In this document: piece after piece, positions 1 through 64,000 of the stretch | Layout: each line of letters opens with the position of its first letter | Numbering within the stretch: the stretch's first letter is position 1 | NCBI RefSeq assembly: GCF_030936135.1 | Contig: NC_082611.1 | Coordinates: 248,001-312,000, forward strand | Source: Gavia stellata | Taxonomy: Eukaryota; Chordata; Aves; Gaviiformes; Gaviidae | Reading direction: 5' to 3' | DNA length: 64,000 nucleotides | Translations under genes and position numbers: made by a program | Notes under the pieces: model-generated | The model's input: the letters and a program-made list of their open reading frames with translations, nothing else | Database searches by the model: none | What the model was told of the DNA's origin: nothing

Positions 1-578
1 AGGTAGGAGAGACGACAGTAGCCGAACGGCTACCAGAGTTGCAGGGAGAACAACAAAAGGAGCCGCGCGGCCATAGATCTCGGTGCCCGACCGGCCAGGT
101 AACGTCGCCCGGAGCAGCCGCGGCAGGGCCGCACACCGCCTGCCTCCGCCGAAGGCCGCTGGTCTCGCGGGCCCTGCGAAGGGGCCGGGGCCAGCGTCCG
201 AGGCCTGCACAGGGCACCCCAGCGCCCGCCCGCTAGCTCCCGGGCAAGTACTCGTCGGGGCGGGGACCGCTTCGCGCAGGCCCGGTGGTACCCAGACCTC
301 CTCGGCGAACTCGGCCCGCGGCGACCGAGACCTCCGGAGAAGGGCCGCGGGAGACGCAGAGCCCGCCTCGGGCGAGCAACGATGCGCTGGCGGGCCCAGC
401 CGCGCGGCCACAGCAGGAGCCGCCAGGCCCGCATGCCCCGCGGCTGCCCGTCGCTTCGCGCCACAGGCGGCGAGCGCCAGTCCAGGCCCCCCTCTCCCAG
501 GGCCCGGGGCCGCCTGCGCGCTGCGCCAGGCCCCGCCAGGCCCCGCCGTCCCAGGCCCCTCGCCCGGCCAGGCCTCAC

Positions 579-740
579 CGTGATCGGCCGCAGCACCCGC
601 GCGTGTCCCGGATTGAAGCGGCAGCGAGTGACCCGGATGTTCCCGACGCGGCTCCCCCCCTTTGTCTCTGGTCCGGAGTTTCCCTCCCTCTCGCTCTCGT
701 CGGTGCGGAGCGCGGCGGTGTTGTATGTCCCTCAGCCCGA
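579..740 (-). other. Possible leftward non-coding first exon
   Basis: On the minus strand a GC-rich stretch ends in a good donor (ACG|GTGAGG, exon end 579). A pyrimidine-rich tract followed by TAG at about 29-31 could be the matching acceptor, which would leave the next exon cut by the window edge. The 5' limit near 740 is a guess. No start codon with a convincing reading frame is seen. This may be the 5' UTR of the next gene (SRRM2 by human gene order), but nothing in the sequence proves it. Confidence 0.25.
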
Positions 741-1209
741 CCCGTCCGTACCCCTGCGCCGGCGCGGTATGACCCTGAACGCGATCCGTCCAGCACGCTT
801 TACGCATCCTCGCGACACAGGACCCAGAGGTGACCAGAACAATGCCTGAGCACGGAGCGCAGGAAGGAGTCCCAGCAGGGCTCTCCCAAGCCCAACCACT
901 TCCTCGTGCCCCTCGGCTCCCACAAGCCCCCATCGAGAAATGGAGTGAATTTTTACCTCGGGCGCTGACAGAATCGCCCGCGCCCTAAACAGGCCTGCTC
1001 CCTCGAAGGGCGCTAGCGCGAGTCTGGCAGGCCGCGCCTGCCCCGGGACGCGCTCGAGCCTGGCCGAACCCCACCCACTGCGCCCAGCCAGGCCTCTGAT
1101 TGGAGGATGGGGCTCTGCCCCTGGCGGAGCTGTCGCAGTGATGGGCAGGCGGGAGAGCCTGTCAGAGGGAGCGGGGCGGGGGGCGGGGCCGGGCCGCGAC
1201 CCAGCGGCT

Positions 1210-1328
1210 GGAGGGCTCGCCGCGGCTGCGCGTCGCGCTGCGTCCCGCCGTTGGCGGGTCTGTTCGCCGGTGCGGCCGCAGTCGCTTGGTTCCCTGCCGC
1301 CGCGGGGCGGCAGGAAGCTCGGGCCTGG
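1210..1328 (+). other. Possible rightward non-coding first exon
   Basis: Just downstream of clustered GC boxes, a plus-strand GC-rich stretch ends in CTGG|GTGAGG, a good donor. It could be the first exon of a divergent non-coding transcript from a bidirectional CpG-island promoter. The transcription start is a guess and no acceptor partner could be fixed. Confidence 0.18.
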
Positions 1329-1440
1329 GTGAGGAGCCGCAGCGGAGGACTGCTGTTGCCGGCTGTGCCCGGCTCTGCGGGGCGCCGGAAAGCGCAGCGA
1401 CGGCCTGCGGCTCCCCCGGCCCAGTCTTCAGCGGTGTGTT

Positions 1441-4400
1441 TGGCCCAAACCTGCTTTCATTTCACCCGATTTTTAAAAGGCAGCACGCTTTATGCTCAGT
1501 GTTTTTTGTTTCCTATTGGGTTTTCTTGTGGGGTTTTCTTGTCGGTTTTTCGTGGTAGTGTTTTTGGTTTCTAAGAATGCATTTTTAGTGGCATGTAGGG
1601 AATGAATCACATTCTGTTCTCATCTTTGACTTACTTTTCTAATTTTAATGAAACATAAGAAATTACTATGTTCTATGTAGTATTAAAGTTCAAAATGGTT
1701 TCTCTTCTTGGAAACTCTAGAATTAACTATTTCAATAAATAATTACTTAGAGATGAATCGGCCCTAATCAAAATATGTGCTGACGTTAGGAACCTCGTTG
1801 CCCAACATCCCACCTCGTGAGCGGGCACCTGCATGAGCAGTTCATCTTAGGCACTGGAGGAATTCTGTTTCGTCATCACCCCAGGCAACTGGGATTCATT
1901 TAAACTGGCACCTAAAGCTGGCAGAATGAATCTAGGCATTGCTGGACATTTTTGTTTATACTTTGTTCTGTTTGGCTTTTAGAATTCCCACTTAAAATTT
2001 GGGTGGTTTTTTTTGCTTTTTGTATTACTTCAAACATGATCTACACAATAGGGAGCTTTAAACCATCTTTGAGAAAATGAAAGGCTGTTGTGCAGAATAA
2101 GGCAATAATCTACGATTCATGTCAGTAACGGAGGGGGCAAGATGTCGTCAGTTTAAACTGCAGTAAGAGAAATGGAGGTGAGGTATTAATAAAATCCTTC
2201 TACTGGCAAAGATACTACAACACTAGGCTGCCTAATGCGGAGAGCATGGGTATAGAGTCTTCATCACTTGGGACTTTAAAGTTAAGTTAGATAACGTGTT
2301 TTAATTGTAGCCGTTCCTGCTTTTAGCCAATGGGATGAGCTGAGTGGTCTCTTACAGCTCTTTTCAGGCTTTTTTTTCCCCCTGAACAATTCATGTTCTC
2401 GCTTAAATTTATTTTGGTTTTGACTCCTACAGAAAGCATGGAGAAGGGGTGGGTATTCTTTCTGGTTTTTACCTCTCTAGGCTGGTCTCAAGAAAACCAT
2501 TGAGCTGTCAAAGCAATGGGTATTGCCTGACATAGCAAGATCTTTGGTTTAGATCTCAAAAGTGTATCAACTAGCTAATGGTTTTAAGAGACCTCATTGC
2601 CAGCAGACATGGAAAAGGACGAACTGCTTCCAAAGCTTCCACAGACATACTGCAACAGCTGTACATCATCAAAGAAACCTCTCATTCCAGGATGGGTCTG
2701 AGTTTGTGTTTGGAATCGCACATCTATCAGGTATAGAGAAAGAGTTGAAATTGACTTTTTAGTCTTTGGATTCACCTCCACTGTTGAAGGTTGGCCTTAG
2801 GCTCGAATTCCTCCCATGCAGGTGGGCAGTTTCAACATCTTCCTATTGCAGTGAAAAATACAAAAAGTGACATATCACAGAAATGTTTAAGAATGTAAAG
2901 TAATGACTGGACCTTCATATAAACAAACCAAATCCTTGGACCGCTTGCCCTATTCTCATCAAGTCCTCATTTAGCTTCTCTCCACTCCACAAATGAGTTA
3001 TTTAACAGTAATTATGTTCTCTTGGAATGAACAGTTCCTGTGCTTTAGCCAATTACATATCACAAAGATGTAAAATAGGATACCTGCTTTCCTGTGGGCC
3101 CTCGCTCCTGCCCAGCTTTCTCTTTTCCTAATGCATGGATACCTATGGCAGCATCTGTCTTAATTTCTTTATTCCTTTTAACTAGTAAATGCTGGAGAAG
3201 GGAGAGGACAGTTAGCAGCTGTGTGTACAGAAAACATTCTGACAGTAACAAATGACTTGGGGAAAGAGGAGAGTTTCAGAGATCTTAATGAGAACACCAG
3301 TTGCAGGCTGATTCACTAAGCAGTTACTGGATGCTGTCTCAGTAGCATATTACTTGGTGAAAATATATTTGGCGTGTCTGGTGATGTCTTCGCACTAATT
3401 TGGAATAGAGCCTTTCAGCAGGACTGGTGAAGTCCAATAGTAGCTACGCCAAATCAGACTAAAAATCACTCTAGCTAAGAAATCTTTTGCCAGTATCAAA
3501 CACCCACAGTAGAACCAAGACAACCATGTACTCCCCTGTATACCTTTTCCAGTGATTCCCGGGACATTACCAAAAGCAGTGGGTTTTAGGGGAAACTGTT
3601 AACATACCACTCACAGGATTTATCTCATGAAAATGTGCAGATTGCAGTCTTGGAGAACGTCACATAAATATGGACTATGTGTTTATGACTGCCAGGCAAG
3701 ACTTCAGCACACGGAAAGATTAATTTGTCAGGGTTATTTTCATCTTTCTGAAGGGAAACTTCCCACTGAAAGGAAAGCTAGCTCCAAATAAACTCTAAAC
3801 ATTATAAAAGATCCAAACAGGATGTTAATGACTTATTTGTTTATGTCCCCCTTATTAACTGGTTTCTGCTTCAGGGTACACAGTTGTCTCTTCTATGCTT
3901 TCACTTTTGCTAACTGGTGAAGACACTTGAAGCTACAGATACATATAGTAAGGATTTGGAGTGCAAGTAGTGCTGGCTGACTACATGTAAAGTGCAAATA
4001 CTTTTAGTAAGACAGACTGATAAAAATACAGATGCACATGTTGATTAGTTAATTTCTACTAAAGCAATGTTTGTACTTAGGACTTATTTTAGTAAAATTC
4101 AAACGCAATTAAAATGCAGGAAATCAGTTTAGTAAAATGACACCATTTTACTAAAGCCACTGGATATATAAGGAAAGATTAGAATGTGCTTTGCATTTAA
4201 AACTGATTAAACTGTTAAGATGAAATTCACCTCATACGTAACTGTACAGCCTCTAAGATTTTAGAGCTCACAGGTCTTAGCTTCTCATACTTAATTCTTA
4301 CTAGCACTTTGGAAAATAAGAGCAGTCCAGTGGTCTTCTCAATACTAATACTGAATTATGAATTCTATACTTGTAGAGGGCACAGCTGTCAAACTGACTG

Positions 4401-4980
4401 AATAATTTCAGCAACCTGTATTTGGTACTTAATCATTGACTTCCTTCAGTCATTTCTATCTTTAAAATTTTTGCAGCAAACATGTACTAAGTGGCTTCTT
4501 TCTTACATTTCCTATACTGTATGTTGGCCTTATTACAAAGTGTCAATTTCAGTTAGCTTAATTTTTCAGACAAAAGAAGCATTTATATTAAAAAGCAAAG
4601 TACTGGATTCTAAAATAAATCTGTGATGTTAGGCAGGGTAATTTGTGAGTTGCGTGGGTACATATTTTTTTGTGTGATTATATATCCGTACTAGAGAGGA
4701 CTATTTCCTACTATAATGATCAGCAACAGTGGTAATAATTGCAAAGGAAAATACCTTAATTTCCCAGTGGATATATGTCTGAACAAACATGACTTTTTTT
4801 GTGACAAAGTCTTTGGGGCAACAGACAAAGGATCCTTTACAAAGGAAAAAGTATTACTGCTTTGAATCACTGCACAAAAATGCAACTACATTTTATATCT
4901 GAAGTGCTAAACTAGGAATATCAGTGATATTACACTGTTAACGTCAACATTAACGGATGTAGAAAAGATTCAAGACATCA
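1441..4980. other. Intergenic AT-rich DNA, no confident gene
   Basis: This is unique AT-rich sequence with no recognisable repeat or coding exon. All open frames are short and show no family resemblance. One short plus-strand frame beginning at the ATG at 2,609 is discussed in the findings. The stretch probably separates the end of KCTD5 transcription from the CpG island at the left edge. Confidence 0.5.
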
Positions 4981-4984
4981 GACT

Positions 4985-7900
4985 TTAAAAGGGAAAAAAC
5001 AGGTTTATTTCATGCAGTTTACAATATGCTAGTGTTATGAAAAGGAGGTTAAAAAAATACCCACACATTTTAATTGTATGTTTGTTTTAAAAATGATGGT
5101 TAACTGTAACCACCTTCAAATGATTTGGGAAGCCCTAGCAGACTTTTATCCAGGGAAATTCCCTGGATTCAGTTTCTTATCTATGTCTGTGCTAAGAGTT
5201 TTGGCTAATGCAAAAGCATTAAAACCAGATCAAAACTCAAACTTTGCTGCAGTAAGAACACTTCAGAGATAACGAATGGGCACAAAATGAAGTGTTATTG
5301 CTAATCCACTATCCAGGAAATAACATGTTGCAAGTATGGGCAATTGGATATTAACACAAACAGCTGATGCACAACTCATTTTGAGAGCAGTGATTTGGGG
5401 GAAAAAGAAAAAAAAAAAAAAGAACATCTGCTGAATTGTGTAGGTGGGCCTACAGAGTCCATAGGAAATGGATTTTTCATAGTTTGGCTCAGATGAGACT
5501 CGGGACAGAAGCAGGCGGAAACAGTTGCCATCTGATACTCCTTCAGTTTGGTGATCTTGTTTCACCTCCAGGTAGACAGGTTGGCAACATTTCTTTTACA
5601 GCGCCTTGACGCTTGCTTCATCCTAGCAAGTACACATGAGCCAGGTTAAGTTTGAGTGAAGTTGTGCATAAGCTTTTGGAAAATCTTCAAAAGGAGCAAG
5701 AATCATGTACATAAATACATTAACTCTTACATTGCAGATGGCTAGGCCTGGAAATCTCAACAGATGTTAAGTCAGGTCAAAATTTAGTCTCAGCTTTCTA
5801 AGACAAGGAGAGCACTGTCACAGAACCTCCTCCCCTTCCACCCACCCCCAAAGTAGCAAAATAACTTTCTGAAAAGTTTCTCTCATTATAGTAGTTATTA
5901 TCACACAACATCCTAAAGAGAACCCTTTGATGGGCCCAGAAAGCTATGTTTGCAGCACTGTCTATTCACTGAACTTTTGAGAAGTTCATGCCTTGGTAGA
6001 CCTCGCTAAAGTGAAGGACAGCTAAGTTGCAGTGAAATATTCAGTGACCATTTCCTGGGGCAGTATCTTCCTCAGAGCCTCTCTATTGCCAGTGCTGTTC
6101 GTAAAAGTTGTTAGATTTCAGCACAGTCAATAGTAAAGTGGTGGGCAAGTGTACAGCCTTCTGTAGTGTATTCCTTACCAAGATGGATACTGACATTCCA
6201 AGCCATATATGAACACTTACAAATGGCTGAACCAATGGCAGATATAAAAATTATTTTAGAGTCCATGAGCTGAAAGAAAAAAAGACTAGCTGCTTTTTAA
6301 ACGTTATGTGTCTCTGGAACTTCAAATTAGCCCTGGAAAGGATTTTAGCCCTTGGCATTTCTGCATTGAAAATGGAAAGAGTTCCTTCTGTCTGACACTC
6401 ATTTAGGCAAACTGAACAATAAGATCTATTTAGCCCTTTAAAGCCTCGGTTCAGTAAGAAGCCTTTAAAGACAGCTCCTGATTGTTGTGAGCCAAAAGAA
6501 AGAAAAGTTATATGACACTGAGTTCAGAGAGCCTTCCACATTTTTTTTTTTAAACTGAGTATTTATACTATTTTAAGAATCAATAATTCTACACACAAAC
6601 CCAGGGGTGATCCTGAGATTGTCCTTAAAGCTGGAGATAACTGCAGTCTAAATTAAAATGAAGCATCCTCAGACCATATGTATTTCAAAATTGCTGTGTT
6701 AGAAAAGACAATTCTCCAACGACCACTGGAACTTTTAATCCTCCCGTGCGGAGCTAACAGGTACTGTTAAAGGCATAACAAAATCTCATCTCTTTTCAAG
6801 GGCCCCACCTTTCAGGGCTGACTGAAGAAGTTAATTTGAAAAACTTGAAAGATGGTTTTGATGTGGTGAGAGAGAGAATAAAAAAGGAGAATGACACTTT
6901 CCGATTTTATCACATCTCAAGTGAAAAAAATCTCAGGCTTCATCTCCAGGCTCCCTTTCACTTGACTTTGATCTCCATGAAAAGCCCAGTACTTCACTTT
7001 TCTCTCAGTACTTTTCAAGGAATGTATTCCAGTATACCTGAATGATTGGACAATACACATTATAATCCAGTTTCTAGGTCAATTCAATCAGATACTATTG
7101 CATTTTTGCATTCCAAGTTCATTTTTGTAATGCTAATAAAAATAGAATTTTGTAATTAATGTGTGCTAATTTGCAAGTGGTAGCTCTCTACTGCTCAAAA
7201 AGAGACTAATAACTCCCAACAATCGCAACAGATGTTCGTAGAATACAGTGCTCTGTTCTGAGAAGCAGTTTTCTAAAAACATCATCATCCTACTCAACAG
7301 ACCTGTTCCCTAAGCATGCCTGCAATCAAGTTTTCTCTTTTTTAATCTGCTAGAAGTTTTCATTTTTCTCCTGAAAAAAAAATCCTCAGAGAATGAGGAG
7401 ATTGATTAAATTTTGGTATCTTCAGGAAATAGTACTGTTTCTAATCAATCATAACTGTGCATTCACATTGCTAGGAATGGAGCTGCACAGCTATTGTCTA
7501 AAGAAAATCTGAAGACAAAAAAGTTGGATGGATACATCAAGCTCAATTTCTTAAGAAATATCTTTTACTAATGCTACAATGAAAGATGAAAGGAACTTTT
7601 ATTGTTACAAGAAACCTAGCTGAGTTTGAAAAAAATCACAGTACATTTTCCACATCTTCTGAGTATATGATTCTGAGGACTGAAAGTTCAGTAGAGAATC
7701 AATATAAGCTTCTAAATACAATCAGGCCTTTGACACACAATTAAATTACTGTGGGATAACAAAGTGCAATTAGCCATAACCCATGGAAACCCTACAGTAA
7801 GTGGGAGAAAATTCCAGGTAACCTTTTGTCTTTTGTGGGGGAAAAAAAATATAAAATTATTTCACATGTACTGTGCGAGCTGCTGAGTCATACTATACTT

Positions 7901-10900
7901 TTGGAGAGTTATTATGGACCAGGTGACATTCACTTCTTAGAAGCCTCAGAATGACTTGTTCATTACAGATAAACTGATTTAATTGCTGCCTGAAGAAGTC
8001 AAAAGCATTTAATATAAAAATGTAATCTCAAATACAGAAAATTAGCCTCTGACAAAACTTAAGGCCAACAGTATGCAGTTTCCTCACTCAAAGCAAGAAA
8101 TTGCTATGGTAAATTTGAACTTCTTAGTTTTTAAACAAGTTTTGCAAGAAGTTTGTCATGTAAAAGCCTTTAAAGAATTTCACTGAAATCCACTCATCAT
8201 CTGCTGAAGTAACCTGTTCCACGGACAACACACCAGACAACTTCACTGAATATTCCTACAGCAAAAAGGTAGAAAGTTAAATCTTTCATAGAATTTACAT
8301 TTTCATGAGAGGTTAATTAACTGTTATGTTTTGGTATCTCTCCCTTCCTGCTTTGTTACTTTCTGCTATGATCTCTTCATGCTCAGGATCTTAAATTCTA
8401 ACCTGGAATACTGTTTTGATGTAAGAATAGAGGAGCTGTGTAAATCCAGAGTTCACGTCAAAGGCTTTGGCAGTATAGCTTTTCAACTACAGCCCCCTCG
8501 TGAACCCATCAGCTTTACATTGTCATAGGCAGTTCTCTTGAGGCAAACACTCTCCAAATGACAGAAAAGAAACAAGGGACTCCAGTTTAAACCATATCAC
8601 TACATTACCTCATCCTGCAAGATCTTAACAGATGAAGCAGTGTTTGCAAAACCTGGTGATGTAGATTGGACTCTAATGCAATTATCTTGTTACTGTAGCT
8701 AACTTTATTTGAAATTACAAGAGTCAAATAAAAAGAAAATAAACTTATTTAGGGATCAATTCTTAATGCCTTGAAAAAGGCATATAGTAGCACTTCCATG
8801 TATCTGAAAGCCTCAATCGTTCACAAAAATTAAAGCAATAATGACATCAGCAAGAACAGGAAAGTAGGTAGTTCAGGTGGTCTCAAACAACAGCATATTT
8901 AAAATAATTTACAAGGTACCTGCCTATTAAAGTTCTCTTTTTTTTCTTTCTTTCTTAAAATCTTTGTGAGGCATTGGAAACAAAGTGCAAAATGATTAAC
9001 CACTCATTTCCCCAAAATTTGCTACAACAGGGATACAATGTAAACTAGATTGCAGGTAATCTCACCATAAAAGCATGTTCTTAAACTGAAAATACTCCCA
9101 TGGAAAAAACATACTAAGAAAAACCCACTCTTTTACATATGCTAAATTTGTTCAGTTTGCTCAGTTTGTTACTCATGCTTTGCTGCTGTCGTTCTTGAAA
9201 ATTTCACTTTATGAAATAAAATATTCTGTCTTTTTTGGGTTAAGTAAGAGAGACAACAGAAATGCTGATTCAGAAGGATCATTGTAAAACACGTATTTTA
9301 GGCATTAAAATCCATTTAGGCCAATGCCGAATTATTCTGTAGAGCACATCAAGAAAACAACAAGAAACATGGTTGGCTGCAATTCCATGAGCTCAGGGAG
9401 CTCAGAGAATCCGGTGGAGTCATACTGTTTAAAAACACAGTGACTACTGCAGCAGAGGAAATGTTTTAATATGCAGTTAACACAGACAACTGTTATGCTT
9501 ATTTTCAGATACACAAGATAATCTGTCACTATTTAGGGGAAATTTGGGTGCTAAATTTAAGCTGATAAAATATGGGTGCCTAAAAAAGTATAAAAGTATA
9601 AACATTTCCCCCTACACAATTACATTTTTAGTAAATTCAATTCAGTTTTAACATCTTAAAAAAAGACAAACATTTTATGTGTTGTTGTGGAGGGGCCAGC
9701 AGCTTCCTGTGCAGACCACATCCAAGTCGCAAAATGCATTACAAACCCTTTCAAGCATTAGATGCATGGACAAAACATTTAGCCCATTGCTTAACCTGCT
9801 TAGTAGAAATGGTTTTTACAAATCGTTTCCGCCAAACTTGTATCAATGTATAGTAAGTCCTTTAAAAAAAAAAAAAAAAAAAAAAGAGTAGACTGGGTGT
9901 TTGAAAATCCAATCAGGCTTTTCTGTAAAGGATTACCTGGAGTATATGCATAAGTTCTGAAGTTACTGAGAATGAAAACTGTAATGTCTTTAGAATTCAA
10001 AACAATCTTGTAGCTTTTTGAAACTCCCTTCCACTGCTTTCATAAGTCAATGAAGCTGAGGTTTATACTGTCAATTTCATTAAGTGTTTTGAAGATGTGC
10101 TAAAGATTTTGCTCAAAACATAGTGTATTAAAAAGCTCCAGTCTTGGGTATTAGCCTTCATAAAGGACAAACTAACAAAGCTGCACCAGATGTTTTCAAA
10201 CAGTGTTCTTTAACTGCATAGTTGAAACAGTATAGAAAGAGAAAGATTGATTACAGGTATCCTGAATGTCTGAAGTATTTTTCTGTTGGATGAGCTTGTG
10301 TTCACACTCAAGGTTGATTTTAATCCCAGTCACAGAGATAGAGATCTAGGACTAGCCAGCCATATTCCTCTACAACATCCAGCTCTTGAAAAATCTCTAC
10401 CATAATCCACAGAGTTCAATGCTTATAGGCATTTTATAAAAGCACAAACACACATATGAGTACAAACATCTCAGAAGAAACAGAATGTTCAGTTGTTCAT
10501 TTTAAGTGAATTTTGATTCCCCTTCCAAACATCTGGCTAAGACTGGAGCATAACTTTTGCAGGAAGAGACTGTTTTAACAGAAGAAACATCAAGAACAAC
10601 TCAGATGAAGGCCATTTTCTCTGAGTTTAGTCTTCCCTTTGGGTATTAAAATATGCTATAAATCCAGTCAATATATACACCCTTCCTTTAAAGAAACCTT
10701 TTGTCTGTTGTGTAACTTTTTACGTGCTAGTTTCAGTTGATCTCCTAGGCTGTTACTACATAATAGAGTATGTCACAGAGCCATAAGGAATGTGCAGTAT
10801 AACACAGTCAACTGGGGCTGCCACTGATTCTGAAACAATGTAGGCCCAAATATTTGCATTTGTGGGCTGTGATGTGTGTATGTGTGTGTGTGTAGCACCA

Positions 10901-11306
10901 ATTACATTGTCCTTTAAATGTTTACAACGATTAGTAGGAAAATGTCTCCGAACTGATCAACACTGGGTCATCCAGCACCAGACATTAAGTGCTACATGTC
11001 TCAGAGGAAAATATGAGTGCACGGTCATTTCTTTTCAAATGACCAGTGTCAGTCAGCCCACAAGAGAGTACAACCATGCACTACAACCAAAACTTAACAC
11101 ACACTCCCACACCATCTATTCCCATTATGTAATCTTGCAATGCTTTCAGCCAGTTGACACCAGCTTATAGGCAAAAATGGTTGAACCCAGATCAACAGAA
11201 AATTGTCTAAATCCGATTTTTTCTTTTGTAGCCGAGCCTCTTCAGTGTGACAATTCACTGTGTCTTGGAATAAAAGAGAAAAAACTGTCACCGTTCAATA
11301 CTGTCT
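4985..11306 (-). other. KCTD5: Predicted long KCTD5 3' UTR
   Basis: The KCTD5 stop codon is at 11,307-11,309 and the last exon must continue to a poly(A) site further left. Minus-strand AATAAA hexamers occur at about 8,703, 7,606 and 5,001. The one at about 5,001 has a TGTA motif upstream and a T-rich stretch downstream, so it is a good distal candidate. That would give a 3' UTR of about 6.3 kb. Nearer sites would give 2.6 or 3.7 kb. No coding exon or named repeat was found inside. There is an A22 run (plus strand) at 9,864-9,885 and a short TG repeat near 10,873-10,893. The choice of end is an inference. Confidence 0.4.
4999..5010 (-). terminator. KCTD5: Candidate distal KCTD5 poly(A) signal
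   Basis: Reading the minus strand there is ATGAAATAAACC, followed by CCTGTTTTTTCCC, a T-rich downstream element, and preceded by TGTA. The context fits a cleavage site near 4,980. It is one of at least three candidates and is not proven. Confidence 0.3.
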
Positions 11307-11336
11307 TCACATCCTGGAACCTCGTTCTTGCAAAAT
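11307..11336 (-). CDS. KCTD5: KCTD5 exon 6 (last coding exon)
   Basis: It encodes ILQERGSRM and a TGA stop, identical to the end of mammalian KCTD5 and KCTD2. The acceptor is GTCTGTTTCAG|ATTTTG. It is only 30 coding bases long, 8.4 kb from exon 5, and was found by matching the conserved tail. The 3' UTR follows directly. Confidence 0.95.
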   Translation of the reverse strand: MLQERGSRM

Positions 11337-14300
11337 CTGAAACAGACCAATAAAAATTCTATAAATGAAAATTCACTCAATGTCATTCCTAAAGCATGGA
11401 GGTAAAAGAGCAACTTAATGACTATTTCAAATTACTGATAAAGCATCAGGGAGCTGGTTCAAGGACATTCCTGAAGTCTGTGCTTTAAGGCTGAAAAAAG
11501 ACAGATTGATACATACAATGTCTACTATCAAACATCATGAAAACAGATGTAAATCATGGCTAGGAATTGAGTGTGATAAATATAACCAAATCTTAAAGGT
11601 TGGTAGATGTAAAAAGTAAGCCATTTCACCTCATCCTGGTTCTGAAGATACTTAGGTCCTGTGTGGTAAATGAACTTGGGTACTTTATTAGAAATTGAAT
11701 TTAATCTTCATTTTTCCTGTTCCAGTAAAATGTCCTTAACTCTCTGAAGTTTCAGCTGAAAATTGTGTCCCATAAATTAGTACTGAAAACATGAACTAGC
11801 AACTCAAAATGTGCGCAAATGGCACACTGGGTGAGACGACACAGGAAATTTTCAAAGGCCAAGAGTATGAACTGGCGAGGTTTAAATCAACACACTGATT
11901 TAAAATCTGAAATAGATGACCAGGCTTGGTCTTTTGCATGAACTGAAGTCAACCAACTACATTTCTTCACAGAGTTTTACTATGCTGCTCAGACATACAA
12001 AGCTTATCAGCTGGACTGACCAGCTTTATGAAAACAAGCACCACTCTGACAGCAGTTTTAAAATATCTTTACATTAATATTATTTGCTCATGCAAGATCT
12101 CACAAGTTTTTTACGCATCCTTGTCCACAAGAAAATTGTTTCTGTGGACACAGGACATGGCGCATTGGACTTTTCATGCATTACCTTGTCCATCATTATC
12201 CTTTGCAACGCCCAAGCCAGGCAGCTGAGAGGCAATGCAGGTTCTGACTTCATGTGGAATTCTGTCTAAGGAATTTGATTCTCCCACTCTTACTACGGAA
12301 CCGAGATTCCCATTCCAGTGAGTAAAAGGATTATTTTTTTTCCTAAAAGCAGTTGGTTTGTTTAATATTCACTTTAAAAGGCACATATTAAACACAGGGA
12401 CTGAAGTCTAACGGAACCAAAGTATCTACCCCTGAAAAACCTAGGAATCCTTGTCTATAGCATCTTAAAACATGAATACCAGCTATTCTACTTCCAATTT
12501 GACTATTTTTTTCCTTTTCTGTTTCAATTCTCTTTGGCTCCTCCAGTGAGGAAAGGATCCAAGTCTTAGGATTGACTGTCCAAGCAGCAACGTTTCTCAT
12601 GTTGCTACTCTAAACTGAATGGCAATCAGCAATAATGAGGTCAGCTCTTGGGCTGCACAGTACTGCAGGGAAGCCTTTCAGCAAACTGTAGAACCAATCA
12701 TGACAGTAGCCAAATAAAGCACTAAGCAAAAGCTTCAAATGTACTGAGCACAACTACTTAACAATGTTAATCTCTAAGTAAAAGTATCTCTAATGATACT
12801 TCATCTTCTTTTGCTTCTTGGACAGTTTTCCTAGTACTGGGAAGGGCTCTTGATTTCAAAGGCTGAACGAAAGCAAAGGCCCAATCCCTGGACAATGGCA
12901 TAGCTGTCTTGAATGTAGAATTTCCTTCTACGATGATTTCAGTGTAGTCTGATATTAAGACAAACACTTGATGCTAGTACTCAGTAGCACATCCCATCCC
13001 AGAGGACCCACAGAATCTGACAGCACACACAAACACTTCAATCTTTGTGCTTGTATGGTAAAGATTGGCAACCACTTAACACAGCACAGCAGCTTCCTGT
13101 GCGGTTTTAAACAAAAGAAATCTAGGTATTTGGTTTCTTTTTAATATTGTTTAAATGTTGATAATTTAACCTATCAGCCTCTACAAGTCATCAAGCCTAG
13201 TATGTCCTTCATAGTGACTGTAGTCAAGCTGAGTCTCACCTGCTTTGCACAACTCCATGGGATTTTTTAAGCACTGGAGTTCATGAAGAACCTGTCACCA
13301 TTTGTGTGCCTCAGGCACAGTTCAGAGACAGTTCAGTGTTAGCTTAAAAAAAAAAAAAAAATCCACTTTATCACTTGCTCTCTGCACTTCCTGCAGTACC
13401 TGGATCTCGCTTTGTGCATACAAAGTTCTTTTTCATTTCAAATTCAATATTATTATTTTGAAGTTATGAAGCCAGATGTCACTGCAGCTACTCTGATAAA
13501 CTTTCAAAATACAGAAAGATGTTTCCCATGGGCCATGACATACTTAAGGTGTATTTTAGATGCATATATCGCTTATTTCATGGAGATAATTTACTACATG
13601 TACTAAGCAAAAAGCATTTAATATGAAACTGTAAAAAAGATACAAGTGAATTCTGTGAGGAAACACCAGGCCCTGAAAATTGCTCAGCAAATGCTAGTAT
13701 AATATATTCAAAAGGGATTAGACAAGAAGATAGTGCCATTGATACCTACTCATGGTATCATATTGTCACTGGAGCTTTCATACAATGATCTGGATGCAGG
13801 CTTGAAGCCAAAATTCCTAAACTGAGTCTTACTGGAAGGTGGGGAAATACATCAGGAGTTAATTTGATAAACGCTTCATACTTGAACTCTTTTCTCAAGT
13901 ATTTGCTGTTGGTCACAGCTGAGAACAAAGTGCTGGAGTAGATGTCGACATAGCGGTATCAGTTTGACCCAGCAAATGTAGTCAGTAAGTGAAACAATCT
14001 CCAACAGAGACAAAAACATGGCTGAAACAAGCACCTGTGCAGTTAGAAAATAATATTGGATCTATTAATTTTGTGAATCTTTCCAATTTAAAATGAAACA
14101 TTTGAGTTTATTCTTTCCCACAAGATAAAAAATACTTCTAAGATTAATAGACTTAGAACTATTTTCTGTAGCTTCAGGGACATGTACAGTAAGTTGAAGC
14201 TATCTGGACCCTGAACTTTGCACACTTTACTGAGCCAGTAAACCCAACGTAAAGCAGAAAATTCTATCAGATCAGACAATATTTTAACACACTTTGCTTG

Positions 14301-17300
14301 GTACTTCTTCTGTAACCCCTATCTTTACTAAAGGGGAAATGATTTCTGGTCAGCAAGCTCTCATGAAAGGCGTCCACCCACCTCTCTTCAGAAACTGTGT
14401 GAAAGAGGATCTTTTGTAGTCATGGGCAGTGACTTTGTCCAAAGAGGAAACTGAATTTCAGTTATCAGGAATTCTATCAAAATTGTACTTACTTACTAAA
14501 TACTGAAAGGATGACTGACTCCGTTCTGCAATTCGAAATTCCTCCTTTTTTTTTCCTCCTGAAAAACGCTTTAGTAAGATTATGCCTAAAAATTTTAGTG
14601 GCTTACTGGGCAAAAACACTGAGAGAAGATGTCTCAACACTAACAGAAGTCAATAAAATTTGAAAACAGTTACAGCAGGTCTTCTCCCAAGCTGCTAATA
14701 GCTAGGATTGAGGAATATGTCTGGAGCAGAACCAGGCACGGAAGAATTTTTTGTTTGAGAACACGCTCTACTAGCTAAATAGATGACTTCACTAATAATG
14801 CTCCACTGTCCGCACACTTTAGATCACAGAATCACCGAATGGTTTGGGTTGGAAGGGACCTTTAAAGATCATCTAGTCCAACCCCCCTGCCATGGGCAGG
14901 GACATCTTTCACTACATGAAGTGCTTGAAATGATGCTCAAAGCCCCACCCAACCGGACCATGAACACTTCCAGGGATGGAGCATCCACAACTTCTCTGGG
15001 CAACCTGTTCCAGTGTCACACCACCCTCATAGTAAAGCATTTCATCATTATATCCAACCTAAATCTACTCTCTTTCAGTTTAAAAACATTGCCCCTTGTC
15101 CTGTCACTACGGGCCCTGGTAAAAAGTCTTTCGCCGTCTTTCTTATAAACCCCTTTTAAGTATCGGAAGGCCACAATAACACCTCCCTGGAGCCTTCTCT
15201 TCTCCAGGCCAAACAACCCCAACTCTCTCAGCCTTTCTTCATAGCAGAGGTGTGTTCCAGCCCTCAGACCATTTTTGTGGTCCTCCTCTGGACCCACTCT
15301 AACAGTCCATGTCTGTCTTGTACTGAGAACCCCAGAGCTGGACGTAGTGCTTTCAGGTGGGGTCTCACGAGAGTGGAGTAGAGGGGGAGAATCACTTCCT
15401 TCGACCTGCTGGCCGCGCTTCTTTTGATGCAGCCCCGGATAATTGGCTTTCTGGGCTGCAAGTGTACATTGCTGGCTCACATCCTATTTTTCACCCGCCA
15501 GTATCCCCAAGTCCTTCTCTGCAGTGCTGGTCTCAGTCCATTCATCACCCAGTCTGTACTGATACTGGGGACTGTCCTGACCCTGGTGCAGATCTGCTGT
15601 GTTCAGAATTTTCTTTCTTTTCATGTTTCTGCTCTGTTTTTCCTCCAGGTGCACCAGATACAAAGTTAACTTACAAACTCTAAACAATGCTGAATGAACT
15701 CTCATATCCTAGGGGCCTGAGTGTGATTGCTTCTTAGGGAAGCAGAATGTGAGAGCTACTTCCTCCCACTCAAAATAAATCTGATGCAGACAGAATAGCA
15801 TTTTAAGGACTGTTCGTCTCTCGGGCAGCTTAAGAATCTTGCATTCAATTCCAGCACAGTGCCAGTTTATTTTTTCAATAAGGCTTCAGATTTGATCCAT
15901 TCCTTGCAGCTATTCCTGAAGACTCAGCAAATGACCTTATTCCACCTCAGCAGTAGTTTCTGTTGGCATCAGTTAAGAAAATAATGTAGGTTCTTCAGCC
16001 ATGCGGAAGCAACACTTCAGAGATAAGTATAAGGCTGCTTCACAGCTAAAAAATTCAGGTGTATAGGTGAGAAGCTGGAGTTCAGTCTCATACAATGGTA
16101 AATATCTTCAATTTATACAGGATCAAGTACGCTGTATCACTGAACATTCAATGATAAGTTATCCTCTAGAAATTGGAGAGCAGAATAAATATGAGCAGTG
16201 CTTGCAGACACGTTAGGAAAAGGTTGCAAAAGTTGTTCTTTCTGATGCAACTTTTGTGTTCTTCCACTTGTGTCTTTTAAAGTACCTTGATCTTCAATAA
16301 GATGTCAAACGACAGTGGAAAGGACCTGACCCCTCCCGGGAAAAAGTTGTGTCCTGTGATAAATGTAACTGTAGCACCGAGATCACACTATTCACATATA
16401 TTTGCCAGGTCTTGATTAAAAAATTATTAGTTTCAAAATTATCAGATAAGACCATCTTTTGACTATGTTGCACTTCAGTCAAGTTTGCCAATTTATTGCC
16501 AAATCAGACATTTACCAAAAATGTATACTGTAAGTTTGTATCAGATGCCTCTACACATAAAAAAACATTTGACAGAAAAGCTGGTGCACAGAAAATAAAA
16601 ATGAAAAGCAATTCTGACCCTAGAATCTACATGAAGAACTTTTCTTCTCAGCAAAGCTTTAAAGAAACCAATCACAATACAACTTATAACAGCAACGCTA
16701 ATTATTGTGTCAAAGAAGCAATATCCAGAACAGGAATTCTTTCTTCGCTAACCATGCCACAACTATAATCACAAACACACACGCCACCAGGACTAGCCAA
16801 AGGACAGCACTAGTGGGGGTAGGAATTGGATGGGACAGAAAAGCATCTGGGTAAAATCCTAGGGCAGCTAGTGCTCACCATGACATTTACATTTAATCTG
16901 AGTCATTCATATCGTAATCCGTTTCTTCATCCTCACTCTGAGTGGCATGCAGCATGCAGCAAGTACAGAAAAAGGAAGGGAAAAGAAGAGATTGCAAGTG
17001 AGTCAGAGCTGCAACAAAGTACAGTCCACTTACACTTGAAGCATCTGGGAATGACATTTATTTACTTTTATCTAGGACCCCCACTCTTTGTAAGAAAGTA
17101 TGATGGCAGACAATTTCAAGGAGGAACGTTAGAGATTTCATGAAAATGTCCTTTTTCAAATGTCCTGAAGTCAGCAGATAGAAGCCAATAGTGCCATGCA
17201 ACATAACAATAGGGACCATAAGTATAGAGAAAATTTAAATAAAGCCGTAAAGCTGGTACCTTAACTCTGTGTACTCTTTGCCATGTATGGGAAAGGATAG

Positions 17301-20300
17301 CACTTGAGAATGTAACTGGATGCAGATGTTATGAACAAGCTTTGGTCATTTGTCCCAAGAGTGACAGGTCAACAAAGTGGTATGAAAGAGAAGAATACTC
17401 GTGGGAACACAGGTTATCTTTTAGTAGTGCCACAGCTACCAGTAAAAGCCACTGGAACCATTTAAGTCAATGTCCCAAATGCCATTAATTTCCTTCACTT
17501 AGGTTTATTAGAAGGTTACACAGACGTCAACTACTAACTTGCTATGCAAACTGTTTTCCAAAAAAAGAAAACACAAGAAAATAAAGCCTCTAAGAAGGAA
17601 CGAAGGTGAAGCTTGATTAGATGGGCTATCAGAAAATGCTTTTTCCTATCTGAAAGTCCAGTAGTATTAATTAAAACTGAAGTGCTTGTCAATAAAAATG
17701 ACATACTGGCAGTTTTTTGTTTTGTCTAACCCAACCTGCTGTAAAAGTAATAGGAAGACTTTCTCATGGCTTCTAAAAGTCAGTCACAGTACATGAACAC
17801 ATTATTCTGTATATATAATTGGATACTAGAATTTAAACCATATGAACTTCATGAAGACCAACTCAGACATTAATGAACAGATTGCAGAGTAGAGGGTTAA
17901 CGCTGGCTAAGAGGGAACTATTGAGACAACAGCTCCCAAGGTCCAGTCAAGATCCCTGAACACAGCTGTCAGAAACCTCTCAACCAAAAAGAATTTTTTT
18001 TTGTTTTTTTTTTTCTTTTTTTTCCCCAAGGTGCAACATACACCTATAAAAAAAATAACAGATCTATTAGAAACACAATATATAAAAAAATGATTCTTCA
18101 AGTATTGACATTAATTGCTAGCAACAGCTCAGCTCTTCCAGGACAAAAGGAGTGAATGTTTATATCCAACCAAAATTAACAGTAATTCTTATTCATCACT
18201 CTGGTCAAATTATGCTCTGCTCTCTTCTCCGAAACAACGACCAAGAAGCACTTCAACAGAGAGGTCTAAGATTTAGCTTCTCTCAGAGCTACTGAATGTA
18301 TAGAGTTGTACTGCGTTCTCAACTAACTATTGTATTTAGGGTTTAATAGTTCCATTTGATCTGTATTTTCTTTTACATTAACGATGCAATGTAACTCTGG
18401 CAACTTCTGAAGTTCCCTGAAGATGTACTACCATTCCTTATAAAGATGTTTATTAGGTTCTAGAATTCCACGTTTTATTTCAGGTACATCTCAGCCCTAA
18501 ATTATTACCACACACCTCTTTAACTTGTCAACTTTTAAAGTCTTCCTGAAGTATCCTGGCAAAAGCAGACCTTGACTAGCGTTTTGGAAAGAGTGAGCTG
18601 TGGCTTACCCAGGTTCACTGCTTACCCTTGACTACATTAAAACTTCCAAAGAGTTGTTAGGGATTACCTCAACAGTTACAAAAGAGCATAAATTAATCAC
18701 TTCACTAAGAATCCAACATAAAGATTGGAGTATTTTTATAGTGCAGTTTACAAAAAATGTCTCCATATGTGTAGCTGTATAACCAAGTTACAAGGCACAG
18801 AGAGTAGTGAAGTTTTATCTATTTGAGATCTCAGTGCCAAGACTCAGATAAATTCTTAGCATTATTTCAAAATTAATTTCTTTGAAGGTGATTCTTGAAA
18901 AAGCAACCTTTGATGTTTTACCAGTGGTTTCCCATCTACACATACTAAATGAAAAGCATTTAGGCCAACTACAGAAGTTTCCAGTTTGTCTGTAGTCATC
19001 TCCTCATACAAAGCAACAATATAATCATAAAAACTGTTCAATACGCATGGAAGAGAAGAATACACTTACATACATAACTGGTCTATTCAGTTGTGTTTAT
19101 ACATTTTCCCTTGTACAAACTCTGAAAGACAGCTGAGTAAAATGCTAAGATACTGTTCCCATCACAATCTTTTTGTAATGCTTGTTACAGAAAGTAAAGA
19201 GAACTAGGTAGAAACATGAAAATATTAAGCTAACAAATACCTTCATCGATAACATATTGCACAGGACTATGTTTTTCAGAGACAGCATATTACAATCTCC
19301 ATTCTTGACAGTAAGATTCCATCAGCTGAACTCAAGTAAGAAAACCAGTTTCCAACCAAACCAGTGGCAGAATAAGGAAGCATTCAAATGTCTAAGAAAC
19401 AAAACCCAGCTTCTCAACTGTAAACAGCAACTATCTGCCAATACTCGAAAAAACAGGACAGGTATCAGGAATGGTAGACTACTGCAATTAAAGAACCCAT
19501 TTGGTATAACAAACACATACTGACTGTACCATTTACAGTCCCTCATACAATGGACAGGGAACCACTATTAGTCATGAGTGAGGGGAAAAAAGGCAATTAA
19601 ATAATAGTCCAGAACAGAGGTAGGCCTAGCACAACTTAGTGAAGGCCACCCAATTTGACACCATTTCTTTAGTTCAATGTCTAGTAACTTACCTTCGCTT
19701 TTTCACTGGGTTCACTGGTTGTGCCATAGGGAGTGTTATGCAATTCCTTTGAGACAACACACAGAAATTCAGCCTGATCTTCATTGCCATAGTTATAGGA
19801 AGAACCAATACTGACCAGCTGAAAGATGGGGGGGGGGGGGAAAAGTCAATTGCATTTCCACATAAAACAAATCCCATAAATTCTCATCATTAGTACAAAC
19901 ACTCCTCACTCTTCAAACTGTTGGTTGTGCCTGAAGCATGATTCTCCACTTCAATGCAAACACGTTTTAATGTTAAAAAATATACTGACACTCTGATGAC
20001 AAGATAAATATAGCTTTTCTTTTTAAACATTTACAGAATTAATGATTTACGGTTATGATTATACTGTGAAAGAAAAGGCTACAGCGGCAGACCAGTGGAG
20101 AAGTAGCCTGTTCCTGTTATTTACTAGAAACCTTCCCATCCTCCAAAGTTAATTTTAAAAAAGTTTTATGTGGTATCTTAATGTAGCATGATTTAACATG
20201 TAAATGGCTGCATGCAGGAAGCACTTTAGCCTGAAGGGATACCCACCATTTTACTTACAGAATAACAATACTTCTATTAAAACATATTTTGAGTGGACAA

Positions 20301-23300
20301 AGACAAAATTTGCATTTGATTAGAAAACAGCAAGACACAGTATAGTGGGACACCAAGATTAACACCTGGAATTCGTAGGTACTGCTACAAGGAAGTTAAT
20401 TAAGGAAGCGCTACAAGCGGAAGCCATGTATAATGAAATGTGACATATTTACAAGCTTCTACAAGTCTCGATATTGAATGATAAATGACAGTTTACTGAG
20501 AAAAACGGATATACTCAACATCAGTACTACCTCATATGCAGCATGTGTTTATCAAACGGCAGAAATTTCATATAACTTGTCTTACCTTACACACAGTACA
20601 CTTACCTAATGCTAGAAGCTTTACATAGCCTGCCTTTCCAAGCCAGAATCAATTCAGATGTAGCTGGTTCATTTATTTTAAAGGTTTATTTCAAAAGCAT
20701 GACAAGATGATGTATGGTGCTCTTACTACTGACACAGATCAAAGTCCTAAAAATCAACCTGTCACACATATACACTGTATCTAAATGTCATCACCAAAAC
20801 TATATTAGATCTACCTACCAAATCACCACATACATGTGATAAGGCTGTCCTATTCCCTGATCTCTATTATATCACAGAAGTGCCCTAGTAATAGCCCCAT
20901 AGAAAAGGCTTGACTTGTTTTTGAGGGCAACAGACTTGAAACACTGTAGTTAACTGTCTAAAAACAAACTGTGTACTGCCATTAGTCGAGCAAAGCACCA
21001 AGGAGAGTAAAAGCCTTGTTAAAGCAGGGAAGATGCCGCCAAGATGCAATCTTGGTCCAGAACGTGTACTTGAGGGATAAGATTATTCCCCCAACAAAAG
21101 TGGAAGGTAGTCCAAGGTTAAAAGCAGCTTCCATATAGCACTGTCAGGAGAAAGTGAAGCCTCACTGTACTTTCAAGGAGAGAGAGGAGAGAGATGCTGA
21201 GATATTCCAGCACTGTCGTAAGACATCCAAGCAAGCACCTCCACAGACAAGACAGAGCCAATGTCTACAAAGAACAGCAGGCAGTATGTCTGCACAAGGA
21301 ACCAACCTGATGCCAGGCCTAGGCAATGGCGAAGTTTTTGGACCCTGATGGCATTACAGTATACAAGGCTCACCCTCCAATGAACAGTACTGGCAATCAA
21401 AATTCAGCACTCTCAAACTACCTACTTTAACTACACTGGTGTGATCACCAGAAAACTTCCCCTCCCTCCTCCACTCCTAACATCCCTCTAGTTCTGCAAA
21501 ATACATACATAGTCAGTAACGAAGACAGGCTGATCAAAAATGAATGTGATAAAGACATTTTTTCCACCAAAACCATGTAATGAAGTCACAAAACCCCAGG
21601 TTTTTCAGAAGCACCAATACATCCTCATTGGAACACAAAGGCACCATTTATCTTGAGATGTTAAGTCAGATAATCTTTCACGATGGATACTCTGCAGTCT
21701 GCACCATAACATATTTGTGTAATATAGAACCACAAAACCCATAAAGTAACTAGTTGCTTAGTTGCACAAAATGGACTAAAAAGTCCACTGAAAAGCTGGA
21801 AAATCAACCCGGACTTACTTCATATATAGAGATGATTTGTTGATTCTCTTTTTTATCAGCAAAAAACATCATACACAAATTTTCAGAAAAAAAAAGCGCA
21901 GTTAAGTCAGCTCTAAGCCTGTTAAAGTCATATAAAGTTTATACTATATATCATATAGCAATTATAAACCATATAATACAAGTACAGTAACTGCTTCAAT
22001 TATTGAGGTAAAATGTAGGACTATTTTAAACAATATATTTAACTGACTTAAAGGCTAGAAAACATTCAAAAAGTCGGATACATATTTAAAAAAAGCCATG
22101 CATAATTCACCTTCTCTGAAGACAAATTTGGAGAATAAAATTCAAGCATATGATTTGATTTAGTATATAGTCAACTTTTCTTCTTGCAAAATGGCAAGAA
22201 CTTGGTATCAGATAAGCTATGATAACAACTACCAGAAGGAAAAATACTTCTTTACTCATTGATACTCAGAAGAAGAAATAAATGACCTTTCTGAAAGCAG
22301 TTATGATACAAGATCCAAACATCATCCAAATCATCAATCCTAGCTCAACAAGGTCGATAGGTCCTCAGCTGATAGCGACTTACATCCCCCACTAATGCTT
22401 CATAATCCAAATAAGTTGACCTTTTGCACATAAGTCTCTTTAGGAGATGTGGCAGACTGACTACTTATTAGGTAGTTGGTTAGGACTATTGATCTAGCTG
22501 ACTGCAAAACATCTGGATGACTTCTTGCCATTGTTAATCAGCTGGTGCATTTCAAGATAAAGTCACTTCTGCAACATTAAACACAAGTTCCTCAAAGCTC
22601 CAACACATTATACTCTTGTAAGCAGTTCCATAGGTGTGCAACTGAGAATGTATTATTTGTATAGTATGAACAGCATGCTAGAAACTTCATTGTAGCTTTT
22701 TGAGATGTATCAGCAGCAATAAGGGTGATGGCAGAAAAAGAAACAATGGAAAATGATTGCAGATTAGAACTGAATTGTTGTATCAGAAAGTATGACCAGA
22801 AATAAAGCAGTATTTTAGCACTTGTATTCCAAAAGTCACCCCATTGTTTCCAGTGCTGGTGGCAACACTTTAAGAAGAATGCTAATGAACTGGAAGAAAT
22901 TGTTAAACTCCCCCCACTTGTGTCTGTCTGCCCCTGCCCCCCCAAAAAAAACCCAAAAAACTCATGACAAACCAGAGTAACCCGAGGTCTGCAAAACATG
23001 CGTTACAATCCATAGGAAAAGGATTACGGATTATCCAGCCTACTGTTTCTCAGACTTTCTGAAAGGACAAACTCTTTTTGGCTCATGGGGCTTAAACACT
23101 AGAGAGAGTTTTAATGACCAAGAACTTAAGGAAGGAAAAAAAGAACATTTTGAAACTCTGAATTTCATAGAGTTGTATGATGATATATAGATTTATATAC
23201 AGGCATGTGTTTTTCCTTCCATTACTTCTTTCATTACACTCCTTACTAAAGCAGTGTGATCCTGCTTGAGCATCCCTGTGAGCCCCAACGGTGTCATAAC

Positions 23301-26300
23301 CAAGCACAGGAAAATGCCAATGTTACTTATCACAGAAAATCCATTAGATCATGAACCATTCACTGGAATAAGGGTGCTGACACTAGTAGGCTGTCAGCTG
23401 TAACTAAAAAAGGCAGGAATGGAAAGCATTATTATTATTATTAATATTATTATTAATTAATCAACAGAAATATAATTCTTTGCATTATATTCCTTGATGT
23501 GCCAATACAGGTTAGGATTTTCCTGAATAGACAAAGAAATAACAACAGGGAAGTTCCTGTCTCATAAATCTGAACTTTTAAGTAAGATAAAAGATAACAA
23601 TCAGAAAGGACAAAGTTAAAAAACCCCAACAGTTTCACATAAGTAAAGGTGGACAGAGACTACCTGATGCCTAGCTATGGTCAGGCTTGTTTTCAAAGAG
23701 GAAAGATTTAAGAATGATTTCAGGGACAATAATGATGTAACTTTCTGAAGAACTTTTACTAAGTCTGCAGGTCTGTGAGAGGATAACTCTGTCTTTCAAA
23801 AAAGACTATTTAAGAAAAACAGATTATAAAAGCGGTATAGCTGAGAGAATAGGTCAAATGATCCCTGTATCAAGTTACTCAACGGCAGCAAAATACATGA
23901 ATCCCTTCCTGTCTTAAATCAATGACTGTACACCTAAAAATATCCCTATGAATAGGCAAAATGGTTGGTGCATCACTTTTAGGAACCTTATTTTTGAGGT
24001 GAACAAATCTCATGCCTAACTGAACTGAGACAGATCTCAAAACCAGGCACATTTCAATAACTTGCCTATACAGATTTGCTATACTGGTTTAACAATATTC
24101 ATTCAGAGTCTATACTGTACATTTACAGGACAAATTAGCAACAGTATTCCCGTTACAAATAAAGACTCCAACTTGTACAAACAGCATCCCTGTCTTTCTA
24201 TGGAGTTACTCGTATTAACTAACTCTCCTACTTCATGACTACCAATTTCCTTCTCTTTCTGTGATGGTCTGATTCTCAAAACTGAGTAAACTTCGTAACA
24301 ATTATTCTCAAATTCTATTTTAAATATTCTTATACTTTGAATATTACTGCTTCTATTTCAAATGTGGTGAACCCCTTGTACACTAAAAAGCTTGTCTTGG
24401 AAAGCTTGTCTTTTTTTTTTCCCCCTTCTTTTTAATTATACTAACTAACAATTGATAGAATAAAAGAAAGTCCTCCCCTCAATTTTTTTTACAGAATTAA
24501 GTTGCATGACGGTAAGAATGACCTCTACACCTTTTAGAGTTCTAATGCGTTCATTCTACTGCCTTCTCAAAGGATTTGCAAAAGGCTGTAAAGATACATG
24601 CACATCAGCCATAAAACTCAGCACTGATGACAGACACCAGGATTGCAAGCATATTTATTTCAGGTCTCTCAATGCAATTGTCAGACTTCAAGTCCAGGAG
24701 GAAGGAAAATTCATTCCCTTTCAGATTTTTATTTTTTTTTAAATTTTATACCTGCCTTCATTTCTTCACTGCCTTCCCCCATCTCCCATTTTATTATGTT
24801 GAACTTTACTTTGAGCTATCTAGGACATGAACACACGAATAACATCATGCTGCCTGTACCCCACGCATCCTTAACAACAGGCCACATTTCCTACTCAGTT
24901 CCAGAAAGTCTGCAAACCCAGTGCATTAGTTCCACATTCCAAATGTTACCTATGCAACTGCAAGAAACAGATAGTGCTTGGTACACTGACAGCAGGTTCT
25001 GGAACATAGCTAGGCAAGAGTCCAGGTTTAAAATCTAGAACTGCATGGCTAAGTGTCCCTGTAAACGCATAGACAAGGTTCTGCTCATATCAAGTCACTT
25101 TACTGTCATGTTATCTTCATGATGTTATACTAACCTTTCAGACTGAATAACCATATATATAGCAAGGAAAGAACAAGTACTCCAAGTATTTTATTGATGA
25201 AAATACTACAGAACACCAGGTTCCCAAATCAATTCACATAAGACACTTCAAAATGAAGCACAGCTATGTAAAGAACTGGAAACTGCCTCCAATGTTACTG
25301 GTTAGCAAAAAATCCTTCCCAAACTCTTGAACACTGAGAAGGTAACACAGCAATTAAACAAGCTGTGACCTGAGGGCGAGGGGAGCAGGAAGGATGAGAC
25401 AGCCTAAAAAGCCAATGACTGAAGCTATGAGTCTTCGTTTGGGTTTCAAGATTTCTCAAGGCAGGAAAAAACCCCAAAACAACAAAAAAATAAAGCCAAA
25501 AAATCCCAGGATGTTCTTCCCACTTGAGACGAGATTTAAAACTGCTGGTTTTGTTCTCCCCTCACTCCTCCATATTTTATTTCTGAAAAATTCTGTTATT
25601 CGTTGTTCCAGTTGGAATATAATTCATCCACCCCCCAAAAAAACAGTTAAGTTCTGAGTTACCAGAAATAAAGGGTTCAAACTCAGAACTTAACTGGCTA
25701 TTAGGTGGATGAAATACACTGAAACTGGAACAACGATTAACACAGAAACATCCCTTTCTGAACCCAGTGAACGCAAAGCTTTATTTACAGGGCTCCTAAT
25801 GTTTAAATTGTACCACGTTTACTTAACAAGTATGGATCAAAGGCTGTTAACTTTGGAGGAAGATTTAAGGAAAAGAAGTTACCTATTGAGCAGGTAAGAA
25901 CTCTTCTTAAGAAAAACCTTTGACTAAATAACTAGGGTTTTTTTGTTTATTATTTTTACAATATGAACATTCATAATGTATAATGAAATACTGTGAATAT
26001 AAATAAAAGCCAGTCACAAATACACACAAATTACTATGTGCTGTACATCCAGGAATAAAGTGGAATGATTTGAAAGCAGCAGAAATGCAAGGAGGCCAAG
26101 CATATCAGTGTGAGGGCAAAAAGAATGGTGTGACACACCTCACTGCAGCATTTCTGGAAGCATCTCTCTTCCCCTTTCACTTCCCGTGACACTATCAGCA
26201 GATACTCTGACTGCTGGGCCCGGCCACAGCTGTACTGGGGACCTATACTGACAAGCTGAAATAACCAATCAAAGCAAAACACAAAAAGAAACCTTTGTAA

Positions 26301-29300
26301 AGCTGAAGCACATACCATTATCCAAATTGTACAAATAACAGATGAGCTCAAACGTTCAGGTAACATTTACTTGCCACTAGAACAGGTTGCTATCAAGCTA
26401 CAACTTTCATTTCAACATACTTAAAATTTACAGAGGCAGTTGCAAAGCCCTTTGTAATTTCAAGGGACGGTAAGAGTTACTGATAGTAAGTCAGAAAACT
26501 CCCCATATCTCTGTGGTGTAGCCAACTACTCTGAAAAACATAAACAAAGTTTGGTGTGTTATGAAAGTAAGCATTATTTTCCTGCCATACTTGCCAAGTG
26601 CAGATGGTAACGTGGATATAAAACTGGAAAGTGTTATATATATCAATATATCAAGCCTGGGTATGAAAGAGCTTCACCTTGTTCCAGATATTGATAAACA
26701 AAATACAGCTAAGGAAACATATGAAGTCAACTAGAGGAAAAAAGTTTAGTGCTCTAAATTGGTTTTAGAAGGGGTAATTTACAGAAGATCCAAGAAGATA
26801 ACTGGGGTGGAAAAAATTGTCTTGTTGCCATAAAAATCAGTACCAAGAACTCTACTCATGCTTGCCAAACGTCTAATAATTCGGAAGTTCAGAACAACCT
26901 CAGCTAAATTTCCCAACTTGTTACTACAAAAAATATTTTATCTTAGTAATACATGACAATTCCTAGCCCATTTAAATTAAGGCATAGCCTGTCAGTGCAC
27001 TTGAGAAAGATTAGAGCTTTAAATTAAGGGTGAAGGACTAGACAACAACTGCCTATTCTGAGTAAACTGGAGATTACTATTGATGAGAAGGCTCATGAAC
27101 AGTAAATTTATTTTTATCCTGCTATTATTACGTGAATAATTTTGAAGGCAGCAGCTAAATACTGTCCTCCTCATATAGTGAACATATTTAAGACAGCATT
27201 ATGGTGACTGACTCAGGTTACATTAATCATTAAAATTTACACGACTGACACACCACTGCTGTCTAAAGCCTTTGTATGTAGCAATTTTGTAAAGCCCGAA
27301 GTTTCTTATTATGCAGTATTGCCAAAATGTTGTTTTTCCTCATTGCCTGAAGAGGTAACAATTGAAGCTAAAAATCATCTACAAAATAACCCGCTGAAAT
27401 CACAAAAGTGGGCAGCACAACTATTGGCAGTAGTTTTTGGACTGGGACGGATACATAATTGCGGTATTCTAGCAGCGCTTTCACTCGTATTCTTTGGAAA
27501 AGTGCACCAATACATCTGCGTAAGTGCACCAGAAGTTTAACACCTTTCACCCCTATTTAATCACCACATCCAATTGTATTTTACAAGAAAATTTTGGAAC
27601 GTTAAGGGGAAAGAAGTATTTTTGATCAAAAACAACCACTTAAACATGTTATATGGGGCACAGAGCACAAGTACTCTCAACCCACAGGAATATTACTCCT
27701 CTGAAAAAGCTGATGATTTCTACCCCACCAATGATAATATGTACAAAGCGTGGTAGGTGCCACCCCAAAGACTGCTTCTGAAGGAAGCAGGCTGCTGAGC
27801 AACACAGGTTTAGACAAGATAAAAAAATTACAGAAATGCTACAGTGTTCTCAAATCTTAACAATGAAAATGTTTAGATTATACAGAATATTCTAATCATG
27901 TTTCAAGTGAATGATGTCTGCTAAAAGCAGGTCTGCAATACAACCAAAGGAGAGAATGACCTAGTCTTAGATAATGAGGAACTGAGTATTATGAGACCGT
28001 AAAGCTGTTGTGTTTATCTACTTCAAACTATGTGTCCAAGAGAGAGCAACATGGGGGAGGGAGGAAGTAGGGAGAAAGCTGGATGAAACAAGGTCATAAC
28101 GCTCAAGAAAACCACTGGAATTTTCCAATTCTAAAAGAGATTCTAAATTCTAAAAGATATTATAATATTTCTTTCAGCAGCTGCACTGTCAAAAGCGTTA
28201 TTACTCCCAAGTACAATACCCACAAAGAATACAAGGCTTTAGGACAGGTAAAAGCCATAGTATCAATTAATCTGTTAAAAAGTAAAGAATCTCTATTTGT
28301 AATGAAAGCTAGTTTCTCATGACAAAGAAGAATGTAAAAAAACCTGTGCCAATGCACTGGTCAAAAACCAGTCATGTGCATTAAGTGGGAGCTTTTTTCA
28401 GGAACTTAACATTCAGCTTTTGGCATGCCAAACAGACCTGGTAATACTTGAGCTGAAGAACTGAAGCACAAGAAGCTTTCTCTGTGCTGGTTTAGTGTAT
28501 TTGAGCATGGCTGTCTCCATGACACCAGCACCTTACACATTTCATTGAATATAAACAAAACATTCTCTTTTACCTTTGTGTGCTGTACTTTTTAAAAATG
28601 TTGCTTTGTTGCATTATTAGAGTGAGATTGCACAGGGTTAAGAGGCTTGTGCTTATTCCATTCTCTCCTATAGTTGGCACCAGACACTGAAAAAGATGCT
28701 GGCGGCTGAGCAGTTGTGTCTCAATCCAGGGTTAACAGGTTCATTGCTCCAATGCAGTTTAAATATTCAGGTAGGTTAGGAACGTGAAGGATGAAGAGGT
28801 CACGTAGTTAGTTTCTTATTTACAGAGATTAGCAAAGATAACAGAAAGATCTTCCAATTTTATAATGTATTCTTTAATGTACACACAAAGCTATTTTTAT
28901 GCAGTGCAAAGAACGAAAACATTTACGTAGCTCACACCTATCCAGCATCACATCTATGCTGGTTAAGTTTACCCTCCTATGTGTATCAGTCCTTTATCTG
29001 AAGAACCATTGTTTGGGCCTGACAAACATTTACGTCCCAAGCTCATCTCTTTTACCCAGAGCTCTTTATATCTGACCTACCATTCGTATAAACTTGTATT
29101 AGTTAATTTTGCTTTATCCACCCTTCAAATGTTTGTGTGTAGACACTGAAGAATTACGTTTCAAACATGATGTAGATGTTTTTATAGAAAGTAGGCACAA
29201 TTTACCCCCTGGAAAGCTACAGTTTTTTTGTTCTCTGACAAATAAGAATACAAATATCAAATTTTAACTTAACTGTGTATCGTTATCTATTCAATTTCTG

Positions 29301-32300
29301 CAAATGACTGCACTTAAAAAGATGCATAGAATTGACTTTATACTCCTCTTTCACATAACCGAATTCTTAGAAGACTTTGTAATTGTATCCCGTATGTTTT
29401 TTTTACCTGTTCAAATTTCCAGCCATCGGACATTGTGGAAACCATTTGAGTGAGTTCCTCTTCCTGGCACTGCAGCACCCTGTACACATGTTTGACTGGT
29501 ACCTTCAAGAAGAAATATAAGATGCTCAATATAGCACAGAAATCACTATGTTTGTGACTTGTCTAAAGTTGCCCTTATTCTTCAGAAATGGTAAGCAACA
29601 CTATCTTGAACACCTTGGTTTTGTTTTTTTTTTAAAGAAATCTCATCTGTTCAGAATCACCTTACAAAAGACTCAATGCTTCATGAATGTTTCAGGGACT
29701 AAAAGTGCTACTTAACAGTAAAAACAAAATAATCTTAAGACTTACCTATCGTTCCATGTGGTAGCAAACCACATAATTAAAAATCAATGTTGAGGTTCTG
29801 CAGAGGCCTACCTAACTTTAAGGAATGTCTGACCGTAATCAAAAATGTCTTTATTTCTCTGTCAAAGTTTCCCATCCAGAGCAATGAGTAACTAGGACTG
29901 TTTCAGCTGAAACCCTTTAGAAAATGCTATCAGAGCAACTCTGCTATCCCACAACCCAGCTTCAAGAGAGATTTGGCAACATGAGTTTGTAATATCTCCA
30001 CGAAGACTCAGTTATCCGGGAAGGCCAGAGTAGCAGAGTTAAAGAACAAACTTGAATACTTTCTTTACTTAACAGTTTCTCTATCATATTCACTTTCGTG
30101 AAGAAATATTCATGAGCTGCTATGAGAAGAGGCAGAGCTTTCTCAACCACAGAGCACTACAAATACAGAAACTAACTTTGCTACAAAAGCATATGACGGG
30201 AGCTAAACAGCATCTGTATGTATGCTTTATAAACATACTGCACAAACAGCAGTTGTACTGTAGTTAGGCAACCTCAGCATATTCAGAGTATTTAAATGTA
30301 TATGAGAAAAATATATTCTACAAAAGCTGTTTTCTAAAATAACTATTTCCAGAAATGGTATTATGACAAATTCTACTATTACCAGACATTTTGGAACAAT
30401 TCTTCAGAATATTTTCAGTTTGGGAACAAGAACTGCAATGATATGCCTGTGCCCTTGGTAAGCAGACTGGCAGGTACTGGCGGTTAAGAATATTAATCTT
30501 TGTGTACTAATGGTTCCAGCTCAGCCAGTGATGGAGGCAGCCATTCCATATCTCACGGGGATATGAGCAGTTAAGGAAAAAAAAAAAAATTGAACCCACC
30601 CACTAGTTGCCATAGAACAAATAATAAAAAACACACTAAAAACCAGCCTCACCTGTGAGATTTTGCTGTCTCTTTCTCTTATTTTGTCCTTTACCAGTTT
30701 TATTAGTGATGTGATATTGTAGAATTCAGCCTCTTCCAGTACACCTAGTATGAGAACATTTTTTTGGAAAGAGAGTGTAACCAAAGATTCCAGGCCAAAC
30801 CCACCAACCAGTTCCTAGGATTATCTTCTCTACAGCTATAGAAAATGATTTTTTTTTTTTTTCCCCCTAGGAAAAGTTCATTTACCAATCTATCAATTCT
30901 GGCTTCCTTCAGGCACACGTAGTTCAAAGTTTAGCTCATTCTGAAAAACTGTCCTTAAAAAAACCTGAAGAAAACTGATGCCATTTCACATACAGAATGA
31001 GAGGCAGGAAACAAAAAAAAGAGCACAAATGCCATTCCAGAGCAGACTGATGATGGACCACCATAGCTCAGGTCCTGCCTCAGGCTGGAATATGAAAGAG
31101 AAATTCAAATAGTCCTACTGAAAAGCTCTGCAGCTGCTAGTGTTCAGAAAAATTTTCTTCCTGTCATTTGAGATCTTAGACCGTGAAACAAAAGCTTGAA
31201 GATACACTACAGACTGCTCCCACTCACATGTTCAAGCTTTACCTGTTCCCCACACATACTATGTGTTTAACAATGTACATAGAAATACAGTCTAACAATA
31301 TTAGCAGGAAATAATGTGAAATATAATTTCTCTTTGATCGATTTCTTCAGAACCTTATCAATACAGTTTTAGTACTATATTGTTTAAAACAGTCATGTCC
31401 ATTAGGGTAAAATCGATATAAATTGGGGATAGGGAGGGAGAAGCTGGGGGCAGAATTTACTCTTCAAGAGCATATTCCACATATTTGAACATCCCAGAAC
31501 TTAACTCTTACTTTGCTTTACATCTTCTAAAGCTTCTTTCACAGCCAGTATTCTTTTGCTTGAAGAAGACTAAACCCAAATATTTCATGCAGTCATAAAG
31601 GAAAGATACATGATTATACCATAAAAGGCACGTGCCCTTATGTTTGAGTATTTATGTTCTAACAGGGGACGGGGGTTATGAAATCAGGAATCATTCTCAA
31701 AACACTCAAATGACAGCATATACTGTAACTGCACGATACCTATCAGCTTTGCTTGAAACAGATTGAAATGCTACACTGATTAAGATTTACCATCTACTTT
31801 TAAGTTAGTTTTGCTGACTGAAAAGCAGTGAAAATAATAAGCAACTGACAAGAAAGCAAGAGATTTAGCAATATCTTACCTTCCTCAGCTAGGTCCTTGT
31901 TAATAACCAGTTTCCCATGTCTGAGATAGTTCAGCACTGGCCCAAAGTAGGTCGGGTCTCTGTCTATTAAATAGGCACCTGTTTCATCCTAGATTAGAGG
32001 GAAAAAAAAAAAAAAAAAAAACACCCAAAAACCAAAACAAAACAAAACCAAAACACCACAAAAAACCCCAAACAAACAAACAAACAAACCAAAACGCTAA
32101 AAACCCCACAATGATTTGAATGTCCAAGCAGGAACTGCAAGCTAATATTCAGCTTGGCATCTGAATAGCAAGCAGGTATTCAGACATAGCCACATCCCTT
32201 AAAGCCAAATTTATTAAACACGTTAAAAGGAATTCAACAATGTAGTTGTAATTGTATCAGACTGATCGCTCAACTCAATCATGTACTACACAACTTCTCT

Positions 32301-35300
32301 TACCTGACCAATTCCCCCAAACCGCTTATCAAAAGTTTATCAACATTGTTAGTGTGAAAGATCTAAGTAGTAAGTGAAAACACTCAAAATTAAGCTTAAA
32401 AATAACACTTAAAAACAGGAAAGTATCATTTTGTTTGGAAACCTGAAGAATCATAATGAAGGCTACATTCCAGTGAGGTTCAAATACCAGCACTTTTTTT
32501 TTTTTTTTTTAAATTGAAGGCAAACAAACCTATCTTCTCTTTAACCTCAACACTTTGTTCTAAAAACTTCTGCTTTTGTTGTAGCTCAGGTGTACAAATA
32601 CTCACAGGGTACTGAGAACAGCTGCGTACCAAGCAAGGGTTGTACGTGCAGCTTCTGAAACAAAAAGTATACTGAAGATGCAGTTCCTGCCTACCTCATG
32701 CAGACAAAGAAGGCATAGATCAAACTAACCGGTGCTTAGTTTACTGAGGAGAGTACAGCATTTTGTGGAATTCAAAACACAGTTCAAGAAATTCGCCTGC
32801 ATAGCTGGTATTCTTGACAAAGAGAAAAAGGAGCAAAATTGATATTTCCTACATAATTTAGAGTCTATGTGTGAACACCTGTGATCAATGCAGTACTGAC
32901 ATACTTTGTGCTGGCCAGAGGTCTAAGGAAGATTGATAAGACAAATGTCTAATAGATCCACTGCTCCTTTCTACTATGAAGTGGATCACTGACAGTATTA
33001 ATCCTTTAGTACCTAACGTTTTGGTGCAATAGATATCCTACAGATATATACTAGAGAGATTTATTTTTAATATGCTAGTAGTTTACAGGAGATACTAAAA
33101 AAAGCATCACTACCAACAACCCTAGCTAAATTTGAATCATTCTCCCCAAAAAACACACGTGATAATGATACTTGTTGTTCCACATGAAAAATTTCTGTTG
33201 ACCTAATCCTTTGCATTTGGACACTAATACTGATATGTAAAGGTTCGATTACTGAACTGTGATACCTGAAAACTATACTTAACAGTATCTAAAGTTCCTA
33301 AAATGTTTCATTGGAAAAAAGAAGGTGGATGTATTTTCAGGTGCATGGATTTAGTTTCTGGACAACTGCGCCTGCCTAACCAGGGTTGGTAGAATGTAGA
33401 AAGACCACACCATGAACTACAAAAACTATAAACATCTTTCTATAATTACAAGCTAAATGCTTTACGCACTTAGACACACTGTCATTTTAGAAGTACTGAA
33501 GGGGTGTTACATTTTATATAAAATTAACTGTTCAAGAAAATGCTAATATATTAAAATGTGCTGTCAGTTAACCTATACAGAGAGCAGACGGTGCTTGATG
33601 AAGTCTAACACAATTTCTTCTGACCTAAACTCATGGTCTCACACAAGTGAGACTATACACCAAAACCAGTAGATAGATGAAGTGCATAAAATGGTATATT
33701 TTTAATGTTTCACATTTAAATATATTTACCAAAACACTTCAACAATGAACAATCTACAGATACGACCTAAAGAAATTAAATTAGCCAACAACTGTATGAA
33801 TTATAAGCTGAAAAGTATTATTTAATACAGGAACAGAAACCAGTGAAGTTGGAAAGGAAGATCTAAAACTGATAAAAAGAAACACTGTTTTAAAGAAAAA
33901 GGCAGTCTTTGGTCATCACTTGAACTGAATTAAGAAACGTATAGGCTTACAAAACTGGAATTCCTCCCAGTTAAGAGAAACAAGTCTCTAGAAACAAGCT
34001 ACTTCAGTAAGATTATTGTATTCTTTTGCAGTACAGTGTTTTCTCATATCACCCTCTGAAGCAATACCAGCCACCAACTCTACACCACTACAGAGACAGG
34101 CAGGTGGGTCACAGAAGCAAAATAACTAAAAGCTCTAAATGAAATCTCAAGTAACAATGGTTACTTCACTCCTTTCACAAAAGGCCTCAAAAAAATTAAT
34201 TTTCCTTTTTTTTTTTATTTTTTTTATTTTTTACAGACTACGGTATCTGAAATTACTCTTACCTGAGTAGATTTCTATATACTAAACAAGCTTTCAAATA
34301 AAACCACAAAGGGAAGAAGCTACGTCAGGCCTTCTCTTTCAATTTCCACCTACTGAGAGCTCACCAGCAACCTGCATTACCTGAATTCATTAGCCTAGCA
34401 TACACATCAGAGCTTATTATTAGCACTTTTACCAAACATGCTTTACACATACTGACAGCATCCACTCCGTGAAACATAAGATAGAATTGCTTTTGTCTTC
34501 TACCTATTTTTAATCATTTTCCTCATCATCCACACATTTGTTTTTTCCATTCTATTGTTCCTCGTCTCACTTTTTTCCTGTTAAACTCATTCCTTTCCTA
34601 ACTACTATCAAGTTTTCTTCCTCACCAAATTACCATCTAGAATCTATAAAAATGCTTAATCTTCACACTGATAAATACAAATACCATACCAAACATATGT
34701 ATAATATACCACATATGAATAAAGTGCCATCTCATTAGTATCATAGTTTCCTCTATGAAGCCTTTCAGGCAACAAGGTGTCTTCAAAAAATAATAAAAAA
34801 GAAGAAAAAGGAACCCAAAAGTCTTGTAATTTATGGCGTAATAGTAATATTTTTCTTCTTTTTTTACATTAGTAAATATCAGTAGTTTAAGAACTCTGGT
34901 TAAACTCTAACAGTGAGCAATCCAAATTCTGTCAATAGGATTCACTTTAGCATGTAAATGCCGTGCAAAATTATGGATAGACTGAACAATTCAGAGTAAC
35001 TGGCCACTTGCTTACCCAGATTACAGATAAGGAAAACATGCATTAATTAGCATTCTTCCACAGAGAAAGATGTGTGTCTTGGACTTCGACCTTTCAACTC
35101 AGGTGTGCTACAGACTAGTCTCAGGGAGTCAAGACCCAAACTGTAAACCATTCAGTAAAGAATATTGTAACAATATGCAAAGAATGCACAGGCAAAAGAG
35201 GCACAAAATTGAATTCCTAGTCATCTTCCTATAGAAAATGCTTTCTCACTCCTCCTTTAGAATGAGCTGCCTGATTATCCTTCAACATACACTAAGCACT

Positions 35301-38300
35301 TCACGTTGAAATCACTGAGAAAAGCCGATTACACTAGATCTTTACAGATACTTCTGTAAACATAAATCCAATAAAAGCTGACACAGTAATGTAGCCATCT
35401 GCTCCACCCAGAACTCTCAAACTATGGGTCATAAGTCTTTCCACGCTTTCAGAATATTGTCAGGATTGGCTTCATCCACACGTACATGAAAACGTACTGT
35501 ATACTCCTGTGTAATTAGCATTCTGGACACTCTTTCTAAAAGCAACATTTTTGGTTTATTGTAAGATAAGAATAATAAATTGCACTTCAAATGTGATCTA
35601 AACAGTTTAAAGGCGTAGCTACAGCTTGTGCAGACATAACTGAACTAGCTTTAAGCTTGCTAGCTTGAATATTAACAGACTGTGTTGTTCCAGCTATGCT
35701 ACTTCCTCTGCTAACTAGTTACTTAGGTTTCTACAAGCTTTGAGCAAGTTTGAATCTTCACTGACACAACTAGCGTGGGTATTTTGAAGCCATTTCCCAA
35801 GTTTCGGGTGAATACCGCAAATGCCAGACAAATCTATATTCTAATAAGGTCTCAGTTTTCTCTTGTAGATGCACTTTAAACAAACAGGTGTTAATGTTTA
35901 CCAGAACAGCAGCTGAAACTCAAGTTTCCTCTCTATTCAGTATAGTCACATCACCCCACGTTTCTACCCAGTAGGTCTTCCATACAAATTTTGCCACTCT
36001 TTGTGAGGATACTCAAAGCAAATGCTCCAGTCGTCTTTGCGCATCCAACACAAGAGCTAATTAATCACAGGGGTGTTTGTATCTTTACCCAGTTCTATTT
36101 TTGCATTACATTCTTCTCTCTACTCAGATTTTTTCCTTCCTTGTCAGTAAGTCCTAGACCTTTTCCATACCCGCTCCTTTTTATGAGGACACCATTTAAA
36201 AGACAACATTGGTGAGGTACAGTGAAGGCTGCATTTGTTTATTACCACTCTCCCACACCAATATTTAGTCCAAGTTACAAATACCGTGGAATTTTAGAGG
36301 AAGCCTAATAACTTGCTCTTAAATTTTCAATTACCTGGTTCAGCGTACCAATAAAAAGTCGGTGTAGCGCACAATCATATTCCTTCTTCCTTAAGAATTA
36401 ACCCTGAAGCATACCTACAATCCAGCATTCATGGAGACAGGAGACTCGAAATGCACATGTATTTTCAAAGAATTTGAAAAATATTGCCCAAAACATTTAA
36501 ATGATCATGTATTCCAGTCTCAAACATTTCCACCTCAATCTCCATAGAGACTGAGGCTCGAAGGAATCATAACAAATACTTAGCCTGATGTTAATTTAAA
36601 ACATACATAGGACTCAATCTATTTACAGTGAAATTTAACCTTTAGGAAGTAGTGGTGGAACCTAACCATTTTTGCAAGCTATTCCAATAACTACTTACTG
36701 TCACTGTTAAAAATATGTACTTTCTAGCCTGTTAAATAATGTTACAAATACGTACTTTCTATAGTCTCACACTTCACTAGCTGGATCTCACAATACTTTT
36801 GCCAGACTGAACAGGCTTCACTATTAGATTTCTAGTCTCCATGTATGTACTTCTGGACTGAGTAGTCACTTCTTAAGCTCCTTGCCAAAAAAACAGTTTT
36901 GCTCTTTATAACCTTCTGCCAAATCAAATCTTGTGACTACCTTCCAAGTTCTCCAATTTTTGAAGGGACCTTGAATTCTGGATGCCAGAATGAGGTACAG
37001 GATTTCAGCAGGACTCAAAAGTAGGACCAAATACATACGTTTCCCTAATCCCATTTAACATTCTCCCCAAGAATTGTGTTAACACACTAGTCGAAATGTC
37101 AGAAATTGATTTTACAGTTAATTATCTTCACTGAGGTCAAAACTAGTCTGAAGACTTCTCCTCAAATGCTTTTCCAGAATGGACACACTCAGAATCCACA
37201 CCGCCAAGCTCCTGGCTCAAAGCTGTGCGCTCTAACATGGGTATCTAAAAAAAGACATAATTTACATATAGTGAGCAAGCAGAGGTTCTGCTGAGGCAGC
37301 ACTATGCACAGAAATGCAATAATATTTGGCACTAAATCTGGATTAGAAATAATTGTCTCCCCTACCCTCTATGCTTTTAAAATTTTGAACTAGATGCCCA
37401 GAACACATTTTTCTCAAACTATGTAACCTAAAAACTTTGAGCATCAGCAGACCGCCCGTACTAATCAAAACTACATTAATAGCACAACCCCCCTAACTAG
37501 TCAGAAATCCCATGGACAAATAAAGTTTATCTTAGTCATGTCTTAGAATAATGACTACAATTAAGATACTTTTTAGTGCTAACAGTTAAGGATGTGCTGC
37601 CAGGAAGATTTTGATTTTTCTAAAACATTTAGTGCTTGCTTGCTTGCTTCTTTCTTTCCTTAACAGATTCTACCTCAGTACAATGACGCTTAACTTTAGA
37701 AAGGCATTAAAAATCAAGCATTAATACTGTTGCCAAAAACCTTATTAAGAAAGGCTGACAATCTTCTCACTTAAGGGAAATTTTAAAGAATGATAAACAG
37801 TTTATAAAAGAAAAACTGGTATATAAATAAAATAGGAAGGTGCTGAAATCAGGCAATATCTGGCAGTAAAACTTACAATACAAGCATTCAATAAGTTAAA
37901 CGAGGATGAAAAAGCGAGCAAGGCTCTGCTTGTCTATTTTTACGTATTCATCTCTAAAGCAAGACTTAAACACCCCGGAAAACAAATCCTATTGTGAACA
38001 GTAGGTATGACCACTATCACTCATTCATTTGCTGAAATGATTCTCAAATAGTCTTAAATAGAAAGAAGAGTCTTAAATACAAAGATGCATATCACATTGT
38101 GAAGCATACTAAATCCAGAGAACTCACTTCACTATCTCATTCCATTCAACATGAGTTTTGCCACAGGGTGTGCCAAGGTTAATCTTTCTTCTGTTGCAAC
38201 TGAAAACATATCTGATACCAAGAAATAGGCTGCATGGCCTTGCTCAATATTAGCACCTGCACATAATTTGAAAGCAAACATGCTACCTTTCTTGAAGCCT

Positions 38301-41300
38301 TTCAATTCTTTTCACTAGCAAGCATTAAGGAAATTGTATGATTTATGTAGTTAAATAACAAAAAAACATGTTGGTGTAGAAATACAGCAGAGAAAAATCA
38401 CTATGTATGCAACTAGTATTTGTAAAGTATAACCTATGAACTATTTCAGTTTCCTATTCTCATTTCTAATAAACTCATCCAGTTAACCTCTTTCAGAACT
38501 TCTTAATGTTATCAACATGGTTAATTTTGATATGCCTCACATGTTGAGTTTAGGCAGAAACAGGTCTATCATTAATTTTTGGGTTTGCTTATAGGTCTGT
38601 TCTCATCTGAGATAAGCATTTCTTACGTCTTCATTTTCTAAACATTCTAATTTGGCAATCTTGCAAAGCACGAAAGAATGTGAACTAAACATTTTTCTTC
38701 AAAGACATACATTTACTGGCGTATAAGCTAATTTAATTATTGGCTCTCCTGCTTGATAGTGCTTCTAGATGTGCAATCTGCCCCCCCCCCCCCCCCCCTT
38801 TTGTCAGTTGGGACAACATTAGAGCTTCCCACAAGCTGGTTTAACTTGCTGAAGTTATGAAAGATTATACCTCCTCCTTCGTTTTTCCTGAGTTACATAC
38901 TTATCAGACAGAGCATGATCAGAGGAATATGAAAGGTACCTATGAACTACAAAACGTGTTTTGTATTATGAGCAAAATTCAGTATTAATCTGTTCTAATG
39001 AATCTAAAACTTCCCAAAGTGAGTTACTGAAGTGCATACCAGACAAATTCCCCCCACAGGAAACATGATATATCTTGTTGAGGTTAGATTTTTCATAGTT
39101 CTTTCAAACAGAGGGCTGTGGCTATCAGTTTTTATAATCTCATCAGCTGGCTCATCCCTCGGGATTCTCCCCGCCCCACCTGCCCCACATCCTCATCTGG
39201 AGGTAGGAACAAGTATGCCTGGGATGGGTGTAACAGGCATCAGCCTACATATGATCACAAATACACGTTCTCTCTCACTTTAAAGTTTAAAACTAGGTGT
39301 TTAAAACCCATGTGATTTTTAGGAAGAAAAGACAATGGAATCAAACCCAGGGAGTTATAGATCAAAGACCAGCTCTAATACTCCAAGCTTTAAGAGGGCA
39401 GTATCTCTATCCATTAGCTGCACCTTGTAAGAATGACTGGTTTATGAGCACAAAATTGTGCTGTGCAGTAGTCACTGTAAATAATCTTTACTATACGATT
39501 AAGAAAAAGACGTCAACTTATTATCAAGTTACAACTCATAACGAGACTCCAAAAAGTAAAACCATGAGAGAAAAAACAAATCCATTAGTATCAGATTTTG
39601 ATTTACATATACGTGGCAAAGGAGAAGATCCAGAGTGCAGGATGATAACACAAATATCACCAATTACTCCCTTTAAATATCTGTGCTCATCAGTTAAAGG
39701 CATCTGATATTTCAAAGTTAAACCACACAGACAATCTATTGATGTGCTATTATATCAAGACAGCACGTTCACAAACTGGTGAGATGTCAGGGAAGGGTTT
39801 TTTTTTCTCTTGAAAGGACATCTACGGTATCTGTTATCATTCAGAGGAAAAAAAGGAACTGCTTGGATTATGTGTTGCTGTTTACAGGAGATAAACAAAT
39901 CTAAACATTCTGAACCAAATCCTTGGAACAAAGGCTCTATGTGTTTAAGTAATCTTAGGTACTGTAATTAATACACTATGATGGGTAATCTAAGAGGTAG
40001 GCCACTTCTGCAAAATCCAAAGTGAGAGGTGACTGCAGAAACCAGGCTCTGAATGGTTGAAGTGAAAATCAATGACTACAGATGGTCAAGACAATGGGCA
40101 TGCAACTGACAAATGTTGAACTGAAAAGAAGACCATAGTGCATATTTAACCAGGAAAGGCTTTGCCTTTTGTACGCCAAACCGAAGACATCCAGGTTCAT
40201 AAGCCTAGAGAATACACTGCTGAGTAACAGGATTTTCTCTAAATCCAGATTTTCCACAACAATTTGTAGTTCTCTCTATATCTACTGCGTCTCATGTTAC
40301 TGATTTGCACAATAAGATAACTACCAGCTACAATTTTATAAAAAAGGCTACTCACAATGACAGGACAATGCAATTTGTTTGCATCTTGCTGAAGTGGTTT
40401 CCATTAGACTTCTACATTGGCAAAAAAGGATAACACTTAGTAATATCCAAGCAGATCAAATAATGTAGAGGCATGTTCCTTGTAAGCAAAGGATGTCTTT
40501 CTACAGCTGTGACTGCACCTAGCTTTAAGTTGTCACGTACACTATCAACAACTATAACTATGTAAGTCTAGAAATGTGAAAAAAATTCATCAGGTCTCTC
40601 CATAACCTACCAAATAGCTAAATAACCTTAGCATAAATTTATTATTCGCTGCTACAACCCAAAAATGTACGCATGGTAAAAAAAGAAAATGTTTAGATTA
40701 GTAGCCTCATGAAATTTTTGCAAGATAGCAACACCTCACCGACCATGCTTGATTTCATCAACTGGTGAAAAAAGGCAGCCAAATGCCTTAATTAGAACTA
40801 AAGCATTTCTTCCAAAAATGTGCCCCCCCCCCCCCCCCCCCGATGACACTGAGACATAGCAAATAAGCACCTTTTTGCAATGGAACAACTGAAACAGGTG
40901 CCTTAATAATTAAGTACGACTTATGTTTTATTTAAGAAACCTTAGAAGAAAGCTTTCCTACTCCCTCCTCCCAAGTAAAGACAGTTTCTGACCTATCAGC
41001 AAGCCACCTACATTTTAAAATTTATTTTTATAGGTCAGTTTAAGCTAACCCGCCCCAAAAAACCCCAAACCAAAGACAACAAAAAGCAATCCCCACACTG
41101 CCACACCTTAAGGTATTTTTTGTCTAACTCTGGAACACTATTCAGGTTCTGTTCCCTTTCTTCTTAAGCATTTAAACATCCTTTCTGGAATTTATGCATG
41201 AGAAAAGGAAGAAATTTACTACTAGCCTCGCTAAAAAAAAAACCCAAAAACCTGATATATAAAAATCAACTCTTTATTTTCAACCTGTTGGTTATATATT

Positions 41301-42402
41301 CAAGGGTTATAAGCTATTCCCTTCTTTTCGCTAAGTGCACTGTACCGGAAGTCCATTTTTGACCATTATGCTCCAAAACCTCTTTCAGAGCCAGCACTAT
41401 ATATGAATGCTTTATACACATTGCTACATACCACTCCATAAATAAAATCTTAACCAGTAACTTTCCTTGCCCTACCAAAAATGAGTCAGAATGAATGCCC
41501 GAATAGTCAGTATCACCCACCATTTGCAGTCCACGCAAAATAAGCAATGCCTCACTCAAAGAACTGCTGAAACACAGAACGCTATGGCGAAGTGACAGGT
41601 TATTATCAAAAGTAGTTTGATCTGTTTCTTGGAACTGAACAAGATGACAGTGCAGAAATAACACACCACCAGTGCAGGCAGACACTCCACCACAACACCA
41701 GAGCTAAACCCGCTCAGACAACGTCCAGATTTAAACAAACAGACGAACAATCCCGCGTTCCCTTTATTGTACTCGTAGGCAGCTGCGTTACCCACAAACC
41801 CGGTCGCTTTGCACGAGATCAGCCCTCCCGCACCCTCACCCCGGAACTCCCTGGAAGCACACGCACTCGTCCAGCAACGCGGCCCTTCAGAAGCTCCCCC
41901 GAGGGCGGCGGGGGCCGCCGCTGCCATTTCTGCGGCCTCTGGCAGCAGCACCGAGCCCCGCGCTCCCTTTCTCCTCCGCCTCGCCGCCGGCAGCCCGCCC
42001 CGCGGGAAGGCGGCACAGCACACCGAGCCCCCGGCAGCGCCGGCTCCCACGCGGGACCGCGGCACCCGCCGCAACTCTCCCTGGCCGCGGCGGCGGGCGG
42101 GGCCGGCGTGGGGAGGGGGCCCGGGGAGGGGGGGGTGGAGCGGCGCGGCCCGCGCTCACCTTGTCCGAGTCCAGGTCGGGGTCGGCCTGGCACAGGCGGA
42201 AGAGGAAGGACTTGGGGTCCCTGCAGAGCGTCTGCCGAGTGGTCAGGAAGCAGGTGCCCCCCACGTTCAGCCGCACCCACTTGCCGGGCAGCGTGCCGGG
42301 CGGCGGCGCTGAGCTGCACCGGCGGCACGGCCCGCCCGGGCCTCCGCCGCCGAGGCCACCGATGGGGGAAACCGGGAAATCGCAGTGGTTCTCCGCCGCC
42401 AT
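11307..42402 (-). CDS. KCTD5: KCTD5, BTB/POZ CUL3 adaptor (whole coding span, six exons)
   Basis: The coding sequence joins 42402-42160, 31988-31880, 30744-30653, 29502-29407, 19818-19693 and 11336-11307 on the minus strand. All junctions are GT-AG and in phase, giving 231 residues against 234 in human. The N-terminus is a Gly/Pro-rich leader. The BTB (T1-like) domain follows, from WVRLNVGGT (about residue 42) to about 145, and then the C-terminal domain with the [11 protein letters not shown] segment. The protein ends ILQERGSRM, as in mammals. Known for the family: KCTD5 forms pentamers, binds CUL3 through the BTB domain and presents G-beta-gamma for ubiquitylation, which dampens AKT signalling. 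KCTD2 and KCTD17 are close paralogues, but the N-terminus, the C-terminus and the position next to PDPK1 point to KCTD5. Intron 4 carries an alternative terminal exon. The promoter is a CpG island. Confidence 0.96.
11337..19692 (-). other. KCTD5: KCTD5 intron 5
   Basis: An intron of about 8.4 kb. It contains the CR1 fragment at 14.8-15.6 kb, an A-run at 13,346-13,361 and a T-rich low-complexity stretch near 17,995-18,023. No further conserved exon was recognised. Confidence 0.85.
14824..15590 (-). mobile_element. CR1 LINE fragment (3' part, sense to KCTD5)
   Basis: Read on the minus strand, this matches the end of chicken-repeat-1 reverse transcriptase. Recognisable pieces are [39 protein letters not shown] and [12 protein letters not shown]. 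The terminal sequence GGTTGGACTAGATGATCTTT then runs to the ATTCTGTG end typical of CR1. Several frameshifts and stops break the frame, so it is a dead, 5'-truncated copy. The 5' limit (about 15,590) is approximate. Confidence 0.93.
19693..19818 (-). CDS. KCTD5: KCTD5 exon 5 (canonical)
   Basis: It encodes 42 residues (181-222), starting [18 protein letters not shown] and ending SEPSEKAK, nearly identical to mammalian KCTD5. The donor is GCGAAG|GTAAGT. The acceptor is ATCTTTCAG preceded by a pure C13 run at 19,828-19,840. The phase is 0 at both ends, so exon skipping or replacement would keep the frame. Confidence 0.96.
19828..19840 (-). repeat. KCTD5: C13 run in the polypyrimidine tract of KCTD5 exon 5
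   Basis: On the transcribed strand the polypyrimidine tract is a run of 13 C that ends nine bases before the exon 5 boundary. Poly(C)-binding proteins such as PCBP1/2 are known to bind such tracts. An effect on exon 5 choice is an inference. Confidence 0.85.
23428..23460 (+). repeat. (ATT)n microsatellite
   Basis: A run of ATT trinucleotides with one interruption, inside KCTD5 intron 4. Confidence 0.9.
25595..25741. repeat. Imperfect inverted repeat (long hairpin)
   Basis: The left arm (25,595-25,660) and the right arm (25,679-25,741) are imperfect reverse complements, separated by an 18-base loop. Matching blocks include CAGTTAAGTTCTGAGTT against AACTCAGAACTTAACTG and CGTTGTTCCAGTT against AACTGGAACAACG, plus TTCATCCACC against GGTGGATGAA. 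It may be a degraded MITE-like element or simply an RNA hairpin in the KCTD5 primary transcript. The family was not recognised. Confidence 0.7.
25946..25951 (-). terminator. KCTD5: Poly(A) signal for the alternative KCTD5 terminal exon
   Basis: The minus strand reads AATAATAAAC here, an AATAAA hexamer 83 bases past the alternative stop codon, with T-rich sequence following. This spacing fits a short alternative 3' UTR. Confidence 0.45.
26034..26255 (-). CDS. KCTD5: KCTD5 candidate alternative terminal exon 5 (diverged duplicate with hydrophobic tail)
   Basis: The acceptor TTATTTCAG is followed by 73 codons and TAG. The exon begins [11 protein letters not shown] against [11 protein letters not shown] in the normal exon 5; 13 of the first 27 residues are identical and several others are conservative. 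Joined to exon 4 it stays in phase and gives a 253-residue protein. After the homologous part the frame encodes a basic, Cys-rich linker ([11 protein letters not shown]) and about 22 hydrophobic residues ([18 protein letters not shown] and on), ending SWMYST. This looks like a tail anchor with nearby cysteines that could be palmitoylated. An AATAAA lies 83 bases after the stop. Translation and use are inferred. The alternative is a decaying exon duplicate. RNA evidence cannot be seen here. Confidence 0.6.
   Translation of the reverse strand, partial: LVSIGPQYSCGRAQQSEYLLIVSREVKGEERCFQKCCSEVCHTILFALTLICLASLHFCCFQIIPLYSWMYST
29407..29502 (-). CDS. KCTD5: KCTD5 exon 4
   Basis: It encodes 32 residues (149-180), [18 protein letters not shown] onward to DGWKFEQ, the first part of the C-terminal domain shared by KCTD2, KCTD5 and KCTD17. 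It ends exactly on a codon, so both copies of exon 5 downstream can join it in frame. The acceptor is CTTGAAG|GTACC and the donor is ACAG|GTAAAA. Confidence 0.96.
29503..31879 (-). other. KCTD5: KCTD5 introns 2 and 3
   Basis: Two introns of about 1.1 kb each flank exon 3 (30,653-30,744). They hold only unique AT-rich DNA with short homopolymer runs. No extra exon or repeat was recognised. Confidence 0.85.
30653..30744 (-). CDS. KCTD5: KCTD5 exon 3
   Basis: It encodes residues 118-148, with [19 protein letters not shown] and the basic stretch up to SKISQ. This closes the BTB domain. The acceptor is ATACTAG|GTGTAC and the donor is CACAG|GTGAGG. The phase-1 junction with exon 2 restores a glycine codon. 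Confidence 0.96.
31880..31988 (-). CDS. KCTD5: KCTD5 exon 2
   Basis: It encodes residues 82-117 plus one base of 118. It holds the core of the BTB domain: [19 protein letters not shown] and [17 protein letters not shown]. The acceptor is CTCTAATCTAG|GATG and the donor is GGAAG|GTAAGA. The acceptor is preceded by an unusually long T20 tract and a TTTG-rich repeat. Confidence 0.96.
32002..32106 (-). repeat. KCTD5: Low-complexity T20 and TTTG-rich tract upstream of KCTD5 exon 2
   Basis: The plus strand has A20 followed by A/C-rich repeats including CAAA units. In the transcript this reads as GTTT repeats and T20, ending 13 bases before the exon 2 boundary. It supplies an extended polypyrimidine tract and many possible U/G-rich protein sites. 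Confidence 0.85.
38781..38798 (+). repeat. C18 homopolymer
   Basis: Eighteen consecutive C in KCTD5 intron 1. It is likely length-variable and prone to assembly error. Confidence 0.9.
40823..40841 (+). repeat. C19 homopolymer
   Basis: Nineteen consecutive C in KCTD5 intron 1, 2 kb from the C18 run. Confidence 0.9.
42160..42402 (-). CDS. KCTD5: KCTD5 exon 1 (coding part)
   Basis: This exon encodes residues 1-81: [10 protein letters not shown], then a Gly/Pro-rich leader with a CRRC motif, then the start of the BTB fold with [18 protein letters not shown] and ADPDLDSDK. The donor is GACAAG|GTGAGCG. The ATG at 42,402 is chosen because it matches the MAENHC start of mammalian KCTD5 and sits in a strong initiator context (GAGGATGGCGGC). 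The open frame continues past the donor to 41,887, but that part is intron. Confidence 0.95.
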
Positions 42403-42406
42403 CCTC
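42395..42406 (-). promoter_or_regulatory. KCTD5: TISU/YY1-like element over the KCTD5 start codon
   Basis: The minus strand reads GAGGATGGCGGC, one mismatch from the TISU consensus SAASATGGCGGC. Known role: TISU directs both transcription through YY1 and accurate initiation on very short 5' UTRs. Whether it acts here is an inference. Confidence 0.5.
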
Positions 42407-42728
42407 GCCGCCGCCGGAAGGGTCCGCCCCAGCTACAGGTCCCCGCGCGCGCCGCCCACCGGAAGCGCCCGCGCGGAATCGCTCCCTTCCCCCCGCTCCG
42501 CCCCGCGCCTGCGCTGCAGCCGCCTCGCCGGCGGGGGCCGCCCACGACGGCCCGCCAGGGGGCAGCCGCCAACTAGGGGCCCCAGCCGGCGGCCCAGGGC
42601 GCCGAGGCCGCAGCCCCGGAAGCGGCGCCTGCGCCTCCGAGAGCGCCGCCGGCGGGTGGGAGGTGGCGCCTGCCCGCCCCCCCGCGGCGGAAGGAAGAGG
42701 CGGAGGCCAGGCCGGGACCCTACATGCC

Positions 42729-42734
42729 TTTATT
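42729..42734 (-). terminator. PDPK1: Distal PDPK1 poly(A) signal
   Basis: The minus strand reads GTAATAAAGGCATG, a canonical AATAAA. It sits exactly where AT-rich sequence gives way to the KCTD5 CpG island, so it is the last possible site before the next promoter. Cleavage would fall at about 42,705-42,720. Confidence 0.6.
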
Positions 42735-45700
42735 ACAGACTACCAAGCGTAAGTGAAATCCGTCATCCAGTCACTAACTACACATCTACAGCACAGAGAT
42801 CTGTCGAGAGGAGCATAAACAGTCATTAAATTAGGAGATATGATTAAATCATCGACCAATAGAAAATTTATATAATAAAGCCAGAAAAAAAGGTGTAAAA
42901 TATAGTTTACAATAATTATTCACATTCAAGGCTGTACATCAATACATACAACACCATGGCCCCGAACATGAATTCAATCCAAATAATTCATATATTAGAA
43001 TTTAAATAACACAGACTGAACTAGAGGCCAACAAGAGCCAGCAAATAACCTTATAAGAATAAAAATACAAAAGTGTGTATCTTATATCACTGCATTATTT
43101 GCTTCTGTTTTCATGAGTTCTTGGAAGAGGGGAGATTGTTTTGTGGTGTTTGTTGAGGGGGGGTTTATTTGGTTGGGGGGTTTTTTTGGGGTTTTTTTTT
43201 TTTTTTGCTTTTATCTGTACATCACAGTTACAGCTACAAACCAGGTAGAGAATATTACACACGTAACTGACTGCCACCGACCTGAAAACAGCTAGCATAC
43301 AACTATCAAAACTGAGTATGGTTCCTGGTTCCTATTTTCTTCTCTTTTGTCAGATACAGTAATTGTAAGTTCTGCTACAGTTTAGAACATTTGCCACATC
43401 CAATCAGAGTTAGTACATGGTCATAGGAAGCTTTGTCAAATGGCAACCATCTACATTCACTACCATGCTGACAGACAGACCAGGTTATTGGGTGCTTAAG
43501 AACTTCTCTAATTGTTTGCTGTATAAAAGTCATATTTCTTCTAAGAAAGAGGACACACTTAAATTACCAGTCTTACCTTAACTGAAAGCATGCCATTTTG
43601 GGTCAGAGAATTACTTGTTTGTAAGCTCACTTGATCAACTGATGGACAATCTGTGTCATGAAGCTTTGCAGGAGCACTTCCATTTGATTAATAAAATATT
43701 TCCATAAACTATTACAGGCATTCAGCAAAATTTCAGATATAAATACCACACCTATTCATGTAATTCACTAGTAGAAAGAATGAACAGAATCCACAGTCCA
43801 CATCTTTAGGCAACTATTAATAACAAGTTCTCTCCTCAGCAAGGTATTGAAATCAAATGTTTTGTCCCCAGGCCAAATGAAGTAATTGTGTTGACTTCAC
43901 TAAATCATTCAAAAGAAATTGTTAAATGTACATGTGGGAAATCCTCAGGATTCTTCCAAGTTTCCAGCACAAAATGTAATGATATCAAGCACATTAAATT
44001 AAGCATCTTGAACTACAAAAATGGATTACAATTATCACATCTTTGTTTCAACCTACAGTTTCTACATTTATAGATAGCAGATAATTCACAACTAAATCAC
44101 ATCAGAAGGAGAAAAGTAAGTGGAGCACAGTACTATCTGATAGTTTGATGTCTTCAGCATTTAAGTACTTAGCAAATGATATCTTAATAGGTAATATCTG
44201 CTCACAATGCCTCAACATCACATCTGAAGCAAGTCTTCCTTAATATAAATCCTTCTCAAAACTGGACTTTAAGGCCAATGGTAATAAACTCATCTCTCCA
44301 GTTTATCAAAGTAGTTTTAAACTTCCTTTGACTGGGCTGGACACTGAATAAAACAGTGTGATACAAAAATCCTTTCTAGCAGTAGTACTTCATCCTTTCT
44401 AGCAGTAGTACTTCATCCTTTCTAGCAGTAGTACTTCATCCTTTCTAGCAGTAGTACTTCATCCTTTCTAGCAGTAGTACTTCATCCTTTCTAGCAGTAG
44501 TACTTCATCCTTTCTAGCAGTAGTACTTCATCCTTTCTAGCAGTAGTACTTCATCCTTTCTAGCAGTAGTACTTCATCCTTTCTAGCAGTAGTACTTCAT
44601 CCTTTCTAGCAGTAGTACTTCATCCTTTCTTAAGCTCCACCCCACAGAAAACAGATGCAATAAACACCTTCCTGAAGTTCAAATCCCAAGCAAAACAAAA
44701 TTACAACATTATTGACCAGATTCTTCACAATTGATTGGCAATTGTCCAAAATGCAAAATATGGAATGAATCAATCAACAGATTTGAGTTTTCAGTAGGTT
44801 TGCAGTGAGGAGTCTGAAGACAAGTCTTCAAGTGCCTAGCAACCCTTTTTGTGCTTTGAAAGGCCTCAGATAAAGAGCAGAGAAATTAACTGGCTTATCT
44901 GCAGCTCTGAAGAACCTCCCTTGTACGTTTCATTCCATGAACTCCCATGAACCACAGGAGTGATTCAGGAAAAAGATCTGAAGCTACCCCACTTCAGGTA
45001 TAAGCATTTAGAACAGGAACCAGCCCTCCATAGTATGCAGCACCTGCCAATATACATTTAAGTGAACAAACTGGTGAAACACACTTAAATCCACATGATT
45101 GCTTTGTCTTGCCTCACTCTAGTCTTCTCCCATCTTTCAGAATCACAGATTTCACTTACAGTCCAAGACAAACAAATAACCCTCCCAGAAAAGTTCTAGT
45201 CCCTTCCCAAAAAAAGCAAAGATAACTTGATTTGGAACACTGAAGTTCTAATGGGAGGGATGCCTGTAAGAGATGCTCACAGTTTTCTAACAGCAGCATT
45301 GTCAGAAGAAAAAAAAAGGGATACTAGAATGCAGACATCAGCCTTACAGACACTTTCTTGATCGCTTACTGCTATCAAGATTTCTTTGGCTGAAAGCTTT
45401 TGATGGGCAGGACAAATGTTTACTAAAAGGGGATTTTCAAGGTGTGAAAAAGCAGAGTAATTACTTTGTTATGGCAAAATGACTACAAGTCTAAACATTA
45501 TAGAAAACATGTTTAAACATTCCTAGATTTCCACCTAGTGAACAAGCCAATGGAGATCACTCCATCTCCTAATGAACCTAAGATGTTCAACATTATCAGA
45601 ACAACTTTCCCAGACTTTTTATGTGAGGCCAAGTTTTGTCACACCGAACAGCAGTGGCACCATGAATCTCCAACACTGCCAAACTCCTGTATAAGGTTGG

Positions 45701-47867
45701 GAATATGCCTACCATCTCTATACCAAAGACTAAATCCAAAAGCGATAGGGTTGCCTCCAGTGGACCCAACACACAACTAGAACTGGACAGCCAGAGAACA
45801 AACGGATAGCACTGCAACAAACTTACAATACATGTCATCTTGCTTAGAATGGTAAATACAGGATTAATACAGGCATGGATAGGTGGTGTACTGTGCTATT
45901 CAAATTTTAGTGACAAGGAGTGTACCTTGTACGTGATGAAATTTCTCACGATGCAAAGGGAATGGTGTTCCGTCTCTCTCATCTCAGCCATTTACAGGAC
46001 ACCTTAGCTCCCTTAACACCAGGCACTGTAAGCCAGTGATTTACTTTTGTCAAGTCTGTGTATATGGTGGGATAACAGAAGACTACAAGAACGTAGTTCC
46101 TCCAAAAGAAAAAAGGCAACTGCACTCTCTCCTTTAAAGGCTGAAAGATAGTGGAAAAGCTGGACTGTCATCAAGTTCAACCACATAACACAGTTTAAGA
46201 GATCAATAATAAATCTCCTTCACCCTGTACAACAACAAAATATCCAACATTCATGTGTTTTCTGAGAAATCCTGATAAGCCACTGCTTTTAAAATACTGC
46301 TTCTAGAACAGTAGTCCATGAGGTTTTTTTTCAACATTGCAGTGGAACATTTCTTTCTTTGGTAGAAGGAAAAGCACATCATAGTATGAGACCTCAAAAT
46401 GCAAAGAGATGGTATATGTTGAAAGTGAATGAATAGGTGTGATGTTTATACTCCTTTCAAAACAAGGAAAGAATGCCTTTGTCCAGACCTAGGGTCATTC
46501 CTCTCTGCAAGGTTCAGGAACACGGGCATGTTGAAAATACCATTAGGGAAGTTGTTTTTAGCACATAGAAAGTCATGTCTTTGCAACATTACACGAAATG
46601 TTTGACCACAAAAGCGCCTTAATTTGAAGAGGATAAAGGAGATCGATATGAAAAATATTTTCATTTTATAGATATGCCTAAGTACCATATATTTTCCCCT
46701 TTGTATCAATATTTTCCTTTGTATTTCTAACCAGATTGCTTTATGGATCTAATATTTCAATTGCTTAAATCTTTTTCAGATTTGCTAAATATTTGGCCAA
46801 GACCAAAAATAAGATTATTTGTGCATCTCATTATAGAATGAGACAAAAAACATCAAGTAATCAACTGTACAAAGCTTTCACACTTCCTTCTCTACCCAGG
46901 TAAATAGGTTGGCCCCACTAAAATGCACAATACATGCACACCCTGGAAAGTAAGCTTCTAGCCCTCATCTCCTGAAAAGGTGAAAAACTATTTACTACTT
47001 CATAGTAACCTTCCCCCCCCCCCCATACTAACTAGTTAATTTTTTAGTTAGCATTAGTTAAAAGCATGCTGGTAAGTTTATTGTCCATTGATTAAACACG
47101 CATATAATTCATATTAAAATTTGAATTGAATGTTTAAAATCTTATATGCTTCAGAAGCCAACATTTCAATTTTAGAAAACTTTCAGTGCCATATTCAGCA
47201 TTTTACTTTCTCACAACCTGTATCATTGGAGCCTGTCTGCCAGACACATACATCTGATTCATTCACATAATTACTGAAGTACCACATGAATCCTGCAACC
47301 AGAACTGTATTAGGAATTACACAAGGGTGCAACTCACCTGGCTACAAATGCCATATACCAAAAAGCTGGGGGACTGTGAGGAAAGGAAGAGAAAACAAAG
47401 AGGTGGTGCTTAGGAGAGGCATATAAAAGCTCCCTGATGAAATACAGTTTAATGATAATCTGAAAGTCACAGAAAACTCCAGCCCCATAAAATGCAAGGC
47501 TGGTACATGATTTGGCATGTGTGCGTGTGGATTGGTTTTAACTCATCTTAAGTGAAGCTGGTAATGCAAGGTCTATCCACTAGTCTGCAGCAGAAATTGA
47601 GCTGAAGTGCACAAAAGCAAGATCTTCACTGCAATGATATGCAAGTGGAAGCCTCAACAGAAGCACAAAGAGCGAGCAAAGCGACCCTGAATTCCATTAG
47701 GTTTTTGCTTTTCTTTTTTTCTTTCTTTAAAAAAAAAAACCAGAACATTTCATACATATGCTTCCCCTTGAGATGGTAATAGGTGGGTTGAAAAAGATTC
47801 CTCTGATCGGCTGCACACGGAGTTCTAGCAGCAAGTAGGGAAACTGGGAAATTTTGGATGAGCTTTA
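42735..47867 (-). other. PDPK1: Predicted PDPK1 3' UTR
   Basis: From the PDPK1 stop to the AATAAA at 42,729 there are 5.1 kb of AT-rich sequence without coding exons. Human PDPK1 is known for a long 3' UTR, which supports this reading. It contains the 23-bp tandem array at 44.4-44.6 kb, a T/G-rich low-complexity stretch at 43,140-43,206 and a C12 run at 47,013-47,024. Proximal poly(A) sites may also be used. Confidence 0.55.
44369..44630 (-). repeat. 23-bp perfect tandem array (minisatellite, 11.4 copies)
   Basis: On the plus strand the unit begins ATCCTTTCTAGCAGTAG and is 23 bases long. Eleven full copies and nine bases of a twelfth follow one another with no mismatch. It lies in the predicted PDPK1 3' UTR. 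The absence of any variant copy suggests recent expansion, or a risk of assembly collapse or slippage. Confidence 0.97.
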
Positions 47868-47975
47868 CTATTTAGCAGCATTCTGGTGGTATCTGTGCCG
47901 CCAAACTTCATGTATCTTTTTGCACCATTTATGAGCATTCCCACTCGGGTCCATCAGGTAATATGTCCTGTTTGG
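47868..47975 (-). CDS. PDPK1: PDPK1 exon 14 (last coding exon)
   Basis: It encodes [20 protein letters not shown] and [15 protein letters not shown], then TAG. The PH-domain helix is conserved, but the last residues differ from the human ending. The acceptor is TTCACTTATAG. Confidence 0.95.
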   Translation of the reverse strand, partial: PNRTYYLMDPSGNAHKWCKKIHEVWRHRYHQNAAK

Positions 47976-50900
47976 CTATAAGTGAACAACATTTTAATGA
48001 GTACTCCAAACACAGTTCAACCAAAAAGCAGTAATTATTCTGCACCGACCAATAAAATAATTTTTCAGAATCAGTTCATAAACTTTCCAAAAACTAAATT
48101 TAATTACAGTTACATAGCATTATATATTACTGAATAACCATATATCTGGCATGTCAATATTGTTAAGCAGTCAAGTCAACTGACAATATATTGTTGGCCG
48201 ACTCCTAGTGATCCAATATATACAAAGGGGGCTAAATTTTAGAAGTCCTTCTTAAGAACTTCCTTCAAATCCCAAAATTCACTTAGTTTATTTACATATG
48301 AATAAAAAAATACAATTGTATTTTTGTGGGAAATGTGTATAACAGGGTTTTTTTGTTGGTGGTTTGGTTTGGTTTGGGGGGGGGTGTGGTTTGTTTTTTT
48401 TTTTTAAATTAAGGCTATCAACACTTTTATTTAAGGAATTATATTTTCTCCAGAAAAATTTATCTGTTAACAACTTACAATAATTGTCCAAGGACAGTAG
48501 TGCAACTTACAAAGAAATTAAAGAAAGTCACTTACTGTGTGAACAAAAAAAGTCTTAAAATTCTTGGCTTCTGGCCGCAACTCTAAAGACCATGGAATTT
48601 CTCCTTTTAGAACTTTGTTGACAGGATCCACATAATACAGGTGGGGCCCTTCTGTGAGCAGCAATTGGCGCCGACGTGCAAACAATCCCTAACAAGAAAA
48701 TTAGAAGCAGTAATACAAAAAAAGCATGACGAAAAAAGTAAATGTGTAGATCTTTGAATTCAACAACAGAGGTAGAATTAAAACAGCTCAGTGACGGGAT
48801 ACTATGTTTGAGTTTGGGGGACTTTTTTTCTTTTCCTTTTGCTTTACCTATTTGACTTCTTTCCTTTTTTAGGGGGTTACAGTGCATTCCTACTACATGG
48901 CAAAACACAAGTACTATTTTAAGAAAGCATCTTCAAGTTCTAGCAAAACATAAAACAACTAGCTGTAGATTCAAGCAAAATCTATTTGTCAAAGATTCCA
49001 GCACAGAAATCAATACTCATGATTTTGTGGAGAAAATTAGGAACAAGCAGGTAGTAACTCAGATGAAAGAGAACCTACATTCCTGTAAAGACATGGACTA
49101 TCATTGCTCATCTGTACCATACTAAAGTTAATACTTAAAGCTGTTCTAATGTCACCTCTGCTTCCCTCAGGATACAGGCACTAGTCAGATCCAGGAAAAC
49201 CACCACAGTTAAGGACAATACGGACTTGTATTTTATTGTCCAATATTTGTGGCTCAATCCACATGCAGACACGCATCAAGACAAAGCATTTAGTGGGCTA
49301 CATCAGACTGGCAGAAGGAGAGGGAACAAAAACTCGTTTACTACAGCCTTGAAATGAAAGCATCAATAGCACATTTACTTTTAGCCTTTTCCAAAAACCA
49401 GGAGTTCACCACTAAATTAAGAAAAAACAATCTATTCACAAGAAAATGCTACATTTAAAAAAAATAAACAAAACAATTTGACACAAATAAGTTAAACCAA
49501 GGAAGCTCTAAAACGGATTCCTTATCTATACTGCAACTGTGCAAGAATGTGACAGCTGTATCCTGTCACAGGGAATTAAGAAAAGCCCTTACCTTTCTTT
49601 TGTCCACTGGACCCATTTTTAGGATTAAGTTATTTTCTACAAACTGATGCCTTGGAAAAAGAAAGAAAAATAACTATTACTCCAAAAGTAATTCAACCAC
49701 AGAAACTGCTTTTATTATTATTATCAAGCAATTTTCTAGGTCTCTCCCTAGGGTCTCCTTTTCCAAAGAGTCCTGAACAACTTTACTAGATGAGTTTTGG
49801 ACCTCTTCCTTATTCCACACCAATGTTTTTTTTCTAAAATCTGACGGGGGGGAGGGAGGGGGGGGCGGAATCACAAATGAGAAACTCCTCTCAAGAGTGA
49901 AGAAAAATGCTAGTAAGTACATGGTCTGGAGGTATTTCAGTTAGATATCAACAGAATATTATAATTAAAAACTCCCAACTTATGGCAACTGTAAGAAAGA
50001 AGGAATCTTTTCTAGTTCTAGGACTCTGTAGAGGGAAGACTTCTCAGCACTCGTATAGCGTCATTTCTGCCTATCTTATAAACATACTTCACATCTTCTA
50101 GACCCGTTAAGTTTTAGAAACATAGTATTGGTTTTTTGCTGCTATTGCTTTAAAAACAGAAGTCAAGAAAAATCTAGTTGCTAATTGTTTGCTTGAAGAT
50201 ACTAAGATTGTCTATTTCTAGATTGTCTAATTGTCTATTAATTTGAATAAAAATAACTTATTTTTCTGGATTCCTTACTGCTGTGCAAGTAACAGATGAG
50301 CTATATTCAAAGATCTTACCAAGGATTTCCACCAGCTTGTTTTGCCAGAAGTAACCTCTTTTCATCTTCAGAAAACTGTAAGTCTAGCTCAAAGGAATTG
50401 TTGTCAAGATCATGAATATACTGTTCAATATTTCCTCCTGATGTCTGTGGTGTACTTGTCTCTGGGGCAGACAGTGAATGGGAAGAGGCAGAACCAGAAA
50501 CTTGCATGCAACCAAACTGACTCAGGAGATTGTCATACTAAAGGAGGAAACAAAATGAAATAAAGAAATTTCTTTGATTAAAAAGCCTATTTTGCACTAA
50601 ACTGCAGCTTTTAATTTAAGCATGCTTTTGTCTGTTGTGCTTTTGGGCAAAAAGACAGCCTACTCTCTATAGATTAACAGGCGCCTATCCAAAAAAGTAT
50701 GCTTCGTCAAAAGCATCAACCAGTATTTTTTCCAAACACTCACTTTTATCAGAAAAAAATGCTGATTAGTTCAAATTTTAACCAACAATTTTTGTATTAG
50801 ATTCTTAATAATTGAGTCTTCATTAAAATATAACTAATCAGTAGTTTCAATAAAAATATTTAATATGTAATAATTATGCTTTCATTAAAGTCTCAGGCAG

Positions 50901-53900
50901 CATCAGAGCTGAATATAGCAATAGACAAACATACATTTCCATAACAGTCTTCATCATCCTCTGACATAGCAGGTAAATATGCTGTAAGTTTTGGGGGTGT
51001 CTGAAGATGTAGGTTCTCCCACACAATGGATTCGAAGAAGGGGTGGGCCTTAAGAGGTGCATATCCTCCCATTTCTTCACAACCTAATCTGTTGGTAGCA
51101 TCTAGAACCTGAGCAAATTACAATTAAGTTAACATGTATAAAATAATGACAAGGAAGGGGCGAGCACCATTCACATTTGCACAGCAGCATGCAAAAACTT
51201 AAAACCAGTTGGTCTTGCTACCCTGAGCATACGTATCTAGAATATAAGGAGACTGCTTATAATACAAGACATTATTTGTCAGTATGTCTTGTCAGCAAGA
51301 TTTTGTATTAGACCAGCTCACAGATGTAGAGAAAGGAGCACTTCTTTGGGTCCATGCAATTTTTTGGCTTTGTTTCTTCATAAAGACAGAAACAAAACCA
51401 AGCAAACGTACAGAGAAGGCCCGATGGAGCATAGCATATTTAAGTATAGCCCAGCATCACACTCTGGTGATGCAAGCAGCTATGGAAGCTATAGTTGGTG
51501 TCAAACATCAACATCTCAAGCACCCTAAAACTGCATAGTTCTCAGGATATTGATGCAACCTGGACCTTACCATTCAGCAGGCACTGGCTTGGCCATAGAG
51601 CTGGCCTAGACACAGGAACATGCTGCTAGGCCCTTTACAATGGTTGGACTCATCATCGTCCACAAACATAAGACACAGTTTCCTCCTCATTCCCTGCTCC
51701 ATTCTAATATGCTAAACTATTGAACTTCAAAAAGCTTATACCACCCAAAATGTTCTCTGCATACTCATTTTACTGTCATGGCTATATCTCACTATCAGAC
51801 AGAACTATTTTTTTCTTCCTATCCGTCAAGCATTCACATGCAGAGTAATTCTTTGGTTGATACTATAGAGACATGCATTAAGTGCAAGGTAAATACATGC
51901 TAAAATGCAAGGTAAGTTGATTTACATTATAATGAATATATCTCCCCGTGATGTATAGAACACCGTTTTCAACGATTCATTATACAGCTCAGCAAGAATT
52001 AATCTGAGTACTATGTAAACTTAAGTATTTGAATCTTAACTTCTGTGTGTAATGCACAATATTTAAAACCATTTGCTTCCATTTCACTGAGAGACATTCC
52101 TTGTCCATGCTTTAGAATTCAGATTTTAAAAAATTATAATCTAAGTACTGTTTAATAATGGATGTTGATTTTCAAGACACTCCCCTATGCAGTCAATAAT
52201 GCTCACAGTCATTCTTATTATAAGGTTTGCAATAGGATGCATAGAAACTTTAGGGAAAAAGAACTACATAAGCTGAATATTCCCAATGTCATCAAATCAT
52301 TTAACAGCAGCAAATATTTACCAATAGCTTTTCAACAAGGTCTTTTGCCTTGGGAAAAAATTTTTCTGGAAAGTCATATTCCAACTTTATTATCTTCTGG
52401 AATATAAGATATTCATTTCTGCAAAAGAGAAAAATATTAGCTCTTATTATTAGTTCTCCATGGTTCTTTTGCATTAACAGTGCATAACCTGGACAAATAT
52501 TAAATGGGAGATCTACAAGTTAAGTCACAATCCCATAAATCTTTCTAGGGTAAAGGGGTACAGTCTTCCAAGTACCTATGATCCTGTAAGCACCGGATAT
52601 TGAATAATAAGAGAAGTTCAAAGGGCTCAATACAGAGGTGGCTCATACCCTCTTCATGTAGGCATAGCTACCTTTATGATATAAATTACATGTGAAATCC
52701 TAGGACAAATTAAGGAATCTCTCTCAGGAACTCTAGTTATAGCTGTCTAAGCATCTTCACGACATCAGAAAGGACAAATAAAAGCAGGCATGACATTAAC
52801 ACCAACATTGTACGATGAAAAATTGTGCTTCAGAACTGGTAATAAGGTAAAAGCCAAAACCAAGTCAATATATTTATGATTCACAAGTGAAGAATTAGCT
52901 TAAATCTCTTACCCAGCTCTAAATGGAGGCAATCCAGCTACAAGCTGATATATTATACATCCCAGAGCCCAGAGGTCAGAGCTGCAAAAGAAACAGGAAA
53001 AAACATATAGCATGTTTTCCTACAAGGAGTCTTTAAACTGTAATTTTAAAAAATTCTTAAGCTTCTGCTAATTAGAACATAGCATGAACACCTCAGACAA
53101 ACCTGCCTACCATAATTTACACACCATTTTCACTTCATTCCTTGACAAGAAGAGTAGGCTAGCAACACAACTTTTGGAAACAAAAAGTACACAGTAACCA
53201 TCCCACAACAACTGACTACAAACGCATGTGCAAGACAGCTGAACTCTCAGTCAAAATAACGAATGGGTATAGAATGAGACTAAAAAGAATACTTACTATC
53301 CCCTACCACAATTCAAAGATGCATCCAACAATGCAATATATGCTCTTTCAGAATTAAAATCCTTTCCTCTAAATATTTTAAGCAAAAAAGTGTCACAATA
53401 CAGCTTTTTCACTTAAAGCTTTTCTTAAGACACAAACAAAAAGGCAGGCTATATGGTACATGGGTGAGAGAAAGTCTTAAGTTTTAGTGTGTTGGCCTGA
53501 AAGAGTATTTTTCACTTATTTTACCTCAAGGTAAACTATACATAGATTTGATTAAAGCTTAGAAATCCTCATGGAAGACTAAAATACTAACAAAGACTCA
53601 AACCTACTCAAATTGTTTTCTGTAAAGATGAAGCATTATGTAACTTCTAAAAAGAGATGATAGCCTGATGAAGTCTTGCCATTAGGCAAACCAGTCTAAA
53701 CCTCTTTACTAGAAGCAAAAGTAGAAAGTCTAATGGTATTTCTATCATTTCAAGAAACACTAGCACAAATTACCACAGTTATTCATATAAGAAATCTCTT
53801 TTCCCCAAGATTTGTCAGCGATTACTGTGATTATTCTTCCATCATTGTAATAAAAGAGATATACAACAGTCTGTAGGTTACCATCAAGAACCAATTTAAA

Positions 53901-56900
53901 TGAGATACAAAATTTCTTAAGGGTATCAACTCATACCAGCCACAGAGATGAGTTCTAAACCATTGCAAATCCCAAGCAGAGCTTAGCAAAGATAACTGCA
54001 AGTTGATCCAAATACAAGTCAAAGAAAGCTGTAGCCTTTCCCCTCACTGACAGAATGTGACATTCTATTGCTTTTACAGCAGGAATTACCATATTGGAGC
54101 AGGTTTATATAAAAGAGAATTAAAATAATTATATTATTTGGGTAAGAGAGAAAGTTTTTCTGATTTATTTATGGGTAAGAGAAATCCAACTTCACATTAC
54201 ACACCTCCTTCTCCTGACAACACCTAATTCTGTTTGCTGAAGTCCAGAAGGTAGATGAACTGAGGAAACCAGCACTCAGACAAAAAGCAATACTTGTTAA
54301 GAAAATCTATTTCAAACTCTCTTAAAAAAACTTTTACTCAAGCATCTTGTTTCTTTGAAATACTAGGCTTGCTTGCTTTATTTATCTCTCCCCTGAGCCC
54401 CCTCGCCCCGTTTGACAGTATCCTGACAGAGTCAGTAAGATTCTGAAATACGATAGAGTCCTCACCTTTTACAGGCAGATTTCTCTGTCAGCAGTTCTGG
54501 AGAAACATACTGTGCTGTCCCTACAAATGAGTTTGCTCGTGCTGGCAAGAAAATGGAACAAAAGAAGCAAATACATACTTATGGAGAAGCCAACCTCCCC
54601 CTTCCCCCACCCAACAAAAAAACCCCAAAGGCAATCTATTGCAAGTTACGTAACACTACAAAGAACCCATGGGAATTTCATTTCTCTACCCATCCACAAA
54701 ACCTGCTTGGAAGAGAGAAATCAATTAATCTTAAGCGGTATCTCTCTGGTTCAAGCAGCTAGGCATTTAGGCACTTCGTTAGGTATAAAATCTACCAACA
54801 CAAGCTTATTACATTCAAGTAAAAAAAATTAAGTTTTACCAAATTCAGTTCAGCCTAGTGTTTTTTTCAGGCACTGTTTGCAGCATCATTGATTCACAGG
54901 TTAATACTAAGCAACTAGTGACACAGAATTCTATAACCTACACATTTGAGCAACTCTGATAGTCACTGGGGTTAAATACATAAGCAGAGTAAAAACTTAC
55001 TGTTTCAGCTGAGCCACAGTAATTATTTGTATTCTTGTCTTGCAAATGAAAAGTAATTTGAAGTAGTTTAACTTCCCACTATATTGGGTGACCTAGCTGG
55101 CTATACCACTATGCCAAATATTGCCTCTTTAACATACTCTAAGCAGTGACAGTCAAAACTGTTTCAAGATCTCTCAGTGATTTTGTTAGATAAGAGGTAA
55201 TGATATCTGAAGGTTACAATTTGGTAAATACAATATACACACATTTTCAAAGGACCACTTGCTATAGTTATCTGTGTCACGTGATGAAGTAAATAACGGC
55301 ATACCTTGTCTGCTATCTGCAGATAATACTTTTGCTGTTCCAAAGTCTGTTATTTGAATGTGCATATCTTCATTTAGCAAGATGTTCTCTGGCTTAAGGT
55401 CCCTGGAAAAGGCAGATTTTTATATTTAAACAGCACACAAATTAAAGTTGCAAAACTGTCTAGTGACTTATGTACATAATGCTGTCATAAATGATGCAGA
55501 CATTCTATGAACATCGTTGTGTCAACTTTTCTCTAACTTGTAGCTGTCAACATGCAGACTGCTAACAGATTTTGAAAAGCCAGTAACATTTTTTCTAGAA
55601 AGACCTTAAGTAATGAATAATCTCAAAACTAAGCTATTGTGCATCTCACTTGTTCAACAAAAATAAAAGAAAAAACCCCACTCTTCACTCCCAAGCCTTA
55701 ATTTAAATAGCATCTGACAGATTGGTATGGCAGTAAGATCTTCTAGGTCTGTTTACTCAGTGCAAAACTCCAGTTAGTCAAACAATGGCAACCCCCCCAC
55801 TTCCAACTAAATGTCCAGAACAGATAAGAACTATAAACCACCTCCACTCTAAGAATGGCATGTTTACATTTGTCACATACAAATCCATGTATAATCTGTA
55901 TTTCAGATGTATGCATACCATTTGTATGGACACTGCCTCTGATTCAGAATAAAACCAGACCTCACAGTATCACATACACAATATATAGCAATATAGAGTT
56001 AGGGGTCAAGAGGTTCATTAGCAACAACATAAAAAAATAGCATTGGATTACACTGTTATGATATTATTTACTTTGCACCAAGCCTCCTCAGTTGACAAGA
56101 AAAACTGACATCCTTCCCTCCTAAGAAGTTATCTTTGGATGCTCATAAAGAAATCTAGAAGCATGGGAGCTGTTTTGGTTGACTGGTAAGAAAAATCAGT
56201 GCAAATTCAAAACTGTTTTCACCAACTACTGCGCAGCATTATTTTCCTCAGATTACAGCCCCCTATTATTGAAAAGCATGGGTTGTGCAGTTGTACAGTC
56301 TAAAGTCTGTAGACTAGCACAGAAAGCAATTGGAATGAAGTAATTATGACACACAAGCCATAAAAATCCTGTTCATTTTCCTGTAACTACTCCCAGAGAC
56401 AAACAGAAAATACATAAACAGAATGGACCTTTTTAACAGTTCTACATGGGGTTTTTACATATACATATGTATGTATACATATATATATTGTACTCTATGC
56501 ACACATATACATGCAGTTTATATAATATATCATATACCTATATTAATATTATATTATGGATCTAGGTTATAGCCATATATCTAGATACATAGAGAGATAT
56601 ATCTGTAGTACCTTTTCCAGAGTAGCCTGGCATCTTAAAGTGGTTCTATCTCATGTCATATTTCTTTAGGCAGCAGAAAATCCCAAGAGCTTTCAGGCAC
56701 TGCTAAAGCTATGAACTTTTAATTGAAAAACCTTTATAATAAGTCCTCTAACTGTACAATTTCACTGTTTTCTTTTGAGCTTCTCATAGTGGCCTTCATA
56801 TGAAGACAAATATAAAGCAGCTCTTTTATAATACAAGATTTCCAATATAGTCTTAGTAATACTGACAAACATGCTGTATTCATTTTATAAGCATCCTCTC

Positions 56901-59573
56901 AGCCTAACACATGGACTATATAATCAAAGTGAAACTGGGAGTTCTTAAACTTTTTTGTCCCCTGTATAAAATTTTATACTTTTAGTACTCTCCACATCCA
57001 ACCCCCTTAGATTCTATTCCCAATTATTTCACAGAAAAGTATTAGGAAAATAATTTGTCCTTTTAAACATAACTGAAAGTAGTAATAATGCTATCAGAAT
57101 TACAATCAGCCAGCTTTTTGCCAGCTAGCATCTACTGTGCCATGAACAACTGCTTAGGAACATACAGACACAATAGATTTCTTACCCAAAAAGAAGTTCT
57201 GCAGCACAGATTTCTCACACTTACAGCTTTAACTTGTTTAATAATTAAACATGAATGACAAAACATGCTTTATCCAGACAATATAATTACATCAAGAACA
57301 ACTGCAAAGGTCCTATTAAAAACTTTGCTAAATTTCACCATTTACCTAGTTATTGTTCAGCTTTGTGGAAATTGTTCACTCAGTGAAAACTGACATACAT
57401 TAATTTTACTTTTTTTAATGATATGCTGCATACTAATTCACACACCAGCGGAATTCTAGTTACTTTTGGTGCATAACACCACAGAAAAAAATGCAGTTAA
57501 CTAAAAAGTCAGTTTCTGGTTTTAGACCAACTGATCAAACTTGAAAAAGACAAGCTCTTGGTGATGTTAATTCTAGGCCAAGAAGTTTTCTTACTTTTTC
57601 CCTGCTAGAACAGTTGGTCTAATAACTGAGATTGGCTCTCCTCCTAAAGTTTTCTTTGTTTAGCTCACCATGTTAACAACAGTACTAATGCTAATGAAAT
57701 GCTATTATGCTCTCATTAGCTTTCCACAAAATCCATGTTTGCTTTAGACTTCATGAAGAACATTTCTAGAAAAAACACCTTGTGCATAATCAAATGCATG
57801 TTGGTCTCAGCTTTTTATTACCTGTGAATTATTCCTTTCCCATGCAAATACTCCAGGGCTGATACAATTTCAGCAGTATAAAACCTGGTACAGGTCTCAT
57901 CAAATGAGCCAATTTTGCGTATATACTTTAGCAGCTCTCCATTTTTGGCATAGCTAAGCCCAAAATCTGAATGCAAGTATAGTTAAGGTCTATCACTAAA
58001 TCATTCCAAAACAAAAATCCCCACACCTCATTCCAAATACAAGAATAATACTAAAAATACATGAACAATGGGGAAGAAGTGAAGTTGGTTAGTTTGAAAC
58101 TTCACATGATAGCAACCCAAAACAGTTTCTTAAAAATATTAACAACCTAGGACACAGGTCCCAATTTCTTAGCATAGCAAAGACTACGTAAAGAGTTAAA
58201 TCTATAGTTTTTCCAGACAGTCACCTGAATAATTAATTTAAACTATATACATAATTGCCTTCAAAGAGAACTATTTACAGTCATAACGAGCATTCAACCT
58301 AAGTTTAAAATTGCCCCAAAGTTCCAAAGTCAGCCCAGTGTTCAATGAGCAAATGTTTACATTACAAAAGAGAGCCCCTGTAAGTTCTGTTGGTGCATGC
58401 GTACACACACACACAATATAGGGCCTGTCAGCACTGCTAGCAGCCTCTGCGAAAAACACAACTACTTACTGACCCCAGAAATAGACTGATCTATCCTTTT
58501 GCCCTGGGCACAGCCAATTTGAAGCAGGAAGCTTAGGAGGAAATTTACATGATTAACATTTTCTTCACAAGAAAAAAAAAGCTGACTGCAAACCATTGAG
58601 CTTTCAAGATGAAACTGCTCTTTGCAATTACTGCTAGAGAGATAACTTGGGAAACAGTGGCCCAAACAGAAGAGTTTCAGCTTTCTATCATTCAGATAAT
58701 TCTCTAAGAACTTTTACATAAGAAAAATGTTAATAGGTCTAATTGTTCAAATAAGAAATAGTAGTAAATATAGCCGGCTACCCCGATTTTAAACACAAGA
58801 ATTCTGGTCTTTTCCTGCATGTATCAGAAATAAAACATTTCTAAAACATTTCTCATACACCCCCCAATTTTTATTTTTTTAAATTATTTTTAACTTAGAT
58901 TGTTGCAAGTTGCCCTTCAGCATTTACCACATGGACAATATGAGTTACTGTTTTATTCATCTCCCCTGTCCCACCAGTCACCCACTCTTCTCTTTGAGGG
59001 GGCACACTCATTCTATTTGCTTAATTTCTATTAAAAGCATGACTTCAAAAATTGCATCGCAAACATTAAGATATTTTTAAATACCTAAAGTTATTTTCAT
59101 CATTCCTGTTAGACAACGTTTCAAAGGAACCAAAACTGGGGACTGTTGCTTCTAAGAAAGTGTTACAGCAAGTTTTAGAACACAAAGGATACATAGCTTT
59201 TCATCATCCTGAAAGGTGAAGTAGAGTTTCACAAAAAAAGGGTGATCCAGGCGGGACATTACATCTCTCTCTCGTGTCACATATGGCACCTTGTTTTCTT
59301 TTATGATATGACGTTTTTCTAGAATTTTAACTTAATGAAAAAAAGACAGAGTGAAAATGCACAGAGGTACAACCAAATGAAGTCCATTTAAGTAATTTGT
59401 TTGGGGGGTTTTTTTTGGTTGAAAAAATTATCATAAAACCACTAATTCTGTCTTTTGAACAGGTGTTTTTAATAGGACTACATTGATATTGTATTTCTAA
59501 AAAGTTCATGTTGAAGGAGTCAATACTTACTGGCATATTCTCTAGAACTTGCCAATTCTCGAGCCAAGACAAC
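47868..59573 (-). CDS. PDPK1: PDPK1 (PDK1) kinase, 3' twelve coding exons; 5' end outside window
   Basis: Twelve exons (59573-59531, 59330-59193, 57966-57822, 55402-55305, 54541-54466, 52981-52913, 52418-52322, 51108-50935, 50537-50320, 49650-49593, 48688-48536, 47975-47868) join in phase to 458 residues plus a stop, matching human residues 96-556. PDK1 is the AGC-family master kinase that phosphorylates the activation loop of AKT, S6K, SGK and others, and it binds PIP3 through its PH domain. Visible hallmarks are the catalytic-loop HRDLKPEN, DFGTAKV, the auto-phosphorylated serine in [17 protein letters not shown], and the PIF-pocket helix [19 protein letters not shown]. The C-terminal PH domain includes [15 protein letters not shown]. 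The exons with the N-terminus and glycine loop are absent and must lie past the right edge. The C-terminal tail differs from human. Confidence 0.97.
48536..48688 (-). CDS. PDPK1: PDPK1 exon 13
   Basis: It encodes the PH-domain core [33 protein letters not shown] and FKTFFVHT. The acceptor is TCTTGTTAG and the donor is CACACA|GTAAGT. Confidence 0.96.
49593..49650 (-). CDS. PDPK1: PDPK1 exon 12
   Basis: It encodes [19 protein letters not shown], the first strand of the PH domain, with basic residues used for phosphoinositide binding. The acceptor is TTTTTCCAAG and the donor is GAAAG|GTAAGG. Confidence 0.95.
49844..49867 (+). repeat. G-run cluster (quadruplex-forming pattern)
   Basis: Runs of seven, three and eight G separated by single A bases, followed by CGG, on the non-template strand relative to PDPK1. 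On the transcript it is C-rich, about 195 bases upstream of exon 12. Confidence 0.75.
50320..50537 (-). CDS. PDPK1: PDPK1 exon 11
   Basis: It encodes [13 protein letters not shown], a variable Ser-rich linker ([18 protein letters not shown]), then [20 protein letters not shown] up to AGGNPW. The linker is the least conserved part compared with human. The acceptor is CTCCTTTAG and the donor is CCTTG|GTAAGA. Confidence 0.94.
50935..51108 (-). CDS. PDPK1: PDPK1 exon 10
   Basis: It encodes [25 protein letters not shown], and [18 protein letters not shown]: the end of the kinase domain and the acidic linker. The acceptor is TTTGCTCAG and the donor is GGAAAT|GTATGT. Confidence 0.93.
52322..52418 (-). 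CDS. PDPK1: PDPK1 exon 9
   Basis: It encodes [20 protein letters not shown] and [12 protein letters not shown] in the C-lobe. The acceptor is CTTTTGCAG and the donor is TATTG|GTAAAT. Confidence 0.95.
52913..52981 (-). CDS. PDPK1: PDPK1 exon 8
   Basis: A 69-base exon encoding [20 protein letters not shown] and RAG, the helix F region of the kinase. The acceptor is CTTTTGCAG and the donor is GCTGG|GTAAGA. Confidence 0.95.
54466..54541 (-). CDS. PDPK1: PDPK1 exon 7
   Basis: It encodes the activation segment [20 protein letters not shown] and KSACK. The serine in ANSFVG corresponds to human Ser241, the constitutive autophosphorylation site. The acceptor is CTTGCCAG and the donor is AAAAG|GTGAGG. 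Confidence 0.96.
55305..55402 (-). CDS. PDPK1: PDPK1 exon 6
   Basis: It encodes [20 protein letters not shown] and [12 protein letters not shown]: the catalytic aspartate, metal-binding asparagine and DFG motif. The bird sequence SADSRQ replaces human SPESKQ just before the activation loop. The donor is ACAAG|GTATGC. Confidence 0.95.
56455..56615. repeat. AT-rich alternating low-complexity tract
   Basis: Dense TATA/CATA/GTATA alternation with many short palindromes, in the PDPK1 intron between exons 5 and 6. Confidence 0.7.
57822..57966 (-). CDS. PDPK1: PDPK1 exon 5
   Basis: It encodes [19 protein letters not shown] to [11 protein letters not shown]: the hinge, helix D and helix E up to the arginine of the HRD motif. 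The acceptor is GCATTCAG and the donor is CACAG|GTAATA. Confidence 0.95.
59193..59330 (-). CDS. PDPK1: PDPK1 exon 4
   Basis: It encodes the catalytic lysine segment [18 protein letters not shown], the alpha-C helix and [15 protein letters not shown]. This is the PIF pocket that docks phosphorylated substrate motifs. The acceptor is TTCATTAAG and the donor is CTAT|GTATCC. Confidence 0.94.
59531..59573 (-). CDS. PDPK1: PDPK1 exon 3 (first coding exon in window)
   Basis: It encodes [14 protein letters not shown] plus one base, directly after the glycine-rich loop (human residues 96-109). It is only 43 bases long. The acceptor is GGCAACAG|GTTG and the donor is GCCA|GTAAGT. Numbering assumes the 14-exon human structure. 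Confidence 0.93.
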
Positions 59574-61825
59574 CTGTTGCCACAGGAGAGAAAATATATT
59601 ACAATCATTCATTCAAGATATACGCTAACATAAATTTTGATATTCCAGTAGGTATTTCGAATACTGTTTGTCCAAAATAAGCTATCACAACTGCAATCAG
59701 CAAAATATTTAAGCACGCATTCATATTATGCTGGCTTCAGCAAGACCTCTGCAGAAATTCAGTTCAGCATAACAAAGCTTATTTTGCTAAAAGACTTATA
59801 CACCTGACTGGGTAATCACTGATCTACTTTTTTCCCCAGAAGAATTCTGAAGATTGTGATGTGAGTCACAGTAAATTGCCAAATCTTTCTAAAGGGAAAA
59901 AAAAAGCAACAAGTGCATTGAGGAGTATTTCTAAAAGTCTTTCACAGTACTTTTTCTTAACATAAATGGCAAAGATGGAAAGATAAAAATTATCTGAAAG
60001 ATCAAAAGTAAGAAGTGAGACAGAGCTTTCAGCTATTTACAGTTTGTTAGGAAAGATTTAAAGCAAGGGAATGAGAGATTTTCCAATTAGTAGAAGCAAG
60101 GGATAAAGTTTCAGGCAAGCAGTTCTACATTTTTGAAGAGAAAAGCTTTTGGAGGAACACAAGTTAAAGCTTGTCTTCAAGAAACAACTTCTATAAAAGG
60201 AAATTTTTAAGACAATCTGAAAAGTCCTCTTGCATGAATCCGAGTAATAACCTTGTAATAACAGATGACTACAGTTTGTGTTTTTCTCATTTTAAGTTTA
60301 TATCCATTCTAATACCTTGCTAGAATCTCAACATTATACTAATTTTTTTTTTAATCACTGCACCAGGCTTGCTTCTAATCCACGTCTCATTATGTTCTAA
60401 CCCCTTGCAAAATCAGTTATAACAGAGTACTCCAAAATATTATTATTACATACACCCAATACTAAATGTTAGACATTTAGGAAAAAAAGCTTCTAAATAA
60501 GGCACTTTTTCAGGTCAAAGAAGTGCATGCAGTTGCATTCTTTCAGTATTACAAAATTGAAATCTCAGTTCAGTAGTAAGAGGCACCTTTAATTTTCTAA
60601 AAAAGTTCATCTTCTACAAACACACTGAAGTTCATGGTATTTGATCAATGAAAATTTCCACTAGAAACAAGCAGTCTGCTACAAGGTGCATCTCTGCATA
60701 AGGAGTTTTTAAGACCCTTCTGTGTACACAGGTAACATTATTTAAAGCTGTGCAGTCAAATGAGAATGTTCTTAACTTTTCTAATTTTTGTTGCCAAGTT
60801 TCATCAATCAAGTCTACCATTAAAGCTACTGAAAGCAGGTCACTTAAAGTCAGTTGTTAAATAAATACCCAGATACATAGAGAGCTAGCTTTCTGCATTC
60901 TGGAAATTGATACTTTTACATTTTCATAAAACAATTCAGCGTCATCAGTAAAACAAAAACCCACTAGGCAATGTTGCCTATATATACACACACAGAGTCC
61001 ATAATCAGATGACAGAAGTGATCAACTGACACAGGTGAAAATATATCTTGGCTAGTAACTCTCAAACTTGAATTGAACTGTATAGCTCCAAAGACTGACT
61101 CTCCTCCAGTCCTGCACAGTAGCGATTTTTCTACCATTAGATTTCAGATGTATTACCCACATACTTAGACTGATATTAAGCAGCTGTGTTCTAAAGACAC
61201 AGGATTGAGTATTTACCTCCTAGCATGAGTACTCGAGTACCCTCAAGTGCCTTCATCACTGAACAAATCAGAGTATACCATATAGCCTAATTTCCTCCTA
61301 ACTAATAACCCACAAAACCCAGCAGAATCACAACAAAAAAAAGAAAAAAACACAGAGGTACATGTTAATACCATGTATCTGCTATCAGGGGCCTGAATCT
61401 TATCCACCCTACAGGAAGAAATAATATCAATAAGGAATGTAAATTCTATGGAAAGGAATTAGACCTTAGATAGGTAGATTAAAAAACCAAACCGAAAACC
61501 ACAATACCAAAAGCATTCACAGAACATGTAAATGTGCAAGTTGCAAATTCAGACAACAGCAAGGCAAGAAATGTAGTTAAACGTCTCAAACTGGAGGAAA
61601 GTGAGACAAGAATAGAGAAGCCTCAGAGGCTACAAAGCAGAAATAATTGCCAACATAATTGGCAGATATCACAGCCAAGCCCAACTCTAAACTTGAACAA
61701 ATACTTCAGACTGCCAGAGATTAAGTCTGCATTTAAGAACTGGTTTTGGTCAGACACTCATACTTCCTTAGAGCTCCTCCTCTTTTTAAGAGAAACCTCA
61801 TTTATAGGTGGAGACAAAACCAAGA

Positions 61826-61841
61826 GGGGGGGGGGGGGGGG
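61826..61841 (+). repeat. G16 homopolymer
   Basis: Sixteen consecutive G in PDPK1 intron 2. Confidence 0.9.
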
Positions 61842-62489
61842 AAGTATGTACCAGCTGTATAGAAGGAGGTGAGCAGGACAACATGCCTACCCAAACATGA
61901 GAATTATAATTCTGCCAAGATGTAACAGATATTACTCTGAGAGGAGCTTGAAGCTGTCTACAAAGCAAGTAGATTTTCACTGCTTTAAAAGAACAGAGCA
62001 ACAACTAGAAGGCCCTGCATTTGTGTATGTTAACATCAAGCATCGGTCCAAGAACAGTTACAGCCGCAGAAGGTGGTCCCACAAAATTGCAGAATGCTCT
62101 GAAGAAAAATCCCCTGAGGCCAGATCACGTGCATCTTTGCTGAATTTTAAATACAGCACTGGCACCAGGTAGAGTTTGCAGTAGCTTATCAGAAGTCCAA
62201 GAAAACAGAATATATTCATTATGACCCCAAGTAAATGTTGGGGTTTTGTTTTTTTTTTTTTAATCTGAAGCTGTCATTGGAGGCATGGTAATACGAAGGC
62301 CCCTGCCTTTTGAGACGCACACTTTTCAGTCAGAATATTGGTGACGATCTTAGGGAGCAGAATCAGATCTCTGAATCTACAACCATTTGTAATAAGAACA
62401 AAGCATATACTTTTTAACAAGATGTTTTGATAACAATGTGAAGTTACACACCCCACAGATCAAGAGCTCTGGTGTTGATACATCAGGGG

Positions 62490-63290
62490 GTTCTGCTGCC
62501 ATCCAGAGGGACCTCAACAGACTGGAGAAACGGGCAGACAGGAATCATGCAGTTCCCTTTTTTGAACTACAAACTCCTCCTCCTGGGGAGGAATAATCCC
62601 ATGAAGCAGTATATGCTGGGGGCTGATGGGCTGGAAAGCAGCTTTGCAGAAAAGGACCTGGGGTCCCGGTGGACACCAATCTGAACGTGAGCCAGCAATG
62701 TGCCCTTGCCACAAAGAAGGCAAATGGTATCCTGGGCTGCACTAGGAGGAATGTTGCCAATATGTTGATGGAGGTGATCCTTCCCCTCTATTCAGCACTG
62801 GTAAGATCACACCTGAACTACTGTGTCCAGGTCTGGGCTCCTCAGTAAGAGAGACATGGAGCTACTGGATAGAGTCCAGAGAAGGATTGCTAAGACTATA
62901 ACAGAGTGGAGAATCTCTCATTTGAGGAAAGGCTGAGAGACATGGGATTGTTCAGCCTAGAGAAGAAAAGGCTCAGGGGAAATCTCAGCAATGTACATAA
63001 ATATCTGTAGGGGAAGTGTAAAGAGGATGGAGTCAGGCTGTTTTCAGCAGTGGGCCAAACTGAAACACAGGAGGTTCCATTTGAATGCCAAGAAACACTT
63101 TTTTACTATGAGGGTGACCAAGCACTGGCACAGGCTGCCCAGAGAGTCTGTGGAATCTCCATCCTTGGCGATACCCAAAAGCTGTTCAGACACAGTTCTG
63201 GACAACTGGCTCTAGGTGGTCCTGCTTGAGCAGGGAGGTTGGATAAGACCACCTCCAGAGGTCCCTCAGTCCTTCTGTGAATCTGTAAGA
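62490..63290 (+). mobile_element. CR1 LINE fragment (antisense to PDPK1)
   Basis: On the plus strand, degraded reverse-transcriptase sequence is recognisable: FFTMRVTKHWHRLPRESVES near the 3' part, preceded by the AEKDLGSRW-type segment. The CR1 3' sequence then follows (GGAGGTTGGATAAGACCACC, TCCTTCTGTGAATCTG). Multiple stops and frameshifts show it is inactive and 5'-truncated. It diverges from the copy at 14.8-15.6 kb, so it probably belongs to another CR1 subfamily. The boundaries are approximate. Confidence 0.93.
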
Positions 63291-64000
63291 GCAGCAAGCA
63301 AGTTTTCTTCCTGAAGGATGCAGTCTGCAGGCTGAAGGCTACAGTCATTAACCCGAGCTCAAAGTTTTTGAACTAAAAAAAAAATTCAGTTGCTGAAGAC
63401 AGAACTGGACATTACTTTTTTTTAAATAAGCAAGTACTCTTAAGTCCCCTCCAGCAACAGTTTGTAACTTGTAACATGGAAAGAGCATAAGCAAGCATCT
63501 TCTGGACTCTGATCATTATGAAAGGTGTCCCTAAAACTACCGATCAGTTTCTAAAGTCATAGCACTGCAATAATGGTTGACAGAGGAGGTAACAGGCAGG
63601 AAGAACTAACTCCCGAACATGCTTTCTCTAGCACTGAGGCCCAGATGATTATAGTAACTGAAATTCTGCTTGTAAAACTCAAAAGAATAAGGCTACATAG
63701 GGATTAACATTTTCATGGTATTCAGTCTCTCTCCTGCTGCCCACCTAAATGCATTTTAGCTACCTAGACTTAGGACCAAAAAACCATCTACCAGTGAACA
63801 GGTAGCAGAATGCTGGAACAGAAGTTTATTCTGAGTCTAGGCCCTATGAATTTCTCTATTTACAAGCAACATGGTGCTAACTTTCAGAGACCACAAGCAG
63901 ACATTAAAAGTATCTCACTGAAATAGAGTGTTCTGGTATACCCAAGAGGCAGAAACACTGTTGGATTCTTTAGGGAAACCCGCAAGTTGCAAACTATGTA

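Follow-up and report, generated by a model that had tools for sequence, protein, structure and literature searches.

Intron 4 of the KCTD5 gene of Gavia stellata contains, on the minus strand, a stretch of 39 codons (here called exon 5b) which, on comparison with canonical exon 5 of the same gene, is well supported as a tandem duplicate of that exon. We rate at about even the chance that exon 5b is a functional internal alternative exon, spliced in the place of exon 5.

The KCTD5 gene and its exons

The window, i.e. the whole stretch of 64 kb that was analysed, carries the KCTD5 gene on its minus strand (Table 1). Exons were placed by tblastn with a partial KCTD5 protein, and exons 4 to 6 were in addition checked in the sequence itself. 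The gene is identified as KCTD5 by its KCTD5-type exons, which lie in order on one strand, by the BTB domain in exon 1 and by hits to KCTD5 structures in the PDB. Intron 4 measures 9,588 nt.

Exon 1 is surrounded by a very GC-rich and strongly folding region (41961-42720; 78-86% GC in the listed 160-nt windows). A second region with strong folding and the same range of GC content in the listed 160-nt windows lies at 161-640 and may be the CpG island of another gene. About 2 kb upstream of the exon 1 match there is a 23-bp tandem repeat (44369-44630; 11.4 copies, 100% match), whose copies, being perfect, point to a minisatellite close to the KCTD5 promoter that is young or varies in length.

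Table 1. Features of the KCTD5 gene and of the exon 5b region, in order of transcription.
Feature	Position	Strand	Remarks
KCTD5 exon 1	near 42276	minus	placed by tblastn; BTB_2 family match
KCTD5 exon 2	near 31988-31880	minus	placed by tblastn with KCTD5 protein
KCTD5 exon 3	near 30744-30653	minus	placed by tblastn with KCTD5 protein
KCTD5 exon 4	29407..29502	minus	ends in WKFEQ, phase 0
Exon 5b acceptor, TTTCAG	26256..26261	minus	10/16 pyrimidines at -20 to -5
Exon 5b, putative tandem duplicate of exon 5	26139..26255	minus	117 nt, 39 codons, phase 0 at both ends
Exon 5b donor, GTGTGT	26133..26138	minus	after GAG, phase 0, score 4.49
Continuation of the frame to TAG, cysteine-rich and hydrophobic	26034..26138	minus	read here as intron; in the earlier note as membrane anchor
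AATAAA	25946..25951	minus	one of 10 in intron 4 (9,588 nt), about one per kb
Canonical KCTD5 exon 5	19693..19818	minus	126 nt, phase 0, donor AAG/GTAAGT
KCTD5 exon 6, coding part	11307..11336	minus	ILQERGSRM and stop; phase 0 after TTTCAG

Homology of exon 5b to exon 5

From position 26255, directly after the TTTCAG acceptor, there is a frame beginning CTTGTCAGT and having the phase of canonical exon 5; it joins exon 4 in phase and stays open for 73 codons, up to a TAG at 26034. The frame is part of a stop-to-stop ORF of 110 codons which extends also upstream into the intron, and since other ORFs of 110, 135 and 136 codons are found elsewhere in 20000-30500, its openness alone is weak evidence. 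Pyrimidines occupy 10 of the 16 positions from -20 to -5 ahead of exon 5b, 15 of 16 ahead of canonical exon 5 and 12 of 16 ahead of exon 6.

Residues identical to canonical exon 5 number 13 of 27 in the first part of exon 5b and 15 of 39 overall, codons 28-39 having 2 of 12 residues in common with it. The ungapped BLOSUM62 score of the 5b frame against exon 5 is 68, to be compared with 40 for the reversed window and with a mean of 37.4 (sd 2.8, maximum 45) for 60 first-order Markov windows; these controls, together with the candidate-exon scan described below, rule out a chance similarity. An earlier note on this DNA, made from the letters alone, had described the acceptor, the frame with its strand, coordinates, phase and length of 73 codons, its eight cysteines and the homology to exon 5 with 13 of the first 27 residues identical, and on all these points our analysis agrees with it (the cysteines were counted by eye).

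Among 177,635 PDB sequences phmmer gave five hits up to E 10, of which the best four were KCTD5 (E 0.47-0.74) and the fifth Tim10 B (E 1.9). Whole-genome searches covered the 1.32-Gb assembly with its 1185 contigs. Here the exon 5 peptide scored at four places, which were KCTD5 exon 5 itself, two paralogue exons and exon 5b, the last being the weakest of the four (E 5.96), and no further copy was reported. The paralogue exons belong to a KCTD17-like gene on C4 and a KCTD2-like gene on C22, which are so named by their resemblance to sequences of the family. The 73 residues of the 5b frame gave eight matches at E <= 10; one was the frame itself, one the KCTD2-like exon 5 (E 3.98), and the other six lay elsewhere (E 0.54 to 2.53).

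Two other origins of sequence similarity were considered and rejected. A transposon origin was not borne out, the 222 nt of the frame with its stop matching only themselves genome-wide (E <= 0.001; very common words skipped). The motif RCFQKCC.E, of which 8 of 9 residues recur at the KCTD2-like locus, does not represent a shared repeat, the DNA match being 21 nt long (95%) and without extension. In viral and prokaryote contig collections no relatives were confirmed, as expected of such collections.

An in-phase donor at codon 39

The 73-codon frame contains, 117 nt from its start, an in-phase splice donor at codon 39 (GAG/GTGTGT, 26139/26138), which had been overlooked in the earlier note. Scored with a consensus matrix, this donor reaches 4.49, the donors of exon 4 and exon 5 reaching 3.21 and 8.46, respectively; of the 633 GTs in intron 4, five score as high as the 5b donor, itself included. 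In the ungapped alignment the SE which ends exon 5b falls on the SE of SEKAK in exon 5, and the donors of the two exons are offset by an in-frame 9 nt (117 versus 126 nt).

A scan for candidate exons considered every open AG...GT interval between 66 and 186 nt in length that had 9 or more pyrimidines out of 16 and a donor scoring 0 or higher, and compared each globally with exon 5. Of the 62 candidates on the minus strand, canonical exon 5 scored 220, the 117-nt exon 5b 46 and a sub-candidate overlapping it 8, while the next unrelated candidate scored -11. In the controls, the best of 51 candidates on the plus strand reached 4, and the 83 and 87 candidates of the two paralogue loci gave, besides their own exon 5, best scores of -5 and 1. 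Given the good in-phase donor at codon 39, its homologous position and the result of the scan, an internal exon of 117 nt, able to join exon 6 in frame, is the simpler model.

Against this model count the modest pyrimidine tract ahead of exon 5b and the pairing of the letters of its donor, which are mostly paired in predicted local folds, more so than those of the donors of exons 4 and 5. Masking of the donor by a small hairpin (GGTGTGTCACACC) is nevertheless not claimed here, since three local folds did not exceed shuffled sequences in stability (z +0.3 to +1.4).

The 117 nt of exon 5b have a GC content of 0.538, which is reached by none of the 9,239 other 117-nt windows of intron 4 and by 4.3% of such windows in the whole 64 kb, CpG islands included. 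The GC-rich island around exon 5b (26065-26260) runs about 70 nt past the donor, a feature for which the internal-exon model has no explanation.

Age of the duplicate, selection and decay

Exon 5b and exon 5 differ at 10, 8 and 14 of the 27 first, second and third codon positions, and over all 39 codons at 19, 17 and 23. In the comparison of KCTD5 with the KCTD2-like gene the corresponding figures are 3, 1 and 14 of 27. The count of differing third positions is the same in both comparisons (14 of 27), which supports a duplicate old enough for its synonymous sites to have diverged; judged by the first and second positions, exon 5b is far freer to change than exon 5.

An old duplication kept under protein-level selection, with conservative replacements, had been proposed in the earlier note. 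The age stands, on the evidence of the third positions. Selection on the protein was not demonstrated by a four-sequence codon model, in which the 5b branch had an omega of 0.375 over 27 codons (2dlnL 1.59 versus omega = 1) and of 0.106 over 39 codons (2dlnL 0.67, with the 5b branch length at its upper bound), rough estimates in which several branch lengths hit bounds and by which omega = 1 was not rejected with either codon set. The conservatism of the replacements holds for codons 1-27, where it is reached by 1.1-1.3% of simulated neutral copies of about equal identity, but not for all 39 codons, where 22-24% of the neutral runs reach it, so that it is not unusual.

These data bear on the possibility that exon 5b is a dead relic, descended from an old tandem duplication of exon 5 and no longer spliced, in which the frame and the letters of the splice sites have so far survived by luck. 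We regard this as a serious possibility, although falling short of an even chance. In its favour, the differences from exon 5 are nearly evenly spread over the three codon positions when all 39 codons are taken, and the value omega = 1 stands unrejected. Tandem exon copies are moreover common, being present in about 10% of animal genes according to a figure cited in PMC9013439, and the human screen reported there has 4,027 unannotated intronic targets, at least some of which are perhaps expressed.

Against a relic speak the simulations of free decay, which took today's exon 5 as the ancestor, neutral distances of 0.3, 0.56 and 0.79 and indel rates set by assumption at 0.05-0.15 per substitution. 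In 0.09-3% of the runs the acceptor, the donor and the open frame survived together, and no more than 0.04% ended with an open frame and a GC content of 0.538 or higher; to this are added the conservative replacements in codons 1-27. When set against free decay, the intact splice sites and frame, the raised GC content and the partly conservative replacements thus suggest selection on exon 5b, to be read with the bias that the 27-codon stretch was picked by its similarity and the whole finding for its intactness, the latter being a point in favour of a relic.

The hydrophobic continuation of the frame

The earlier note had read the frame through to its stop as an alternative last exon, ending at TAG 26034 and polyadenylated at the AATAAA, which would give a membrane-anchored KCTD5. 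We consider this unlikely. In its favour are the openness of the frame over 73 codons, the hydropathy of 2.22 in a 19-residue stretch past the 5b donor, the AATAAA, which is indeed present after the stop (at 25951), and the raised GC content, which persists for about 70 nt beyond the donor. The 39 residues ahead of the donor have a maximum hydropathy of -0.0, the hydrophobic stretch beginning about at the donor.

The transcribed strand of intron 4 has 71 ORFs that are 34 or more codons long; 5.6% of them reach a hydropathy of 2.22, and 27% hold a stretch of at least 1.6. Since so many of these ORFs hold such a stretch and AATAAA occurs 10 times in the intron, about once per kb, both the tail and the poly(A) signal are unremarkable for the AT-rich intron 4, although they might now and then serve as another end of the transcript. 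The 73 residues match no Pfam family, which also counts against the membrane tail, though exon 5 itself has no match either. As the frame holds a good in-phase donor at codon 39, at the place homologous to that of exon 5, and a tail of a kind common among intron 4 ORFs, the proposed membrane-anchor C-terminus is probably just intron.

About 400-550 nt past the 5b donor lies a near-palindrome of 149 nt (25594-25742). Folded as RNA it gives a single long hairpin (157 nt, -74.7 kcal/mol; z -11.35, none of 200 shuffles being as stable), and its matches in the genome search were confined to itself and its reverse complement (very common words skipped). No Rfam family reached its threshold over the window.

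Model for the use of exon 5b

In the internal-exon model, exon 5 of KCTD5 would long ago have been copied in tandem into intron 4, and the copy (26255-26139) would have retained an acceptor, the reading frame and a donor. Some cells would then splice exon 4 to exon 5b and exon 5b to exon 6, exon 5b replacing exon 5. The resulting isoform would retain the BTB part, which binds CUL3 and oligomerises, together with the last nine residues ILQERGSRM, but the second half of its C-terminal domain would be a variant one. Through its BTB domain it could join pentamers of KCTD5, KCTD2 and KCTD17, and might in this way alter the choice of substrate or partner.

The introns flanking exon 5b would be 3,151 nt long on the side of exon 4 and 6,320 nt on the side of exon 5, and 117 and 126 are both multiples of three, so that neither steric hindrance nor a frameshift forces exclusivity, which would need regulation or a folding constraint. 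Inclusion of exon 5b along with exon 5, as an ordinary cassette exon adding 39 residues, would be possible for the splicing machinery, as both exons are of phase 0 and multiples of three and 6,320 nt of intron separate them, but it is very improbable, because the repeated half-domain probably would not fold, following the argument in PMC5740500 that a folded protein is unlikely to contain in tandem similar exons which code for parts of a single fold.

Relation to paralogues and to known tandem exons

The paralogues KCTD2 and KCTD17 (named by sequence) have, like KCTD5, their own homologous exon 5, and that of the KCTD2-like gene has 16 of 39 residues in common with exon 5b. They differ in being separate genes, and a second exon 5 was sought and not found in intron 4 of either the KCTD2-like (2.6 kb) or the KCTD17-like gene (0.4 kb).

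If used, exon 5b would belong to the tandem duplicated, mutually exclusive exons, which are well described as a class (PMC9741552, PMC9013439, PMC5740500). Exon 5b is homologous to exon 5, its neighbour within the gene, and has the same frame, a length within 60 nt, no in-frame stop and GT-AG ends, which are properties that PMC5740500 uses for recognising such exons. Exon 5 of SNAP25, exons 4a/4b of OGDH and exons Ab/3 of U2AF1 are, like 5/5b, homologous neighbouring exons with their own splice sites, and the 5/5b pair is moreover of similar length and of the same frame. In distinction to these vertebrate tandem exons, exon 5b is a candidate alternative exon, sharing 13 of 27 residues with exon 5 in its first part and 15 of 39 overall. 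KCTD is absent from the main texts of the three papers cited for the class, and among the matches listed, which come from open-licence papers, there is no mention of a second KCTD5 exon 5.

ASCOT (PMC6952364) lists RT-PCR validation primers for a novel exon of mouse Kctd5, which, as exon 5b would be, is an alternative exon located towards the 3' end of the coding sequence. The forward primer agrees with exon 5 of our window at 18 of 20 positions by visual count. This presumably places the mouse exon downstream of exon 5, outside intron 4, and makes it a different exon from 5b.

Possible effect on substrate binding

Of the residues of exon 5, LVSIG, Y, G, Q, E, L, VS and E are retained in exon 5b; NYGNEDQA of exon 5 has become SCGRAQQS, and most residues after it are changed. 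KCTD5 restrains signalling through G proteins, as it directs free G-beta-gamma to CUL3. In the solved complex each KCTD5 C-terminal domain touches blade 1 of G-beta (PMC13361646), charged and polar residues in the C-terminus of KCTD2, KCTD5 and KCTD17 are described as a hot spot for interactions (PMC9976452), and the C-terminus of KCTD5 as important for the interaction with KCTD8, KCTD12 and KCTD16 (PMC10531988). In PMC9976452, KCTD2, KCTD5 and KCTD17 with their whole C-terminus swapped for that of KCTD9 retained co-precipitation of G-beta-gamma, and a KCTD5 hot-spot mutant retained binding, seemingly less of it. As both the chimeras and the mutant still bound, the 5b isoform might shift or weaken binding and not abolish it.

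Should exon 5b turn out to be a relic, it would still be the mark of an old duplication of an exon whose canonical form in KCTD5 is little different from that in the paralogues. If it is used, splicing would be enough for tissues to change what the adaptor binds, and exons 5 and 5b would together offer a natural experiment on the C-terminal residues which choose substrates. That KCTD5 has in birds, or in some wider group, a second and regulated exon 5 which retunes the substrate-contacting domain is a tentative and rather doubtful proposal; if true, one CUL3 adaptor pentamer could hold two kinds of C-terminal domain, with different specificity for G-beta-gamma or for partners.
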